From: a bacterium
GTDB lineage: Bacteria; Sysuimicrobiota; Sysuimicrobiia; Sysuimicrobiales; Segetimicrobiaceae
Assembly (NCBI GenBank): GCA_035308905.1
Contig: DATGFS010000023.1
Location: 1 to 64,000, forward strand
DNA length: 64,000 nucleotides
Reading direction: 5' to 3'
Of this stretch, positions 1-64,000 are shown piece by piece (the first letter of the stretch is position 1; every line of letters starts with the position of its first letter). Made by a program: the position numbers and the translations under genes. The notes below the pieces were generated by a model, which worked only from the letters and a program-made list of their open reading frames with translations, was not told where the DNA came from and made no database searches.

Positions 1-609
1 GAGCGCCTCGCGCGTGGGCTCCGGGTTGATGAAGTGGGCGAAGGCGTAGGGGAGGCCGATCTCCGCCGCCGCACGAGCGCTCCACATGCTCGAGCCGAGC
101 AGCCACACGTCGGGGCCTCCGGGCATGTCCGGCGTGACCAGGATGCGGCCGAATGGGTGCGCCTGGGGGAACTCGCGGCGAAGAAACGCGAGGAGTTCCA
201 GCAGTTGGTCGGGAAAATCGTCGACCCATTCCTGACGGCTCCGGTCGCGACGCAGCGCGTAAGCTTCGAGCGGCGCGCTGCCGGGCGCCCGGCCGATGCC
301 GAGGTCGATCCGGCCCGGGTACAGCGCGTGCAGCACCCGGAAGACCTCGGCAACCTTCAACGGGCTGTAGTGGGGCAGCAGGACGCCGCCGGACCCGACT
401 CGGATGCCGGAGGTTTCCGCCGCGACGCGGGCGATCAGGACCTCCGGGGCCGGACTCGCAAAGCCGGGCGTCGCGTGGTGCTCGGCGATCCAGTACCGCT
501 CGTAGCCGAGGGCGTCGGCGCGCTTCGCCAGGTCGATCGTGTTGCGCAGCGCGTCCGCCGGCGTCGAACCGGAGGAGACCGGGGACTGATCGATGATGGA
601 GAGTCTCAC
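1..609 (-). CDS. LLM-class flavin-dependent oxidoreductase (luciferase-like), partial
   Basis: This gene runs off the left edge; 203 codons are visible from a GTG start at 609. The N-terminus MRLSIIDQSPVSSG, then AEHHATPGFASPAPEVLIA and GSGGVLLPHYSPLKVAEVF, are typical of the bacterial luciferase-like monooxygenase family (MsnO8/YhbW-type), which uses reduced flavin supplied by a partner reductase. The substrate cannot be told from sequence. The gene is divergent from the decarboxylase gene at 687, with a 77-bp gap. The family call is secure; the C-terminal part lies outside the window. Confidence 0.9.
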   Translation of the reverse strand, partial: MRLSIIDQSPVSSGSTPADALRNTIDLAKRADALGYERYWIAEHHATPGFASPAPEVLIARVAAETSGIRVGSGGVLLPHYSPLKVAEVFRVLHALYPGRIDLGIGRAPGSAPLEAYALRRDRSRQEWVDDFPDQLLELLAFLRREFPQAHPFGRILVTPDMPGGPDVWLLGSSMWSARAAAEIGLPYAFAHFINPEPTREAL

Positions 610-686
610 CGGTGAACCTAACGACGTGTGCCGCCGGAGAATTTCCGGCTTTCTGATTCCAACGCCGGGCGGCTAGGAGGAAGGGA

Positions 687-2048
687 ATGGCCGACTCCAA
701 CGGTCTGTTACGCGCGGCCGCCGATCGATCGCTGCGCTATCTCGACGAGATCCGCGACCGGCGCGTGGCGCCGGGTCCGCAGCCGATCGATGGGCTGAAG
801 GCGCTCGGCGGCCCGTTTCCGGAAGGTCCGACGGACCCGGCGGCCGTGCTGGCGCTGCTGGACGACGTCGGGTCGCCCGCGACGGTGGCGTCGGCGGGCG
901 GCCGGTACTTCGGCTTCGTGATCGGCGGCTCGTTGCCCGTGACGCTCGCCGCCAACTGGCTCGCGGGAGCGTGGGATCAAAACGGCGGCCTCGTGGTCTC
1001 GTCGCCGGTCGCGGCGGCCCTCGAGGAGATCGCGCTGCGGTGGCTCGTCGACGCGCTGGCGCTGCCGGCCGGGACGGGGGGCGGCTTTGTTACCGGGGCG
1101 ACGATGGCGAACTTCACGGCCCTGGCCGCGGCCCGGCACGCCGTGCTTGCCGCCGCCGGTTGGGACGCGGAAGCCGCCGGCCTGCTTGGAGCGCCTGCCA
1201 TCACCGTGATCGTCGGCGACGAGGTGCACATCAGCCTGCTGCGGGCACTGACGCTGCTCGGGCTCGGCCGCGATCGCGTCACTCGGGTTCCGGTGGACAC
1301 GCAGGGGCGCATGCGGGCCGAGGCGCTGCCGCCGCTGCGGGGGCCGGCCATTGTCTGCGCGCAGGCGGGCAACGTGAACAGCGGCGCGTTCGACCCGATC
1401 GGGCAGATCTGCGAGGCCGCGCACGCGGCCGGCGCCTGGGTGCACGTGGACGGGGCTTTCGGGTTGTGGGCCGCGGCCGCGCCGGAGCGATCGCATCTGA
1501 CCCGGGGCGTCGAGCGGGCGGACTCGTGGGCGCTCGACGCGCACAAGTGGCTCAACGTTCCGTACGACAGCGGTCTCGCGTTTGTCCGGCAGCCCGAGCA
1601 CTTGAGATCGGCGATGGCCACGTCGGCGGCGTATATCCCGCAGACCGAGCAGCGGGAGCCCTTTCAATACACGCCGGAGATGTCACGCCGCGCCCGCGGG
1701 GTGGAGATCTGGGCGGCGCTGCGCGCGCTCGGCCGCGCGGGTCTGGCGGATCTCATCGAGCGCACCTGCCGGCAGGCGGCGCGCTTCGCCGCGGGACTGC
1801 GCGACGCAGGATACGAGATCTTGAACGATGTCGTGCTGAACCAGGTGCTGGTCGCGTTCGGAGACGACGAGACGACCCGCCGCGTCATCGCCGGCGTACA
1901 GTCGGACGGGACGTGCTGGTGCGGCGGGACGGTGTGGCACGGCCGCGCGGCGATGCGCATCAGCGTGTCCTCGTGGGCGACGACGGACGAGGACGTCGAC
2001 CGCAGCCTGGCAGCGATGCTTCGAGTGGCGCGAGCCATGCGCGCCTGA
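687..2048 (+). CDS. PLP-dependent group II amino acid decarboxylase
   Basis: A 453-residue protein of the glutamate/aromatic amino acid/diaminobutyrate decarboxylase superfamily, a soluble fold-type I PLP enzyme. The cofactor lysine is K287 in DAHKWLNVPYDSG, and the preceding HVDGAFGLWA carries the usual PLP-contacting Asp. The ATG at 687 follows a strong AGGAGGAAGG ribosome site. Amino acid specificity cannot be read from the sequence. It is followed at 28 bp by a permease gene, so the two may be cotranscribed. An aldehyde-forming or lyase activity is possible in this superfamily. Confidence 0.88.
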   Translation: MADSNGLLRAAADRSLRYLDEIRDRRVAPGPQPIDGLKALGGPFPEGPTDPAAVLALLDDVGSPATVASAGGRYFGFVIGGSLPVTLAANWLAGAWDQNGGLVVSSPVAAALEEIALRWLVDALALPAGTGGGFVTGATMANFTALAAARHAVLAAAGWDAEAAGLLGAPAITVIVGDEVHISLLRALTLLGLGRDRVTRVPVDTQGRMRAEALPPLRGPAIVCAQAGNVNSGAFDPIGQICEAAHAAGAWVHVDGAFGLWAAAAPERSHLTRGVERADSWALDAHKWLNVPYDSGLAFVRQPEHLRSAMATSAAYIPQTEQREPFQYTPEMSRRARGVEIWAALRALGRAGLADLIERTCRQAARFAAGLRDAGYEILNDVVLNQVLVAFGDDETTRRVIAGVQSDGTCWCGGTVWHGRAAMRISVSSWATTDEDVDRSLAAMLRVARAMRA

Positions 2049-2076
2049 CCGCGGGTACCTCGGAGGCGGCCTAGCG

Positions 2077-3225
2077 ATGATTGCCGCGCTGCTCCACGCG
2101 ATCGATCTGGCGTCGGCGATGCTCTGGGAGATCCTGTGGCCGCTGATTCTGGGTTTCGCGCTGTCTGCCGCCGTGCAGGCGCTCGTCTCCAAGCGGCAGA
2201 TGGTCCGGCTGCTGGGCGACGATTCCCCTCGATCCATCGCGCTGGCGAGCCTGTTCGGGTTCGCGTCGTCGTCGTGCTCGTACGCGGCGGTGGCGCTGGC
2301 CCGGTCGCTCTTCCGTCGCGGCGCGAATTTCACCGCCGCGATCGTGTTCCAGTTCGCGTCGACCAACCTGGTCATCGAGTTGGGGATCATCATGGCGGTG
2401 CTCCTCGGCTGGCAGTTCACCGCCGCCGAGTTCATCGGCGGACCGATCATGATCGTCCTCCTGTGGCGCCTTTTCCGCGCCACCCTCCGTCCGCCGCTCG
2501 TCGACGAGGCGCGCCGCCAGGCCGACGCCGGCCGCACGGGGCGGATGGAGGGGCACGCGCAGATGGACATGGCCGTGGTGGACGACCGGCCGCTGCTTGT
2601 CCGTCTGACGTCGCCGGAGGGCGTCACGGCCATCAGCCACCACTTCGTCATGGACTGGGCGGCGGTATGGCTCGACGTCGCGGGGGGCCTCTTGATCGCC
2701 GGGGCGATCGCGGCGTGGGTGCCGGACGCGTTCTGGCGGACCTTTTTTCTGACGGGCAGTCCCCTCGGCAACCTCCTTTGGAGCCCGATCGTGGCGCCCC
2801 TCGTGGCCATTCTCTCGTTCGTCTGCTCGGTCGGAAACGTACCGCTCGCCGCGGTGCTCTGGAACGGCGGCGTCAGCTTCGGCGGGGTGGTGGCGTTCAT
2901 CTTCGCGGACCTGATCGTCCTGCCGATCCTCGACATCTACCGGAAGTACTATGGCCGCCGCATGGCGCTCTATTTGCTGGTCACGTCCTACGCGGTGATG
3001 GCGGCCGCCGGCCTCCTGGTCGACCTGCTCTTCCGCGCGGCGGGACTGGTGCCGAGAGTTCATCACGCCATCGTCGTCGAGGCGCGCCTGACGTGGAACT
3101 ACACCTCAATTCTGAACCTTGTCTTTCTCGCGCTCGCCGCCGTGCTCGTCTGGCGGTTCGTCCGCACAGGTGGGCCGGAGATGTTGCGGATGATGAACGC
3201 GCCGGCCGGAACGAAAGCGTCGTGA
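2077..3225 (+). CDS. DUF318-type permease (YraQ/ArsP-like)
   Basis: A 382-residue integral membrane protein with about eight to ten hydrophobic segments in two blocks. The signature FGFASSSCSYAAVALARSLF and the following ASTNLVIELG are hallmarks of the predicted permease family (UPF0718, PF03773), which includes ArsP organoarsenical efflux proteins. A central hydrophilic loop (about residues 140-185) separates the halves. No adjacent arsenic gene supports arsenical transport, so the substrate is unknown. The ATG at 2077 is preceded by GGAGG. It probably forms an operon with the upstream decarboxylase gene. Confidence 0.85.
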   Translation: MIAALLHAIDLASAMLWEILWPLILGFALSAAVQALVSKRQMVRLLGDDSPRSIALASLFGFASSSCSYAAVALARSLFRRGANFTAAIVFQFASTNLVIELGIIMAVLLGWQFTAAEFIGGPIMIVLLWRLFRATLRPPLVDEARRQADAGRTGRMEGHAQMDMAVVDDRPLLVRLTSPEGVTAISHHFVMDWAAVWLDVAGGLLIAGAIAAWVPDAFWRTFFLTGSPLGNLLWSPIVAPLVAILSFVCSVGNVPLAAVLWNGGVSFGGVVAFIFADLIVLPILDIYRKYYGRRMALYLLVTSYAVMAAAGLLVDLLFRAAGLVPRVHHAIVVEARLTWNYTSILNLVFLALAAVLVWRFVRTGGPEMLRMMNAPAGTKAS

Positions 3226-3271
3226 GGCGAGAAGGGCCGAGGGGTTCGCCCCGACGCACCTGAAGGCTAAG

Positions 3272-3301
3272 TTGACAGCGGGCCGGGAACCGAGGCATAC
3301 T
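3272..3301 (+). promoter_or_regulatory. Sigma-A type promoter
   Basis: TTGACA at 3272-3277 and CATACT at 3296-3301 are separated by 18 bp. The predicted start near 3308 lies about 20 bases before the anti-sigma kinase gene at 3328. This is a consensus match only. Confidence 0.6.
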
Positions 3302-3327
3302 GCAGCACGGGGGATTGCGAGGACCGG

Positions 3328-3759
3328 ATGACCTGGAAGTTCTCCGTCAGCACCCAGACAGACCCTGAGGCCCTGCGAATCGTACGCCGGATGATCCGGG
3401 ACCTCGTCGAGCGAGAAGGCGGGTCAGAGGAGGACGGCTGGAGCCTCGAACTCGCCCTCGGCGAGGCGTTGTTCAACGCCCGCAGCCATGCCTACGGCGA
3501 CGCGACCGGGCCCGTCGAGGTCGCCGTCTCGTTCGACCAGGGCGTCTTTACGCTGACCGTGCGCGATCGCGGCGCGCCGGCCTCGGTGCCGCAGATTCCC
3601 CGCGATCTCCCCGCCGACCGAAAGCGTCTCGGCCTGTTCTTGATCTCGGCGGTCGTCGACCGCGTCGACGTGAGCCAGAACGAGGACGCGGCGGGGGGCC
3701 TGCGTGTCACCATGATCAAGAGAGTTCAGCCTTCGGTTATGCCGTCGATGTCAGAGTGA
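3328..3759 (+). CDS. Anti-sigma regulatory factor, RsbW-like HATPase
   Basis: A 143-residue stand-alone GHKL ATPase domain of the serine kinase anti-sigma class (RsbW/SpoIIAB-like). The N-box is LELALGEALFNARSHAYG, followed by the G1 box region around VRDRGAP and the G2-like KRLGLFLISAVVDRVD. Such proteins phosphorylate an anti-anti-sigma (STAS) partner or hold a sigma factor. No STAS or sigma gene lies next to it, so its partner is elsewhere. The ATG follows GAGG and the gene has its own promoter. Confidence 0.88.
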   Translation: MTWKFSVSTQTDPEALRIVRRMIRDLVEREGGSEEDGWSLELALGEALFNARSHAYGDATGPVEVAVSFDQGVFTLTVRDRGAPASVPQIPRDLPADRKRLGLFLISAVVDRVDVSQNEDAAGGLRVTMIKRVQPSVMPSMSE

Positions 3760-3977
3760 GATAAGCGCACCCCGGTCCAACGCCCGCTCTGGTTTCCTCG
3801 TCCTGAAAACTTATCAAGTCTGAAATGTCACCGATCCCTTGCGTGCCGGTATAGGGTGCCTGGCGACGTAAGTCGGACGCCTGAGGGGGAATCGGGTCCT
3901 CGTCGGATTCTCTCCGCGGAGGCGGTAACGCTACGTTCTTTATGAAGGGGATTGCTCTTCTTGAAGGGAGACACGCT

Positions 3978-5183
3978 ATGCCCGTAGCCACGTCAGACCG
4001 CGTAACTGTTGAAGGACACGTCAGCCGCGGCTTTGAGGCCGTCCGCGACGTGTTTGCCGAGAACGTCGCTCAGAGGGATGAACTGGGCGGCGCCTGTTGC
4101 GCCTATTACCGCGGCGAGAAAGTGGTCGACTTGTGGGGCGGCGTTCGGGACAAGCGAACTGGCGAGCCGTGGGAGCGGGATACCATGGTCCTCGTTTGGT
4201 CCGCGACCAAGGGACTCGCCGCGATGACAATGGCCCTCGCCCACTCCCGAGGCTGGCTCGACTACGAGGCGCCGGTGTGCCGCTACTGGCCGGAATTCGC
4301 GCAGCAGGGGAAGGAGAAGATCACCGTCCGTCAGCTCCTCGCTCACCAGGCCGGGCTGTTCGCCTTTGATGAGCCCGTCGATCGCAGCGTGGTCGCCGAC
4401 CTGGATCGCCTGGCGATTGTGCTGGCCCGTCAGAAGCCCGCGTGGGAGCCGGGGACGCGGCAAGGCTATCACGCCCTGACCCTCGGGTTCTATGAAGGCG
4501 AGCTCCTGCGGCGCGTGGATCCTCAACATCGCAGCCTGGGACAGGTCTTTCAGGACGAGATCGCGTCGCCGCTTGGGCTGGACGTCTATATCCGTGTCCC
4601 GGAGTGGATCCCGAACTCCAGGCTGGCATGGCTCGCACCGCCGAGCCCGATTGACATGCTGCTCAACTTTCCGCTTCGCCTCACGCTGGACTCGATGAAC
4701 CACCACTCGAACATCTACCGGGCGTTGATCGCGAACCCGGGGACCGGGATCGTCCTCGACAAAGACCGCGTCTACGCGCGCAACTTCGAAGTGCCGTCCG
4801 GGGGTGGCGTCGGCACTGCGCGAGGTATCGCGCAGGCCTACAGCGTCTTTGCCACGGGAGGACGGGAACTGGGGTTGCGCCCCGAGACCCTACAGTCGTT
4901 AGCAGCCCCGGCGATCCCGCCGACGCGCGGCTTTTATGACGAGTGCATGAAGGGCTTCGGCGCGGAGTTCGCCCTCGGTTTCATGAAGTCGAGCCGGGCT
5001 TGGCCGTTCGGCAGCGCGGGTTCGTTCGGCGCACCCGGAAGCGGTGGTTCGCTCGGCTTTGCCGATCCGGTGGCCGGCGTCGGCTACGCCTACGTGACCA
5101 GCCAGATGGGGACGCGCTTGGCAGGGGACCCGCGCGATGTGGCGCTGAGGAACGCGGTCTATTCCGTGATCCGACCGGCCTGA
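3978..5183 (+). CDS. Serine hydrolase, beta-lactamase class C/EstB family
   Basis: A 401-residue beta-lactamase-fold serine hydrolase. The nucleophile motif is SATK (S75, K78) in LVWSATKGLAAM, and a second active-site Tyr is likely in GYHALTLGFYEGE. Helix GWLDYEAPVCRYWPEF and ITVRQLLAHQAGLF are typical of esterase/D-aminopeptidase members. No signal peptide is seen, so it is probably cytoplasmic. An in-frame ATG at 3942 exists, but GAAGGGAG just before 3978 favours the later start. It is more likely an esterase or amidase than a true beta-lactamase. Confidence 0.85.
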   Translation: MPVATSDRVTVEGHVSRGFEAVRDVFAENVAQRDELGGACCAYYRGEKVVDLWGGVRDKRTGEPWERDTMVLVWSATKGLAAMTMALAHSRGWLDYEAPVCRYWPEFAQQGKEKITVRQLLAHQAGLFAFDEPVDRSVVADLDRLAIVLARQKPAWEPGTRQGYHALTLGFYEGELLRRVDPQHRSLGQVFQDEIASPLGLDVYIRVPEWIPNSRLAWLAPPSPIDMLLNFPLRLTLDSMNHHSNIYRALIANPGTGIVLDKDRVYARNFEVPSGGGVGTARGIAQAYSVFATGGRELGLRPETLQSLAAPAIPPTRGFYDECMKGFGAEFALGFMKSSRAWPFGSAGSFGAPGSGGSLGFADPVAGVGYAYVTSQMGTRLAGDPRDVALRNAVYSVIRPA

Positions 5184-5483
5184 ATGTCCATGCCGCGTGG
5201 ATGAGGCGCGTCGGGGGGGGACATCGAGGGCCTCCCCCTCTAGCCCGCGCCCGCGTTGACGGGATATAGGAGATAAGACACCCCGAAACACCATCGAACC
5301 GTCTCGTTTTTATAGCCAGGCATCAGAACATTCGAGTCCCCGGACAAGCGAGAATCTCCGAAAAGCCATGCACGCGACGCGATTATCCTCGATCGCTCGA
5401 AAGGTCCGAAGGTTCACATTCCGCGCGCAACGAACCCCCGACCCTAATCGGCGGCGGCGATCTTCCGTCGTGGGGGCTGACTG
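5184..5483 (+). other. Intergenic region, no gene seen
   Basis: A 300-bp gap between the serine hydrolase and LuxR-type genes. I find no convincing open frame or RNA gene. A TTGACG occurs near 5256 without a well-spaced -10 box. The short GAGGG/CCCTC inverted repeat near 5228 is too weak to call a terminator. Confidence 0.5.
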
Positions 5484-7961
5484 ATGGCTCGTAGGTCAGG
5501 GAAGCGGGTCGCGAAGGGACGGGTACGCCGGCAGCCGACGCGGTCCACTCGGCAAAAGAGCAGCGCAGGCTCGTCTCTTCCGGCGCGTTTCCACAACCTC
5601 CCCACCCAACTCACTACATTCATTGGCCGCCAGCAAGAGAGCGCGGAGATCAAGCGCCTTCTCGGCACGACACGATTGCTCACGCTGACGGGATCAGGCG
5701 GCTGCGGCAAGACCCGGCTGGCGCTCCAGGTGGTGGCCGAGGTGGTCGGCGATCATCGCGACGGCGTGTGGCTCGCCGAATTTGCGCCCCTCGGGGACCC
5801 GATCCTCGTCCCTAAGGCGGTTGCCTCTGCATTAAGCGTGCCGGAGCAGCGTGGCCGCGCAGTTACTGAAACGTTGGTGGATGTGCTCCGGTCCAAAGCT
5901 CTGTTGCTCGTGCTGGACAATTGCGAGCATCTACTGGAGGCGTGCAGAGATCTCACCGTGGAGCTTCTACGCATGTGCCCGCAGGTGCGCATCCTGGCCA
6001 CGAGCCGCGAAGGATTGGGCATCCCGGGCGAAATTCTATGGCGGGTTCCCTCCCTTTCTGTGCCGCAGGATGTCCGCCATCTCCCGCCAGCCGAGGAACT
6101 GGTTCTGTATGACGCGGTGCGCCTGTTTGCTGACCGCACAACGGCAACCGCTCCGAGATTTGCGGTCAGTGCCGAGAATGCGGCCGCAGTAACAAGGATC
6201 TGCCAGCGGCTGGACGGCATCCCGTTGGCGATTGAACTGGCCGCCGCCCGAATGAAAGTGTTGACGGTCGAGCAGATCGCGTCTCGGCTGGATGATCGGT
6301 TCCAACTACTGACGGGAGGTAGTCAAACAGTTCTTCCACGGCATCAGACGCTCCGCGCAGCGATTGATTGGAGTCACAACCTGCTCTCGGAGTCGGAGCG
6401 AACCCTATTTCGGAGGTTGTCAGTATTTGCCGGCGGATGGACCGTAGAAGCAGCCGAATCGATTTGCTCAGGCGGAGGCCTCGAGATCGGTCAGATCCTC
6501 GACGTACTAACATCTCTCGTGGACAAGTCACTTGTACTCGTGGCGACGCAGGGTGGTGAAGCGCGCTACCGACTCCTAGAGACTATGCGTCAGTTCGCTC
6601 ATGATCAGCTGGTGACCGCTGACGAAGAGAGTGATGTGCGGATCAGGCACGAGGACTGGTACCTCAACTTCGCCGAGCGCACTGCCCGAGAACTCTCAGG
6701 ACCGCGATCTGGGCGCTTGGTTGAATTGTTCGAGACGGAACACGACAATCTGCGAAGCGCCTTGGAATGGACGAGAGTCCAGAGGAATGGGGCCGAAGCA
6801 AGGTTACGGCTCGTGGGGGCACTATACGGGTTTTGGTATCGGGCCGGGCACTGGCGCGAAGCGAGTGAATGGCTGGCTAGCGCGCTCGCAGGCAGCGATG
6901 CGGCATCGCTTCCGCTGCGCACGAAGGCCTTCACGGCGGCCGCTCAGTTCGCATGGCGCCTTGGTGACCATAGACGCGCCGCAAGGCTCGGCGAGCAAGG
7001 TCTAGTCCTTTGTCGACAACTAGGCGACAAGGAAGCCAGTGCCTGGCTGCTCACCTATATCAGTGTGGCCGCAATGCACCAGGGCGACTATGACCACGCG
7101 ACCGCGCTTTGCGAGGAAGCTCTGGGCATCGGACGGGAACTAGGGGACAAGAATATCATTTCCATGCAGCTCGCCCACTTGGGAATCGTGGCTCGGCATG
7201 TTGGTGAATACGAACGCGCCGCGACGTTACAGACTGAAAGTCTCGCTATCGCGAGAGAACAGCACGATAGCGCGAGCATCGCCTTCGTCCTTCGCAATCT
7301 CGGCAAACTGGCACTCCGCCAAAAAGATCCGCAGCGCGCGTCAATCTATTTTACGGAGAGCCTGGTCCTATCCAACGAGAGTAGCGACAAATGGCTCAGC
7401 GAAGAAGCACTAGCAGGACTCGCGGCGGTTTCATTAGCCGCCGGCGACTATCGAAGATCGGCTCGCTTGATGGCGGCGGCAGAACGTCTCCGCGAAATCC
7501 TAGGCTGGCACCCGTCGCCCCCCGATCAAGCCGATTATGATGAATGCCAGGCGGCTGCGCGCACCGCACTTGGCGATGCCGCGTTTGCGGTCGCCCGGAC
7601 GCGTGGGCAGGCGATGACGCTTGAGCAAGCGGTCGAGTACGCGCTGGCATCCGTCAGGTCGAAAGAACGTGCAGGACATCCGACGCGCGACAGAAGACCA
7701 AAGAGCGACTCTGTCACCACCCGGGAACTTGAGGTTGTTAGGCTTGTCTCGCGCGGTTTCACGAACCGGCAGATTGCTCGAGCGCTCGTCCTGTCGCGAC
7801 GGACGGTTGACGCGCACGTGCAAAACATTCTAAACAAACTCGGTTTTGATTCCCGCTCGCAGATCGCTGCTTGGGCGACCGAACGGAGCCTTCGTGGCCA
7901 TGTGGACCCTGAAGCCTTCACCTATGATGATGATCCTTCGCACGTTCACCGGGATACCTAG
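5484..7961 (+). CDS. ATPase-TPR-LuxR family transcriptional regulator
   Basis: An 825-residue multidomain regulator. A basic N-terminus is followed by a STAND/NB-ARC-like ATPase with Walker A TGSGGCGKTRLALQ and Walker B LLLVLDNCEHLLEA. A long helical TPR-like region (about residues 400-690) follows. A C-terminal LuxR helix-turn-helix ends it (VTTRELEVVRLVSRGFTNRQ, then SRRTVDAHVQNILNKLGF). The class resembles MalT-like signal-sensing activators, but no ligand can be inferred. Codon use is noticeably less GC-biased than in flanking genes, suggesting later acquisition. It stands alone, 131 bp before the next small gene. Confidence 0.9.
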   Translation: MARRSGKRVAKGRVRRQPTRSTRQKSSAGSSLPARFHNLPTQLTTFIGRQQESAEIKRLLGTTRLLTLTGSGGCGKTRLALQVVAEVVGDHRDGVWLAEFAPLGDPILVPKAVASALSVPEQRGRAVTETLVDVLRSKALLLVLDNCEHLLEACRDLTVELLRMCPQVRILATSREGLGIPGEILWRVPSLSVPQDVRHLPPAEELVLYDAVRLFADRTTATAPRFAVSAENAAAVTRICQRLDGIPLAIELAAARMKVLTVEQIASRLDDRFQLLTGGSQTVLPRHQTLRAAIDWSHNLLSESERTLFRRLSVFAGGWTVEAAESICSGGGLEIGQILDVLTSLVDKSLVLVATQGGEARYRLLETMRQFAHDQLVTADEESDVRIRHEDWYLNFAERTARELSGPRSGRLVELFETEHDNLRSALEWTRVQRNGAEARLRLVGALYGFWYRAGHWREASEWLASALAGSDAASLPLRTKAFTAAAQFAWRLGDHRRAARLGEQGLVLCRQLGDKEASAWLLTYISVAAMHQGDYDHATALCEEALGIGRELGDKNIISMQLAHLGIVARHVGEYERAATLQTESLAIAREQHDSASIAFVLRNLGKLALRQKDPQRASIYFTESLVLSNESSDKWLSEEALAGLAAVSLAAGDYRRSARLMAAAERLREILGWHPSPPDQADYDECQAAARTALGDAAFAVARTRGQAMTLEQAVEYALASVRSKERAGHPTRDRRPKSDSVTTRELEVVRLVSRGFTNRQIARALVLSRRTVDAHVQNILNKLGFDSRSQIAAWATERSLRGHVDPEAFTYDDDPSHVHRDT

Positions 7962-8092
7962 GTAAGGCAACTCAGTCCTCCAAAAACGAAAATAGGTAAT
8001 ACGCTCGGTAATTCCCTCGATGTTGAGGACCTCGGATTCCGGCTAATGTGATGTCGACATAGGACGGACACCGGGATCGGTGGGATTGGAAG

Positions 8093-8320
8093 ATGATCGA
8101 CGACCCCAGACTCCTCCCGTGGATCGCTGAACAGAAAATTGCAGAGGCTCGCGAGGCGGCGAAGCGCCGTAGGTTGGCATTAACGGCCAAGCGCTCGCAG
8201 CATGATCCCCAGCGGGACAAAGCGTCGTTGGCCAATTGGCTGCCGATCGCTCGCCGATTTATTGCGAGCTTATGCGGGCGGAGCCGACTGACACGCCACG
8301 TACCCTGCAGGACTCGATGA
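8093..8320 (+). CDS. Small hypothetical protein
   Basis: An unrecognised 75-residue frame. It begins MIDDPRLLPWIAEQKIAEAR and is a mostly helical, strongly basic sequence (AAKRRRLALTAKR), ending in a Cys- and Arg-rich tail. A weak purine-rich stretch (GGGATTGGAAG) precedes the ATG. It lies alone between the LuxR-type gene and the lipoprotein gene. The first half looks like a genuine short helical protein; the second half may be chance. Confidence 0.4.
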   Translation: MIDDPRLLPWIAEQKIAEAREAAKRRRLALTAKRSQHDPQRDKASLANWLPIARRFIASLCGRSRLTRHVPCRTR

Positions 8321-8437
8321 GTGCCAAACAGGCGTGCGGGCCAGCGCGGGTCTTCGTTATCTGCGGCTCTACGACGGTGATCTCGAACATGTGAGGCTTG
8401 GTCTGCAACAGTGGGCGCGTGTGGAAAGGAAACGATA

Positions 8438-9583
8438 ATGCAGTGGGCGACAGGGCTGAGAGTCCTCGCTACCGCGCTCGCTGCCGGTATGGTCGCATGC
8501 GCTGCGAGCGACGTCAGGAAGTCTTTCGTGGTTTCCGACACATTCCTCGAAGCGGCACCTCGTGCGGCGCCCACGTCTCCGATCTTACCCGGCCCTCAGA
8601 GCCGTCAAGTGTCCTACGGGAATTCCATCGCAGGCATGCCGCCACAACCTGTGGATCCACAACGTCGCAGCATCGTCGCCCCAGGCCACGCGCTTGGCCC
8701 TGTGATGCTCGGCATGCGCGGAGTGGAGGCAGACTCAGCGGCGGCACAATTCGCGCGCACGACCGGCCGCGTTATCGACGTGCTTTTTCAGGATGGGCTG
8801 GTGGTGGCAGTCGGAACAGTCGTGAGCACGCGCGACCAACTTGTCAACATGTTCGGCGCAGCGAGGGTTGTGCGTGAGGGACACGATAAGCTGGCGCTGA
8901 TATTCGCAAGTGGACTCGTAGCGGAAGTCCGCCAAACTCAGGCGGGAGATAGTACTGTAACCTATCTCGCCGTCCAAGCAACAAGTAGTATGGCGGTGCC
9001 TGCTATCGGCAATTTTGCTCCATGGATTGAGGGCGTAACGGATGGCGTCGCAGTGGCTTATCTTCCTATCCAATCGGAAAACAGTATGTCCGCGTCAGGT
9101 ATCAGTCATCTTTCCCAGTGGAGTGACGAGCCGGCGGAAGGCGCGATTGTCCCAGGGCGCTCCATTGGGCCGGTGGCCCTGGGCATGTCGATTCAGAAGG
9201 CACGCGAGGCCGCCTCTATCTTCGGAAAACAAACCAGGTGCAGCATCGATCTGCTTGCAGCACACGAAGTTGTGATTGCCGCAGGTACTCCTTGGGCCGC
9301 GTGCTTGAACCTTCAACTACCATACCAGACCGCGGCGCCAATAGTTGTTATCGGCAGCCCGCCGGCGGTACTTGCCGATATGTATGGCATCCCTTGGGTT
9401 GTGCAATTGGGTGCAGATCGCTCGGCGCACGTCTTTACTAACGGCCTTGTAGCTCACGTGGGCGTTCTTCATGTGCGGGGCGGTTTCGTGACTTACTTAG
9501 CAGTCCAACCGCGCGGTTGGAGAACGGTGCCGACGATCGGACACTTCATCGATCGGTCAGAAGCACTGGTAGCGAAGCGATGA
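8438..9583 (+). CDS. Putative lipoprotein with two internal repeats
   Basis: A 381-residue protein of unknown function. The N-terminus has a basic-hydrophobic signal and lipobox-like AAGMVAC with Cys21, suggesting export and lipidation. Two copies of one domain follow, at about residues 78-193 and 235-372. Each opens with PGxxxGPVxLGM and closes with GLVAxV, then VTYLAVQ, then VPxIGxF. The ATG at 8438, after AGGAAA, is preferred over an upstream GTG at 8411 because the signal sequence begins there. Codon use is again less GC-rich than average. Function not known; no enzyme motif seen. Confidence 0.75.
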   Translation: MQWATGLRVLATALAAGMVACAASDVRKSFVVSDTFLEAAPRAAPTSPILPGPQSRQVSYGNSIAGMPPQPVDPQRRSIVAPGHALGPVMLGMRGVEADSAAAQFARTTGRVIDVLFQDGLVVAVGTVVSTRDQLVNMFGAARVVREGHDKLALIFASGLVAEVRQTQAGDSTVTYLAVQATSSMAVPAIGNFAPWIEGVTDGVAVAYLPIQSENSMSASGISHLSQWSDEPAEGAIVPGRSIGPVALGMSIQKAREAASIFGKQTRCSIDLLAAHEVVIAAGTPWAACLNLQLPYQTAAPIVVIGSPPAVLADMYGIPWVVQLGADRSAHVFTNGLVAHVGVLHVRGGFVTYLAVQPRGWRTVPTIGHFIDRSEALVAKR

Positions 9584-9859
9584 AGGAAGCGACGCACTAA
9601 CAGAGGGATACAAGCCATCCGCGAGTGAGGTTACCAAGGCGGTGGATTGCCTTTCCGCAATTGTGAGGTGACCGCGACAGTCACCGGGAAGTGAATCGTG
9701 AACAAGGAGATTGGTCAAGCCTCCGGTAAAGAGATCGACACCGCGGTCGACTTAAGTTCGTAAGAAGCGCATTGTGTTGCCGAACGGCGGATGGCTGGAG
9801 CTTGATGGCATGTGTGACACACCGAAAGTCCCGTGTGAAGCAGACGAGGAGAGGGCCCG

Positions 9860-10651
9860 GTGGCCATTGTTGGCGAGGTTGAAAGCCTGTGGCGGTACCC
9901 CGTCAAGAGTATGCGCGGGGAACAACTGAGCGAGGCGTTTGTCAGTTTCGCCGGCATTTTCGGCGACCGCCTTTTTGCGTTCCGTGGCGCCGCCAGGCCC
10001 AAGGCGTTCCCGTACCTGACCGGGCGAGAGCAAGCAACGATGCTGCTTTACCGGCCGCGCTTCCGCCATCCTGAAAAGGCGACGAAACCGCCGAACTGGG
10101 CCGAGGCCGAAGATGCCGGGCCTGGGCTGAATCCGATTCCCGCGAATGCGCAGGATCTCGCCGTCGACGTCGAGACCCCTTCGGGCGCCATGCTTGCCGT
10201 CGATGACCCGGCGCTCGCGCGGGAACTGAGTGAGCGGCTCGCCAAGCCCGAGGGGCTCACGTTGCTGCGCTCTGACAAGTCGATGACCGACTGTCGCCCC
10301 GTTTCGCTGTTCTCGGTCCAAACCGCGCGCCAGCTCGGCGCTGAGCTCGGCACCAACATGGACAAGCGGCGGTTCAGGGCCAACATCTTCGCGGATCTCG
10401 CGCCTGCGGCAGGATTCGCGGAAGACGACTTCGTCGGCCGGACGCTCCGGATCGGCCGTAGGGTCGTGATCTCGATCCTCGAGCGCGACTCGCGTTGCGC
10501 CATGATTACGATCGATCCCGATACCACGGAACGCAACCCGACGATCCTTAGCCACGTCGTTAAGACCCGAAACGGCGAGGCGGGCGTGTACGGCGCCGTG
10601 CTCGTCGAAGGGGTGATACGGGTGGGGGACCCGATCGAATCGAGCGGCTGA
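9860..10651 (+). CDS. MOSC domain-containing protein
   Basis: A 263-residue protein with an N-terminal MOSC beta-barrel (VESLWRYPVKSMRGEQLSEA) and a C-terminal MOSC domain (RRFRANIFADL, then ILERDSRCAMITIDPDT with the conserved Cys). MOSC proteins bind the molybdenum cofactor and handle sulfur, as in mARC and YcbX enzymes that reduce N-hydroxylated compounds. No ferredoxin domain is present, so a separate electron donor would be needed. The start is GTG, after GAGGAGAGGG. It stands alone. Confidence 0.88.
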   Translation: MAIVGEVESLWRYPVKSMRGEQLSEAFVSFAGIFGDRLFAFRGAARPKAFPYLTGREQATMLLYRPRFRHPEKATKPPNWAEAEDAGPGLNPIPANAQDLAVDVETPSGAMLAVDDPALARELSERLAKPEGLTLLRSDKSMTDCRPVSLFSVQTARQLGAELGTNMDKRRFRANIFADLAPAAGFAEDDFVGRTLRIGRRVVISILERDSRCAMITIDPDTTERNPTILSHVVKTRNGEAGVYGAVLVEGVIRVGDPIESSG

Positions 10652-10821
10652 GTTTACAAAAAATTATTACCGCCTTATATTCGATCGTTGACAATCGGCC
10701 TGACGGCATCTTGGCAAGGTAGGTTAAGATCGTGTCGCTACCGCCAGATGTCGTGGAAAGCGCTAAAGAGCGCACAGGGGGGCGTCATTCGGCGGAGCAT
10801 CGGTAGTACCCCGGCAATGCG

Positions 10822-10851
10822 TTGACCAGTCCGGGCCACGCCTCCTATACT
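10822..10851 (+). promoter_or_regulatory. Sigma-A type promoter for the PfpI-like gene
   Basis: TTGACC at 10822-10827 and TATACT at 10846-10851 are spaced by 18 bp. The predicted start near 10858 leaves a short untranslated leader containing GGAGGTG ahead of the ATG at 10896. Confidence 0.6.
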
Positions 10852-10895
10852 AAAGCCACGCCAGTGTCCACGATCCAGATCCCCGGAGGTGCTGC

Positions 10896-11438
10896 ATGGA
10901 GCTCACCGGCAAGCGGGTTGCCGTCCTCGCCGAGAACTACTACGAGAACCTTGAATTGTGGTATCCGGTCATGCGGTTTCGCGAAGCCGGGGCGACCGTG
11001 ACGATCGTCGGCCCTAAGGCCGGCGAGGCGTACAAGAGCAAAGAAGGGTATCCTGCCAAGGCCGACATCTCGATGGAGGACGCGAAGGCGTCCGACTTCG
11101 ACGCGGTCATCGTCCCGGGCGGCTACGCGCCGGACCACATGCGCCGCCACCAGGCGATGCTGCGGCTCGTCCGCGAGACGTTCCAGCAGGGCAAGGTCGT
11201 TGCCTCGATCTGTCACGCGGGGTGGGTGCCGATCTCGGCCGGGATTCTGAAGGGCAAGACCATGACCTGCGTCAGCGCGATCAAGGACGACGTCATCAAC
11301 GCCGGCGCCACGTACGTCGACAAGGAAGTCGTCGTCGACGGCAACCTGATCTCGTCGCGGACGCCCGCGGACCTGCCGGCGTTCTGCCGGGAGATCATCA
11401 AGGCGCTGAGCGTCGCCAAAGTCGGGGCGCGGGCGTAA
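10896..11438 (+). CDS. DJ-1/PfpI family protein
   Basis: A 180-residue class I glutamine amidotransferase-like protein of the PfpI/YhbO group. The nucleophile Cys sits in the elbow VASICHAGWVPISAG, and the acidic partner region is VIVPGGYAPDHMRR. Relatives act as proteases, glyoxalases or deglycases in stress defence; which one cannot be told. GGAGGTG precedes the ATG. The metallo-hydrolase gene begins 41 bp later, and a glyoxalase II-like neighbour would suit a role in aldehyde detoxification. Confidence 0.92.
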   Translation: MELTGKRVAVLAENYYENLELWYPVMRFREAGATVTIVGPKAGEAYKSKEGYPAKADISMEDAKASDFDAVIVPGGYAPDHMRRHQAMLRLVRETFQQGKVVASICHAGWVPISAGILKGKTMTCVSAIKDDVINAGATYVDKEVVVDGNLISSRTPADLPAFCREIIKALSVAKVGARA

Positions 11439-11479
11439 CGGCAGACGGACACCATGCGCCGGGCCGGCCGGACGCCACG

Positions 11480-12139
11480 ATGATCATCGAGGGGTTCCCG
11501 GTCGGCCCGGTCGGCGCCAATTGTTACATTTTCGGGGACGACGCGACCCGGGACGTCTTTGTCATCGACCCGGGCGACGAGGCCGAGCGGATTCTCGCCG
11601 TGCTGCACCACCTGAACGCGCGCCCGATCGCGGTCGTGAACACGCACGGCCACTTCGATCACGTGCAGGCCGTGGACGCCGTCCGCCGCGCGACACACGC
11701 GCCGTTCTGGATTCATGAGGCGGAGCGGCCGGTGCTGGAGAGCGGGCCCGCCCGGGCTAAGGTGCTCTTCGGGATCGACCTGCCGCCGTCGCCGGTGCCG
11801 GACCGCTGGCTCACCGAGGGCGACGTGCTGCGCGTGGGCAGCCTGCAATTGACCGTCCACCACACGCCCGGCCACAGCCCCGGCGGCGTGTGCCTGGTCG
11901 GCGACGGTCTCGTGTTTACCGGCGACACGCTGTTCGCGGGCAGCGTCGGCCGGACCGACCTGCCCGGCGCCAATCAGGACGCCTTGTTCGCGTCGATCGC
12001 CCGGGTGCTGCTGCCGCTGCCCGACGACACCGTCTGCTATCCCGGCCACGGTCCCGAAACGACGATCGGCGAGGAAAAGCGGAGCAATCCGTTCGTCGAG
12101 CCGCTCGTCCGGGCGTCGCAGCGGCCGCACCGCGCCTGA
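11480..12139 (+). CDS. MBL-fold metallo-hydrolase (glyoxalase II-like)
   Basis: A 219-residue metallo-beta-lactamase-fold hydrolase. The metal-binding motif is [15 protein letters not shown]; later ligands lie in [28 protein letters not shown] and [14 protein letters not shown]. This matches the short glyoxalase II/YcbL group, which hydrolyses S-acylglutathione-like or other thioesters. The ATG at 11480 begins the conserved [17 protein letters not shown], so longer in-frame upstream sequence is not coding. It probably shares a transcript with the PfpI-like gene. Confidence 0.92.
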
Positions 12140-12191
12140 TGGCCGTGTGGGGCGGAGGGACCGCGCCGGAGGCCCGAGAAGTACGCGCGCC

Positions 12192-12995
12192 GTGAGCGCC
12201 CGTATCGAGACGATCCAGGGCATCGGCCCGCGCGAGCTGCGCGCGCGCATCCGGCGCGGCGAGTGGCGCAAGCCCACGGCGGGACTCGCCGCCGGGTACG
12301 CGCAGGCCAACCTGGTCGTGCTGCCGCGCGACGCGGCGTACGACTTCCTCGTCTTCTGTCAGCGAAATCCGAAGCCGTGCCCGCTCATCGAAGTGACGGA
12401 TCCGGGCAGCCCCGAGCCGGCCGTCACCGCGCCGGGCGCCGATCTGCGGGTGGACGTGCCCAAGTACCGCGTGTACCGCCGCGGGCGGCCGGTGACCGAG
12501 GAGGACGACATCCGGCCGTACTGGCGCGACGATCTCGTCGCGTGTCTGCTGGGATGTTCGTTCACGTTCGAGGGCGCGATGCAGCGGGCGGGCATCCCCG
12601 TTCGCCACGTCGACTGCGGCCGCAACGTGCCGATGTACGTGACGTCGATCCCGTGCCGGTCCGCCGGTGCGCTCCACGGACCCATGGTCGTCAGCATGCG
12701 TCCGCTGCCGGCGGCGCACGTCCCGCGCGCCGTGCTGATCACGGGCCGCTACGTCCGGGCGCACGGGGCGCCCGTGCACATCGGCGATCCCACGGCGATT
12801 GGGATCAACGATCTCAGCCGTCCGGACTACGGCGAGCCGCCGGTGATCGAGCCCGGCGAGGCGCCGGTGTTCTGGGCCTGCGGCGTGACGCCGCAGGCGG
12901 TGGCGATGGCCGCGGGCGTCGAGTTCATGATCACCCACGCGCCCGGGCACATGTTCGTGACCGATCTGCGTGACGAGGATCTGACCGCGGGATAG
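12192..12995 (+). CDS. YcsI/DUF1445 family putative hydro-lyase (D-glutamate cyclase-like)
   Basis: A 267-residue member of PF07286. Matching features are [18 protein letters not shown] near the start, [14 protein letters not shown] with a conserved Cys, and [13 protein letters not shown] at the end. The family is annotated as putative hydro-lyase; relatives include part of the D-glutamate cyclase DGLUCY, which forms 5-oxo-D-proline. In Bacillus ycsI lies near ycsF (pxpA); here a pxpA gene lies 7.6 kb away. The GTG at 12192 is chosen from family length. It precedes the liv genes by 20 bp and may be cotranscribed. Confidence 0.87.
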
Positions 12996-13015
12996 CAGGG
13001 AGAAGGGGTGGGGAG

Positions 13016-14299
13016 ATGGTGCGGTCCGGAGTGACGCGGCGCGAGTGGCTGAAAGTCGCATCCGGTGCGGCGGTCTTTGCGGCGGGCGGCTGGCGGGCGT
13101 CGCCGGTGTCAGCCCAGGGCGGGGAGATTGCGATCGGGGCCTTGTATCCGCTCACCGGGTCGCTTGCGCTCGTCGGTGCCGACACCCGGAAGGCGGTCGA
13201 GCTCGCAGCGGAGATCGTCAACACACCCCATCCGGACCTCGCACCCCTCACGCTGGCCGCTACGAGCGGCCTCCCCAAGCTCGGCGGCCGCAAGCTCCGA
13301 GTCATCTGGGCGGACGCGAAGGACCCGGCCACCGCCCGCGCGGAGGCGGAGCGGCTGATCGATCAGGAGAAGGTCGTCGCCCTCATGGGCTGCTACGCGA
13401 GCGGCTTCACGCAGACCGCGAGCATCGCCGCCGAGACGCGCGGCATCCCCTTCCTCAATCCGGAGTCGTCGTCGCCCACGCTGACGGAGCGGGGGTTCAA
13501 GTGGTTCTTTCGCACGGGGCCGCACGACCGGACGTTCACGTCGATGTTCTACCAGACGTTCGCCGACCTCAAGAAGCGCGGCCGGAAGATCAGCAAGTTC
13601 GCAATTCTGTCCGAGAACACCGAGTTCGGCGCGACCGCGGCCCGGGTCGAGGAAGAGATGGGCCGGCAGCAAGGCTACCAATTGGTGGCCCGCGAGATGT
13701 ACACGTCGCCGCCCGCCTCGCTCGACGCGGAACTGGCGCGCGTCCGCTCGGCCGCACCGGACGTGCTGATCGCCAACAACTATTTGATCGACGCCGTGAC
13801 GGCGATCCGGACGCTCAAGACGATGCGGTACATGCCGCCGGCGATCGTCGTGCAGGACTCGGGCTACGTGCAGCCCGACTACCTGAAGCAGACGGGCAAG
13901 GACGGCTACTACGTCATCAGCCGCGCGGCATGGGCGCTCGGCCTCGGCGCGCGCAAACCGCTGGTGCGCAAGATTAACGAACTGTTCCACGGCCGCTACA
14001 ACCAGAACATGGACGAGACCAACGCGCGCAGCTTCACAGGATTCCTCGCGCTGGCGGACGCTCTCAATCGCGGCGGCGGCACCTCGCCGACGCAGATCCT
14101 GCAGGGTCTGCTGACGACGAACGTGCCCGCGAGCGACACCATCATGCCGTGGGGCGTCAAGTTCGACAAGGACGGGCAGAACGAACAGGCGAGCGGCGTG
14201 ATGGTGCAGATCCTCGACGCCGCGTACAAGGTCGTCTGGCCCTTCGATCTCGCGGAGACCCCCATCGTGTGGCCGGCGCCCGCGTGGGACAAGCGCTAA
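13016..14299 (+). CDS. Branched-chain amino acid-type ABC transporter substrate-binding protein
   Basis: A 427-residue periplasmic-binding protein of the Leu/Ile/Val (LivJ/LivK) group. A Tat-like signal, TRREWLKVASGAAVFAAGG, precedes the mature start at IAIGALYPLTGSLALVGAD. It captures the ligand outside the membrane and delivers it to the LivH-LivMG-LivF complex encoded next. The ligand may be an amino acid, amide or aromatic acid; family membership does not decide. AGGGAGAAGGGG precedes the ATG. A strong hairpin follows the gene. Confidence 0.93.
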   Translation: MVRSGVTRREWLKVASGAAVFAAGGWRASPVSAQGGEIAIGALYPLTGSLALVGADTRKAVELAAEIVNTPHPDLAPLTLAATSGLPKLGGRKLRVIWADAKDPATARAEAERLIDQEKVVALMGCYASGFTQTASIAAETRGIPFLNPESSSPTLTERGFKWFFRTGPHDRTFTSMFYQTFADLKKRGRKISKFAILSENTEFGATAARVEEEMGRQQGYQLVAREMYTSPPASLDAELARVRSAAPDVLIANNYLIDAVTAIRTLKTMRYMPPAIVVQDSGYVQPDYLKQTGKDGYYVISRAAWALGLGARKPLVRKINELFHGRYNQNMDETNARSFTGFLALADALNRGGGTSPTQILQGLLTTNVPASDTIMPWGVKFDKDGQNEQASGVMVQILDAAYKVVWPFDLAETPIVWPAPAWDKR

Positions 14300-14324
14300 C
14301 CGCGACGATCGGCGGCGGCTTATT

Positions 14325-14355
14325 GACGGCCCGGCGCGGACCGCGCCGGGCCGTC
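14325..14355 (+). promoter_or_regulatory. Intercistronic hairpin after the binding-protein gene
   Basis: A perfect 15-bp inverted repeat: left arm 14325-14339 beginning GACGGCCCGG, one base, right arm 14341-14355. It sits between the binding-protein and permease genes and has no T-tract. It probably protects the upstream mRNA or reduces readthrough, so that binding protein exceeds permease. Confidence 0.7.
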
Positions 14356-14369
14356 CGCTGAGCGGGCCC

Positions 14370-15236
14370 GTGGACCTCTTCCTCGCCGCCGCGGTCGGCG
14401 GGCTCGTGATGGGGCTCGTTTACGCGCTCGTGTCGCTCGGCCTCGGCCTTATCTGGGGCGTCATGGACGTCATCAATTTCGCCCACGCCGAGTACATGAT
14501 GCTCGCGATGTACGCGATGTTCTTCGCGAACCGGTGGTTCGGCCTCACACCGCCGGGCGGCCTCCTGGTGATTGTGCCGCTGGCCTTCGTCGCCGGCGTC
14601 GCGACGTACCGGGTGCTGATCCGCCGCGTGGTGCAGGCGCCGCCCGTGACGCAGATTTTCACGACGTTCGGCCTCTTGTTCTTCCTCCGCTACCTCGCTT
14701 TCGCGGCGTTCGGACCGAATTACCGCGGGATCGTGTGGCCCGCCGCGTCTGGCGCCGTCGTCATCGCGGGCGTGCCGGTCGGCGGGGAGAAGGTGGCGGC
14801 GGCGCTCGCGGCGCTGGTGACGTACGCGCTGCTCCACGCGTGGCTGCGCGGCACCAAGACCGGCAAGGCGCTCCAGGCCACCGCGCAGAATCCGCTGGCG
14901 GCGCTGGCCTTGGGGATCGAGGTCGAGCGAATGTACGCGCTCGCGTGGGGCCTCAGCATCGCCAGCGCCGCGGTGGCGGGTGTGTTTCTCCTGCCCTTCT
15001 ATCAGGCGAGCCCCACCGTCGCCGACGCGTTCGTGCTGATCGCGTTCGCGAGCGTCGTGCTCGGTGGATTCGGCAGCCTGCTGGGACCGCTCGTCGGTGG
15101 GGTCGCGATCGGCCTGATCGAGGGCATCGCGGGGACCCTGCTCTCGCCAACGTTCAAACTCGTGTTTGTGTTCGCGGCGTTTCTGCTCGTCCTATTCGTC
15201 CGGCCGACGGGCCTGCTCGGCCGCGCGACGCCGTGA
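14370..15236 (+). CDS. livH: Branched-chain amino acid ABC transporter permease LivH
   Basis: A 288-residue inner-membrane permease with about eight hydrophobic helices. The N-terminus GLVMGLVYALVSLGLGLIWG, the loop VMDVINFAHAEYMMLAM and the C-terminal GGFGSLLGPLVGG are hallmark LivH features; the last region couples to the ATPases. The start is GTG at 14370. Its stop overlaps the GTG of the next gene (GTGA), indicating translational coupling within the liv operon. Confidence 0.94.
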   Translation: MDLFLAAAVGGLVMGLVYALVSLGLGLIWGVMDVINFAHAEYMMLAMYAMFFANRWFGLTPPGGLLVIVPLAFVAGVATYRVLIRRVVQAPPVTQIFTTFGLLFFLRYLAFAAFGPNYRGIVWPAASGAVVIAGVPVGGEKVAAALAALVTYALLHAWLRGTKTGKALQATAQNPLAALALGIEVERMYALAWGLSIASAAVAGVFLLPFYQASPTVADAFVLIAFASVVLGGFGSLLGPLVGGVAIGLIEGIAGTLLSPTFKLVFVFAAFLLVLFVRPTGLLGRATP

Positions 15237-17008
15237 GCCCGCCCGTGCTGGCGCTGTGGATCGCGGCCGCCTGCGTCCCGCTCGCCGTCCACGACGCCTA
15301 TTTGATGAACGGCCTCATCCTGACGTGCATCTACGGCACGGCCGCGCAGGCCTGGAACCTTCTCGGCGGGTACGGCGGCCAGCTGTCGTTCGGCCATGCG
15401 GTCTTCTTCGGCGCAGGCGCGTACACAAGCACGCTGCTGCTGACATCGGCGGCGGTGAGTCCCTGGGCCGGCATGTGGATCGGGGCCGGGGTCGCCGCGG
15501 CCGTCGCGTTGATCGTCGGGTACCCGACCTTCCGCCTCCGCCGCCACTACTTCGCGCTGGCGACGCTCGCGCTGGCGGAACTGGTCCGGATCGTGGTCCT
15601 CAACTGGCCGCTGGTCGGCGGGGCCGTCGGCCTGTACCTTCCCGTTCGGCTGATCGGCCGGACGGGCGCGATGATGTGGCGGACGAAGCCGCCGTATTAT
15701 GAGCTGGCGCTCGCGCTGCTGGCCCTCGCGTGCGCGCTCGCGTGGCTCGTCGACCGGACGCGGCTCGGCATGTATCTCCGGGCGGTCGATCAGGACGAGG
15801 GCGCCGCGCAGGCCCTCGGCGTGCCGACGCGCCGTTACAAGCTGCTCGCGATTGGCCTGAGCGCGGGCCTCACCGCGCTCGCGGGCTCCGTGTTCGCACA
15901 GTACGTGCTCTACATCGATCCGTCCACGGTCCTCGATTCGTCCCGCTCGGTCCTGTTCGCCGTCATGGCGCTGCTCGGCGGCCGCGGCACCGTCATCGGT
16001 CCCGTGCTGGGCGCCGGGTTTCTGACGCTCTTGTCGCAGTACGCCGGCGGCGCCCTCGGCGGCCTTGGCCGGGGATACGATTACGTCTTGTACGGACTGG
16101 CGATCATGCTCGTCGCGATCTATGAGCCCCGTGGTCTTGCCGGTCTCTTCGCACACTTCCGTCGCGCGGGCGGCGGCGCGCCGCACGTCGAGCCCCAGGC
16201 GAACGGCGAGTCCGGTGCGGCGGCGGGGCGCCGCGATGCCGGCCCGGCCGTTCTCGAGGTGCAGGATCTCGCGATGCATTTCGGCGGCGTGCGGGCATTG
16301 CGCGGGGTGACGCTGGACGTGAAGCGGGGCGAGATCGTCGGCATTCTGGGCCCGAACGGCGCCGGCAAGTCGACGCTCTTCGACTGCGTCACCGGCTTTC
16401 TCGCCCCGTCCGGCGGCCGCGTCCTGTTGCGCGGCGGCCACGGCTCCCCGGATCGGCGCGGGCCGACGGCCATCGGCGGGCGCGCGCCGGCCTGGATCGC
16501 CCAGCAGGGCCTCGCGCGGACGTTTCAACTCATGCGGGTGTTCCCGGCGATGACCGTGATGGAAAACCTGTTGGTCGCCCACGAGCACCGCGGCGAGTCG
16601 CTCCTCGCGTCGCTCACGCCGAGTCCGGGGGCGGCGCACGTCCGCGCCGCGGAGCTGCTCCATTTCGTGGGGCTCGCCGGTCACCGCGACGCGACGGCCT
16701 CGGTCCTGTCGTACGGCCAGCAAAAGCTGCTCTCGCTGGCGATGGCGCTCATGCGGCGGCCGCGTCTTGTGCTCCTGGACGAGCCGGTCGCCGGCGTGAA
16801 CCTCACGGTGATCGAGCGCATCAAGGAACACATCCGGGCGCAAAACGCCGCCGGCGTGACGTTCCTGATCATCGAGCACAACATGGACGTGATCATGGAG
16901 CTCGCCGACCGGCTGTATTTCCTGGCCGAGGGGCGCGTGGTCACGGAGGGCGCGCCGGAGGCGATCCAGCGCAACGAGGAGGTCCTCCGCCTCTACTATG
17001 GGCGCTGA
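15233..17008 (+). CDS. Fused LivM permease-LivG ATPase
   Basis: A 591-residue fusion of two liv subunits. Residues 1 to about 310 are a LivM-type permease (NLLGGYGGQLSFGHAVFFGA; later VMALLGGRGTVIGPVLGA). A Gly/Ala/Arg-rich linker follows. The C-terminal 250 residues are the LivG ATPase, with Walker A GPNGAGKST, signature region SYGQQKLLSLAMALMRRP and Walker B LVLLDEPVAGVN. The GTG at 15233 overlaps the livH stop. Such fusions are known in the family. With LivF it supplies the two ATPase sites of the importer. Confidence 0.93.
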   Translation: MSPPVLALWIAAACVPLAVHDAYLMNGLILTCIYGTAAQAWNLLGGYGGQLSFGHAVFFGAGAYTSTLLLTSAAVSPWAGMWIGAGVAAAVALIVGYPTFRLRRHYFALATLALAELVRIVVLNWPLVGGAVGLYLPVRLIGRTGAMMWRTKPPYYELALALLALACALAWLVDRTRLGMYLRAVDQDEGAAQALGVPTRRYKLLAIGLSAGLTALAGSVFAQYVLYIDPSTVLDSSRSVLFAVMALLGGRGTVIGPVLGAGFLTLLSQYAGGALGGLGRGYDYVLYGLAIMLVAIYEPRGLAGLFAHFRRAGGGAPHVEPQANGESGAAAGRRDAGPAVLEVQDLAMHFGGVRALRGVTLDVKRGEIVGILGPNGAGKSTLFDCVTGFLAPSGGRVLLRGGHGSPDRRGPTAIGGRAPAWIAQQGLARTFQLMRVFPAMTVMENLLVAHEHRGESLLASLTPSPGAAHVRAAELLHFVGLAGHRDATASVLSYGQQKLLSLAMALMRRPRLVLLDEPVAGVNLTVIERIKEHIRAQNAAGVTFLIIEHNMDVIMELADRLYFLAEGRVVTEGAPEAIQRNEEVLRLYYGR

Positions 17009-17726
17009 CAACGCGGGCCTGCTCGACGTCGCCGACGTGCACGGCGGCTACGGCCAGCAGGAAGTCCTGCGGGGGTTGTCGCTCCGCGTCCGGCCCGCCG
17101 AAACGGTGTGCGTGATCGGACCGAACGGCGCCGGCAAGTCCACCCTGCTCAAGATGGTGTTTGGCTATCTCCGGCCGGCGCGCGGCGACGTGCTCTTTGA
17201 GGGCGTCTCGCTCCTCGGGCGCCGTCCGCCGGAGATCCTGCGCCGGGGCATCGCCTACGTGCCGCAGGGCCCGAGTGTCTTGCCACATCTGACCGTCGAA
17301 GACAACCTCGAACTCGCCGCGTACGTGCGCTCGGACCGGCAGGTGCGCGGGGACGTGCAGCGCCTGCTCGAGGAGTTTCCGGGGCTGGCCGCGCGCCGGC
17401 GCGCCCGCGCCGGAACGCTGAGCGGCGGCGAGCGGCGGATGCTCGAGATCGCCCGGGTACTGCTGGTGAACCCTCGCCTGGTGCTGCTCGACGAGCCGAC
17501 GATTGGGCTGTCCGTCGCGGCGACCGACTTCGTGTACGCCAAGGTGCGCGAATTCCACCGGCGCGGGGTCGCCGTGCTGATCGTCGAGCAGAACGCCCGC
17601 ACCGCGCTGCGCAACAGCGACCGGGCGTACGTGCTGGAGCAGGGCCGCGTGCGGTTCGAAGGCAGCGGGGAAGAGATCCTGGGGCATCCGGACGTACGGC
17701 GGGCCTACCTTGGAGCACGGGCGTGA
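16998..17726 (+). CDS. livF: Branched-chain amino acid ABC transporter ATPase LivF
   Basis: A 242-residue cytoplasmic ABC ATPase. Walker A is GPNGAGKSTLLK, the Q-loop region VPQGPSVLPHLTVEDNL, the signature LSGGERRMLEIARVLL and Walker B LVLLDEPTIGLS, followed by the switch His region. It begins with ATG 11 bases inside the preceding fusion gene, so it is translationally coupled, and pairs with the fused LivG domain. The next gene overlaps its stop by four bases. Confidence 0.94.
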   Translation: MGADNAGLLDVADVHGGYGQQEVLRGLSLRVRPAETVCVIGPNGAGKSTLLKMVFGYLRPARGDVLFEGVSLLGRRPPEILRRGIAYVPQGPSVLPHLTVEDNLELAAYVRSDRQVRGDVQRLLEEFPGLAARRRARAGTLSGGERRMLEIARVLLVNPRLVLLDEPTIGLSVAATDFVYAKVREFHRRGVAVLIVEQNARTALRNSDRAYVLEQGRVRFEGSGEEILGHPDVRRAYLGARA

Positions 17727-18394
17727 GCGAGATCCGCGTCTCCGCCGCCGGCGCGTCGCTGGACGGTGATCTGACGGTTCCCACGGACGCGCGCGGCGTG
17801 GTGCTGTTCGCGCACGGCAGCGGCAGCAGCCGTTTCAGTCCGCGCAACCGGCGCGTCGCCGCCGCCCTGCAGGCGCTCGGCATCGGGACGCTGCTGATCG
17901 ACCTGCTGACGCGCGACGAGGAGGCCGCGGACCGGCGGACGGCGGAGCTGCGGTTCGACATCGGCCTGCTGGCCCGACGCCTCGGCGGTATCGTGGAGTG
18001 GCTCGCGGCCCGGCCCGAAGGAAGGCCGGGCACGATCGGGCTCTTCGGGGCGAGCACGGGCGCGGCGGCCGCCGCGATCGCGGCAGCCGGACATCCGAAT
18101 CTGGTCGGCGCCGTGGTGTCCCGGGGCGGCCGAATCGACCTCGCGGGCGACGGCGTGTTGGAGCGTCTGGGGGCTCCCACGCTGCTGATCGTCGGCGACC
18201 GGGATGTGCCGGTGCTGAGGCTGAACGAAGCGGCGCTCGCCCGCATCCGCAGTCTGCGCGCGCTCGCGATCGTGCCGGGCGCCTCGCACCTGTTCGAAGA
18301 GCCCGGGGCGCTCGACGAGGTGGTGCGTCTCGCCGGTATGTGGTTCGGGCAGTATCTGAGCCGCAGGAGTTCCGCGCCAGAAGGCCAATCGTAG
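17723..18394 (+). CDS. Dienelactone hydrolase-like alpha/beta hydrolase
   Basis: A 223-residue alpha/beta hydrolase. The nucleophile elbow is LFGASTGAAAA (Ser), the acid lies in IVGDRDVPVL and the catalytic His in PGASHLFEEPGAL. The family resembles dienelactone hydrolases and the phosphoribosyltransferase-associated hydrolase group. The GTG start overlaps the livF stop by four bases, placing it last in the liv operon. Its substrate may therefore be an ester or amide related to the imported solute, but this is context inference. Confidence 0.87.
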   Translation: MSEIRVSAAGASLDGDLTVPTDARGVVLFAHGSGSSRFSPRNRRVAAALQALGIGTLLIDLLTRDEEAADRRTAELRFDIGLLARRLGGIVEWLAARPEGRPGTIGLFGASTGAAAAAIAAAGHPNLVGAVVSRGGRIDLAGDGVLERLGAPTLLIVGDRDVPVLRLNEAALARIRSLRALAIVPGASHLFEEPGALDEVVRLAGMWFGQYLSRRSSAPEGQS

Positions 18395-18574
18395 CGTTCA
18401 CATTATTGCCCGAGGGGGGATGGAATGAAGCTGTCACGCGTTGCACTCGGCCGCGAACACCGGGTCGGTCCCGACACGGGTAGCGGTAAGTTACCTGATC
18501 CCGAAGGGTTCGGAGGTCATCACGTGGGTGAAATGACCCCGCGCGACTGAAGCCGCACTCGCGCAGATGTTCGA

Positions 18575-18614
18575 CCGGGCCGGGGGCGCGGCTGAAGGCC
18601 TGCCCCCGGCCCGG
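18575..18614. terminator. Bidirectional terminator-like hairpin
   Basis: A perfect 13-bp GC-rich inverted repeat: 18575-18587 (CCGGGCCGGGGGC) and 18602-18614, with a 14-base loop. It lies between two convergent genes (stops at 18394 and 18665). No T-tract is present, so termination strength is uncertain. Confidence 0.6.
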
Positions 18615-18664
18615 GCACGTCTCCCGCACTTCGCCGGAAATCCCGCTTCCGAACCCGCCCGTCC

Positions 18665-19546
18665 CTAGTCCCGTTCGTCCGGAATCATCGAGGAGCGGCC
18701 CACCGAGCGCGGGTCCCGCGGCGGCCACCGCCCCGACTCCGCCAGCGTGAGAAACTCCAGCACCGCGGCGTTGAATGCCCCGGGCTCCTCCAGATTGACG
18801 ACATGGCCCGTGTTCGGCACGACGAGCAGGCCGGCCGTCTTGATCTGCCGCTTCATGAACACGCCGGGCTCGAGACACGGCTCGTCCTCGTCGCCGGTCA
18901 CGATCAGGGTGGGGACCGTCAACCGCGCGAGGCGGTCCTGCAGCGAATAGACCGTCGGCCGCCGTCCCTGCACGCCCCGCAGCGTCATCGCGCTGCCGGT
19001 CGTGGAGTGCCGCGCGAGCGCGTCGGCGAACGCGCGCCAGCCCTGCGGGTCCTTGCGCTGGAACTGCACGCGCATCGGGCCCTCCGCGTACACCGGCGCC
19101 ACCGCGGCCATTCCGTTTCGCTGGATCCGCTCGCCGAGCGCGTCGGCGTCCCGCTGGAACGCCTCGGGCGTGTCGGAGCCGTAGCCGCAGTCGGCGACGA
19201 CCAGCGACCGCGCCAGGTCCGGGTAGCGCAGGCCGAAGTGGAGCGTGGCGTAGCCGCCCATCGACAGGCCGCAGATGTGCGCCGGTCCGCCGGCGACCTG
19301 CTCGACGACGCCGCGCAGATCGTCGACGGCGATGTCCTGCGAGTACGCGTCGAGCGTCTCCGGCACATCCGACGGCGGATACCCCCGTGCGTTGTACGCG
19401 ATCGCCCGGTACCGGCGGGCGAAATAGGCGACCTGGGGATCCCAGCTGCGGCAGTCGCCGGCAAACTCGTGGACGAAGACGAGCGGCGTGCCATGGCCGG
19501 TTGCCTCGTAGTAGAGCCGGACGCCGTTGACCGACGCGTGGGGCAT
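18665..19546 (-). CDS. Alpha/beta hydrolase
   Basis: A 293-residue alpha/beta hydrolase. The oxyanion region is PLVFVHEFAGDCRSW, the nucleophile elbow HICGLSMGGYATLHFG (Ser), the acid DEDEPCLEPG and the His NTGHVVNLEEPGAF. The family includes 3-oxoadipate enol-lactonase-like and epoxide hydrolase-like enzymes. The ATG at 19546 begins MPHASVNGVRLYYEATG, the normal family start. It lies 13 bp after the dehydrogenase gene on the same strand, so the two likely act in one catabolic step series. Confidence 0.9.
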   Translation of the reverse strand: MPHASVNGVRLYYEATGHGTPLVFVHEFAGDCRSWDPQVAYFARRYRAIAYNARGYPPSDVPETLDAYSQDIAVDDLRGVVEQVAGGPAHICGLSMGGYATLHFGLRYPDLARSLVVADCGYGSDTPEAFQRDADALGERIQRNGMAAVAPVYAEGPMRVQFQRKDPQGWRAFADALARHSTTGSAMTLRGVQGRRPTVYSLQDRLARLTVPTLIVTGDEDEPCLEPGVFMKRQIKTAGLLVVPNTGHVVNLEEPGAFNAAVLEFLTLAESGRWPPRDPRSVGRSSMIPDERD

Positions 19547-19559
19547 CCCGCGCCTCCGA

Positions 19560-20480
19560 TCAGGCCGGCCGCCCGGGCGGCGTGCCGGCGGCGCGCACCT
19601 CGACGCCGAGCGCGCGCTCCCAGACCTTGACGAGCGCGATCGTGTCCTCGCCGTCGAGGCCGAGGCCCCGCGCAAGCGCGTAGGTCAGGAGCGCCCCGGA
19701 CGTCATCGGCTGCGCGTGGTTCACTTCCTCGGCGAGCTCGCGGCCGAGCCGGAGATCCTTGTGTCCGAGCTCGAGCCGGAACGAGGGCGCGAAGTCGTTC
19801 TTGAGAATGCGCGCGCCGCGGCCCGGTATGGCGAACGTGGCCCCCGACCCGGCGCTGAGCGCGTCGAGCATCTGCCGCGGATCGAGCCCGAGCCGCACGC
19901 CGAGCGGCAGCACCTCGGCGAGCAGCGCCATCGACCCCTGTGAGAGCATCTGGTTCAGGAGCTTGGTGACGTGCCCCGTGCCGGGCGGTCCCATGTGCAT
20001 GATGGTGCGGCCCATCGCCTTGAGCGCAGGATGCACGCGCCCGACCGGGTCCGGTTCCCCGCCGACGTAGATCGTGAGGCTCCCCTCGGTCGCGCCGCGC
20101 ACGCCCCCGGTGATGGGCGCGTCGACCATCGCGAGACGCCGCTCCCGCAGGCGGGCCGCGAGCATCCGCGTCGACGCCGGGCGGCTCGTGCCCATATCCA
20201 CGAAGACGGCGCCGTCGCCCGCGGACTCCAGCACGCCGTCCGGACCGAGTACGACCTCTTCGACCTCTGTCGAAGTCGGCACGCAGGCGATGATGATCGT
20301 GGCGTCCGCGATGAGATCGCGGCGCGACGCGGCGATGCGGGCGCCCTGCGCTTCGAGGGCCCGCGCGGGCTCGGGATGCCGGTGCACAACCGTCGTCACA
20401 GAGAAGCCGCGGCGGAGGAGGTTGGCGGCCATGGGCTGCCCCATCGCGCCGACGCCGAGGAAACCGATGCGTTCGCTCAT
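19560..20480 (-). CDS. 3-hydroxyisobutyrate dehydrogenase-family NAD(P) oxidoreductase
   Basis: A 306-residue beta-hydroxyacid dehydrogenase. The Rossmann motif is IGFLGVGAMGQPMAANLLRR at the N-terminus, the substrate motif VDAPITGGVRGATEGSL, and the catalytic Lys falls in GTGHVTKLLNQML. Relatives oxidise 3-hydroxyisobutyrate, tartronate semialdehyde or 2-(hydroxymethyl)glutarate. The ATG at 20480 is chosen because the Rossmann strand starts three residues later. It is divergent from pxpA and cotranscribed with the alpha/beta hydrolase gene. Confidence 0.92.
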   Translation of the reverse strand: MSERIGFLGVGAMGQPMAANLLRRGFSVTTVVHRHPEPARALEAQGARIAASRRDLIADATIIIACVPTSTEVEEVVLGPDGVLESAGDGAVFVDMGTSRPASTRMLAARLRERRLAMVDAPITGGVRGATEGSLTIYVGGEPDPVGRVHPALKAMGRTIMHMGPPGTGHVTKLLNQMLSQGSMALLAEVLPLGVRLGLDPRQMLDALSAGSGATFAIPGRGARILKNDFAPSFRLELGHKDLRLGRELAEEVNHAQPMTSGALLTYALARGLGLDGEDTIALVKVWERALGVEVRAAGTPPGRPA

Positions 20481-20578
20481 GCCGGGTGGTTCGGGCCGTC
20501 GCAAAGGGCCTCCTGGGAGGGCAGGGCTTCCTCCCGGCCGGGCCGTACAAATCGTGCAGCAGACAGGAGGGATCCCGC

Positions 20579-21352
20579 GTGCCCCGCACCATCGACCTCA
20601 ACAGCGACCTCGGCGAGAGCTTCGGCGCCTACACGATCGGCAGCGACGAGGCGATGATGCCGGAGATTACCTCGGCGAACATCGCCTGCGGCCTGCACGG
20701 CGGCGACCCGCTCGTGATGGAGCGTACGGTGCGCCTCGCCCGCGAGCACGGCGTCGGCATCGGCGCGCACCCGGGCTTTCCCGATCTCGCGGGCTTCGGG
20801 CGGCGGGAGATGCGCCTGTCGCTCGCCGAGCTGCGCTCGACGGTCGTCTATCAGATCGGCGCCCTGTGGGCGTTCGCGCACGCCCAGGGCGCGGCGCTGC
20901 AGCACGTGAAGGGGCACGGCGCCCTCTACAACATGGCGGTCAACGACGAGGCGCAGTCGCGTGCGATCGCCGAGGCCGTGCGCGGCGTCGATCCCGGGCT
21001 CATTCTCGTCGTCCTGCACGGAACGGTGATGGAGCGCGTGTCGCGCGAGACGGGACTCCGGATCGCGCGCGAGGCGTTCGCCGACCGGGGCTACACGCCG
21101 GCCGGGACGCTGGTAAGCCGGTCGTCGCCGCAGGCCCTTATCACGGACCCCGACGCCGTCGCGCGCCGCGTCGTGCGCATGGTGACCGAAGGCGTCGTCG
21201 AGGCGGCGGACGGCAGCGAGATCCGCATGACACCCGACACAATCTGCTTTCACGGCGACACCCCGGGGGCGCCGCGGCTCGTGCACGCCGCGCGCGAGGC
21301 GCTGCGGCGCGCGGGCGTGGACGTCGCACCCATGGGCCGATGGCTCAAGTAA
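20579..21352 (+). CDS. pxpA: 5-oxoprolinase subunit A (LamB/YcsF family)
   Basis: A 257-residue LamB/YcsF protein. IDLNSDLGESFGAYTIGSDE at the start, SANIACGLHGGDPLVM, GAHPGFPDL and KGHGALYNM are diagnostic. PxpA works with PxpB and PxpC (KipI/KipA) in ATP-dependent hydrolysis of 5-oxoproline to glutamate; neither partner is seen here, which is unusual. The GTG at 20579 follows CAGGAGGG. It starts an operon with a cyclase-like protein, a small protein and an M20 peptidase. Confidence 0.93.
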   Translation: MPRTIDLNSDLGESFGAYTIGSDEAMMPEITSANIACGLHGGDPLVMERTVRLAREHGVGIGAHPGFPDLAGFGRREMRLSLAELRSTVVYQIGALWAFAHAQGAALQHVKGHGALYNMAVNDEAQSRAIAEAVRGVDPGLILVVLHGTVMERVSRETGLRIAREAFADRGYTPAGTLVSRSSPQALITDPDAVARRVVRMVTEGVVEAADGSEIRMTPDTICFHGDTPGAPRLVHAAREALRRAGVDVAPMGRWLK

Positions 21353-22302
21353 CCACCGCCGCGCCGCCCTACGACTGGCGGCTGACGATCGCCGGCATCG
21401 ACCAGAACGGCACGGAGATGGAGCGCGCCCGTCTGCGGGGCATTCTCGGACGGCCGCGGCCGGACACGAAGATCATCCGCGTGATCGAGGCGCGCCAGAA
21501 CGAAGACGGCGGCTTTCCGCACCAGATGGCCTCCGGGCGCCTCTCGACGATCGACGCGACCGCGACGACGCTGGAGTGGCTGTGGGACCTCGCCCTGGCG
21601 GAGAGTCCGTACGTCGAGCGCGCGTGCACCTACCTGCTGTCGACCCAGCGGCCGGACGGCGCGTGGGACGAGCCGCCGGGACTGCTGCGGTATTCGCCGC
21701 CGCCGCGCCTGCTGCCGGGCGATCCGCGGGTGCGCTGCCGGGCCACGGCGCTGGTGGCGTTCTGGCTGGCTCGGGCGGGATACCGCGACGACGCGCCGCG
21801 CCGCGCCATCGATTACGTGGCCGCGCGCCAGGCCCCGGACGGGCGCGTCCTGGGATTTCGCGAAACGACGTGGCTGCTCGCCGCCGCGTCGTCGCTCCTC
21901 GACGGGCCGGCATCGGCCCTGACCGTGCGCGCGCTCGAGTCTCTGGCCGCCGTCCCGGACGCCCGCTGGAGCGTGGGGGCGCTCGCCGGGATGCTGGACT
22001 CTCTGGGCGCCGCGGGACTGTCCCGGTCGGTCGCGGTGATCGCCCGCGGCATCGACCGGCTTCGCGTGCTCGTCCGGCCGGACGGCACCTGGCTGTCGGA
22101 GGAGGGCGAGGCGTATCACATGGACGTGACGCTCGCCGCGCTGCGGGCGCTCGTCTTTCACGGCGCGGTCGTGCCGGCGGACCCGCCGCCGGCCCGCATG
22201 ACATCGCCGCCGGCCGATTCCGGGCCTGCGGCGAGAGCCAATAACGCGCCGGCCACCGCGACTTCAGAGCCGGTCGCCGGGGCGGAGGGAACGACGGCAT
22301 GA
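21340..22302 (+). CDS. Prenyltransferase/squalene cyclase repeat-like protein
   Basis: A 320-residue protein beginning 13 bases inside pxpA. It carries repeated QW-like elements typical of the alpha/alpha-toroid of terpene cyclases and prenyltransferases: QNEDGGFPHQ, QRPDGAWDEP, QAPDGRVLGF and VRPDGTWLSEEG. No DXDD acid motif is obvious, so it may be a binding or structural toroid rather than a cyclase. The last 50 residues are Ala/Pro-rich low complexity. Its coupling to pxpA and a peptidase suggests a role near peptide or amino acid turnover; function unknown. Confidence 0.75.
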   Translation: MAQVTTAAPPYDWRLTIAGIDQNGTEMERARLRGILGRPRPDTKIIRVIEARQNEDGGFPHQMASGRLSTIDATATTLEWLWDLALAESPYVERACTYLLSTQRPDGAWDEPPGLLRYSPPPRLLPGDPRVRCRATALVAFWLARAGYRDDAPRRAIDYVAARQAPDGRVLGFRETTWLLAAASSLLDGPASALTVRALESLAAVPDARWSVGALAGMLDSLGAAGLSRSVAVIARGIDRLRVLVRPDGTWLSEEGEAYHMDVTLAALRALVFHGAVVPADPPPARMTSPPADSGPAARANNAPATATSEPVAGAEGTTA

Positions 22303-22652
22303 GCGAGCAGGTGATCAAGTCGCTGCAGACGATGTTCAGCGAAGCGCTCGAGGAGCGCCGGGGCATCGTGGTCTATTCGCGGCTCGAGCCGGCGGAGATG
22401 GACCGTATGGCGCGGCGGGTCGAGCGCGAGACGCTGGAGAAGTTCCGCGGCGCGCTGCCGGACGAAACGATCGACCAGCGGGTGCTCGACCTGCGCGAAC
22501 GCCTGACGCGCATGGAGGGGGACCTGGCGGAGCTCGGCGAGGTCGGCGACATTCGCGAAGCCAGCCGGCAGCTGCAAACCGACGAGATCATCTGGCAGGC
22601 GTTCGAAGACATCGCCTGGATGCTCGGCTTCAACGAGGCGCGGCGCGACTAA
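22299..22652 (+). CDS. Hypothetical helical protein
   Basis: A 117-residue soluble, charged and probably all-helical protein. I do not recognise a family. Notable segments are RRGIVVYSRLEPAEMDRMAR and a coiled-coil-like RVLDLRERLTRMEGDLAELG, with an aromatic C-terminus (IIWQAFEDIAWMLGF). Its ATG overlaps the previous stop (ATGA), and the next gene starts one base after its stop, so it is an integral operon member. Family conservation in this lineage seems likely from the tight coupling. Confidence 0.72.
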   Translation: MSEQVIKSLQTMFSEALEERRGIVVYSRLEPAEMDRMARRVERETLEKFRGALPDETIDQRVLDLRERLTRMEGDLAELGEVGDIREASRQLQTDEIIWQAFEDIAWMLGFNEARRD

Positions 22653-22653
22653 C

Positions 22654-23826
22654 GTGGCCGCCGGGCGCACGGAGCCCGCGGGTCCCGCGCCGGCCGCGCT
22701 CCACGCGCGGCTGGATGCGCTGGCGGACGCGCTCGTCGCGGAGATCCTGGCGCTCGCCGCGATCCCCGCGCCGAGCTTCGAAGAGCAGGAGCGCGCGGCG
22801 TACGTGGCCGCACGGTTCCGGGAGGCCGGACTCCGCGACGTCGCGATCGACGGCGCCGGCAACGTCCGCGGCCGCCTTTCCGGCGCGGCGCATCCGGCCG
22901 GCCGCGCTCTGCTCGTCGCGGCGCACATCGACACCGTCTACCCGCGCGCCGCGCACGAACCGCCCCGCCGCGACGGCGGCCGCCTCGTCGGGTCGAGCAT
23001 CCGCGACAACTCCGCGGGAGCCGCGGCCCTGGTGATTCTGGCGCGCGCGCTGCGGGACGCCGGCGTCGCGCTGCCCTGTGCCGTCGAATTCGTCGCGACG
23101 ACCGGCGAAGAGGGGCTCGGGGACTTGCGCGGGATGCGCTACCGCCTGCGGCCCGAGGAGGCGCGTCCCGACGCGGTGCTGGCCGTGGACGGCCCGCTCG
23201 GTCAGATCGTGCATCAGGGCATTGCGGTGCGGCGCTTCGCGGTGCGGTTCGAGACCGCGGGCGGGCACAGCTGGAGTCAGTTCGGCGAGCCGAGCGCGAT
23301 CCATCATCTCGCGCGCGTCATCGACCGGCTCGCGGCGGCGCCGGTTCCCGCGGCGCCGAAAACAACCCTGAACGTCGGCGTCGTGCGCGGGGGGACGTCC
23401 GTCAACTCGATCGCGGCGTCGGCGGAGATGCAGGTGGACTTCCGATCGCTCGACGTGGCGCCGGTGGACCGGCTGAGTGAGACGCTGCGCGGTCTGGTGG
23501 CGGCGGAAGAGCAGGCCGGGGTGCGCGCATCGGTCACGATCGTCGGTGACCGCCCCGGCGGGGCGATCCCGGCGGATCATCCGCTGGTCGCGGCCGTGCG
23601 GGGCGGCTATCTCGCCTGGGGCGTCGAGCCGCGCCTCACCGCCGCGAGCACCGACGCCAACATCCCGCTGGCGCTCGGCATTCCGGCCGTCTCGGCCGGC
23701 GTGTCATCGGGCGGCAACACGCACGCGCCCGGGGAGTGGCTGGAGATCGAGTCGCTGCGGCCGGGCATACACGCCCTGGCGGAAAACGTCGCGCGGGTCG
23801 CGGAGTGGGTCGCGGGGAGGAATTAG
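22654..23826 (+). CDS. M20 family metallopeptidase
   Basis: A 390-residue M20/M25/M40 zinc peptidase. The first metal ligand is in VAAHIDTVYP, the catalytic Glu in TTGEEGLGDL, and later ligands lie in the STDANIPLALGIPAVSAGVS and GGNTHAPGEWLEIESL regions. A lid dimerisation domain (about residues 185-300) includes GGHSWSQFG. It probably hydrolyses a dipeptide or N-acyl amino acid in the cytosol, possibly yielding substrates for the pxpA-linked pathway. GTG start. Its stop overlaps the convergent S1-domain gene by four bases. Confidence 0.92.
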   Translation: MAAGRTEPAGPAPAALHARLDALADALVAEILALAAIPAPSFEEQERAAYVAARFREAGLRDVAIDGAGNVRGRLSGAAHPAGRALLVAAHIDTVYPRAAHEPPRRDGGRLVGSSIRDNSAGAAALVILARALRDAGVALPCAVEFVATTGEEGLGDLRGMRYRLRPEEARPDAVLAVDGPLGQIVHQGIAVRRFAVRFETAGGHSWSQFGEPSAIHHLARVIDRLAAAPVPAAPKTTLNVGVVRGGTSVNSIAASAEMQVDFRSLDVAPVDRLSETLRGLVAAEEQAGVRASVTIVGDRPGGAIPADHPLVAAVRGGYLAWGVEPRLTAASTDANIPLALGIPAVSAGVSSGGNTHAPGEWLEIESLRPGIHALAENVARVAEWVAGRN

Positions 23827-24194
23827 CGGCGGCGGCCGCCGCGCTTCGCTTCGGTGTTGCGCTTGAGGTCGAGGAGCCGCTCCTCGCTCTCTTTCATGAA
23901 CTTCGTCAGCTTCTCTTCGAACGAGGCCTTGGATCGCACGCGCGCCTGGCGTTCCGAGGCGTCGAGCGCCTGTTTGACTGACAGATCGAGTTTGCCCTTG
24001 TCGTTGTAGCCGAGGACCTTCACCTTGACGCGCTCTTGTTCCTTGAGATAGTCGCGGACGTCTTTGACGTAGGTGTCGGCGATTTCTGAGATGTGGACGA
24101 GGCCGCTCTTGCCGTCCCCGAGTTCTACGAACGCGCCGTAATGGGTGATCTTGACGACAACACCTTCGAGAATACTACCTGCCTCAAGACTCAT
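23823..24194 (-). CDS. S1 RNA-binding domain protein (YabR-like)
   Basis: A 123-residue protein with one N-terminal S1 domain (residues 1-72: GSILEGVVVKITHYGAFVEL, then GLVHISEIADTYVKDV and YNDKGKLDLSVKQA). A basic helical tail ending KRGGRRR follows. This matches the YabR/general stress protein 13 group, which associates with ribosomes or RNA. Its place downstream of divIC mirrors Bacillus. It also has its own near-consensus promoter. The ATG at 24194 is preceded by GGAGGAGGG. Confidence 0.93.
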   Translation of the reverse strand: MSLEAGSILEGVVVKITHYGAFVELGDGKSGLVHISEIADTYVKDVRDYLKEQERVKVKVLGYNDKGKLDLSVKQALDASERQARVRSKASFEEKLTKFMKESEERLLDLKRNTEAKRGGRRR

Positions 24195-24236
24195 TCCGGG
24201 CCGGCGCCCTCCTCCGAGATGGCAAAATGCGCAACG

Positions 24237-24265
24237 ATTGTAGCCTAACCCCTCTGTGGTGTCAA
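24237..24265 (-). promoter_or_regulatory. Sigma-A promoter of the S1-domain gene
   Basis: On the minus strand, TTGACA (24265-24260) and TACAAT (24242-24237) are spaced by exactly 17 bp, the best consensus promoter in the window. Predicted start is near 24230, leaving a leader of about 36 bases with GGAGGAGGG. Confidence 0.8.
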
Positions 24266-24361
24266 GAAAAACCGCCTGTTTCCCGCATCAGATAGCCTAC
24301 CGCGGCGGGCGGCGCACGTCGCGGCCGGCGGCGCGCATCGTGACGATGGGCATCGAGAGGA

Positions 24362-24913
24362 CTAGCGGTGGAGCTTGGGAATCAGCCGGAGCACCGCATC
24401 GCGCACGCCGGCGGCCCACACGCCGATGCCGCGGCGAGGCTGCGGCAGTGTCGGTGCCGCGGCAGGCGCCGGCGAATCGCCGGGCCGGGCGCCTTCCGCC
24501 GGCGGCGCCGGCGCGACAGATCCGCCGCCCGCGCTCGTCGGCGCGGCCGCGCCGCCGCGCAGGGTGGCGCCGGGCGGCGACACCGTTCCATCGTAGGGAA
24601 CGACAAGCAGCTCCACCTCGCCGGGCCGCACGAGGCCGAGCTGCTCCCGCGCGATCTGTTCGATGTACCGGTCATCCGTCCGCAGGCGTTCGATCTCGTC
24701 GCGCAGGCGCGTGTTGTCCGCGATCAACTCGCGACGGCGCTGCTCCAGCCGCGTCTCGTCGCGGGCGAGTGTGTAGGTTTTCGTGTATTGATTGAACAGC
24801 ACGGTGACCGTCACCGCCAGCACGGCCGCCGCTCCGATCGTCATCAGGCGGCGCCGGCCCGTGCGTGCCTCGGCGGCCCTGGGGACCGCGCGCATCTGCC
24901 CGCGCGGCGTCAT
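24362..24913 (-). CDS. FtsB/DivIC-type septum formation initiator
   Basis: A 183-residue bitopic membrane protein: a basic N-terminus, one transmembrane helix (about residues 25-45, MTIGAAAVLAVTVTVLF), then a coiled coil (DETRLEQRRRELIADNTRLR) and the conserved IEQIAREQLGLVRPGEVEL. This is the DivIC/FtsB core that scaffolds the divisome outside the membrane. A Pro/Ala/Gly-rich extension of about 75 residues ends the protein and is longer than usual. Its ATG overlaps the transglycosylase stop by four bases with that gene downstream on the plus map, upstream in transcription. Confidence 0.88.
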   Translation of the reverse strand: MTPRGQMRAVPRAAEARTGRRRLMTIGAAAVLAVTVTVLFNQYTKTYTLARDETRLEQRRRELIADNTRLRDEIERLRTDDRYIEQIAREQLGLVRPGEVELLVVPYDGTVSPPGATLRGGAAAPTSAGGGSVAPAPPAEGARPGDSPAPAAAPTLPQPRRGIGVWAAGVRDAVLRLIPKLHR

Positions 24914-25674
24914 CGCGAGGCTCCCGTCAGCGCCACGCCGCCGGTTTCGGGCCGGTGCAGCGGGAGGAGCCACGGCAGCGTCATGACGGCGAGCACAACG
25001 ACGAGCGCTCCACGGAGGCGCCGCCACAGATCGAAGCGGCGGATCACGCCCGACCAGAACCGCGTCAAGGTGCCCGTCGATTGCAGGTGGTACCAGGCGA
25101 GCGCGACTTGGCGCATGTAGCGCGTCGTCTCCGGGTACGGCGGCACGCCGCGATACCGTGCCACCGGGACCGCACCCGCGTTGTAGGCCGCTACCGCGAG
25201 GACCATGTTGCCGCCGAAGCGGTCGGCCAGGCGCCGCAGATAGGCGGCGCCCACGGCGAGGTTCTCGCCCGGCTCTTGGATGCACTCCGGCACAGCGCCG
25301 TCCGCCGCCGCGGGCCGGCACCCCGCGGTCCCGCCGATTTCCCGCCATGTGCCCGGCATCACCTGCATGAGCCCGTACGCGCCGCGCGGGGAGCGGGCCT
25401 GGGCGTCGAACCCGCTCTCGGCGCTGATCATCGCGGCCAGCAGCGCCGGATTCAGCCGGGCCGCGGTGGCCGTGCGGTTGATCAGATCGGCGTACGGGAT
25501 GCCTCGCACAGCGCGGGGCGTGGCGGCGTCACGGGCAAAGCGGGTTTCGGCGGTCCGGACGTGGACCGTCGTCAGGTAGACGAGCGAGAGTGTGAGTAGG
25601 AGGGTCGCCGCAAACAGGCCGGCGTAGATCCAAAGCCACCACGGCGCCCCTCCCCTGCGGCGACCGTTGGGCAT
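24910..25674 (-). CDS. Membrane-anchored lytic transglycosylase (SLT)
   Basis: A 254-residue cell-wall enzyme. An N-terminal anchor (WWLWIYAGLFAATLLLTLSL) precedes a Slt-type catalytic domain: catalytic Glu in AAMISAESGFDAQARS, then GAYGLMQVMPGTW and VAAYNAGAVPVARY. A second hydrophobic segment lies near the C-terminus (VVVLAVMTLPWLLPL). It cleaves peptidoglycan glycan strands. It overlaps the divIC-like gene by four bases, linking wall remodelling with septum assembly. The ATG at 25674 is used because the anchor follows directly. Confidence 0.92.
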   Translation of the reverse strand: MPNGRRRGGAPWWLWIYAGLFAATLLLTLSLVYLTTVHVRTAETRFARDAATPRAVRGIPYADLINRTATAARLNPALLAAMISAESGFDAQARSPRGAYGLMQVMPGTWREIGGTAGCRPAAADGAVPECIQEPGENLAVGAAYLRRLADRFGGNMVLAVAAYNAGAVPVARYRGVPPYPETTRYMRQVALAWYHLQSTGTLTRFWSGVIRRFDLWRRLRGALVVVLAVMTLPWLLPLHRPETGGVALTGASR

Positions 25675-25769
25675 AACCTTCCTCACGTTCTGGGCTCGGC
25701 GCGGGATTCCTGCCCCGTCTGGCCGCGGGACCTCCGGCTGCTTCGCAGCCTCCTGCCAGAACGCGGTGC

Positions 25770-27320
<1,551 letters not shown>

Positions 27321-27334
<14 letters not shown>

Positions 27335-28196
27335 GTGCCTCCCGCCACAGCGATGCCAGTTCGTCCGGCGCGTAGTCCGCGAGCGCTTTTCCGCGCGCCC
27401 GGACCAGCGCTTCCATCCGGGCGAAGCGCGCGCGGTACCGATCGCAGGCGGCGCGCAGCGCGAGTTCCGCGTCCACGTCGAGGGCCCGCGCCGCGGCGGC
27501 CGCGGCAAAGAGGAGATCGCCGGCCGCCTCCTCCTCCGCCGCGTGCGGGGCGCGCGCGAGTTCGTCGAGCGCCCGGCGGACACCGGCGCGCGCGCCTTCG
27601 GGTCCCGCGCCGCCGGGGATGGTGAACCCCGCGCGTCCTGCCCGGACCAGCATCTGCTGTGCCAGCATGAGCGCCGGCAGCGTTCGCGCCAGGCCGGCGA
27701 GGGCACCCGATTCCGTACCGGCGTTCGCCGCCGCCGCGGGGCCGGCGCCCGCGGCCGCGTTCGCGGACCCGGCGCCGGCCGCGTTGTCTTGAACGCCGCC
27801 GGCCGCGCGGTTATGTAGGCGCTCGGCCTGTTTGATCGCCTCCCAGCGCGTCACGACCGCGTCGGGCGTCGCGGCCGTCGCCGTGCCGAAGACGTGAGGG
27901 TGCCGCCGGATCAGCTTCTCCACCAAGCCGGCCACGACGTCGTCGATCGTGAAGGCGCCGGTTTCCGCGGCCATCTCCGAGTGGAAGACAACTTGAAGCA
28001 GCAGGTCCCCCAACTCTTCCTTAAGACGGGCAGGGACGCCGCTGTCGATCGCCTCGAGCGTCTCGTAGGCTTCCTCGAGCAGGTACGGCCGGAGCGACGC
28101 CGGCGTTTGCGCGCGGTCCCACGGGCACCCGCCGGGCGCGCGCAGGCCGGCCATTGTCGCGACGAGATCGGTGAAATCGGGCCGCCGCTCACTCAT
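27321..28196 (-). CDS. mazG: Nucleoside triphosphate pyrophosphohydrolase MazG
   Basis: A 291-residue house-cleaning NTP pyrophosphatase. The first MazG half has CPWDRAQTPASLRPYLLEEA and EELGDLLLQVVFHSEMA with the metal-binding acidic residues. The second half has AEEEAAGDLLFAAAAAARAL. Between them lies an Ala/Gly/Asn-rich linker (about residues 135-170) that looks lineage-specific. It begins four bases after mfd ends and overlaps the rqcP-like gene, in conserved order. Confidence 0.94.
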
Positions 28197-28200
28197 TGCG

Positions 28201-31683
<3,483 letters not shown>

Positions 31684-31703
31684 CACAAAGCCTCCGCTCC
31701 GCC

Positions 31704-31733
31704 ATTGTACGGGAGGGCGGGAAAACGCGTCAA
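31704..31733 (-). promoter_or_regulatory. Sigma-A promoter of the mfd operon
   Basis: On the minus strand, TTGACG (31733-31728) and TACAAT (31709-31704) are spaced by 18 bp. The predicted start near 31697 gives a 13-base leader with GGAGG ahead of mfd. Confidence 0.72.
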
Positions 31734-31741
31734 ATGCAGGA

Positions 31742-33517
31742 TCAGGCGCTGGGTGGGCGGGTAGGCGCTGTGTCCAGGGCGCGGCGGCCGCGGTACCAGT
31801 TCGTAATCGGCAGCCGCCGGTCGCGTCCGAACGCCTTCGGCGTGATCTTGATCCCGGGGGGCGCCTGGCGCCGCTTGTACTCGCTCACGTCGACCATCCG
31901 GATCACGCGGGCGACGGTCGCCGGATCGAAGCCGTGCGCGATGATCTCCTCCGCGGAGCGGTCGTCCTCGACGTACAGCCGGAGGATCGGATCGAGGACC
32001 TCGTACGGCGGCAGCGTGTCCTGATCGGTCTGCTGCTCGCGCAGTTCCGCGGTGGGGGCGCGGCCGATGACGCCCGCGGGGATGAGGTCCCGGCCCGCGC
32101 GCTCGTTGAGCCGGCGCGCCAGCCGGTAGACCAGCGTCTTCGGCACGTCCTTGATGACCGCGAAGCCGCCCGCCATGTCCCCGTACAGGGTCGCGTAGCC
32201 GACGCTCATCTCGCTCTTGTTGCCGGTCGTCAGCACGAGCCAGTTAAACTTGTTGGACAATCCCATGAGCAGCGTGCCGCGGATCCGCGCCTGGATGTTT
32301 TCCTCCGCCTCGTTGCGCGGCTTGCCGGCAAAGGCCGGCGCGAGCGCGGCCTCGTAGGCCCCGGCCATCGGCTCGATCGGCAGGTCGATGGTCCGGATGC
32401 CGAGCGCGCCGGCCAGCGCCGCCGCGTACCGGCGGCTCTCCTCCGACGTGAACCGCGACGGCATCGTGACGCCGGTGACGGCGTCGGGGCCGAGCGCGTC
32501 CGCGGCGATCGCGGCGACGAGCGACGAATCCACGCCGCCGCTCAGGCCCACCACGACGTGGCGAAACCGGTTCTTGCGGACGTAGTCGCGGGTGCCGAGG
32601 ACGAGGGCACGGTAGACCTCCTCGACTTCGCCGGGCGGGTCCGTCTCCTCGGCCCGCGGCAGGGCCGGGCGCCCGGCCTCGGGCGGATCGGTGGAGAGCG
32701 TGTAGACCGGCGCCCGCACGCCTTCGCCGGTCAGCGCGTCCAAGGTCCGAATCGGATTGTAGCGCCGCAGGGTCCGGATCGCCTCGACGTCCAGGTCGGC
32801 GACGATGAGCGCCTCGTCGAACGCCGGCCCGCGCGCCACCACCCCGCCGGCCGCATCGACGACGAAGCCGAGTCCGTCGAAGACGAGCTCGTCCTGGCCG
32901 CCGACCATGTTGTTGTAGGCGATCGCGATCGCGTAGTCGCGGGCCCGCGTCCGCAGCATCTCCTCGCGGAGCCGCCACTTGCCCATCGAGTAGGGCGAGC
33001 CGTTGACGTTCACCGCGACGAGCGCGCCGGCGAGCGCCTGGGCGAGCAGCGGGCCGCCGGGCGCCCAGACGTCCTCGCACACCGTCACGCCGACCGGTAC
33101 GCCGCGCACGACGAACACCGGCGCGTCCGTGCCCGGCTGAAAGTAGCGCTTCTCGTCGAAGACCCCGTAGTTCGGGAGGCGCATCTTGCGGTACATGCCG
33201 GCGATCCGTCCGCCGGCGAGGACCGCGGCGGCGTTGTAGAGATGCTCGCCGGAGTCGACGCAGCCCACGACCGCGACGGTGCGGCTCGTGTGCCGCGCGA
33301 TCTCGTGGAGGCAGGCGAGATTTTCCTCGATGAAGTCCGCCTTGACCAGCAGGTCCTCGGGCGGGTAGCCGGGGACGGCGAGCTCGGGGAACGACACCAC
33401 GTCCGCGCCGAGGGCCTGCGCCTCGTCGAGGCGCTCGATGATCTTGCGCGTGTTGCCCTCGAAGTCCCCGACCGTGGGGTTGATCTGAGCCATCGCGATC
33501 CGAAACCGCGGCGTCAT
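31742..33517 (-). CDS. nadE: Glutamine-dependent NAD+ synthetase
   Basis: A 591-residue bifunctional enzyme making NAD+ from deamido-NAD+ with glutamine as the ammonia source. The N-terminal nitrilase domain has the Glu-Lys-Cys set in SFPELAVPGYPPEDLL, MYRKMRLPNYGVFDEKRYF and VTVCEDVWAPGG. The C-terminal synthetase has the ATP motif VVGLSGGVDSSLVA. No ribosome site is seen; ATG 33526 overlaps the -10 box, while ATG 33517 falls exactly at the expected transcript start, so I prefer 33517 and leaderless translation. Confidence 0.95.
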   Translation of the reverse strand: MTPRFRIAMAQINPTVGDFEGNTRKIIERLDEAQALGADVVSFPELAVPGYPPEDLLVKADFIEENLACLHEIARHTSRTVAVVGCVDSGEHLYNAAAVLAGGRIAGMYRKMRLPNYGVFDEKRYFQPGTDAPVFVVRGVPVGVTVCEDVWAPGGPLLAQALAGALVAVNVNGSPYSMGKWRLREEMLRTRARDYAIAIAYNNMVGGQDELVFDGLGFVVDAAGGVVARGPAFDEALIVADLDVEAIRTLRRYNPIRTLDALTGEGVRAPVYTLSTDPPEAGRPALPRAEETDPPGEVEEVYRALVLGTRDYVRKNRFRHVVVGLSGGVDSSLVAAIAADALGPDAVTGVTMPSRFTSEESRRYAAALAGALGIRTIDLPIEPMAGAYEAALAPAFAGKPRNEAEENIQARIRGTLLMGLSNKFNWLVLTTGNKSEMSVGYATLYGDMAGGFAVIKDVPKTLVYRLARRLNERAGRDLIPAGVIGRAPTAELREQQTDQDTLPPYEVLDPILRLYVEDDRSAEEIIAHGFDPATVARVIRMVDVSEYKRRQAPPGIKITPKAFGRDRRLPITNWYRGRRALDTAPTRPPSA

Positions 33518-33524
33518 CACGTTC

Positions 33525-33533
33525 ATTATAACA
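33525..33533 (-). promoter_or_regulatory. Extended -10 promoter of nadE
   Basis: TGTTATAAT on the minus strand (33533-33525) is a perfect extended -10 element. No good -35 box is present at the right distance. Seven bases separate it from ATG 33517, implying a leaderless mRNA. Confidence 0.55.
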
Positions 33534-33538
33534 TGGCC

Positions 33539-34174
33539 CTACCGGCCGCCTTCCGCCGCGAGACGCACCCCCGCGCCGACCAGCACGGCGCCCGTGATCC
33601 GGTCGAGCGAGCGCGACACCGCGGGGCGCTGCAGCAGACGGCCGACCGACCGGGTCGCGACGATCAGGAGCCCGAGCCAGATTACGCTCAGCGCGACGTG
33701 GATCACGACGAGCAGCGCGATCCAGGGGGCGACGGCCACGTCCGCCGGCACGAACTGCGGCAGGAACGTGATGAAGAAGACGCCGACCTTCGGATTGGTC
33801 ACGTTGGAGAGCAGGCCCCGCCAGAACCAGGCCGCGTCGGTGCCGTCGGTGACCTGCGGTGCGTCGCCGTCCGCCGGGGTTCGGCGCGGCCGGAGGAAGA
33901 AGATACTGCATCCGAGCCAGACGAGCCAAGCGGCACCGATCGCACGCAGGACCGCGTAGGCGGTATGCGAGGCCGCGAGCACCACGCTGATGCCGAGCGC
34001 CGCGGCGAGACCCCACCACAAGAGGCCGAAGCAGATGCCGGCCGAGGTGTAGGCGCCGCGCCGCGGACCTTCGACCGCGGCGGTCCGCAGCACGAGCGCG
34101 GTGTCGGGTCCCGGCGTCACGATCAAGACGCACCCCGCGGCGATGAAGGCGAGCAGCGCAACGGCCGGCGACAT
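33539..34174 (-). CDS. LysE family translocator
   Basis: A 211-residue membrane exporter of the LysE/RhtB superfamily with about six helices. The conserved TPGPDTALVLRTAAVEGPRRG follows the first helix, and LSNVTNPKVGVFFITFLPQF is the second signature. The family exports amino acids such as lysine, threonine or homoserine; the substrate is not resolved. GAGGAGGACGATCCGT precedes the ATG at 34174. It lies at the end of the peptide-type ABC operon, on the same strand. Confidence 0.92.
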   Translation of the reverse strand: MSPAVALLAFIAAGCVLIVTPGPDTALVLRTAAVEGPRRGAYTSAGICFGLLWWGLAAALGISVVLAASHTAYAVLRAIGAAWLVWLGCSIFFLRPRRTPADGDAPQVTDGTDAAWFWRGLLSNVTNPKVGVFFITFLPQFVPADVAVAPWIALLVVIHVALSVIWLGLLIVATRSVGRLLQRPAVSRSLDRITGAVLVGAGVRLAAEGGR

Positions 34175-34194
34175 ACGGATCGTCCTCCTCGGCG

Positions 34195-34980
34195 TCAGCC
34201 TTCGACGGTGGCGTTTTCCACAATCGCCCGCCCGACCCGCTGAATCGCGAGCCGTCCCGCGGCCGGCGCGGTCAGGTCGTTTGTGTAGACGGCGGCGATC
34301 ACGGGACCCGACGGGAGGAACAGGATCCCGCTGTCGTTCTGGACGCCGGGCAGCTCCCCGGTTTTGTGCGCGGCGGCCGTATCGGCCGGCAGCCAGGCGG
34401 GCAGCTTGTCGTGCAGCTGCTGGGCGCGGAGGATCTCGAGGACGGCCTCGGTCGAGGCGGCGGAGAGGAGCCTCCCGCCGAGGAGCCGGACGAACAGATC
34501 GGCGGTCTCGCGCGGGGTGGAGAAGTTGTCGCGGCCGCGCGCGCGGGCGTCGAAGTCGAACATCCGGCGGCCGAGGATCGTGCCCGGCCATCCGGCCCGC
34601 CGGCAGTAGTCGTTGATGCGGTCCAGCCCCAGGAGATCGATGACCAGATTCGTCGCCCGGTTGTCGCTGACGATGATCATCAGCACCGCCACGTCGCGCA
34701 GCGTGTATTCGGGGCGCGACAGATGCTGAATGACGCCGCTGCCCGCCGCCGCGTCGTCCCGGTTTACGGGCACGACGTCCTCCCAGCGGCGCTCGCCCGC
34801 GTCCACCGACGCGGCCAGGGCGATCAGGATCGGGACCTTGATCACGCTGGCGGTGACGAAGCGCTCGTCGGCGCGGTGGGACGCCCAGACGCCGCCGGCC
34901 GCGTCGCAGATGTGACAGCCGAGCCGTCCCGGCAACTCGTTCGCGGTCTGCCGGACGGCCTGCGTGAGCGCGGATTTCAT
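34195..34980 (-). CDS. Class A beta-lactamase-like serine hydrolase
   Basis: A 261-residue protein with the three serine beta-lactamase motifs: SVIK (Ser/Lys) in ASVIKVPILIALAA, SDN in IIVSDNRATNLV, and KTG in AAAHKTGELPG. The class A Glu166 motif (ExxLN) is not evident in the omega-loop region, so penicillin deacylation is doubtful. No signal peptide is seen. It sits 17 bp after a peptide permease gene, so it may be an amidase or peptidase acting on an imported compound. Confidence 0.85.
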   Translation of the reverse strand: MKSALTQAVRQTANELPGRLGCHICDAAGGVWASHRADERFVTASVIKVPILIALAASVDAGERRWEDVVPVNRDDAAAGSGVIQHLSRPEYTLRDVAVLMIIVSDNRATNLVIDLLGLDRINDYCRRAGWPGTILGRRMFDFDARARGRDNFSTPRETADLFVRLLGGRLLSAASTEAVLEILRAQQLHDKLPAWLPADTAAAHKTGELPGVQNDSGILFLPSGPVIAAVYTNDLTAPAAGRLAIQRVGRAIVENATVEG

Positions 34981-34997
34981 CGGCGGCCTCCCGGTAC

Positions 34998-35822
34998 TCA
35001 GAGTCTCGGGTCCAGCGCATCGCGCAGCCCGTCGCCGAGCAGGTTGAAACCGAGCACGGCGAGTGAGATCGCGAGCCCGGGGAACACCGCGACGTGGGGC
35101 GCCGAGACCATGAACTGCCGCGCCTCGTTCAGCATGGTGCCCCAGTCCGGCGCCGGCGGCGGCGTCCCCGCGCCGAGAAAGGACAGCCCCGCGTCGATGA
35201 CGATCGCGCTCGCGAAGCCGAGCGTCGCTTGCACGAGCACCGGCGCGATGCAGTTCGGCAGCACGTGGCGGCGGAGGATGGCGAGGTCCGTCTGCCCCAG
35301 CGCGCGGGCGGCTTCCACGTACTCCTCCTGCCGGCGGACCAGCACGGCGCCCCGGGTGACGCGCGCAAACACCGGCACGTAGACGACGCCGATCGCGATG
35401 ATGCCGCTTTCGGTCCCCAACCCGAGCGCCGCCACCAGGCCGATCGCCAGCAGCAGTCCCGGGAATGCGAGGATCGCGTCCATGCCGCGCATCACGAGCG
35501 CGTCGAACGCCCCGCCGGCGTATCCGGCGGCCGCGCCGAGCGGCACGCCGGCCGCGGTCGCGAGCAGCATCGAGGCCAACCCGACCGTGATCGAGAGCCG
35601 CGCGCCGTAGACGACCCGCGACCAGACGTCCCGTCCGAACTCGTCCGTGCCGAACCAGTGCTGCGGCGTGGGCGGCTGGAGCGACTGCGACATCTGCATC
35701 GCGAGGGGATCCTGCGTCCGCCACAAAGGCGCCCCGGCCGCGGCCAGCAGCATTGCGGCGACCACGACCCCGCCGGTCATGCCGAGCCGGTGGCGCAGGA
35801 ACCGGGACCGCCGCCGCTTCAT
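34998..35822 (-). CDS. Dipeptide/oligopeptide ABC transporter permease (DppC type)
   Basis: A 274-residue permease. The conserved HWFGTDEFGRDVWSRVVYG after the first helix and the coupling loop EYVEAARALGQTDLAILRRH are diagnostic of DppC/OppC. The C-terminus has FLGAGTPPPAPDWGTMLNEA. It pairs with the DppB-type protein; the genes overlap by four bases. The cognate ATPases are not in this cluster. Confidence 0.94.
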   Translation of the reverse strand: MKRRRSRFLRHRLGMTGGVVVAAMLLAAAGAPLWRTQDPLAMQMSQSLQPPTPQHWFGTDEFGRDVWSRVVYGARLSITVGLASMLLATAAGVPLGAAAGYAGGAFDALVMRGMDAILAFPGLLLAIGLVAALGLGTESGIIAIGVVYVPVFARVTRGAVLVRRQEEYVEAARALGQTDLAILRRHVLPNCIAPVLVQATLGFASAIVIDAGLSFLGAGTPPPAPDWGTMLNEARQFMVSAPHVAVFPGLAISLAVLGFNLLGDGLRDALDPRL

Positions 35823-36763
35823 CCGAAGCGGATCCTCGGATTCATGACGGCGTAGGCGAGATCGACGAGCAGCTGGACCACCGCGGCCAGCACCGCCACG
35901 ATCAGAATCCCGCCCTGCAGCACCGGATAGTCGCGGCTCTGGACCGCCTGGACGATCAGCTGGCCCACACCGGGCCAGGCGAAGATCTGCTCCGTGATGA
36001 CGGCGCCGCCGAGCAGCACGCTGACCTGGACGCCGAGCACCGTCAGCGTCGGCAGCAGCGCGTTGCGGAGGATGTGCCGGGCGATGACGCGCGCGAACCT
36101 GAGGCCCTTGGCCCTCGCGGTGCGCACGTACTCGCGGCCCAATTCCTCCAGGACGTCGGACCGGACCATCCGGGTCAGGGCGCCGGCGAGTCCGAGGCCC
36201 AGGGTCACCGCCGGGAGCACCATGTGCCGCAGCGCGTCCGCGGGATCGCGGGCGACCGGCACGTAGCCGATCGCGGGAAAGAGCCGCCAGTGCAGCGAGA
36301 ACAGCAAGATCAGCATCACGCCGAGCCAGAACGACGGAATTGAGACGCCGCCGAGCGCGATGCCCATGGCACCCAGGTCGACCGCCGAGTTGCGCCGCAC
36401 CGCGGCGAGCACGCCGGCCGGCAGCGCGATGGACAGTCCCACGATCATCGCGGCCGCGGTCAGCTGGAGGGTCACCGGCAGCTTCTGGCCCAGGATCGCC
36501 GCGACGGGTTGATGCGTGCGCACCGATTCGCCGAGGTTCCCCCGCAGGGCCCCGCCGACCCACAGCGCGTACTGCGCGAGCAGCGGGCGGTCGAGGCCCA
36601 TCGCGTGCCGCAGGCTCTGCTGCGTCTCCTGATCCACTTCCGTCCCGAGGATGGCGACGACCGGATCGCCCGGGATCAGATGCACAAACGAGAACACGAT
36701 CACGGACATCAAGGCGAGCACCAGGACCAGCGCGAGCAGGCGGCCCTGCAGGTAGCGGATCAC
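35819..36763 (-). CDS. Dipeptide/oligopeptide ABC transporter permease (DppB type)
   Basis: A 314-residue permease with six helices. VFSFVHLIPGDPVVAILGTE near the start and the coupling loop EYVRTARAKGLRFARVIARH are typical of DppB. The start is GTG at 36763. A nine-base hairpin separates it from the binding-protein gene upstream. It forms the translocation pore with the DppC-type partner. Confidence 0.94.
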   Translation of the reverse strand: MIRYLQGRLLALVLVLALMSVIVFSFVHLIPGDPVVAILGTEVDQETQQSLRHAMGLDRPLLAQYALWVGGALRGNLGESVRTHQPVAAILGQKLPVTLQLTAAAMIVGLSIALPAGVLAAVRRNSAVDLGAMGIALGGVSIPSFWLGVMLILLFSLHWRLFPAIGYVPVARDPADALRHMVLPAVTLGLGLAGALTRMVRSDVLEELGREYVRTARAKGLRFARVIARHILRNALLPTLTVLGVQVSVLLGGAVITEQIFAWPGVGQLIVQAVQSRDYPVLQGGILIVAVLAAVVQLLVDLAYAVMNPRIRFG

Positions 36764-36779
36764 CGGCCGGCAGCAGGAA

Positions 36780-36802
36780 GGGGAGCCGGCGCGCGGCTCC
36801 CC
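36780..36802 (-). promoter_or_regulatory. Intercistronic hairpin after the binding-protein gene
   Basis: A perfect 9-bp inverted repeat (36780-36788, GGGGAGCCG; 36794-36802) with a 5-base loop. It lies between the binding-protein and DppB-type genes and has no T-tract, so it may stabilise the upstream message or cause partial termination. Confidence 0.65.
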
Positions 36803-36821
36803 TCCGGCGCCCCGTTCGGCG

Positions 36822-38393
36822 TTACTTCGCCAGCCATGCCTCCTGGAGGCCGCCTCCGGCGTAGGACAGCGCGCCGATCAGCTGCGGCGAGTAGCCCTGA
36901 ACGTTCGACCGCCAGCCGGCGGCGGAGTGGCCGCTTCCGAAGATCAGCATCGACGCCGAATCCTGTAAAATCTCCACGACCCGCGTGTACGTCGTCTTGG
37001 CCTTCGCGATGTCGGCCTCGGTCCGGCCCTCGTCCAGCAGCCGGTCGAGCTCGGGATCGTTCAGGTAGCCGCTGAGCTGCCAGACCCCGCCGTTCGAGTG
37101 GGTGTAGCGGTAGTAGGCGTCGTCCGGATCGACCTTCGCGAAGAACCCCGTGAGATCGATATCGAAATTCCCGGTGTTGATGCGGTTGGCCCACGACGGC
37201 ACGTCGTAGAGTTGGATGGCGACGTCGACGCCGATCCGGCGCACCTGCGCCTGGATCACCTGTGCGACCTCCGGAAACCCGTAGCCGTTGGCGATCGATA
37301 TCGTGATCTTGAAGCCGTTCGGCATGCCGGCCTCGGCCAGCAGCGACTTGGCGCGCGCGACGTCGAACGGGCGGTCCTTCACCGGCAGATACCACGGCGA
37401 GGTGGGCGAGAAGTTCTGGTTGTCGGTCACGCCCCAGCCGCGGTACTGCGCGTCCACCATCTCGCGCTTGTTCACCGCGTAGGCGACCGCCTGGCGGACC
37501 TTCACGTTGTCGAACGGCTTACGGCGGGTGTTGAGCACGATGACGCCCTGGCCGGCGCCGCCACGCACGAGGCGGATCACGTAATCGCGGGAGGGCTGGG
37601 CGAACAACCCCTGCAGGCGCGCCTGCGGCACGGAGTCCACAATCGAGACGTCGCCCGTCTGAAGCGCCGTGAGCCGCACTGTCTCGTCGGGAATCGGCTT
37701 CAGCGTCACCTCGTCGAGATACGGCTTGCCGGACTCCCAGTAGCCGTCGAAGCGCCGCATGGTCAGATGGTCGTTCGTCACCCAGTCGCCGAACTGGAAC
37801 GGCCCGGTGCCGATCGGCTTCGTGACGTTGTTGCTCGCGTTGACGGCCTCCCGCGGTATGATGGCCTGGTACGTCGTCGCGAGCTTGTTCGGGAAGAAGC
37901 CGAACGGCGCTTTCAGCCGGAAGACGACGGTGTTGGGGTCGGGCGTGTCGATCGCCGCGATGGCGCTCAAGTCGCCGCGGCCGCGCGCGCCGGTCTTGGG
38001 GTCGAGGATGCGCTCGACGCTGAACCGCACGTCGCGCGACGTCAGCGTCCGGCCGTTGTGGAACCGGACCCCGCGCCGCAGCGCAAACGTCCACGACAAC
38101 CCGTCCGGGGAGACCTTCCACGATGTCGCCAGCTGCGGACGCAGCTCGAGGTTGGGGCCGAGCTCGGTCAGCGCCTGGTACATCGGCGAGAGGCTGACGT
38201 ACGAGATCGTGAGCGCGGTCCGGTGCGGGTCGAGGTGAGGAATTTCCGCCTGGACGCCGACGGTCACGCGTCCCCCGCGGACCGGCGCGGCCGCGGCGGG
38301 TGCCGCGCCCAGCCACGGAGCGGTCGCCAGCCCCGCGCCGATCGCGGCCGTCCCGCGGACGAACCCCCTCCTCGTCAGTCTGCGGTGCGTCAT
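36822..38393 (-). CDS. Peptide-type ABC transporter substrate-binding protein
   Basis: A 523-residue SBP_bac_5 family protein. A Tat signal (LTRRGFVRGTAAIGAGLATA) is followed by an Ala-rich cleavage region. Body motifs include IPHLDPHRTALTISYVSLSP, LRRGVRFHNGRTLTSRDVRF, KPIGTGPFQFGDW and FDNVKVRQAVAYAVNKREMV. It captures oligopeptides, nickel chelates or glycosides outside the membrane. It is the first gene of an operon continuing with both permeases and a serine hydrolase. Confidence 0.93.
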   Translation of the reverse strand: MTHRRLTRRGFVRGTAAIGAGLATAPWLGAAPAAAAPVRGGRVTVGVQAEIPHLDPHRTALTISYVSLSPMYQALTELGPNLELRPQLATSWKVSPDGLSWTFALRRGVRFHNGRTLTSRDVRFSVERILDPKTGARGRGDLSAIAAIDTPDPNTVVFRLKAPFGFFPNKLATTYQAIIPREAVNASNNVTKPIGTGPFQFGDWVTNDHLTMRRFDGYWESGKPYLDEVTLKPIPDETVRLTALQTGDVSIVDSVPQARLQGLFAQPSRDYVIRLVRGGAGQGVIVLNTRRKPFDNVKVRQAVAYAVNKREMVDAQYRGWGVTDNQNFSPTSPWYLPVKDRPFDVARAKSLLAEAGMPNGFKITISIANGYGFPEVAQVIQAQVRRIGVDVAIQLYDVPSWANRINTGNFDIDLTGFFAKVDPDDAYYRYTHSNGGVWQLSGYLNDPELDRLLDEGRTEADIAKAKTTYTRVVEILQDSASMLIFGSGHSAAGWRSNVQGYSPQLIGALSYAGGGLQEAWLAK

Positions 38394-38530
38394 TCGATCA
38401 TCCCCCTCTCGTGCGAGTGACTCGGAACGATGGGCCGTACCACCGGAATAGACGCGAACACGCCGAAGACGGTTCAGACCCCCAGGTGTTCGGTCCCGCG
38501 CACCGATGCCCTGTCGGGCGGCAAAGATGA

Positions 38531-38559
38531 CGAGGCCCGGGATGCTGTCCCGGGCCTCG
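38531..38559 (-). terminator. Intrinsic terminator of glnA
   Basis: A perfect 12-bp inverted repeat (38531-38542, CGAGGCCCGGGA; 38548-38559) with a 5-base loop, 25 bases after the glnA stop on the minus strand. A T-rich stretch (TCATCTTTG) follows the stem. Confidence 0.8.
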
Positions 38560-38584
38560 CGACCGGCGTCGTGCGCCGGCCTGC

Positions 38585-40024
38585 TTACACGTCGTAGTAT
38601 AGGAAGAACTCGTACGGGACCGGACGGATATTGACCTCGTGCACCTCTTTGGTGCGCTTGTAGTCGAGCCACGTGTCGATCAGGTCGCGCGTGAAGACGT
38701 CGCCCTCCATCAGGAACTCGTGGTCGTTCTCCAGCGCGTCGAGCGCCGCGGACAGCGAGCCCGGGACGCTCTTGATCTTCGCGGCCTCGTCCGGCGGCAG
38801 GTCGTACGTGTTCTTGTCGAGCGGGCCGAAGCCGGCCTTCACCGGATCGATCTTGCGTTTGACGCCGTCGAGCCCCGCCATGAGCATCGCCGAGAACGCA
38901 AGGTACGGGTTGCACGTCGCGTCGGGGCAGCGGAACTCGATCCGCTTCGCCGACGCGCCCGCCGGGCCGGTGTGGTACATCGGGATCCGGATCGCCGCGC
39001 TGCGGTTGCGCTTGCTGAACGCGATGTTGACCGGCGCCTCGTAATGCGGGACCAGGCGGCGGTACGAGTTCGTGGTGCAGGCGCACAGCCCGAGCAGCGC
39101 GTCGACGTGCGTCAGCAGGCCGCCGATGTAGTGGAGCGCCTCCTGGCTGAGCTCGGCGTAACCGCCTTCGCTGTAGAAGAGATTCGCCCCGCCTTTCCAG
39201 ATGCTCTGGTGGCAGTGCATGCCGGTTCCGTTATCGCCGAACAGCGGCTTCGGCATGAACGTCGCCGTCATGCCGTGGCGGCGCGCCACGTTCTTGACGA
39301 TGTACTTGTAGGCCAGCAGGCTGTCGGCCATCCGGGTCAGGGTGTTGTACTTCATGTCGATCTCGCCCTGGGAGCTCGCGACCTCGTGGTGCTGCATCTC
39401 GACCTCGATCCCCCACTTCTCCATCTCGAGCGACATCTCGCTGCGGAGGTCCAGCTGCGTGTCGGCGGGCGGGACGGGGAAGTAGCCCTCCTTCGTGCGG
39501 ATGCGGTGCGCCAGGCCGGGCTGGCCGGAGTTCCAAATGCCTTCCGGGCCGTCGATGCTGTACCCCATGCGATACGGCTGGATGTCGTACTGGACGTTGC
39601 CGAAGACGAAGAACTCGGCCTCCGGCCCCCAGTAGCTGACCTCGCCGACGCCGGAGGCCTTGAGGTGCTCCTCGGCCTTCTGTGCGACATAGCGGGGATC
39701 GCGGCTGTACGGCTTGCCGGTGATCGGGTCGAAGATGTTGCAGATCACCGACAGCGTCGGGATCTCCGTGAAGGGGTCGGGGCGGGCGGTCGCGGCATCG
39801 GGCATGAGCAACATGTCGCTCTCTTCGATCGCCTGAAAGCCGCGGATGCTGCTGCCGTCGAATCCGATGCCGCGCTTGAACGTCTTCTCGTCCACCTGGC
39901 TCGCGGGGATCGTCGCGTGCTGCCAGGTGCCTGGCACGTCGACGAACTTGAAGTCGACCATCTTGACCCCGCGGTCCTTGATGTACGCGACGACGTCCTG
40001 CACCGTCATCTCCTTGCCCGCCAT
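38585..40024 (-). CDS. glnA: Glutamine synthetase, type I
   Basis: A 479-residue GSI enzyme forming glutamine from glutamate, ammonia and ATP. Motifs: GFDGSSIRGFQAIEESDMLL, YWGPEAEFFVF, GDNGTGMHCHQSIWKGG and KRNRSAAIRIP. The region NTYDLPPDEAAKIKSVPGSL contains the Tyr that is adenylylated in GSI-beta enzymes, so covalent control is possible. GGAGGTGA precedes the ATG at 40024. The gene has its own promoter and a leader with an intrinsic terminator, pointing to transcription attenuation; a downstream terminator closes the unit. Confidence 0.97.
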   Translation of the reverse strand: MAGKEMTVQDVVAYIKDRGVKMVDFKFVDVPGTWQHATIPASQVDEKTFKRGIGFDGSSIRGFQAIEESDMLLMPDAATARPDPFTEIPTLSVICNIFDPITGKPYSRDPRYVAQKAEEHLKASGVGEVSYWGPEAEFFVFGNVQYDIQPYRMGYSIDGPEGIWNSGQPGLAHRIRTKEGYFPVPPADTQLDLRSEMSLEMEKWGIEVEMQHHEVASSQGEIDMKYNTLTRMADSLLAYKYIVKNVARRHGMTATFMPKPLFGDNGTGMHCHQSIWKGGANLFYSEGGYAELSQEALHYIGGLLTHVDALLGLCACTTNSYRRLVPHYEAPVNIAFSKRNRSAAIRIPMYHTGPAGASAKRIEFRCPDATCNPYLAFSAMLMAGLDGVKRKIDPVKAGFGPLDKNTYDLPPDEAAKIKSVPGSLSAALDALENDHEFLMEGDVFTRDLIDTWLDYKRTKEVHEVNIRPVPYEFFLYYDV

Positions 40025-40066
40025 TGCGTCACCTCCGTGTCCCGCCCGGGACTGTGCGGTGCCGGT

Positions 40067-40109
40067 AAAAACGAAGACGCCCTCTGAGGGGTATCCCCAG
40101 AGGGCGTCT
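40067..40109 (-). terminator. Intrinsic terminator inside the glnA leader
   Basis: On the minus strand, arms 40109-40095 (AGACGCCCTCTGGGG) and 40091-40075 pair with one bulged base and a 3-base loop, followed by TTCGTTTTT (to 40067). It lies between the glnA promoter and the glnA start codon, so it acts as an attenuator; it would also stop readthrough from the VOC gene. Confidence 0.85.
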
Positions 40110-40134
40110 CGGCCCGCGGTACCTCTTAGTACCG
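40067..40134 (-). ncRNA. glnA leader: tandem-hairpin attenuator, possible ANTAR target
   Basis: Read on the minus strand, the leader opens with hairpin P1 (40134-40117): CGGTAC, loop TAAGAG, GTACCG. One base later comes P2 (40115-40102): GGGC, loop CGAGAC, GCCC. P2 shares bases 40109-40102 with the 5' arm of the terminator, so P2 and terminator cannot form together. Two hexaloop hairpins with the second overlapping a terminator is the known architecture of ANTAR-bound RNAs. Both loops have G at position 4 but lack A at position 1. An alternative pairing of AGAGG (40126-40122) with CCTCT (40103-40099) resembles a T-box antiterminator, but the leader has no room for a T-box stem I. Confidence 0.55.
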
Positions 40135-40139
40135 TCCCT

Positions 40140-40168
40140 TATATACCACGGGGTCCCGGCCCCGTCAA
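40140..40168 (-). promoter_or_regulatory. glnA promoter
   Basis: On the minus strand, TTGACG (40168-40163) and TATATA (40145-40140) are separated by 17 bp. The predicted start is at about 40133-40135, just where the first leader hairpin begins. Confidence 0.75.
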
Positions 40169-40202
40169 CCGCAAATTCCCGTTGATTTCAGGCCTCCCGC
40201 GA

Positions 40203-40553
40203 CTACATTCCCTTGACCAGGCCGATCATATGCCCCTCGGGGTCCGCGAACATCGCGATGCTTGGGCCGTTCGGTATGTCCATCGGGTCCGAGATCTTGC
40301 GGCCGCCGAGGCTCTCGACTTTCTTCAGCGCCGCGTTGAGGTCGTCGACGGCGATGTAGAACGTGACGTGTCCCGGGCTGCCGCCCATGGCCGCGCCGAT
40401 TCCCCCGTTGATCCCGGTCGAGCCGCCCGGCTTCACCATCGCGTACTCCGGCATCATCGACTCGATCGCCCAACCGAACGCGTTCTTGTAAAAGTTCTGC
40501 AGCGCCTTCGCATCCTTGCCCACCACTTCGAAGTGCACGACCGGGTTTGGCAT
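40203..40553 (-). CDS. VOC family protein (glyoxalase-like)
   Basis: A 116-residue vicinal oxygen chelate protein: VVHFEVVGKDAKALQNFYKN at the start, GHVTFYIAVDDLNAALKKVE in the middle and IAMFADPEGHMIGLVKG at the end, with the usual His/Glu metal-ligand positions. Members include glyoxalase I, dioxygenases and antibiotic-binding proteins; no specific role can be assigned. It is closely similar to the next VOC protein (40670-41113), suggesting a duplication. It lies upstream of glnA but is separated from it by a promoter and terminator. Confidence 0.88.
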   Translation of the reverse strand: MPNPVVHFEVVGKDAKALQNFYKNAFGWAIESMMPEYAMVKPGGSTGINGGIGAAMGGSPGHVTFYIAVDDLNAALKKVESLGGRKISDPMDIPNGPSIAMFADPEGHMIGLVKGM

Positions 40554-40578
40554 ACCCGCTACCTCTCTTCCGTCTGCT

Positions 40579-40647
40579 CTATCCGATCAGTCTCGGCTTG
40601 CCGAGCAGCGCGCGCAGCGTCGCAATCTTGCCGATGTGATTGTTCAC
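40579..40647 (-). pseudogene. Possible gene remnant (22 codons)
   Basis: A short frame from GTG 40647 reads VNNHIGKIATLRALLGKPRL and ends in TAG at 40579. The sequence looks like the C-terminal helix of a DinB-type protein and not like random frame sequence. It lies between two VOC genes. It may be a decayed gene end or a tiny protein. Confidence 0.3.
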
Positions 40648-40669
40648 GAGAGGGCTCCGTCGGGCGTCC

Positions 40670-41113
40670 TCATTTGATGATGCCGATCCGGTTGCCCTCC
40701 GGGTCGGTGAACACGGCGAAGGTCACCATGTCCGGAATGTGCGTCGGCGGGACCGCCGTGCTGCCGCCCATCTCGGCGACTCTCCTCAGGACGGCGTCGA
40801 GGTTCGGGACGCGTACGTAGAACGTGACGCCCGGAATTCCCTGCGCCGGCCCGATCCCGCCGTTGATGCCGTTGCCGCCGGCCGTGACCAGTCCGTACCC
40901 CATCGGATTGTCCGCGTTGATCTTCCACCCGAACAGCTCCGCGTAGAAGCCGTGGAGCGCCTTTGGGTCGCGCGCGTTGATCTCCCAGTGCACGACGGGA
41001 TGGCCGGCACCCCGGCGCGCCGACGCCCTCCGCGCGCCGCCGCGGGGGCGCGCGCCTGTCCCTCGCTTCGCGGTCTTCCTTGCGGGTCGCGATCGACGTT
41101 GCGCCATGTTCAT
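40670..41113 (-). CDS. VOC family protein with basic N-terminal extension
   Basis: A 147-residue protein. Residues from about 38 form a VOC domain: HPVVHWEINARDPKALHGFY, GIPGVTFYVRVPNLDAVLRR and FAVFTDPEGNRIGIIK. The first 37 residues are Arg/Ala/Gly-rich and very basic, suggesting nucleic acid or membrane contact, or an intrinsically disordered tail. The ATG at 41113 follows AAGGAG by four bases; the ATG at 41107 is an alternative. It is probably a paralogue of the neighbouring VOC protein. Confidence 0.82.
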   Translation of the reverse strand: MNMAQRRSRPARKTAKRGTGARPRGGARRASARRGAGHPVVHWEINARDPKALHGFYAELFGWKINADNPMGYGLVTAGGNGINGGIGPAQGIPGVTFYVRVPNLDAVLRRVAEMGGSTAVPPTHIPDMVTFAVFTDPEGNRIGIIK

Positions 41114-41202
41114 CACTCTCCTTGGCGGGCGATTTGGGAGCATCTCTTGATCGGGGAGGTACCGTGTCCAGCATCGCGGGTGTATGTCACGGTTCTGTTA
41201 TC

Positions 41203-41661
41203 TTAGCCCGCCCATGGGTCCGGGCCGGGATCGCCGCCGGCCGCCGCGGCGGCGAGGCGCGACAAGTAGTGATCCCATACTTCGGCGTGCCCTTCGCGGG
41301 CGGTCTCGGGCAGCATCGCGTGGGCGATCCGCAGCACGGTGCCGCTTCCGTCGGGCGCCAGATCGAACTGGACGATCGTGGATCCCGGCGGCATCGCCGG
41401 GCTGTCGATCCATCCCCATGTGCAGACCACGCGGCGGTGGGGCAGCACTTCGACGTACTCGCCGCTCACGATGTGGCCGGGGTTGATGACGGTCCGATGC
41501 GCGCCCCCGAGCCGCGGGTCGCTTTCGGCGTGGGTTCCGGCCCAGCGGATCCGCTTGGCCGCGTCGGTGAGGAACTCGAACACGGTGTCCGGCGCCGCGG
41601 CGATCCGCACTTCCCGCCGGACGACTTCCGGACCGTGCGGCGTCGCGGCGGGCATGGGCAT
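41203..41661 (-). CDS. SRPBCC/AHSA1 family protein
   Basis: A 152-residue START-like ligand-binding protein of the activator of Hsp90 ATPase homologue 1-like group. Features are REVRIAAAPDTVFEFLTDAA near the start, VVCTWGWIDSPAMPPGSTIV in the middle and MLPETAREGHAEVWDHYLSR at the end. Such proteins bind hydrophobic ligands, but no function is known. It starts 10 bases after the ANTAR regulator gene on the same strand and may be the last gene of that operon. Confidence 0.88.
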   Translation of the reverse strand: MPMPAATPHGPEVVRREVRIAAAPDTVFEFLTDAAKRIRWAGTHAESDPRLGGAHRTVINPGHIVSGEYVEVLPHRRVVCTWGWIDSPAMPPGSTIVQFDLAPDGSGTVLRIAHAMLPETAREGHAEVWDHYLSRLAAAAAGGDPGPDPWAG

Positions 41662-41671
41662 GGCGGACGGT

Positions 41672-43438
41672 TCAGCGCCTGCGGCGGGTGGTGCGGCGTC
41701 CGGAGGCGCGCGCGCGCGCCGGCGCCCGGCGCTTGGGCGCGGCCTTCCGCGCCGCCGATGCGGGGCGCTTCGCCGCCCGCTTCCGAGACGGTTTCGCCGT
41801 CTTCGGACGCCGGGAGGCTCGCGCGGGACGTTTCGCCGGGGGCGGGGCCGGCGGCGTGCCGCCCACCGGTACGAGCTCGAATCGCGTCGTCGGCGCCGGC
41901 ACCCCGGCCCCCTTGACCGTGCCAGGCAGAATCCGGAAGACCGGGCACAGCACGGCGTCGATCCGGCCGCCGCCGGGGGCGAACAGCGCCGGGATCTGGA
42001 GCGTGCGCAGTCCGACAAGGGTCATCGGTCCCGTCGGCGGCGCCGACAGCCAGCGCCGCACCATGTCGTAGGCCGGCGTGCCGGGGACCGCCACGGCGGT
42101 GATCCGCAGGCGGCCCGGGGCGTCTCCGAAGGCGAACAGGAACGGACGGCCCTCGACGAACTGGCTGCGCCCGCCGTAGAAGCGTCCCGTCATATACACG
42201 TACGCGGTGTCCTGCGCGGGCGCGTGCCGGAACGTGAGCGCGGCGCCGGCGATCGCGAGCCGCGTCGGCGACTGGAAGTCCGAGAACGGCATCGGGTGGA
42301 CCGTCTCGACCCGGGTCCACTCCTCGCCGCCCGGCGCGTCGAGCGCGATCGGCGGGAATACGAGGCCGCGCTCCGTCGCCACGCTGCGCACCGGATGGAT
42401 CTCGATGAGGTGCGGGAGCTCCGGATGGTCGGCCGACGCGTGGTCGGGCAGCAGCCGGAGAAATCCGCTGACCGTAACGCGCTGCTGGGTCGTGATGATC
42501 TCGTCGAGCAGCTGCGCGTAGGTGCTGTGGGCCGTCCCGCCGGCGTCGAGCGCGCCCGGCCGGATGGCGTTCTGGATCACCGCCGCGACGATGCCCTCGC
42601 GCTCGGCCGGTGAGGGGGCCAGCCCGAACGCCATGCCGAGCCCGTAGGCGCCCTCGGCCGTCCGGTTGGTGACGTAGCCCTCGACCGTGACCTCCGCGCC
42701 CGGACCGAGGCGCAGGTAGCCCATCGGCTCCAGGCCGGAGGCCATGATGTCCGTCTCCGCCGAGCCCCCGGGGACGATCCGGATCCCGGACAGCACGCGC
42801 AGCAGGTCCGCGGGCGTGCGGATGACGATGCGGGTGGCGGACTGCGACGGCACCGTTCGCCGGAGCTCGTCCGACACGAGGATCGCGCGGGCGATCTCGC
42901 GCATCGGCGTCCGGGTGTTGCGGCTCTGGCGCTGAATGCGCAGAAAGGCCTCCTGCTCGTCGACGCCCTCGCGCGACATCAGGATCCCCTTGGCGCGTTC
43001 GACGAGCTTGCGGGTCTCGAGCGTGTCCTTGAGGTTGCCGACTTCCTGCTGCAGCGTGCGCAGCTCGGCGAACCGGGCCATCGCGATCTCGATCGCCGGC
43101 ACGAGCTCGGCCTCGCGCACCGGCTTGACGAGGTACGCCAGCACGCCGGCCTCCTGCGCCCGCTGCACCAGATCCCGCTCGCTCCACGCCGTCAGCAGGA
43201 TGATCGGCTTCGGCGCCCGCGACATGATCGTGGCCGCCGCGGAGATGCCGTCGAGTCCCGGCATCTTAATGTCCATGAAGATCAGGTCGGGCGACGTCTT
43301 GTGCGCCAGGGCGACGGCTTCTTCGCCGTCCGGCGCCTCCCCGACGACCTTGTACCCGTGCTCCTCCAGCATGGCTTTGAGGCCCATGCGGATGACGGGC
43401 TCGTCGTCGGCGATCAGGATCTTCAGCGCGTCCGGCAT
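41672..43438 (-). CDS. REC-ANTAR response regulator with long C-terminal extension and basic tail
   Basis: A 588-residue protein. Residues 1-120 are a receiver domain (KILIADDEPVIRMGLKAMLE, phospho-Asp in DLIFMDIKMPGLDGIS). Residues about 125-190 are an ANTAR RNA-binding domain (RKLVERAKGILMSREGVDEQ and EAFLRIQRQSRNTRTPMREI). Normal ANTAR regulators end there; this one continues with about 330 unrecognised beta-rich residues containing OB-like strands (VTVEGYVTNRTAEG, VTVSGFLRLLPD, LIEIHPVRSV, MTLVGLRTLQIP). It ends in a Lys/Arg/Ala/Pro-rich tail of about 53 residues. Its ATG overlaps the kinase stop (TGATG), so the two are coupled. It likely acts as a phosphorylation-controlled antiterminator. 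Confidence 0.9.
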   Translation of the reverse strand: MPDALKILIADDEPVIRMGLKAMLEEHGYKVVGEAPDGEEAVALAHKTSPDLIFMDIKMPGLDGISAAATIMSRAPKPIILLTAWSERDLVQRAQEAGVLAYLVKPVREAELVPAIEIAMARFAELRTLQQEVGNLKDTLETRKLVERAKGILMSREGVDEQEAFLRIQRQSRNTRTPMREIARAILVSDELRRTVPSQSATRIVIRTPADLLRVLSGIRIVPGGSAETDIMASGLEPMGYLRLGPGAEVTVEGYVTNRTAEGAYGLGMAFGLAPSPAEREGIVAAVIQNAIRPGALDAGGTAHSTYAQLLDEIITTQQRVTVSGFLRLLPDHASADHPELPHLIEIHPVRSVATERGLVFPPIALDAPGGEEWTRVETVHPMPFSDFQSPTRLAIAGAALTFRHAPAQDTAYVYMTGRFYGGRSQFVEGRPFLFAFGDAPGRLRITAVAVPGTPAYDMVRRWLSAPPTGPMTLVGLRTLQIPALFAPGGGRIDAVLCPVFRILPGTVKGAGVPAPTTRFELVPVGGTPPAPPPAKRPARASRRPKTAKPSRKRAAKRPASAARKAAPKRRAPARARASGRRTTRRRR

Positions 43439-45090
43439 CAGGCCGCCGCCGGACGGGGCATCGTGATGACGACGCGCGCGCCGCCGGCGTTCGTAAACCA
43501 GATGCGGCCCTTCAGGTCGTCCTGGACGAGGGTGCGCACGATTTCGAGCCCGAGGTCGCTCGACCGCTCCAGCGCGAACCCGTCGGGCAGCCCGACCCCG
43601 TCGTCGCGAACCTCGACGCGCAGCGCTTCCGGCCCGAGCATCAGCACGATGACGACCTGGCCCTGCGCGCGGCCGGGGAACGCGTGCTCCATCGCGTTTT
43701 GCAGGAGCTCGTTCACGACCAGCGCCAGCGACGTGGCCTGCTGGGTCGGCAGATGCACGTCGTCGCCGCTCACGCGCGCGTCGAGCGCGAAGCCGGGCGG
43801 CGCCATCGTCTGCGTCACCGTGTGCACGACGCGGTCGAGCATCTCGCGGACGCTCACCGTGCCGAGGCCCTCCGCGGCCAGGATCTCGTGCACCGCGGCG
43901 ATGCTGAGGATGCGGTTGATCGTCTCGGTAAGGACCTCGCGGCCGGACACCTCGCGGCCGTCCCGCATCTGCAGGCGCAGCAGCATCGCGATCATCTGGA
44001 GGTTGTTCTTGACGCGGTGATGCATCTCGCGGACCATCGCCGACTTGACCACGAGGCCCGCGTTCTCGATCGCGAGCGCGGTCTGGTTGGCCAGCGTCTG
44101 CAGCATCGTCGTCTCGGGCGGCGTGAACGCGTGCGGCCGGCCGAGATAGACGGTCACGACCCCGAGCGTCCGATCGCGCACGCGCAGGGGGACGGCGAGC
44201 GCCGAGCGCGCCGGCCCGCGGCCGAGCATCTCCTCGGCGAGAAAGCGCGGATCCGCCCCGGCGTCCTCGCTGCTCACCGCCTCGCCCGAGGCGGCGGCGT
44301 GCCCGGGCAGGCCCGCCCCGAGCCGGAGCGCCATCCGCGGCCGCGCGGCGGCGTTGGGATCCGCCGGGTGGGCGGCGGCGAGCACCAGCTCGTCCGCGTC
44401 CGTCAGCATGAGCGTGCAGAGCGACGCGTCGAACACGCGCGAGGCCATCTCGACGAGGAGGCGGAAGATCTGCTCCAGGTAGAGCGGCGACGTGAGCGTC
44501 TCGCTGACCTCCGCGAGCGTGCGCAGCTCGAGGATCTGCCGGCGCATGCTGTCGTAGAGCCGGGCCTTTTCGAGGGCGCCGCCGGCGAGGTCGGCGATGA
44601 TGCTCAGCAGCTCCACCTCGTCGTCGGCCCAGGCGTGCACCCCGGTGGTCTGGACGTTGACCGCGCCGAGGACGCGGCCCGCCACCGTCAACGGCACCGC
44701 GAGCAGCGACTGGAACAGCGTTTCGTGGGTTTCCGGCAGGTACTTGAACCGCGGATCCGCGGTCGCGTTGCTCGACGCGACCGCCTCGCCGTGCTCGGCG
44801 GCCCAGCCCGTCAGGCCCTCGCCGAAACGGAGGCGCGCGCGGCCGACGGCTTCGGCGGCGAGCCCCGTCGTCGCCTTGAGGACGAGGTATTCGCGCGAGG
44901 CGTCGAGCAGGTAGATCGAGCAGCTGTCGACGCGCATCACTTCCGCCGTCGTGCGGGTAATGAGCGTGAGCGTCGTGTCGAGATCGAGCGCGGCGCCGAT
45001 CGCGCGGCTGATCTTCCGCAGCGCCGACAGCTCCTCGGCCTTGCGCGCGAGGGCGTCGGCGGGCGTCCGGTCCACGCGCTGCGCGGTCAT
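43438..45090 (-). CDS. GAF-GAF sensor histidine kinase, HisKA_2 family
   Basis: A 550-residue soluble kinase without membrane segments. Two GAF domains (about residues 30-170 and 205-345) precede the HisKA_2 box MVREMHHRVKNNLQMIAMLL with the phospho-His. A GHKL ATPase follows (VVNELLQNAMEHAFPG, VRDDGVGLPDGF, SSDLGLEIVRTLV). HisKA_2 kinases typically pair with ANTAR regulators, as in EutW-EutV, and its partner is the next gene. The GAF domains imply sensing of a cytosolic small molecule. Its ATG overlaps the hppA stop by four bases. Confidence 0.93.
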   Translation of the reverse strand: MTAQRVDRTPADALARKAEELSALRKISRAIGAALDLDTTLTLITRTTAEVMRVDSCSIYLLDASREYLVLKATTGLAAEAVGRARLRFGEGLTGWAAEHGEAVASSNATADPRFKYLPETHETLFQSLLAVPLTVAGRVLGAVNVQTTGVHAWADDEVELLSIIADLAGGALEKARLYDSMRRQILELRTLAEVSETLTSPLYLEQIFRLLVEMASRVFDASLCTLMLTDADELVLAAAHPADPNAAARPRMALRLGAGLPGHAAASGEAVSSEDAGADPRFLAEEMLGRGPARSALAVPLRVRDRTLGVVTVYLGRPHAFTPPETTMLQTLANQTALAIENAGLVVKSAMVREMHHRVKNNLQMIAMLLRLQMRDGREVSGREVLTETINRILSIAAVHEILAAEGLGTVSVREMLDRVVHTVTQTMAPPGFALDARVSGDDVHLPTQQATSLALVVNELLQNAMEHAFPGRAQGQVVIVLMLGPEALRVEVRDDGVGLPDGFALERSSDLGLEIVRTLVQDDLKGRIWFTNAGGARVVITMPRPAAA

Positions 45091-47426
45091 CCCGGCTCCG
45101 CAACGCCCCGCGCCGCCGCGGCCATGTCTTCGGGGCTGACCGAGCTGCGGCGGTTCATCGCCACCGCCCACGCCATCAGCGCGAGGGTCAGGGCGACCAC
45201 GAGCGCGCGCACCCCCCAGCCGATCGGCAGGATCGCGACCGGCGCGATGAGGATGCTCACGAGGTTCATGACCTTGATGAGCGGGTTGAGGGCCGGGCCG
45301 GCGGTATCTTTCAGCGGATCGCCGACCGTGTCCCCGATGACGCCGGCTTTGTGGTACTCCGTGCCCTTGCCGCCGAGGAAGCCGTCCTCGATCTTCTTCT
45401 TCGCGTTGTCCCACGCGCCGCCGGTGTTGGCCATGAAGACGGCCATGAGCTGGCCGGTGAGGATCGCGCCGGCGAGGAACGCCCCGAGCGGCGCCGCGCC
45501 GAGCCCGATCCCGACCATGACCGGGGCGGAGATCGCGACGACCGCGGGGGCCAGCAGCTCCCGCTGCGCCGCGCGCGTGACGATGTCGACGCAGCGCTGG
45601 TAGTCCGGCCGGGCGGTGCCCTGCATGATGCCCGGGATCGTCCGGAACTGCCGGCGGACCTCTTCCACGACGTCGAACGCGGACCGGCCGACGGCGCGGA
45701 TCAGGAACGCGGAGACGAGCATCGGGACGGCACCGCCGATCAGCATGCCGATGAAGACGAGCGGCAGGTTGACCTGGATGCCCACGCGCTCGAGGGCGGT
45801 CGTGGCCGCCTCCCCCGCCTGCGACAGCGTCGTGCCGAACGACGCGGCCGCGGGCAGCAGATGCGCCTGGTCCACGAACGACCGGAACAGCGCCGTCGCG
45901 GCGATCACCGCGGTCGCGATCGCGAAGCCCTTCGTGAGGGCCTTCGTCGTGTTGCCGGCCTGGTCGAGGTGCGCGATGATGCGGCCGGGCTCCTCGCCGC
46001 CCACGCCGGACATCTCGAAGATGCCGTTCGCGTTGTCGACGATCGGCCCGAACGTGTCCATCGCCAGGATGTACCCGGTGACGGTGAGGAGGCCGAGCCC
46101 GGACAGCGCGATGCCGTAGCCGGCGAGGGCGACGTCGCCCTGAAAGATCGTGAACGAGGCGAGGATCGTCGCCGCGATCGCAAGGATCGCCCACACGGAG
46201 GACTCGAGGCCGAAGCCGAGCCCCGAGAGGATGAGCGTCGCCGGCCCGGTCTTCGTGGCGTACGCCATCTCGCCGACCGGCCGGTGGTTGGCGCTCGTGT
46301 ATTGGTCGGTGAGCCACCTGATGACGCCCGCGAGCACGAGGCCGGTGAGCGTCGCGAACGTGAACCGCCAGTCCGGCGCGCCCGTGCGCGGGTCCGTGAG
46401 GTACAGGGCGTTGACCGCGGCGAAGCCGGCGACCGCGGCCGCGCTGGCGACCCAGAAGCCGCGGGCGATCGGGCGCATCGGGTCGCGTTCCTCCTCGCGC
46501 GCCCGCACGGCCCAGGTGCCGATGATCGACGCGAAGACGCCGATCGCCTGGACCAGCAGCGGAAAGAGGATCAGCTTGAGCGCGAAGCCGCCCGCGGCGG
46601 CGCCGTACGTCGCGCGGAAGCGCGCGTCGAGCAGCGTGCCGGCGGCAAGGATGATCGCGGCGACGAGCGTGACCTCGTACGATTCGAAGACGTCGGCCGC
46701 CATCCCGGCGCAGTCGCCGACGTTGTCGCCCACGTTGTCCGCGATCGTCGCGGGGTTGCGGGGGTCGTCTTCCGGAATGCCGGCCTCGACCTTGCCGACG
46801 AGGTCGGCGCCGACGTCGGCCGCCTTCGTGTAGATCCCGCCGCCGATCCGCATGAACGACGCGACGAGCGACCCGCCGAATCCGAATCCGATGAGCACGC
46901 GCGTGGCGTCGCCGCGGAAGATGACGAAGATGATCGTGGCACCGAGGAGGCCGAGTCCGACGGTGAACATGCCGGAGACGGTGCCGGCCTGGAACGCCGT
47001 CTCGAGCGCCTCGCGGAAGCCGCGTGTCGCGGCATAGGCGGTCCGCACGTTGCCGCGGACGGCGAGCTGCATGCCGACGGAGCCCGCGCCGTAGCTCGCG
47101 AGGCAGCCCATCAGGAAGGCGAGGGCGATGCCGACCGACAGGGCGGGATTCGTGTAGATCGGCCGGTACAGGACGTAGAGGGCGATCGTGATCAGGACGA
47201 TGAACAGCGCCATCGTCCGGAACTGCCGGGTGAGATAGGCGCGGGCGCCCTCCTGAATCGCCGCGGCGACGTTCTGCATCGACGCCGGTCCGGCGCTGCG
47301 GCGGAGGACCCGTGCGCTGAGCCACCATCCATAAAGGAGGGCGGCGGCCGCGGCGGCAAGGACCAGCCACAGCAGCAGCGACTCCAAGCCGCCGAAGGAC
47401 GGCAGGGTGATGGCGGATTCGCTCAT
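45087..47426 (-). CDS. hppA: Membrane-bound proton-pumping pyrophosphatase
   Basis: A 779-residue integral membrane pump that couples PPi hydrolysis to ion export. Signatures: GGGIYTKAADVGADLVGKVE, the DNVGDNVGDCAGMAADVFES motif, and the C-terminal KAGVIGDTVGDPLKDTAGPA. In AGNTTKALTKGFAIA the Lys after GNTT marks the K+-independent class, which is normally H+-specific. It has its own promoter and is translationally coupled to the downstream kinase and ANTAR genes, an unusual partnership. About 15-16 helices are expected. Confidence 0.96.
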   Translation of the reverse strand: MSESAITLPSFGGLESLLLWLVLAAAAAALLYGWWLSARVLRRSAGPASMQNVAAAIQEGARAYLTRQFRTMALFIVLITIALYVLYRPIYTNPALSVGIALAFLMGCLASYGAGSVGMQLAVRGNVRTAYAATRGFREALETAFQAGTVSGMFTVGLGLLGATIIFVIFRGDATRVLIGFGFGGSLVASFMRIGGGIYTKAADVGADLVGKVEAGIPEDDPRNPATIADNVGDNVGDCAGMAADVFESYEVTLVAAIILAAGTLLDARFRATYGAAAGGFALKLILFPLLVQAIGVFASIIGTWAVRAREEERDPMRPIARGFWVASAAAVAGFAAVNALYLTDPRTGAPDWRFTFATLTGLVLAGVIRWLTDQYTSANHRPVGEMAYATKTGPATLILSGLGFGLESSVWAILAIAATILASFTIFQGDVALAGYGIALSGLGLLTVTGYILAMDTFGPIVDNANGIFEMSGVGGEEPGRIIAHLDQAGNTTKALTKGFAIATAVIAATALFRSFVDQAHLLPAAASFGTTLSQAGEAATTALERVGIQVNLPLVFIGMLIGGAVPMLVSAFLIRAVGRSAFDVVEEVRRQFRTIPGIMQGTARPDYQRCVDIVTRAAQRELLAPAVVAISAPVMVGIGLGAAPLGAFLAGAILTGQLMAVFMANTGGAWDNAKKKIEDGFLGGKGTEYHKAGVIGDTVGDPLKDTAGPALNPLIKVMNLVSILIAPVAILPIGWGVRALVVALTLALMAWAVAMNRRSSVSPEDMAAAARGVAEPG

Positions 47427-47463
47427 TCAGGCCTCCCGGACGTGGGCGTGCGCGGCGTCATTC

Positions 47464-47493
47464 ATAATAGCAGGTTGCATCGCGGCCCATCAA
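47464..47493 (-). promoter_or_regulatory. Promoter of the hppA operon
   Basis: On the minus strand, TTGATG (47493-47488) and TATTAT (47469-47464) are spaced by 18 bp. The predicted start is near 47457, 30 bases before the hppA ATG. Confidence 0.65.
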
Positions 47494-47496
47494 GCA

Positions 47497-47521
47497 ATTT
47501 TCGACAAAAATCGTCGAAAAT
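47497..47521. promoter_or_regulatory. AT-rich palindrome abutting the hppA -35 box
   Basis: ATTTTCGAC (47497-47505) and GTCGAAAAT (47513-47521) form a perfect 9-bp inverted repeat around seven bases. It stands directly upstream of the -35 element, in strikingly AT-rich surroundings for this genome. It looks like an activator operator or UP-like element and not a terminator. Confidence 0.5.
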
Positions 47522-47581
47522 ACGCGATTTTGCGCGGTTCCTCGATATAGAAGCGCGGTTTTGAGGCCAGACGAGGTTCGC

Positions 47582-48100
47582 TTATGGCTTGGGAGGGTCG
47601 CTCGGCGTGAAGCGGACCTGCGCGCGCCCGTCGAGGCCGTGCGCTTTGAAAAACCCCTGGTTCACTTCGAGCGCGTAGCGATACGACTTGGTCGGCGCCC
47701 AGAGGTCGCCGGGCGGCGGGTCGGCGGGGTTCGGCGCCACGCGCATGTCGAAGAGGCCGACGACCTGCCAGCGATTGTCGAGGAACGCGATCGAGAGCGG
47801 GATCAGCGTGTTCTTCATCCAGAACGGCTCGCGGGTGAGGTCCGCGAAGACGAACAGCATGCCGGCATCCGGGTCGAGCGCGCGCCGGCACATCAGGCCG
47901 ACCTCGCGTGCCTGCTCGGTGTCCGCGATCTCGACGCGGACGTCGACCGTGCTGCCGTGCTCGCTGAAGGCGACGACGCCGTGCCGGTACCGGAACGCGG
48001 GCACCGCGCAGTCGTCCGCCCCGGCCGGCGCCGGCGGGATCAGGCCCGCGGCCGCGAGCGCGGCGGCGGCGATCGCGGTCAGGACGCGCCGCAGTCTCAT
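47582..48100 (-). CDS. Secreted DUF192 protein
   Basis: A 172-residue protein with a Sec signal peptide (VLTAIAAAALAAAGLIPPAP) and one DUF192 domain: EQAREVGLMCRRALDPDAGM, LFVFADLTREPFWMKNTLIP, then LSIAFLDNRW. The family is extracytoplasmic and of unknown function. It starts 68 bases after the secreted hydrolase gene on the same strand and may be cotranscribed with it. Confidence 0.9.
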   Translation of the reverse strand: MRLRRVLTAIAAAALAAAGLIPPAPAGADDCAVPAFRYRHGVVAFSEHGSTVDVRVEIADTEQAREVGLMCRRALDPDAGMLFVFADLTREPFWMKNTLIPLSIAFLDNRWQVVGLFDMRVAPNPADPPPGDLWAPTKSYRYALEVNQGFFKAHGLDGRAQVRFTPSDPPKP

Positions 48101-48168
48101 GCTGCCAACAACGCCCCCGCGACGGCGAAAGTTCCGGCGGGCCGGCCCGGAAAGTCGCGCGGGGGCGG

Positions 48169-49794
48169 TCACGGCGCCGCCCGGCGGCCCACGGACGGGA
48201 GCCAGTTGAGGATGGCGCCGACGGCCTGGTTGTCGACCGCGTCCTCGATGTCGAGGTGCGAGTACTGCGGGAAAATCGCGATGCGGATGCGGCTGCGCGG
48301 CGTGGCCGTATGGTCCAGGTAGAAGCTCGCCAGTTTCGGCGACCGGATGAGGCCGCGTCCCGCGCCGAGCAGCAGGATCGGCAGGTCCACGTACTGCATC
48401 TGCGTCAGGCTCACGTACTGCCGGGCGAATTCGCCGCTCGTGTCGAGGTTCAGGGACAACCCCAGATCGAGCACGAGCCGCCACGGCATGTACCACGCCG
48501 TGAAATCCCCGTCCGGCCGGAGGATCGCCCCCTCGAGCGCGCGCAGATCGACGAGGCCGCGCGGGGTGCTACGGTCGTACGGAATCCATTGGATGAGCGT
48601 CTGCCCGGGGACGGGACGGCCGGTCGACAGCTTGAGCAGGCCGTTCGGCGAAATGCCGGCGGGATCGGGCATCCGGTCGAAGCTGCCGAGAGGGCTGCCG
48701 ATCGACGCCCGGATGAACATGTCGGGCTCCATCTGGTCCGAGAGCACGGCGCCGAGCAGCGCCTCGTTCGTGATGGGCAGTCCGTTGCGCGGGTAGCCCG
48801 GCAGCCGGCTCGACGCGTCCGGCCTGAGGTACGCGTACACCGCGACCGTGTCGAAGAGGATGCTGTCCTGCGTGCGCGCGATGCTCGACGTATCGGTGAA
48901 GGGGCTGACGCGTTTGCTCGGGTCCGCGGCCAGCAGGGCGTTGATCCCCGGAACCTTTCCGATGAGCGGGATCGAGAGGCCCTCGAGGTACTGCGAGGGC
49001 TGGAGCGAGACCGGCAGGTGAAGCGGGATGCCGTCGATCAGGACGAGGCCGTCGACATCGCGCGCGCCCGCCTCGGGCGATCGCTCGATCTTGCCGGCGA
49101 CGTTCTCGATCGGCTCCGCGCCGGGCAGGCGTCCGAAATCGTACCCCGCGTACAGCGCCGCGAACATCGCGCCGAGGGAGTGACCGCCGAGCAGCACCCG
49201 GGCGTAGGGGAAGCGCTTCCGTACCTGGTTGACCACGACGCGGACGTCGCGGAGATTGAGATCGAGACCCCAGTAGGCCGCGGACGGCACCGTCTTCGGA
49301 TCGAGCGCTTTGAACGTCTGCCCGTCGATCGCGAGGCCCCCGTAGTAATAGCCGAGGGCGAAGTCGGGGTTGCGGTTGGCGAGGGCGGCCGTGATTCCGC
49401 GGCGGTCCTGGAGGATGCCGGCCCGCGGCTCCGCGATCCACACTTCCATCGTGGGGCGGCGGCTGATGAGAGCCCGGGCGAGCAGGTCGAGCGTGTTGGG
49501 TCCGGAGTTGAGGCCCGGGATCAGCACGAGCACGGTATCGGGGCGGCCGTTCAGGTTGGCGGTCAGGTCGGCCGCGTAGCGGTAGGCGTCCACGCGATTG
49601 AGCGCCGGCGGCGTGTGCGGCTCCTCCGCGCCCTGAAAAGACAGCCGCTCGCGCTGGACGCTGTCGGGGGTGACCGACTCGGCGTGCACGTGGATCGCCG
49701 GTCCGGCCGCGAGGGCAAGGGTGAGAGCGCCGAACAGGGCGGCGCCGGCCGCGGAGAGTCGTGCGAGAACGCCTGCTCGGCGCGCGTGGCTCAT
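48169..49794 (-). CDS. Secreted alpha/beta hydrolase
   Basis: A 541-residue exported protein: an N-terminal signal (AAGAALFGALTLALAAGPA) and an alpha/beta hydrolase fold with LVLIPGLNSGPNTLDLLARA and the nucleophile elbow ARVLLGGHSLGAMFAALYAG (Ser). The likely catalytic His is in FPQYSHLDIEDAV near the end. It is large for the fold, with a long insertion (about residues 230-430) that may form a lid. The substrate is unknown; an esterase or lipase role is plausible. It is divergent from the FAD oxidoreductase gene. Confidence 0.85.
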   Translation of the reverse strand: MSHARRAGVLARLSAAGAALFGALTLALAAGPAIHVHAESVTPDSVQRERLSFQGAEEPHTPPALNRVDAYRYAADLTANLNGRPDTVLVLIPGLNSGPNTLDLLARALISRRPTMEVWIAEPRAGILQDRRGITAALANRNPDFALGYYYGGLAIDGQTFKALDPKTVPSAAYWGLDLNLRDVRVVVNQVRKRFPYARVLLGGHSLGAMFAALYAGYDFGRLPGAEPIENVAGKIERSPEAGARDVDGLVLIDGIPLHLPVSLQPSQYLEGLSIPLIGKVPGINALLAADPSKRVSPFTDTSSIARTQDSILFDTVAVYAYLRPDASSRLPGYPRNGLPITNEALLGAVLSDQMEPDMFIRASIGSPLGSFDRMPDPAGISPNGLLKLSTGRPVPGQTLIQWIPYDRSTPRGLVDLRALEGAILRPDGDFTAWYMPWRLVLDLGLSLNLDTSGEFARQYVSLTQMQYVDLPILLLGAGRGLIRSPKLASFYLDHTATPRSRIRIAIFPQYSHLDIEDAVDNQAVGAILNWLPSVGRRAAP

Positions 49795-49802
49795 CCGGTC
49801 AC

Positions 49803-49837
49803 TCTAACGTTAGAAGCAGGGCAGGAAATGCCCTGCT
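49803..49837. repeat. Two adjacent palindromes in a divergent intergenic region
   Basis: A perfect 12-bp palindrome TCTAACGTTAGA (49803-49814) is immediately followed by a 9-bp inverted repeat AGCAGGGCA/TGCCCTGCT (49815-49823, 49829-49837) with loop GGAAA. Both lie in the 67-bp gap between divergent genes and could be operators or leader hairpins. Confidence 0.5.
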
Positions 49838-49861
49838 CGGCCATCGAACCATGAGAGCCCC

Positions 49862-51100
49862 ATGATGCGTTATGACGTCGTCGTCGTGGGTGCCGGTCCG
49901 GGCGGCGCGGAAGCGGCCCGGGCCGCCGCGGGACAGGGCCTTCGTACACTCCTGCTCGAGGAACACCGCAGCGTCGGTCTCCCGACGCATTGCACCGGCA
50001 AGCTCTCCCTGCACGCGTTCCGGGAATTCGACCTGCCGCCCGCCCTCGCCGTCAATGCGCTGAGCGCGGCCGTCTTTCACTCGCCGGGCGGGGTCGTCGT
50101 GCACGTCCGGCGGACCTCCGCCGATTCCTACGTCGTGGATCGCGTCAGGTTCGATCGGTGGCTCGTCGAGCGCGCGGCCTGCGCCGGCGCGGAGGTCGTG
50201 ACCGGCGTGCGCGTCACGCACGCGGCCCGCCGGGGCGATCTGCTGCGCGTCCGGGGCGATTACGCCGGCCGGGCCGGGACGTTCGAGGCCGAGGCCCGGA
50301 CAGTGATCGACGCCGAGGGCGCGTCTCCCCGGCTGCCGGCCTCGCTCGGTCTGCGCCTCGCGCGCACGTACGCCAACGGCCTCCAATACGAGATGCGGGG
50401 CATCGGGGGTCTCGAGGCGGACACCCCGGAGATGTTTTTCGGCCGCGACACGGCACCGGGGTTCTTCGCGTGGCTGCTGCCGCTCGACCGGCAGACCGCG
50501 CGCATCGGGCTGGCCGTCGATCCGCGCGAGACGCCGCACGCGCCCGTGCGGTACCTCGAGCGCCTGCTGGCCGCGCACCCGGCGCTGCGCCGCCGGGCGG
50601 CGGGCGCCGTGGTCGTGCGCAAGGTCGGCGGACGCATCCCGATGCTCACGGCCGGCGCGCCCACCGCGCGGGACGGCGTGCTCGTTGTCGGCGACGCCGC
50701 CGGCCAGGTGAAGGCGACGTCCGGCGGCGGCATCTACTACGCCATGACCGCGGGACGTCTTGCCGGCACCACCGCGGCGCGGTACGCCGCGGGCGACCGC
50801 CGGGCCGCGCAGGCGTACGAGCGCGGCTGGCGCCGCGCGTTCGGGCGCGAGGTCGCGTTCACCGCGCTCGGGCGCCGTGTGATCAACCGGCTCGCCGACC
50901 GCGAGCTCGACCTGGTGATGCGGTTCATCCACGCGAGTCCGGCGGTGCGGGCCAGCGTCGAGGCCGCGGGCGACACGCAGTATCAGTCCCGGCTCTTTCT
51001 GCCGCTGCTGCGCACGCTCGCCGCCGCGGCGCTGCGGCGGCCGGCGCTGCTGCCGGTCGTCGGGCTGGCGCTCGTGCAGGGCATGCTCGCGCAGATGTGA
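49862..51100 (+). CDS. Geranylgeranyl reductase-family FAD-dependent oxidoreductase
   Basis: A 412-residue flavoprotein. The Rossmann motif is VVVVGAGPGGAEAARAAAGQ, followed by the acidic LLLEEHRSVG and the GGR-type GLPTHCTGKLS. The second FAD motif is DGVLVVGDAAGQVKATSGGG. Relatives saturate isoprenoid chains of lipids or quinones or act in digeranylglyceryl lipid synthesis; the exact substrate is unknown. Two ATGs in a row (49862, 49865) are possible starts. The endonuclease Q gene follows at 33 bp. Confidence 0.9.
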   Translation: MMRYDVVVVGAGPGGAEAARAAAGQGLRTLLLEEHRSVGLPTHCTGKLSLHAFREFDLPPALAVNALSAAVFHSPGGVVVHVRRTSADSYVVDRVRFDRWLVERAACAGAEVVTGVRVTHAARRGDLLRVRGDYAGRAGTFEAEARTVIDAEGASPRLPASLGLRLARTYANGLQYEMRGIGGLEADTPEMFFGRDTAPGFFAWLLPLDRQTARIGLAVDPRETPHAPVRYLERLLAAHPALRRRAAGAVVVRKVGGRIPMLTAGAPTARDGVLVVGDAAGQVKATSGGGIYYAMTAGRLAGTTAARYAAGDRRAAQAYERGWRRAFGREVAFTALGRRVINRLADRELDLVMRFIHASPAVRASVEAAGDTQYQSRLFLPLLRTLAAAALRRPALLPVVGLALVQGMLAQM

Positions 51101-51133
51101 GCGCGCTCCGACGGAGGAGAAGGTTCCCGGCGC

Positions 51134-52405
51134 GTGAAACCATCTGACATGCCGGTGATTGCCGACCTGCACCTCCACTCGAAATTCAGCCGCGCCACCA
51201 GCCGGGACATGGATGTCGAAAACCTCGCCAGGTGGTGCGGCTTCAAAGGCATCACCGTTGTCGGCACCGGCGATTTCACCCATCCGGTCTGGCTGCGGGA
51301 GCTCAAGTCCAAGCTGAAGCCGAACGGCCAAGGGCTCTTCACGTACGGCGGGCAGCACTTCATGCTGACCGTCGAGGTCAGCAACATCTACCCGCAGGGC
51401 GGCCGGCTGCGCAAGATCCACATCGTCGTCCTCGCGCCGAGCTTCGAGGTCGTGGACCGCATCAACGCCGTGCTCGCGCGGTTCGGCAGCCTGATGGCGG
51501 ACGGCCGGCCGACCTTGTCGCTGCCGAGCCACAAACTGGTCGAGTACGTGATGGAGATCTCCCCGGACTGCATGATCATCCCGGCGCACGTTTGGACGCC
51601 GTGGTTTTCCCTCTACGGCAGCAACTCGGGGTTCGACGCGCTATCGGAATGCTTCGGCGATCAGGCCCGCCACATTCGGGCCGTCGAGACCGGATTGAGC
51701 AGCGACCCGCCGATGAACTGGCGGCTCAGCCAGCTCGACGGGGTCATGTTGGTCAGCAACTCGGACGCGCATTCGCCGGCCAAGCTGGGCCGCGAGGCGA
51801 ACGTCCTCGACTGCGCGCTCGATTACGCGGACATGCTGCGGGTCCTGCGCGGCGAAGACCGCGCGCGCTTCCTCTACACGATCGAGTTCTTTCCGGAGGA
51901 GGGCAAGTATCACTTCGACGGCCACCGCGCCTGCGGGCAGCGGCTGTCGCCGTCGGAGACGCGCACGGCGGGCGGGCGGTGTCCCGGCTGCGGCCGGCCG
52001 GTTACGGTCGGCGTCATGTCGCGCGTCGACGCGCTCGCGGACCGGCCCGAGGGCGGGGGCGGGGACGGCCGCGTGCGGTACCGCAACCTGATCCCGCTCG
52101 AGGAGATTATCGCCGCGGCGTTCGGCTCGCAGCCCGGCACGGGCGCAGTGCGGGAGGAGTACTTCAAGATCGTGCAGGCGCTCGGCGGCGAGTTCCACGT
52201 GCTGCTCGACGTTCCGCTCGAGGAGTTGGCGCGGCTGACGCGGCCGCGCGTGGTCGAGGGCGTGCGTCGGGTGCGCGACGGGCAGGTGTCGATCCGTCCC
52301 GGCTACGACGGCGTCTTCGGCGAGATTCACGTATTCGGAGGAGCGGCGGACGAAGAACGCCGTGCCGCGGCAGCGGCGCAGCCGGCCCAGACCAGCCTCT
52401 TCTGA
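51134..52405 (+). CDS. Endonuclease Q family PHP-domain nuclease
   Basis: A 423-residue protein close to the usual EndoQ length. The PHP domain starts VIADLHLHSKFSRATSRDMD, with further metal ligands in GTGDFTHPVW, IPAHVWTPWFSLYGSNSGF and VSNSDAHSPAKLG. The EndoQ-specific FFPEEGKYHFDGHRACGQ and the Cys motif CPGCGRPVTVGVMSRVDALA follow. EndoQ nicks DNA 5' to deaminated or abasic bases (uracil, hypoxanthine, xanthine). It is mainly archaeal and sporadic in bacteria. GGAGGAGAAGG precedes the GTG start. Confidence 0.9.
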   Translation: MKPSDMPVIADLHLHSKFSRATSRDMDVENLARWCGFKGITVVGTGDFTHPVWLRELKSKLKPNGQGLFTYGGQHFMLTVEVSNIYPQGGRLRKIHIVVLAPSFEVVDRINAVLARFGSLMADGRPTLSLPSHKLVEYVMEISPDCMIIPAHVWTPWFSLYGSNSGFDALSECFGDQARHIRAVETGLSSDPPMNWRLSQLDGVMLVSNSDAHSPAKLGREANVLDCALDYADMLRVLRGEDRARFLYTIEFFPEEGKYHFDGHRACGQRLSPSETRTAGGRCPGCGRPVTVGVMSRVDALADRPEGGGGDGRVRYRNLIPLEEIIAAAFGSQPGTGAVREEYFKIVQALGGEFHVLLDVPLEELARLTRPRVVEGVRRVRDGQVSIRPGYDGVFGEIHVFGGAADEERRAAAAAQPAQTSLF

Positions 52406-53687
52406 ATCCGCCGAGCTCAGTGGGGCTGCCACTGGGCCCGAGGCGCGAGCCGGGACGCGACGCCTCCCGATACGGTCCTCGAAGCGCCCGGCCGTGGTGC
52501 TGCACCCCGGGCGCGACGCGCGGCTGCGTGCCGGCCACCTGTGGGTCTACCGCGCCGAGATCGCGCGTCTTGTCGGCGAGGCGGAGGACGGCGAGACGGT
52601 CACGGTGCTGGACGCCGCCGGCCGTCACCTCGGCACCGGTTTTCTCAACACCCGCTCGCTCATCACGGTCCGTCTGCTCACCACCTCGGACCGCGACCTG
52701 GACGAGGCCTTTTTTCGCGAACGCCTCGAGCGCGCGGCCGCGTTTCGCCGCGGCGTCGTCGCCGACACCACCGCGTACCGTCTCGTCTTCGGCGAGAGCG
52801 ATCTGCTGCCCGGCCTGATCGTCGACCGGTACGCCGGCACGCTCGTCGTGCAGACGCTGACCGCCGGCATGGACCGCCGCCGGGAGATGCTCGCGCGGCT
52901 GCTCCTGGAGCTGACCGGGGCCGGCTCCGTCTACGCCCGCAACGACCCCGCGGTCCGCCGGCTCGAAGGGCTGCCCCGCGAAACGGGGTGGGTGATTCCG
53001 CCGCGGGGCGGAGAGACCGGGGAAGCGCCGGCCGGTGACGGCCCGATCGAGGTGGCGATCGACGAATCGGGCGCGTCGTTCGTGGTGGACGTGGCCGGCG
53101 GACAAAAAACGGGCTTCTTTCTCGACCAGCGCGAGAACCGCGTGTACGCAGCCGGCCTCGTCCGCGGCGAGGTGCTCGACGTCTTCGCCTATACCGGCGC
53201 GTGGGCGGTGCACGCCGCCCGCCGGGGCGCGGAGGTGACCGCGGTCGAGATCTCGGAGCGGGCCGCCGCCGCGATCGCCCGGCACGCCGCGCTGAACGGC
53301 GTGGGAGACCGGTGCCGGGTGGTCACGGCGAACGCCTTCGACGAGCTGCGCCGCCTGGACCGCGCCCGGGCCCGGTTCGACGCCGTCATCCTGGATCCGC
53401 CGGCGTTTGTGAAGACGCGCGCCGCGCTCGAGGGCGGTCTCGCCGGGTACAAGGAGATCAACCTTAGGGCCCTCAAGGTGCTGCGCCCGGGAGGATGGCT
53501 GGTGACCTGCTCGTGCTCATACCACGTTGCCGAGGCCATGCTGGAGGCCGTGGTCCTCGACGCCGCCCGCGACGCCGGCCGCTGGGTGCGCCTCGCCGAG
53601 CGGCGGTCCCAGGCGCGCGACCATCCGGTCTCGCTCGGGGTGCCCGAGACGCGCTACCTGAAATGCCTGATTTTAGAGGTGGAGTAG
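52362..53687 (+). CDS. Class I SAM-dependent rRNA methyltransferase (RlmI-like)
   Basis: A protein of up to 441 residues. A PUA-like domain begins at VVLHPGRDARLRAGHLWVYR. The methyltransferase core has KTGFFLDQRENR, SAM motif VLDVFAYTGAWAVHAARRGA, catalytic DAVILDPPAFVKTRAALEGG and the late motif LVTCSCSYHVAEAM. RlmI relatives make 5-methylcytosine in 23S rRNA. The start is uncertain: GTG 52362 overlaps the EndoQ gene by 44 bases and adds a disordered N-terminus, while GTG 52494 starts at the PUA domain. Confidence 0.9.
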   Translation: MPRQRRSRPRPASSESAELSGAATGPEARAGTRRLPIRSSKRPAVVLHPGRDARLRAGHLWVYRAEIARLVGEAEDGETVTVLDAAGRHLGTGFLNTRSLITVRLLTTSDRDLDEAFFRERLERAAAFRRGVVADTTAYRLVFGESDLLPGLIVDRYAGTLVVQTLTAGMDRRREMLARLLLELTGAGSVYARNDPAVRRLEGLPRETGWVIPPRGGETGEAPAGDGPIEVAIDESGASFVVDVAGGQKTGFFLDQRENRVYAAGLVRGEVLDVFAYTGAWAVHAARRGAEVTAVEISERAAAAIARHAALNGVGDRCRVVTANAFDELRRLDRARARFDAVILDPPAFVKTRAALEGGLAGYKEINLRALKVLRPGGWLVTCSCSYHVAEAMLEAVVLDAARDAGRWVRLAERRSQARDHPVSLGVPETRYLKCLILEVE

Positions 53688-53694
53688 GAAGCCG

Positions 53695-53723
53695 TTGCAG
53701 GGCAGGGCGGGAAAACCTATAAT
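53695..53723 (+). promoter_or_regulatory. Promoter of the R3H-tmk-darA-holB operon
   Basis: TTGCAG (53695-53700) and a perfect TATAAT (53718-53723) are separated by 17 bp, directly after the rRNA methyltransferase gene. The predicted start is near 53730. Confidence 0.72.
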
Positions 53724-53762
53724 AATGGTAGCGATGCTTCGCCGATATCGGTGGACTCGACG

Positions 53763-53799
53763 GGAGGAGAACCCGCGCGGTTCTCCTCCTTGTCTTTTT
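53763..53799 (+). terminator. Intrinsic terminator within the leader of the R3H ATPase gene
   Basis: A perfect 11-bp stem, GGAGGAGAACC (53763-53773) with GGTTCTCCTCC (53779-53789), loop CGCGC, is followed by TTGTCTTTTT (53790-53799). It lies downstream of a promoter and upstream of the gene at 53847, so it can terminate the new transcript early. It could act as an attenuator or as the end of a small RNA of about 70 nt. Confidence 0.85.
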
Positions 53800-53846
53800 G
53801 AGGCTCGCCGCCCGGGGGCATCGAGAACGAACCGGTGAGGTGACAG

Positions 53847-55388
53847 ATGGTGGTCGCGAGCCACCAGATCCGGATTACCGACAACCTGGACCTCCTGCTC
53901 GAAATCCTGCCGCCGGAGATTCGCCGGCAGATCGAACTGCAGGCCGATCTCGACACGCTGCTGGAGATTGTGCTCGACCTGGGCCGGGAACCGGAGGCGC
54001 GATTCCCGGAGCGGGTGGTTCGAATCTCGGACGGATTCGTGGCGCGCGAGGACCTGCATCACGTCGCGAGCCGCGTGGGCGCCTTCGGAAAGGACAACCG
54101 CGCCGGCATCGAGCGCACGCTCCACCGGATCTCGGCGATCCGCAACCGGGCCGGCGACGTCATCGGGCTCACCCTGCGGGTCGGCCGCGCGGTGTTCGGG
54201 ACGGTGGACATCGTGCGCGACGTGATCGAGGCGGGCCAGAGCGTGCTGCTGGTCGGACGTCCCGGCGTCGGCAAGACGACGCTGCTGCGCGAGGCCGCGC
54301 GCGTGCTCTCGGACGAGGCCGGCAAGCGTGTCGTGGTCGTCGACACCAGCAACGAGATCGCCGGCGACGGCGACATTCCGCACCCCGGCATCGGCCGGGC
54401 GCGCCGCATGCAGGTCCCGTACCCCGAACTGCAGCACGCGGTCATGATCGAGGCCGTCGAGAACCACATGCCCGAGGTGATCGTGATCGACGAGATCGGC
54501 ACGGAAGCGGAAGCGCAGGCCGCCCGCACGATCGCCGAGCGCGGGGTGCAGCTGATCGCGACCGCGCACGGGAACACGCTCGACAACCTGCTGCAGAACC
54601 CGACCCTGTCCGACCTGGTCGGCGGCATCCAGGCGGTGACGCTCGGCGACGAGGAAGCGCGCCGCCGCGGCACCCAAAAGACGGTGCTCGAACGCAAGGC
54701 GCCGCCGACGTTCGACGTCGTGATCGAGATCCAGGACAAGGACCGGCTCGCCGTGCACCACGACGTGGCGCACGTGGTCGACCGGTTCCTGCGCGGCGCC
54801 CTGCCGAGGCCGGAGATCCGCACGCGGACCCCGGAGGGCGAAGTGCGCATCACCAGCGGCGAGGTTGCCGCGCAGGCGGCGGCCGCCTCGACGAACGGCC
54901 ACGGCCATGCCGCTCCGGTTGCGCCGCCGCAGAAGATCGTGCGCATCTACCCGTATGCGGTGAGCCGCAACCGGCTCGAGCGGGCGATCCGGGAGCTGCG
55001 GGTGCCGGCGATGATCGCCGACGCGCTGCACGACGCCGACGTGCTGCTCACGCTCAAGTCGCAGGAGCGCCGGCAGCCGAAGCGGCTGCGCGAGGCGGGC
55101 CACCGCGGCCTGCCGACGCACATCATCAAGAGCAACACGCTGTCGCAGATCGAGACCGTGCTGCGCGAGATTTTCGGCGTGCAGGACCGCATGAGCCCCG
55201 AGGAGCAGGCGATGCGGGAGGCGGAGGAGGCGATCTCCGAGGTCATGGCCGCGGCGCAGCCGGTGGAGCTCGGTCCCCAGAACTCCTACCTGCGGCGGCT
55301 GCAGCACCAGCTGATCCAACGCTACGGTCTCGCGTCCGAGAGCAAGGGCACCGATCCGTTCCGTCGCGTGGTGATCTATCCCCAGTAG
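53847..55388 (+). CDS. AAA ATPase with R3H domain (SpoIIIAA/Ycf45-like)
   Basis: A 513-residue protein. The N-terminal part matches SpoIIIAA/Ycf45-type secretion-like ATPases: LDLLLEILPPEIRRQIEL, Walker A LLVGRPGVGKTTLLREAARV, Walker B EVIVIDEIGTEAEAQAARTI and IATAHGNTLDNLLQNPTLSD. The C-terminus holds IYPYAVSRNRLERAIRELRV, followed by an R3H single-stranded nucleic acid-binding region (HQLIQRYGLASESKGTDPFR). Homologues occur in cyanobacteria and plastids; the role is unknown. GAGGTGA precedes the ATG. It heads the tmk operon and has an attenuator-like leader. Confidence 0.92.
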   Translation: MVVASHQIRITDNLDLLLEILPPEIRRQIELQADLDTLLEIVLDLGREPEARFPERVVRISDGFVAREDLHHVASRVGAFGKDNRAGIERTLHRISAIRNRAGDVIGLTLRVGRAVFGTVDIVRDVIEAGQSVLLVGRPGVGKTTLLREAARVLSDEAGKRVVVVDTSNEIAGDGDIPHPGIGRARRMQVPYPELQHAVMIEAVENHMPEVIVIDEIGTEAEAQAARTIAERGVQLIATAHGNTLDNLLQNPTLSDLVGGIQAVTLGDEEARRRGTQKTVLERKAPPTFDVVIEIQDKDRLAVHHDVAHVVDRFLRGALPRPEIRTRTPEGEVRITSGEVAAQAAAASTNGHGHAAPVAPPQKIVRIYPYAVSRNRLERAIRELRVPAMIADALHDADVLLTLKSQERRQPKRLREAGHRGLPTHIIKSNTLSQIETVLREIFGVQDRMSPEEQAMREAEEAISEVMAAAQPVELGPQNSYLRRLQHQLIQRYGLASESKGTDPFRRVVIYPQ

Positions 55389-55425
55389 TTCCGACCGCCG
55401 GACGGCCGAGGCCCCCGGCCGATTC

Positions 55426-56124
55426 GTGACGCTCGAGGGGCCGGACGGCGCGGGAAAGACGACGCAGGCGGCGTTGCTCGTGGAGCACCTGCGCGCGGCC
55501 GGGCACGAGGTGGTCGCGCTGCGCGAGCCGGGCGGAACGGCGATCGGCGAACAGATCCGGTCGCTCTTGATCGATCCGCGCCACGCCGAGCTCGCCCCCC
55601 GGACGGAGATGCTCCTCTTCGCCGCCTCGCGCGCGCAGCTCGTCGCCGAGGTCATCGGGCCGGCGCTGGCCCGGGGACGGATCGTCGTCTGCGAGCGCTA
55701 CCTCGACGCGTCTCTCGCCTATCAAGGGGTGGCGCGCGGCCTCGGCGTGGACCTGGTGCGGACCGTCAACGACGCCGCGACCGGCGCGCTCCGGCCGGAT
55801 CTCACCCTCCTGCTCGACCTCGATCCGGAGACCGGGCTGCGGCGCGCCCGCGCGGCGTCCCGCCTGCGCGGGACTAGCCAGCGGGATGCGCTGGCGTCGG
55901 CGGGCGCGGGGTCCGAGGGGTGGGAGGGTGGCGACCGGATGGAGCGGGAGACGCTGGCGTTCCATGCCCGCGTTCGGGAGGGGTTTCTGGCGCTTGCCAG
56001 AATTGAGCCGCAGCGCATCCGGGTGGTCGACGCGCGCCGGCCCGTCGTGGACGTTCAGCGGGAGATTACGGCGGCAGTCGACGGACTGCTCCGGGCAGAG
56101 CGTCGCGCGGGAGGGGCTTCGTGA
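55426..56124 (+). CDS. tmk: Thymidylate kinase
   Basis: A 232-residue dTMP kinase. The P-loop is TLEGPDGAGKTTQAALLVEH, the substrate motif REPGGTAIGEQIRSLL and the DR-like motif VVCERYLDASLAYQG. The lid region carries an insertion of about 15 residues (ASAGAGSEGWEGG) compared with typical enzymes. The GTG at 55426 is the only standard start after the in-frame stop at 55372, although it leaves the first beta strand short. The darA start overlaps its stop by four bases. Confidence 0.93.
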   Translation: MTLEGPDGAGKTTQAALLVEHLRAAGHEVVALREPGGTAIGEQIRSLLIDPRHAELAPRTEMLLFAASRAQLVAEVIGPALARGRIVVCERYLDASLAYQGVARGLGVDLVRTVNDAATGALRPDLTLLLDLDPETGLRRARAASRLRGTSQRDALASAGAGSEGWEGGDRMERETLAFHARVREGFLALARIEPQRIRVVDARRPVVDVQREITAAVDGLLRAERRAGGAS

Positions 56125-56450
56125 AGCTGATCCTGGCGATCGTGCAGGAAAAGGACCAGCGCCGGCTCATGGAAGGCCTCGTCGCCGCCGAATTTCAGGC
56201 CACGATGCTGGCCAGTACGGGCGGGTTCCTCCGCGAGGGCAACGCGACCATCCTGATCGGCGTCGAGGAAAACCGCGTCGACGATGTGATGGCCGTGATT
56301 CAAAAGTTCTGCCACGTCCGCGAGCAGCTGGTCAGTCCGCTGCCTCCCGTCGTCGAGCCCGTCGATTCGTACATCTCGTATCCGGTCAAGGTGCAGGTCG
56401 GGGGCGCGATCGTGTTCGTCCTGGACGTTGAGCGGATGGTGAAGGTCTAA
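56121..56450 (+). CDS. darA: Cyclic-di-AMP receptor DarA/YaaQ (PII-like)
   Basis: A 109-residue PII-like trimeric protein. The conserved EFQATMLASTGGFLREGNAT and ILIGVEENRVDDVMAVIQKF match DarA/YaaQ/PstA, which binds c-di-AMP at subunit interfaces. The GTG start overlaps the tmk stop, and holB follows at 11 bp, as in the Bacillus tmk-yaaQ-yaaR-holB order without yaaR. Its presence implies c-di-AMP signalling in this organism. Confidence 0.95.
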   Translation: MKLILAIVQEKDQRRLMEGLVAAEFQATMLASTGGFLREGNATILIGVEENRVDDVMAVIQKFCHVREQLVSPLPPVVEPVDSYISYPVKVQVGGAIVFVLDVERMVKV

Positions 56451-56461
56451 GGCCGCACCCC

Positions 56462-57544
56462 GTGTTTTTTCGCGAACTGATCGGCCAGCGCGACGCCCGC
56501 GCGGTGCTGCAGGGGGCCCTCCGAAGCGGATGCGTGGCCCACGCGTACCTCTTTGTGGGCCCGGAAGGCGTCGGCCGCCGCGCCGCCGCGCTCGCCTTCG
56601 CCCAGGCCCTGCTCTGCGCGACCGGCTTCAATGACATGGTGGCCGGCGAGTCCGCCGACAGGCGGTCCGCCGGCGGAGACGACGCCTGCGGCACGTGCGC
56701 GGCGTGCCGGAAGGTCGCCGCGGGCGCGCACCCGGATCTCCGCATCATCGCCCCCGGGGGACGCACCGAGTCCGGCGCCGAGCGCCGCGCCGTCGGAATC
56801 GAGCAGATCCGCGATCTCAAGCGCGAGGCGTCCTACCCGCCCTACGAGGCCCGATGGAAGGTGTTCATCATCGAGGACGCGGAGGCGATGCGCGCCGAGG
56901 CGGCCAACAGCCTGCTCAAGGTGCTCGAAGAGCCGCCCGCGCAGAGCGTGATCATCCTCATCTCCGAGTCCGCCTCGGCGCTCCTGCCGACGATCGTGTC
57001 CCGCTCCCAGATTGTGCGCTTCACATTCGTGCCGGCGGCGGAGATCGCCGCGGCCCTGACCGAGCGCGCCGGCGTTCCCGCGGCGCAGGCGCCGTTCCTC
57101 GGCGCGCTGGCCGGCGGACGGCCGGGGCTCGCGCTGCGGGAGTCGGCGGAGGGCGGGGCGGCGCTGGAGTTCCGCCAGGACGTGGTGAAGACGCTTGGAG
57201 CGGTCGCCGGCGGCGGACCGGTCAGGCGGCTCGAGGCCGCGGAAGCGGTCTCACGGCAGAAGGACGAGATCAACCGCTGGCTCGACACCGCCCTGCTCTG
57301 GATCCGCGACGTGGCGGTCTGGCAGGCGGCGCACGACCCGGCGCTGCTCGTGAACCTCGACCGCCGCGATCAGATCGCGGCGTGGGCCGAGCGCGCGAGG
57401 CCGGAGGGTGTGCGGCACGCGGCCGCGGCGATCGAGGGCGCCAAGACAAATTTGCAGCACAATGTCAACCCGCGCCTGGTCCTGGAGCATCTGTTTGCCG
57501 GCATCCACCTCGCGCCGGCCGACAAGCGGCCGGCAACCATGTAA
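56462..57544 (+). CDS. holB: DNA polymerase III subunit delta prime
   Basis: A 360-residue clamp-loader subunit. The start FFRELIGQRDARAVLQGALR, the modified P-loop LFVGPEGVGRRAAALAFAQA, the zinc-finger Cys cluster around CGTCAACRKVAAGAHPD, and WKVFIIEDAEAMRAEAANSL with LLKVLEEPPAQSV are typical. The start codon is GTG. It is the last gene of the R3H-tmk-darA-holB operon and converges on a zinc-finger gene. Confidence 0.93.
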   Translation: MFFRELIGQRDARAVLQGALRSGCVAHAYLFVGPEGVGRRAAALAFAQALLCATGFNDMVAGESADRRSAGGDDACGTCAACRKVAAGAHPDLRIIAPGGRTESGAERRAVGIEQIRDLKREASYPPYEARWKVFIIEDAEAMRAEAANSLLKVLEEPPAQSVIILISESASALLPTIVSRSQIVRFTFVPAAEIAAALTERAGVPAAQAPFLGALAGGRPGLALRESAEGGAALEFRQDVVKTLGAVAGGGPVRRLEAAEAVSRQKDEINRWLDTALLWIRDVAVWQAAHDPALLVNLDRRDQIAAWAERARPEGVRHAAAAIEGAKTNLQHNVNPRLVLEHLFAGIHLAPADKRPATM

Positions 57545-57593
57545 TTAAAGCCGGCCGACAATGGGCCTGCGGTGCGAGCCACGAGCGCGCCCG

Positions 57594-57815
57594 TTAGTGG
57601 ATCGCGAGCCGAAGCAGGAAGAACAACACCGCCGCCGCCAGCACGATAAGCCACCACGGGATGGGGCGCCGCGGGCGCGCGGCGGCGCCCGGGTTCGCGC
57701 ACGCCTCGCAGAAGTTTCCCGTCGAGAGCCGGACGAGGCATTCGGGGCACAGCGCCTTGCCGCAGCGCGAACAGTAGCCGAGCGCCGCGCGGTCGGGATG
57801 GTTGACGCACTTCAT
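57594..57815 (-). CDS. Small B-box-type zinc finger membrane protein
   Basis: A 73-residue protein. The N-terminal half has a Cys/His cluster (KCVNHPDRAALGYCSRCGKA, LCPECLVRLSTGNFCEACAN) with three CxxC pairs, matching small B-box zinc ribbons. The C-terminal half is one transmembrane helix (WWLIVLAAAVLFFLLRLAI). The family often precedes rhomboid or DUF domains; here it stands alone. Its ATG overlaps the nfo stop by four bases. Confidence 0.87.
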   Translation of the reverse strand: MKCVNHPDRAALGYCSRCGKALCPECLVRLSTGNFCEACANPGAAARPRRPIPWWLIVLAAAVLFFLLRLAIH

Positions 57816-58729
57816 CGTGCGCGCACCGCCCTTCGCGGCGGCCGGCCCGTCCGCGTCGCGAGGCGCCGCCCGGGCATGCCGGCGGAGAGCAGGGCCCTCG
57901 CGCGCAGCGCCTTCAGCGTCATCACGTTGCGCCGGTCCGGGCCCTCGCGGTCGAACCCCGGCGTCTCGATGAGGCCGGGCAGATCGCGGAGCGCCGGATG
58001 GCCGAAGACGGCCCGGAACCCGTCGCGGCCGATCCCGCCTTCGCCGATGTTCTCGTGGCGGTCGAGCCGCGAGCCGAGCGCGCTCTTCGAGTCGTTGAAG
58101 TGCAGCACGCGCAGCCGCGTGAGGCCCACCTGCCGGTCGAAGGCGTCCACCATCGCGGCGACGCCCTCCGGCGTGCGAATGTCCCACCCGGCGGCGAAGA
58201 GGTGCGCGGTGTCGAGACATACGCCGAGCCGCGGGCTCCGCCCCGCGGCGTCGAGGACGTCGCGCAGCTGCTCGAAGGTACCCCCGATCGTGCCGCCGGC
58301 GCTGCCTTCCAGCAGCACCATCGCCTCCGATGAGCGCGTGAGCACGGTGCGCAGCGCGAGCGCCACGCGGTCGCAGCATTCGTCCCAGCCCGCGCCCCGC
58401 GTGCTGCCGAGATGCGTGATCGCCGCAAGCCCGCCGAGCGCATCCATGCCGCGCACCGTGTGCGCGAGCGAGTCGATGGACCGGCGGAACAACTCGGGAT
58501 CGGCGGTGGCGAAATTGACGAGGTACGAGGCGTGCGCGACCAGCGGGTCCAGCCCGGCCCGCGCGCGGCGGCGCCGGAATTCAGCGATGTCGGCGGGATC
58601 GTACTCGATGAGGCGCCACTGCCGCGGGCTGCCGACGAAGATCTGCAGGCATTCGCAGCCGATCGCGGTCGCCCGCGGGACCGCCTCGTAGACGCGGCCG
58701 GCGACGGAGACGTGCGCGCCGATCGGCAT
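57812..58729 (-). CDS. nfo: Endonuclease IV (AP endonuclease)
   Basis: A 305-residue AP endonuclease of the Nfo TIM-barrel family. Motifs: IGAHVSVAGRVYEAVPRATA, LEGSAGGTIGGTFEQLRDVL, CLDTAHLFAAGWDIRTPEG, HFNDSKSALGSRLDRHENIG and LIETPGFDREGPDRRNVM. It cleaves 5' to abasic sites using three zinc ions. The C-terminal 25 residues are Arg-rich and extra. It complements endonuclease Q, encoded about 5 kb away, in repair of damaged bases. ATG 58729 begins the conserved core. Confidence 0.95.
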   Translation of the reverse strand: MPIGAHVSVAGRVYEAVPRATAIGCECLQIFVGSPRQWRLIEYDPADIAEFRRRRARAGLDPLVAHASYLVNFATADPELFRRSIDSLAHTVRGMDALGGLAAITHLGSTRGAGWDECCDRVALALRTVLTRSSEAMVLLEGSAGGTIGGTFEQLRDVLDAAGRSPRLGVCLDTAHLFAAGWDIRTPEGVAAMVDAFDRQVGLTRLRVLHFNDSKSALGSRLDRHENIGEGGIGRDGFRAVFGHPALRDLPGLIETPGFDREGPDRRNVMTLKALRARALLSAGMPGRRLATRTGRPPRRAVRAR

Positions 58730-58756
58730 ATCGGGGGCTTCGCGGAGGATCGACGT

Positions 58757-59719
58757 TTGGACCTCCCGAACCTGCGCACCATGTCCCCGCGCGCGCGCAT
58801 CGCGGCCGATCTCTCGCTGGCGGCCGTCGCCGTCGTGTGGGGCACGACGTTTCCGCTCGGCAAGCTGGTGCTGCGGCACCTCGGGCCGTTTCAATATCTC
58901 GCGCTGCGCTTCGGCCTGGCCGCGGTGCTGATGGCGCCGCTCGCGTGGCGCGAGCGCGGACGCCTCACCCTCGACGGGATGCGCGCGGGCCTGCTGGCCG
59001 GCGCCGCACTGTTCGCCGGATACGCGCTGCAGACGGTCGGGCTCCGGTCCACGACCGCCGGCAACGCCGGTCTTATCACGGGCCTGAACGTCGTCATGAT
59101 TCCCCTGATGCTGCTGGTCTGGCGCCGGCGCGCGCCGAGCCGGACGCTCGCCGCCGCGGTGCTGCTCGCGGTGGCGGGGTTGTGGCTCCTGCTGTGGCAG
59201 GGCGGACGGTTGGGCGCCGGCGACGCGCTCGTACTCGGCTGCGCCGCGGCGCTCGCGCTGCAGGTGATCATTGTCGGACAGGCCGCGGCGTCGGTGCCGG
59301 CCGCGGCGTTTGCCTGCGTGCAAATCGCGACGGTCGCCGCGCTGGCGGGCGCCTGGGCCGTGGCCGCGGAACCGGCTCCGGCGGCGGTGCCGGCGGCGGT
59401 CGGCGGCGCGATCGTCTTCATGGCGGTCGCGGCGACGCTCGGCGCGTACGTCGTGCAGGCGTGGGTGCAGCGAATCGTGTCGCCGACGCGCACCGGCCTG
59501 TTGTTCACCCTCGAGCCGGTCGCGGCGGTGGGCTTCGGCGTCGCGTGGCTCGGCGAGCCGTTCGGACCGCGCCAGGCCGCCGGGGCGGCGGCGATCTTGT
59601 TAAGCGTCGTGATCGGCGAGCTGGGGCGTGATCGGGAATGGGCGGGCCGGGCCGGCCGCGAGGCGGCGCCGGCGGGCATCACCGTCGACAAAGGAGGACG
59701 GTTCCATGGCATCGCGTGA
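58757..59719 (+). CDS. EamA/DMT family transporter
   Basis: A 320-residue membrane protein with ten hydrophobic helices in two EamA repeats. Signature segments are AVAVVWGTTFPLGKLVLRHL, LQTVGLRSTTAGNAGLITGL and TRTGLLFTLEPVAAVGFGVA. The family exports metabolites or drugs; the substrate is unknown. TTG 58757 has GGAGG at a good distance, whereas ATG 58781 has no ribosome site, so I favour TTG. The gene ends inside the next gene by 14 bases. Confidence 0.9.
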   Translation: MDLPNLRTMSPRARIAADLSLAAVAVVWGTTFPLGKLVLRHLGPFQYLALRFGLAAVLMAPLAWRERGRLTLDGMRAGLLAGAALFAGYALQTVGLRSTTAGNAGLITGLNVVMIPLMLLVWRRRAPSRTLAAAVLLAVAGLWLLLWQGGRLGAGDALVLGCAAALALQVIIVGQAAASVPAAAFACVQIATVAALAGAWAVAAEPAPAAVPAAVGGAIVFMAVAATLGAYVVQAWVQRIVSPTRTGLLFTLEPVAAVGFGVAWLGEPFGPRQAAGAAAILLSVVIGELGRDREWAGRAGREAAPAGITVDKGGRFHGIA

Positions 59720-60890
59720 GCGGCGCGGATTTACCACGACCGCGATCCACGGGGGGCGGATCGAAGACGCCAACAAGTCCGTCGTCGCGCCGATCTATCA
59801 GACGGCGACCTTCAAATACGACAGCGTCGAAGACGGCGCGCGCCTCGCCGCGGAGAAGGGCCCCGGTTACATCTACACGCGGTGGGGCAATCCGACGACG
59901 GATCTCTTCGAGCAGAAGGTCGCGCTGCTCGAGGGCGCCGAGGGGGCGCTGGCCGCGTCGTCCGGCATGGCGGCGATCGCCACGGCCGTCGTAGGCTCGC
60001 TCAAGGCCGGCGATCACCTCATCGCGCCGAAGGCCGTGTACCAGGCGGCGTTCCAGCTCTTTACCGGCGTGCTGCCGAGGTTCGGGGTCGAGGCCACGGT
60101 GCTCGACGATCCCGACGTGTCCGCGTACGAGCGGGCGCTCAGGCCGAGCACGCGCCTGCTCTACGTCGAAACGCCGAACAACCCGCTGCTCGGCATCATC
60201 GATATCGCCGGCGTGGCGGCGCTCGCGCGCGCCCACGGGGCGCGCACGGTGGCCGACAACACATTTGCGACGCCGTACAACCAGCAGCCGCTCGCGCTCG
60301 GCGTCGATCTCGTCTGTCACAGCGCGACAAAATATCTCGGCGGGCATCACGACGTCACGGCCGGCGTGATCGCCGGCTCGCGCGAAGCCCTCCGGCCGTG
60401 CGTGGGAGCGCTGCGTGTCTTCGGCGGCGTCCTCGACCCGTTCGCGGCCTTCCTGCTGATCCGCGGCGTCGCGACGCTTGGGCTGCGCGTGGAACGGCAC
60501 AACGCAAACGCGCTCGCGCTGGCGCGGCACTTGAGCGCGCACCCGAAGGTCGCCAAGGTGCACTATCCGGGTCTGCCGGGGCACCCGCGCCACGAGATCG
60601 CCGCACGGCAGATGCCCGGCGGGTTCGGCGGCATGATGAGCATCGAAGTAGCCGGCAACGTCGCCGCCGGCGCGCGCTGCGTCGAGGCGCTGCGCGTCGC
60701 GAAGCTGGCGGTGAGCCTCGGCGGGATCAGCACGCTCGTCACCCACCCGGCGTCGACCACGAGCGTCAACATGCCGCGGGAGATCCGGCTCGCCGCGGGC
60801 ATCAGCGACGGGCTGATCCGGATCTCGGTCGGGATCGAGGACGTGGACGATCTGATCGACGACTTCACCCAGGCGCTCGACAAAGTCTAG
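59706..60890 (+). CDS. Cys/Met metabolism PLP-dependent enzyme (cystathionine gamma-synthase/lyase type)
   Basis: A 394-residue trans-sulfuration enzyme. Diagnostic segments are TTAIHGGRIEDANKSVVAPI, YIYTRWGNPTTDLFEQKVAL, VETPNNPLLGIIDIAG, and the PLP Lys in CHSATKYLGGHHDVTAGVIA. Family members act as cystathionine gamma-synthase, gamma-lyase, O-acetylhomoserine sulfhydrylase or methionine gamma-lyase; sequence alone does not decide. AAAGGAGGA precedes the ATG at 59706. It overlaps the DMT transporter gene, so the transporter may move a sulfur amino acid or its breakdown product. Confidence 0.93.
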   Translation: MASRERRGFTTTAIHGGRIEDANKSVVAPIYQTATFKYDSVEDGARLAAEKGPGYIYTRWGNPTTDLFEQKVALLEGAEGALAASSGMAAIATAVVGSLKAGDHLIAPKAVYQAAFQLFTGVLPRFGVEATVLDDPDVSAYERALRPSTRLLYVETPNNPLLGIIDIAGVAALARAHGARTVADNTFATPYNQQPLALGVDLVCHSATKYLGGHHDVTAGVIAGSREALRPCVGALRVFGGVLDPFAAFLLIRGVATLGLRVERHNANALALARHLSAHPKVAKVHYPGLPGHPRHEIAARQMPGGFGGMMSIEVAGNVAAGARCVEALRVAKLAVSLGGISTLVTHPASTTSVNMPREIRLAAGISDGLIRISVGIEDVDDLIDDFTQALDKV

Positions 60891-60926
60891 TCCGGGCCAC
60901 GCCGCCCTCAGCGGGCAGGTTCCGCT

Positions 60927-60956
60927 TGACTTTCATTCCCATATAAGAATATAATG
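60927..60956 (+). promoter_or_regulatory. Promoter of the ArsR-led operon
   Basis: TTGACT (60927-60932) and TATAAT (60951-60956) are spaced by 18 bp. The predicted start falls at about 60963, one or two bases before the ATG at 60965, implying a nearly leaderless transcript. Confidence 0.75.
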
Positions 60957-60964
60957 TTCCCGCG

Positions 60965-61339
60965 ATGCCGAGAGCGGCGACAACGACCGACGTGTTCAAC
61001 GCGATCGCCGAGCCGCGGCGGCGTGAGATCGTCGACGCGCTCCTCGACGGCCGGGCCCACACGGTCGGGGAGGTCGTCGACCGGCTCCGGATTCCGCAGC
61101 CGTCGGTCTCGAAGCATCTCGGCGTCCTTCGGAAAGTGGGAATCGTCTCAGTGAACAAGTCCGGCCGGCGCCGTCTCTATCGGCTCAACGCGGAGGAGTT
61201 GAAGCCGGTCCACGATTGGGTGCAGACCTACGCGCGGCTTTGGGAGCACCAACTCCACCGGATCAAGGAGCGGGCCGAGCAGGCGGCGCGCGAACGAGCG
61301 GGGCACAAACGCGAACGACCAGCACACGAGGAGGGATGA
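60965..61339 (+). CDS. ArsR family transcriptional regulator
   Basis: A 124-residue winged-helix regulator: DVFNAIAEPRRREIVDALLD, recognition helix PQPSVSKHLGVLRKVGIVSV and wing SGRRRLYRLNAEELKPVHDW. No metal-binding Cys pair is present, so it belongs to the non-metal group commonly paired with SRPBCC proteins. It has no ribosome site and a promoter whose start lies at the ATG. Its stop overlaps the next start (ATGA). It probably represses its own operon. Confidence 0.94.
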   Translation: MPRAATTTDVFNAIAEPRRREIVDALLDGRAHTVGEVVDRLRIPQPSVSKHLGVLRKVGIVSVNKSGRRRLYRLNAEELKPVHDWVQTYARLWEHQLHRIKERAEQAARERAGHKRERPAHEEG

Positions 61340-61809
61340 CCGTGGTGACGACCGCGTCAGAGCTGTCGGTTCAGACGTTCGAGGTGGCGAAAGAAGAGAC
61401 GATCGCGGCGCCGATCGAGATCGTGTTCGAGACGATGCTTGAGCAGCTGGGCCCGTCGTTCGAGCCCGCCGAAGGGATGTCCCTGCACATGGTGCTCGAG
61501 GCGTGGCCGGGCGGCCGCTGGTACCGGGATCTCGGGAACAAGGCGGGCCATCTGTGGGGGCACGTGCAGGTCATCAAGCCGCCGAGCCTCCTGGAAATCT
61601 ATGGGCCGCTGGCGATGTCCTATCCCGCGGTCTCGCACGTGCAGTGCCGGCTGACCGCGGACGGCGACCGGACGCGCCTCAAGTTTGTCCACCGCGCGAT
61701 GGCATACGCGCCCGAGCCCCGCGACGATTTCGCCCAGGGCTGGGCCCGCGTGCTGACGAGCATTCGTGAAGCCGCCGAGCGCCGGCGCGCATCCGGTGAG
61801 GGACGCTAG
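61336..61809 (+). CDS. SRPBCC domain protein
   Basis: A 157-residue START-like protein. FEVAKEETIAAPIEIVFETM, LEAWPGGRWYRDLGNKAGHL and VIKPPSLLEIYGPLAMSYPA identify the fold. Such proteins, coupled to ArsR genes, probably bind a hydrophobic ligand; no enzyme role is known. GAGGAGGG precedes the ATG. The DUF899 gene starts directly after its stop. Confidence 0.9.
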   Translation: MTVVTTASELSVQTFEVAKEETIAAPIEIVFETMLEQLGPSFEPAEGMSLHMVLEAWPGGRWYRDLGNKAGHLWGHVQVIKPPSLLEIYGPLAMSYPAVSHVQCRLTADGDRTRLKFVHRAMAYAPEPRDDFAQGWARVLTSIREAAERRRASGEGR

Positions 61810-62535
61810 ATGGCGGAGCGTCACAGGGTCGTCCCCCACGCCACGTGGCTCGAGGCGCGACGAAGGTTCCTGAGCAAAGAAAAGGCGTTCACGCGGCTGC
61901 GCGACCGGCTCAACCGGGAGCGCCGCAGCCTGCCGTGGGAGCAAGTGGACAAGGCGTACGTCTTCGAGGGGCCGGACGGGAAGGAGACGCTCGCGCACCT
62001 CTTCGACGGCCGGCACCAGCTCGTTGTCTACCACTTCATGTTCGCCCCGGAGTGGGACGCCGGGTGCCCGCACTGCTCGTTCTGGGCGGACAACTTCGAC
62101 GACAACGTCGTGCACCTGGCCCACCGGGACGTCACGATGGTCGCGATCTCGCGCGCACCGTATCGCAAGCTCGCGGCCTACAAGAAGCGGATGGGCTGGA
62201 GCTTCAGATGGCTCTCGTCGTCCGGCACCGACTTCAATTTCGACTACCAGGCCTCGTTCCGGCCGGCAGACCTGGCCAAGAGGCGCGCGTTGTACAACTT
62301 CAAGGTGCAAGATCCGGGCTTCTCGGACCGCGAGGGGGTGAGCGTCTTCGTCAAAGGTCCGCGAGGCGCCGTTTTTCATACCTACTCGACGTACGCCCGC
62401 GGCATCGACATGCTGAATACCGCCTACCACTACCTCGATCTCGTACCGAAGGGCCGCGATGAAGCCGGCCACGCCTTTTCGCAGTTCTGGGTTCGGCGGC
62501 ACGACGAATACGACCGGCGGACCGGCCGGCGATAG
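61810..62535 (+). CDS. DUF899 family thioredoxin-like protein
   Basis: A 241-residue protein of the DUF899 family, distantly thioredoxin-like. Typical segments are LPWEQVDKAYVFEGPDGKET, YHFMFAPEWDAGCPHCSFWA (with a CPHC motif), MVAISRAPYRKLAAYKKRMG and SFRWLSSSGTDFNFDYQASF. Function is unknown, but the CxxC suggests a redox role. A second DUF899 gene lies 0.8 kb downstream in the same operon and is clearly related. Confidence 0.92.
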   Translation: MAERHRVVPHATWLEARRRFLSKEKAFTRLRDRLNRERRSLPWEQVDKAYVFEGPDGKETLAHLFDGRHQLVVYHFMFAPEWDAGCPHCSFWADNFDDNVVHLAHRDVTMVAISRAPYRKLAAYKKRMGWSFRWLSSSGTDFNFDYQASFRPADLAKRRALYNFKVQDPGFSDREGVSVFVKGPRGAVFHTYSTYARGIDMLNTAYHYLDLVPKGRDEAGHAFSQFWVRRHDEYDRRTGRR

Positions 62536-62544
62536 GAGGGCGCG

Positions 62545-63345
62545 ATGTCGGAACCGCACCGCGTCATGTCCCGCGAGATGAGTACGGCCGACAACTGGCA
62601 GGGCAGCGCCGGGCCGGCCCTCGCGGGTCTCGCCGGCGTCGCCGGCGCCGCGTGGATCTACCTGGCCACCGGCGCCGGGCTGGGCTCAGCTATGCGCGGG
62701 ACGGACATGGCCGGCGGCGGCATGATGCCGATGGCGCCGGCCTGGACACCCGGCTACGCGGTGGTGATGCTCAGTATGTGGATCGTCATGATGACCGCGA
62801 TGATGCTGCCGACTTCGACGTTCGCCGTGCTCAGGGTTGCCGGCCGGGCAGGCATCGAGCGCGCGGCGGGGTTCGCGGCCGGCTACCTCGCGATCTGGGC
62901 GGGGTTCGGCGCCGCGGCAGCCTCGCTCCAATGGGCGCTCGACTCGGCGCATCTTCTCTCGGGGGCGATGGCGCTCCAAAATGCGGCGCTCGCCGGCCTC
63001 GTGACGGCGGCCGTCGGAGTGTACCAGTTGACCCCGCTCAAGCGCGCGTGCCTGGAGCGCTGCCGCGCGCTGGACGGTTGTCTGGCGAGGGTCGAGGCCC
63101 GGCGGCCGTGGGGCTCGGTGGGGTCCGGGCTCCATTACGGCGTCTCGTGTCTCGGCTGCTGCGCAGCGTTGATGGGCCTGCTGTTTGTCGGCGGCCTGAT
63201 GAGTATCCCGTGGGTGGCCGCGATCGCGGTCTGGGTGCTGGCCGAAAAAACCCTGCCCTGGGGCGGCCGCGTCGCGCGGCTCGGCGGGGCCGGGCTCATT
63301 GCTGCGGGGGCTGTGGCGTTCGCGATCGCTCTGGCCCACGCGTGA
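62545..63345 (+). CDS. DUF2182 integral membrane protein
   Basis: A 266-residue membrane protein with about six helices. The family signature MWIVMMTAMMLPTSTFAVLR, then VYQLTPLKRACLERCRALDG, YGVSCLGCCAALMGLLFVGG and a final EKTLPWGG are all present. DUF2182 is described as a predicted metal-binding membrane protein; the Met- and Cys-rich motifs support this. It lies between two DUF899 genes in the ArsR operon. Confidence 0.92.
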   Translation: MSEPHRVMSREMSTADNWQGSAGPALAGLAGVAGAAWIYLATGAGLGSAMRGTDMAGGGMMPMAPAWTPGYAVVMLSMWIVMMTAMMLPTSTFAVLRVAGRAGIERAAGFAAGYLAIWAGFGAAAASLQWALDSAHLLSGAMALQNAALAGLVTAAVGVYQLTPLKRACLERCRALDGCLARVEARRPWGSVGSGLHYGVSCLGCCAALMGLLFVGGLMSIPWVAAIAVWVLAEKTLPWGGRVARLGGAGLIAAGAVAFAIALAHA

Positions 63346-63362
63346 GCAGGAGGAGAGCAACA

Positions 63363-64000
63363 ATGACTACGCACAAGACCGGCACACGTGAAGAGTGGCT
63401 GGCGGCCCGGCTGGATCTGCTCGGGGCCGAGAAAGAGCTGACGCGACGCAGCGACGAGGTGGCCCGGCGGCGGCAGGAGCTGCCCTGGGTTCGAATCGAC
63501 AAGGAGTACCGTTTCGAGACCGACGACGGCACCGCGTCCCTCGCCGATCTCTTCAGGGGACGGTCGCAGCTGCTCATTTATCACTTCATGTTCGGCCCCG
63601 ACTACACGGGCGGGTGTCCGTCCTGCTCATCGATCGCGGACGGGTTCGGCGGCTTCGTCATCCATCTGGCCAACCACGATGTGACGCTCGCGGCGGTGTC
63701 GCGGGCGCCGCTCGCAAAGCTGCAGGCGTACAAGCGGCGGATGGGGTGGGCGTTCCCCTGGGCGTCCTCACTGGGCAGCGACTTCAACTTCGACTTCAAG
63801 GTCGAGGTCACCGAAGAGCAACAGCGCGAGGGACGCATCGAATACAACTACCGGCGTGAGGCGCCGGCACGCGAACCGCTCGCAGGGAAGACCGTTCGAC
63901 AGTGGGAGTCGCCGGTCGCGAAGGTCGCCGCCATGACCGGGACCGACGTGGCCACGTACACGCGCGAGAGGCCGGGCATGAGCGCGTTCGCGCTCGAGGA
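63363..64000 (+). CDS. DUF899 family thioredoxin-like protein, partial
   Basis: The first 212 residues are visible; the gene runs off the right edge. LPWVRIDKEYRFETDDGTAS, YHFMFGPDYTGGCPSCSSIA (CPSC motif), LAAVSRAPLAKLQAYKRRMG and SSLGSDFNFDFKVEVTEEQQ match its neighbour at 61810. It is a diverged paralogue and ends the visible part of the ArsR operon. AGGAGGAGAG precedes the ATG. Confidence 0.92.
   Translation, partial: MTTHKTGTREEWLAARLDLLGAEKELTRRSDEVARRRQELPWVRIDKEYRFETDDGTASLADLFRGRSQLLIYHFMFGPDYTGGCPSCSSIADGFGGFVIHLANHDVTLAAVSRAPLAKLQAYKRRMGWAFPWASSLGSDFNFDFKVEVTEEQQREGRIEYNYRREAPAREPLAGKTVRQWESPVAKVAAMTGTDVATYTRERPGMSAFALE

Follow-up and report, generated by a model that had tools for sequence, protein, structure and literature searches.

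A conserved promoter, leader and intrinsic terminator ahead of the R3H ATPase operon: a probable transcription attenuator

In the window examined here, that is the whole stretch of 64,000 nucleotides, the operon for an R3H-domain AAA ATPase, thymidylate kinase (tmk), the cyclic di-AMP receptor DarA (darA) and the DNA polymerase III delta prime subunit (holB) is preceded by a promoter, a short leader and an intrinsic terminator. Comparison across the order establishes, at the level of sequence, that these three parts go together and are tied to this operon. The element is kept before the same genes in most of the order and hence very probably serves as a brake on transcription, and we consider it likely that it acts in cis as a transcription attenuator of the operon through the terminator in its 5' UTR. 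A conserved brake at this place would mean that the level of the operon genes is adjusted jointly, in an order that is poorly known. In the operon itself, DNA replication and c-di-AMP sensing are combined with a nucleic-acid-binding ATPase that is as yet unstudied.

The element in the window and its genome

The features of the locus are collected in Table 1. A perfect TATAAT, a perfect 11-bp terminator with its U-tract and the two small hairpins GCGA/TCGC and CGGG/CCCG, all named in the original prediction, could be read in the sequence. The promoter had also been called near-consensus, which holds for the -10 box; the -35 box agrees with TTGACA at just 3/6 positions, and for this reason the promoter was not listed by a consensus scan. 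The start site of the leader was placed by inference 7 nt 3' of the -10 box, and 39 nt separate TATAAT from the terminator hairpin. The stem-loop has a predicted folding energy of -19.8 kcal/mol, and in a terminator scan of the window between 50 and 60 kb the predicted terminator was by far the top-scoring one. A TTGTNNTTT-like tract is present in most members of the window's family (f1). The CGGG-AGGAGAA-CCCG hairpin appears in the predicted fold of an RNA ending before the 3' arm of the terminator.

Table 1. Features of the R3H operon and of the element that precedes it, in window coordinates
Feature	Position	Strand	Description
RlmI-like 23S rRNA methyltransferase (rlmI), upstream gene	52362..53687	+	Outside the element; NF053718 4.6e-103, below family cut-off
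Promoter	53695..53723	+	-35 TTGCAG 53695-53700, 17-nt spacer, -10 TATAAT 53718-53723; read from sequence
Predicted leader RNA, ~70 nt	53730..53799	+	Inferred start site to end of U-tract
GCGA-TGCT-TCGC hairpin	53731..53742	+	Overlaps and excludes P1
Candidate leader hairpin P1	53740..53753	+	CGCC-GATATC-GGTG; equivalents in genus g3
CGGG-AGGAGAA-CCCG small hairpin	53761..53775	+	Within terminator 5' arm
Intrinsic terminator stem-loop	53763..53789	+	11 bp, perfect; stem GGAGGAGAACC/GGTTCTCCTCC, 5-nt loop CGCGC
Terminator 5' arm	within 53763..53789	+	Purine-only beginning GGAGGAGAA
U-tract	53790..53799	+	TTGTCTTTTT; read from sequence
R3H ribosome-binding site	53837..53843	+	GAGGTGA; read from sequence
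R3H-domain AAA ATPase, operon gene 1	53847..55388	+	Pfam Spore_III_AA 2.6e-15, R3H 9e-15
tmk, thymidylate kinase	55426..56124	+	PF02223 1.1e-52; TIGR00041 above cut-off
darA, cyclic di-AMP receptor	56121..56450	+	PF06153 4.4e-44; NF058593 above cut-off
holB, DNA polymerase III delta prime subunit	56462..57544	+	TIGR00678 above cut-off

The R3H ATPase, with its ATG at 53847, consists of a SpoIIIAA-like ATPase core and an R3H domain at the C-terminus, and tmk lies directly 3' of its gene in every genome of the order in which this could be checked. A second, shorter R3H-ATPase-like protein is encoded at G000:C1:11113-12120, at similar places in most relatives and in many genomes of the order; it is 46-54% identical over about 320 residues and is without the C-terminal part.

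The background was sampled in 1.2 Mb of the approximately 4.0 Mb genome to which the window belongs. This sample held 108 terminator-like sites, only three of which had a promoter-like site 25-210 nt upstream, namely the R3H leader, a minus-strand site at 4279 of L155 and one site within a coding region. The frequency of TATAAT, counted on both strands, is about 4.6 per 100 kb.

Some other leaders came to light in the same genome. On the minus strand of L155 (G000 contig C2), terminators at 4254-4279 and 3660-3681 belong to two adjacent genes, one of them acetyltransferase-like by reading. Each gene is preceded by TATACT/TATAAT, about 50 nt of leader and then the terminator, and GACCAGGC...AGTCCA...GGGGC is common to both leaders. 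This pair, which has no match in Rfam, may represent a small attenuator family. A second unit of promoter, leader, terminator and gene is found on the minus strand of the window at 40076-40108, ahead of a gene start at about 40024. It comprises TTGACG...TATATAAG, a leader with GGTACTAAGAGGTACC and a strong hairpin GACGCCCTCT/AGAGGGCGTC with TTCGTTTTT, the gene that follows is glutamine synthetase-like by reading, and Rfam again gave no match. It is probably the arrangement that the original prediction counted as the first. Finally, L157 (3327-3358, plus strand) and L166 (172-196, minus strand) carry leaders that are T-box-like by eye, with a GGTGG motif preceding the terminator, and the one in L157 precedes a gene that reads like leuS.

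Conservation across the order

A homologue search found 42 genomes of the same order in seven families, the next matches belonging to other phyla, and the region upstream of R3H was readable and compared in 35 of these genomes. The lineage would fit Sysuimicrobiota/CSP1-3, a phylum of one class and one order that used to be assigned to the Armatimonadota (PMC11604079). The arrangement looked for was a -10-like box, a G+C-rich hairpin within 35-90 nt, a T-rich tail and then R3H. It is kept in about 29 of the 35, that is in 11/11 genomes of f1, 7/8 of f2, 6/6 of f4 and 5/9 of f6. Promoter and terminator are thus conserved jointly before the R3H operon, which supports the attenuator reading put forward in the original prediction. 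Within f1 the -10 box is conserved in all 11 genomes, and most also have a -35 box TTGCAG/TTGCGN at similar spacing. Among the members of the order, the -10 box is TAAAAT or TAGAAT in G025, G028 and G031, and the U-tracts of G012, G020, G026 and G041 are poor.

In the remainder of the 35 genomes, namely G027, G015 (f5) and four genomes of genus g9, the arrangement was not found. In genus g9 both leader and terminator are missing, and three of the four genomes (G016, G029, G035) have TATAAT about 20-30 nt 5' of the R3H start, with no other element intervening. The promoter would seem to be the same one minus its leader, as would be expected of an operon promoter.

Within the window's genus, conservation is higher in the leader than in the spacer that separates terminator and gene. 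The identity between the window and G001 is 87% for the leader, 32% for the spacer and 85% for the start of the R3H gene, the respective values for G002 being 93%, 39% and 87%. The opposite holds in f2 (G030 vs G018), with higher conservation in the spacer, probably because the R3H reading frame starts there. At the f2 loci L013, L015 and L023 the R3H frame extends without a stop to an ATG lying a few nt past the U-tract. The annotated R3H start may differ between families, with the terminator abutting the start codon. Much of the leader outside the terminator cannot be aligned between the genera of f1, and divergence between families is strong.

The sample from other phyla, taken from a collection of named genomes, consisted of 79 regions upstream of R3H-ATPase homologues, one of which (L043) is in fact the same-order genome G027, which is without the element. 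At a terminator-like score of at least 25, a site was found in 5 of the 79 regions, whereas the reverse strand gave 7 and the 240 coding controls gave 3, which is no indication of the element in these phyla.

Leader sequence and alternative readings

In f1 the terminator is nearly invariant, as 7 of its 10 pairs never vary and none shows a change on both sides. In each of the 11 genomes of the family its 5' arm starts with a run of eight or nine purines, and in other families the arm is GGAGG/GGGGAG-rich. At the same arm positions the other terminators of the window's genome have a mean of 52% purines, and 8/9 is reached by 4 of 46. The combination of a near-invariant terminator and a purine-rich 5' arm points to recognition of sequence and not of the stem alone, suggesting that the arm may be recognised sequence-specifically.

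Less can be said for secondary structure in the leader. A regulatory role of the two small hairpins named in the original prediction was not supported. GCGA/TCGC can be paired in G001 and G002 and is absent outside the genus, while CGGG/CCCG is down to 3 bp in G001, and no conserved competitor or switch emerged. For P1, the equivalents in genus g3 include two pair changes on both sides (UGCC-AUAGG-GGUA vs CGCU-AUAGU-AGUG), and 90% of cells are paired vs 25-60% for slid partners, over 5 distinct sequences only; as a conserved leader helix, P1 is suggestive only. The f2 leader has an invariant 19-nt block, GGTGACGTTGTGAGACCCA, common to four genomes of two genera. The GAGACCC of this block is able to pair with GGGTCTC, which is just as invariant, the middle between them being variable; invariant pairs are no proof of a helix. 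By reading, GTGAGR recurs close to the 5' end in most leaders of f2 and several of f6. Over 23 leaders, antiterminator pairing between the upstream leader and the 5' arm of the terminator did not go beyond shuffles (mean z -0.36). The leaders of G005 and G030 stand out individually, and in predicted folds of RNA ending before the 3' arm the 5' arm pairs with upstream sequence in G030, G038, G036 and G032.

The strongest rival reading, which we regard as unlikely, holds that the terminator is constitutively leaky, so that a fixed read-through, independent of any signal, sets the level of the operon or shields it from transcription arriving from upstream, or that the main effect of the hairpin is to stabilise the mRNA at its 5' end. 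Such a terminator would fit the fact that a conserved antiterminator or sensor was not found in the leader comparisons, as well as the weak U-tracts of several members and the dispensability of the element, which genus g9, G015 and G027 do without. Against it stand the near-invariant sequence of the f1 terminator, whose pairs do not covary freely, and the conservation of the leader 5' of the stem, both within the window's genus and in the 19-nt block of f2. Readings as a small RNA gene or as a leader peptide are less likely than this one.

The original prediction had offered a free-standing small RNA gene of about 70 nt as the other possibility, and the genomic distribution of the element makes this the less likely choice. 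A covariance model (R1) built from the f1 leader found a single full-length copy per genome, at R3H, in the 11 f1 genomes. Its next matches at R3H leaders were in G018 (E 6e-4), G021 (0.004) and G032 (0.18), these E-values being rough and the places right. A second model (R3), built from f2, matched the R3H leaders of G033, G021 and G012 (E 0.004-0.02). With both models the R3H leaders of other genera are weak matches that rank first or nearly so. Neither model found a copy of the leader away from R3H in 43 genomes, and since both place the element only there, it is single-copy and bound to the R3H operon. The weak matches of R1 elsewhere (L225, L228, L229, L230, L231, L232, L234) were rejected as ordinary terminators or intergenic hairpins without the promoter-leader arrangement. 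Three of these loci, L231, L234 and L230, belong to genus g9 and share a hairpin, GGAGGAGAG...CTCTCCTCC, which separates two genes of an operon that is phosphonate-type ABC transporter-like by reading. This hairpin is conserved in the three g9 genomes and lies directly 5' of the ribosome-binding site of the second gene.

In addition, R3H appears to have no separate promoter. In the window's genus, the scan for -10-like boxes gave no second one between the 53718 promoter and the R3H start. In G008 and G010 the R3H ribosome-binding site is immediately 3' of the U-tract, and as the terminator runs straight into this site another R3H promoter is hardly possible there. We thus consider it quite improbable that the element is a small RNA gene in its own right, about 70-150 nt long, which acts in trans and is a neighbour of R3H by chance. 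It does have its own promoter and terminator and a sequence conserved within genera, but its leader sequence is not conserved between families, unlike many trans-acting pairing regions. Moreover, an attenuated transcript would accumulate as such an RNA anyway, and a terminated RNA of about 70 nt is the expected product of an attenuator.

A translation-sensing attenuator, in which a short ORF from the ATG at 53734 would be translated and the position of the ribosome would decide on terminator formation, is very improbable. This ATG lies only a few nt into the inferred leader and is kept in most f1 members; when read by eye, its frame often ends at a stop within the R3H ribosome-binding site. 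Nevertheless, in-frame stops at the TGA-rich GAGGTGA arise easily by chance, no ribosome-binding site precedes the ATG, and the ORF is not common to other families. The in-frame differences between G009 and G007 are all amino-acid-changing, a substitution pattern unlike that of coding sequence.

Finally, it is scarcely credible that the terminator merely ends the rlmI transcript beside a coincidental promoter: in the window the element begins just 8 nt past the rlmI stop codon, but it is kept next to other upstream genes where rlmI is not adjacent (G032, G026, G023, G014) and missing where rlmI is adjacent (G015, G027), and with the two separable both ways and the promoter conserved alongside the terminator, service to rlmI alone is contradicted by the comparison.

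Proposed mechanism and known systems

According to the attenuator reading, RNA polymerase would start at the 53718 promoter, make the leader of about 70 nt and meet the intrinsic terminator ahead of R3H, tmk, darA and holB, and the operon would be expressed only by those polymerases that read through. Termination would be conditional, read-through being the controlled step. We propose, with low confidence, that a factor acting in trans would recognise the purine-rich 5' arm while the RNA is being made, thereby preventing closure of the terminator; the recognised arm would be GGAGGAGA in f1 and GGGGAG or GGGAGGG in other families. CsrA is a GGA-binding regulator. Control of the leader by CsrA is excluded because csrA is absent from the window's own genome, which is 97.3% complete and gave 0 matches to PF02599 with positive controls working. 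Given that the element is found at this operon only and that the arm is purine-rich, feedback by an operon product would be the simplest form, and the R3H ATPase would be the first candidate.

A further step is more speculative, and we hold it to be possible although doubtful. The element may belong to a class of cis-regulatory RNA that is new and confined to the order, in which the R3H ATPase, another operon product or a ligand such as c-di-AMP would read the arm or the leader block and link tmk, holB and DarA in one feedback. If this is true, a single feedback signal would connect the c-di-AMP receptor with tmk and holB, which serve DNA replication. Should the R3H protein act on its own leader, this would provide a first testable RNA target for the widespread R3H-ATPase family.

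Comparison with known RNA families yielded no counterpart. The window gave 0 matches to Rfam at the gathering threshold, and a search of 31 leader stretches with E up to 5 returned unrelated low scores only, all below cut-off, with no match to a riboswitch, a T-box or the c-di-AMP ydaO/yuaA family. Rfam describes no regulatory RNA of this operon in this lineage, and a literature search found nothing on a leader of the R3H/tmk/darA/holB operon. The leader does share with T-box and riboswitch attenuators the order of promoter, leader, intrinsic terminator and gene; it differs from them in matching no Rfam family and, in f1, in being just about 70 nt long.

Among systems studied elsewhere, both TRAP, which binds GAG/UAG repeats, and ANTAR antitermination depend on a factor that, on the leader RNA, decides whether an intrinsic terminator forms (PMC4027176, PMC3369936). 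TRAP reads purine-rich triplets, and the R3H leader has a purine-rich 5' arm in its terminator; by reading, neither the 11-repeat site of TRAP nor the double hairpin of ANTAR was seen in the leader. A different kind of likeness is offered by the rplJL leader of B. subtilis, which is bound by L10(L12)4 in a case of autogenous leader attenuation (PMC4538822). An operon product acts there on the terminator of its own leader, which for the R3H leader is a proposal only; in both cases the element belongs to a single operon. In E. coli, Term-seq has shown that 3' ends in 5' UTRs report regulation of the downstream gene and sometimes release a short RNA that has its own function (PMC7815308). The R3H leader resembles the premature-termination attenuators of that study in having termination in the 5' UTR ahead of the controlled gene, and differs from them in that it concerns an intrinsic terminator, another operon and another lineage and is known here from sequence alone. 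We file the R3H leader as a putative, previously undescribed case of attenuation by an intrinsic terminator in the 5' UTR.
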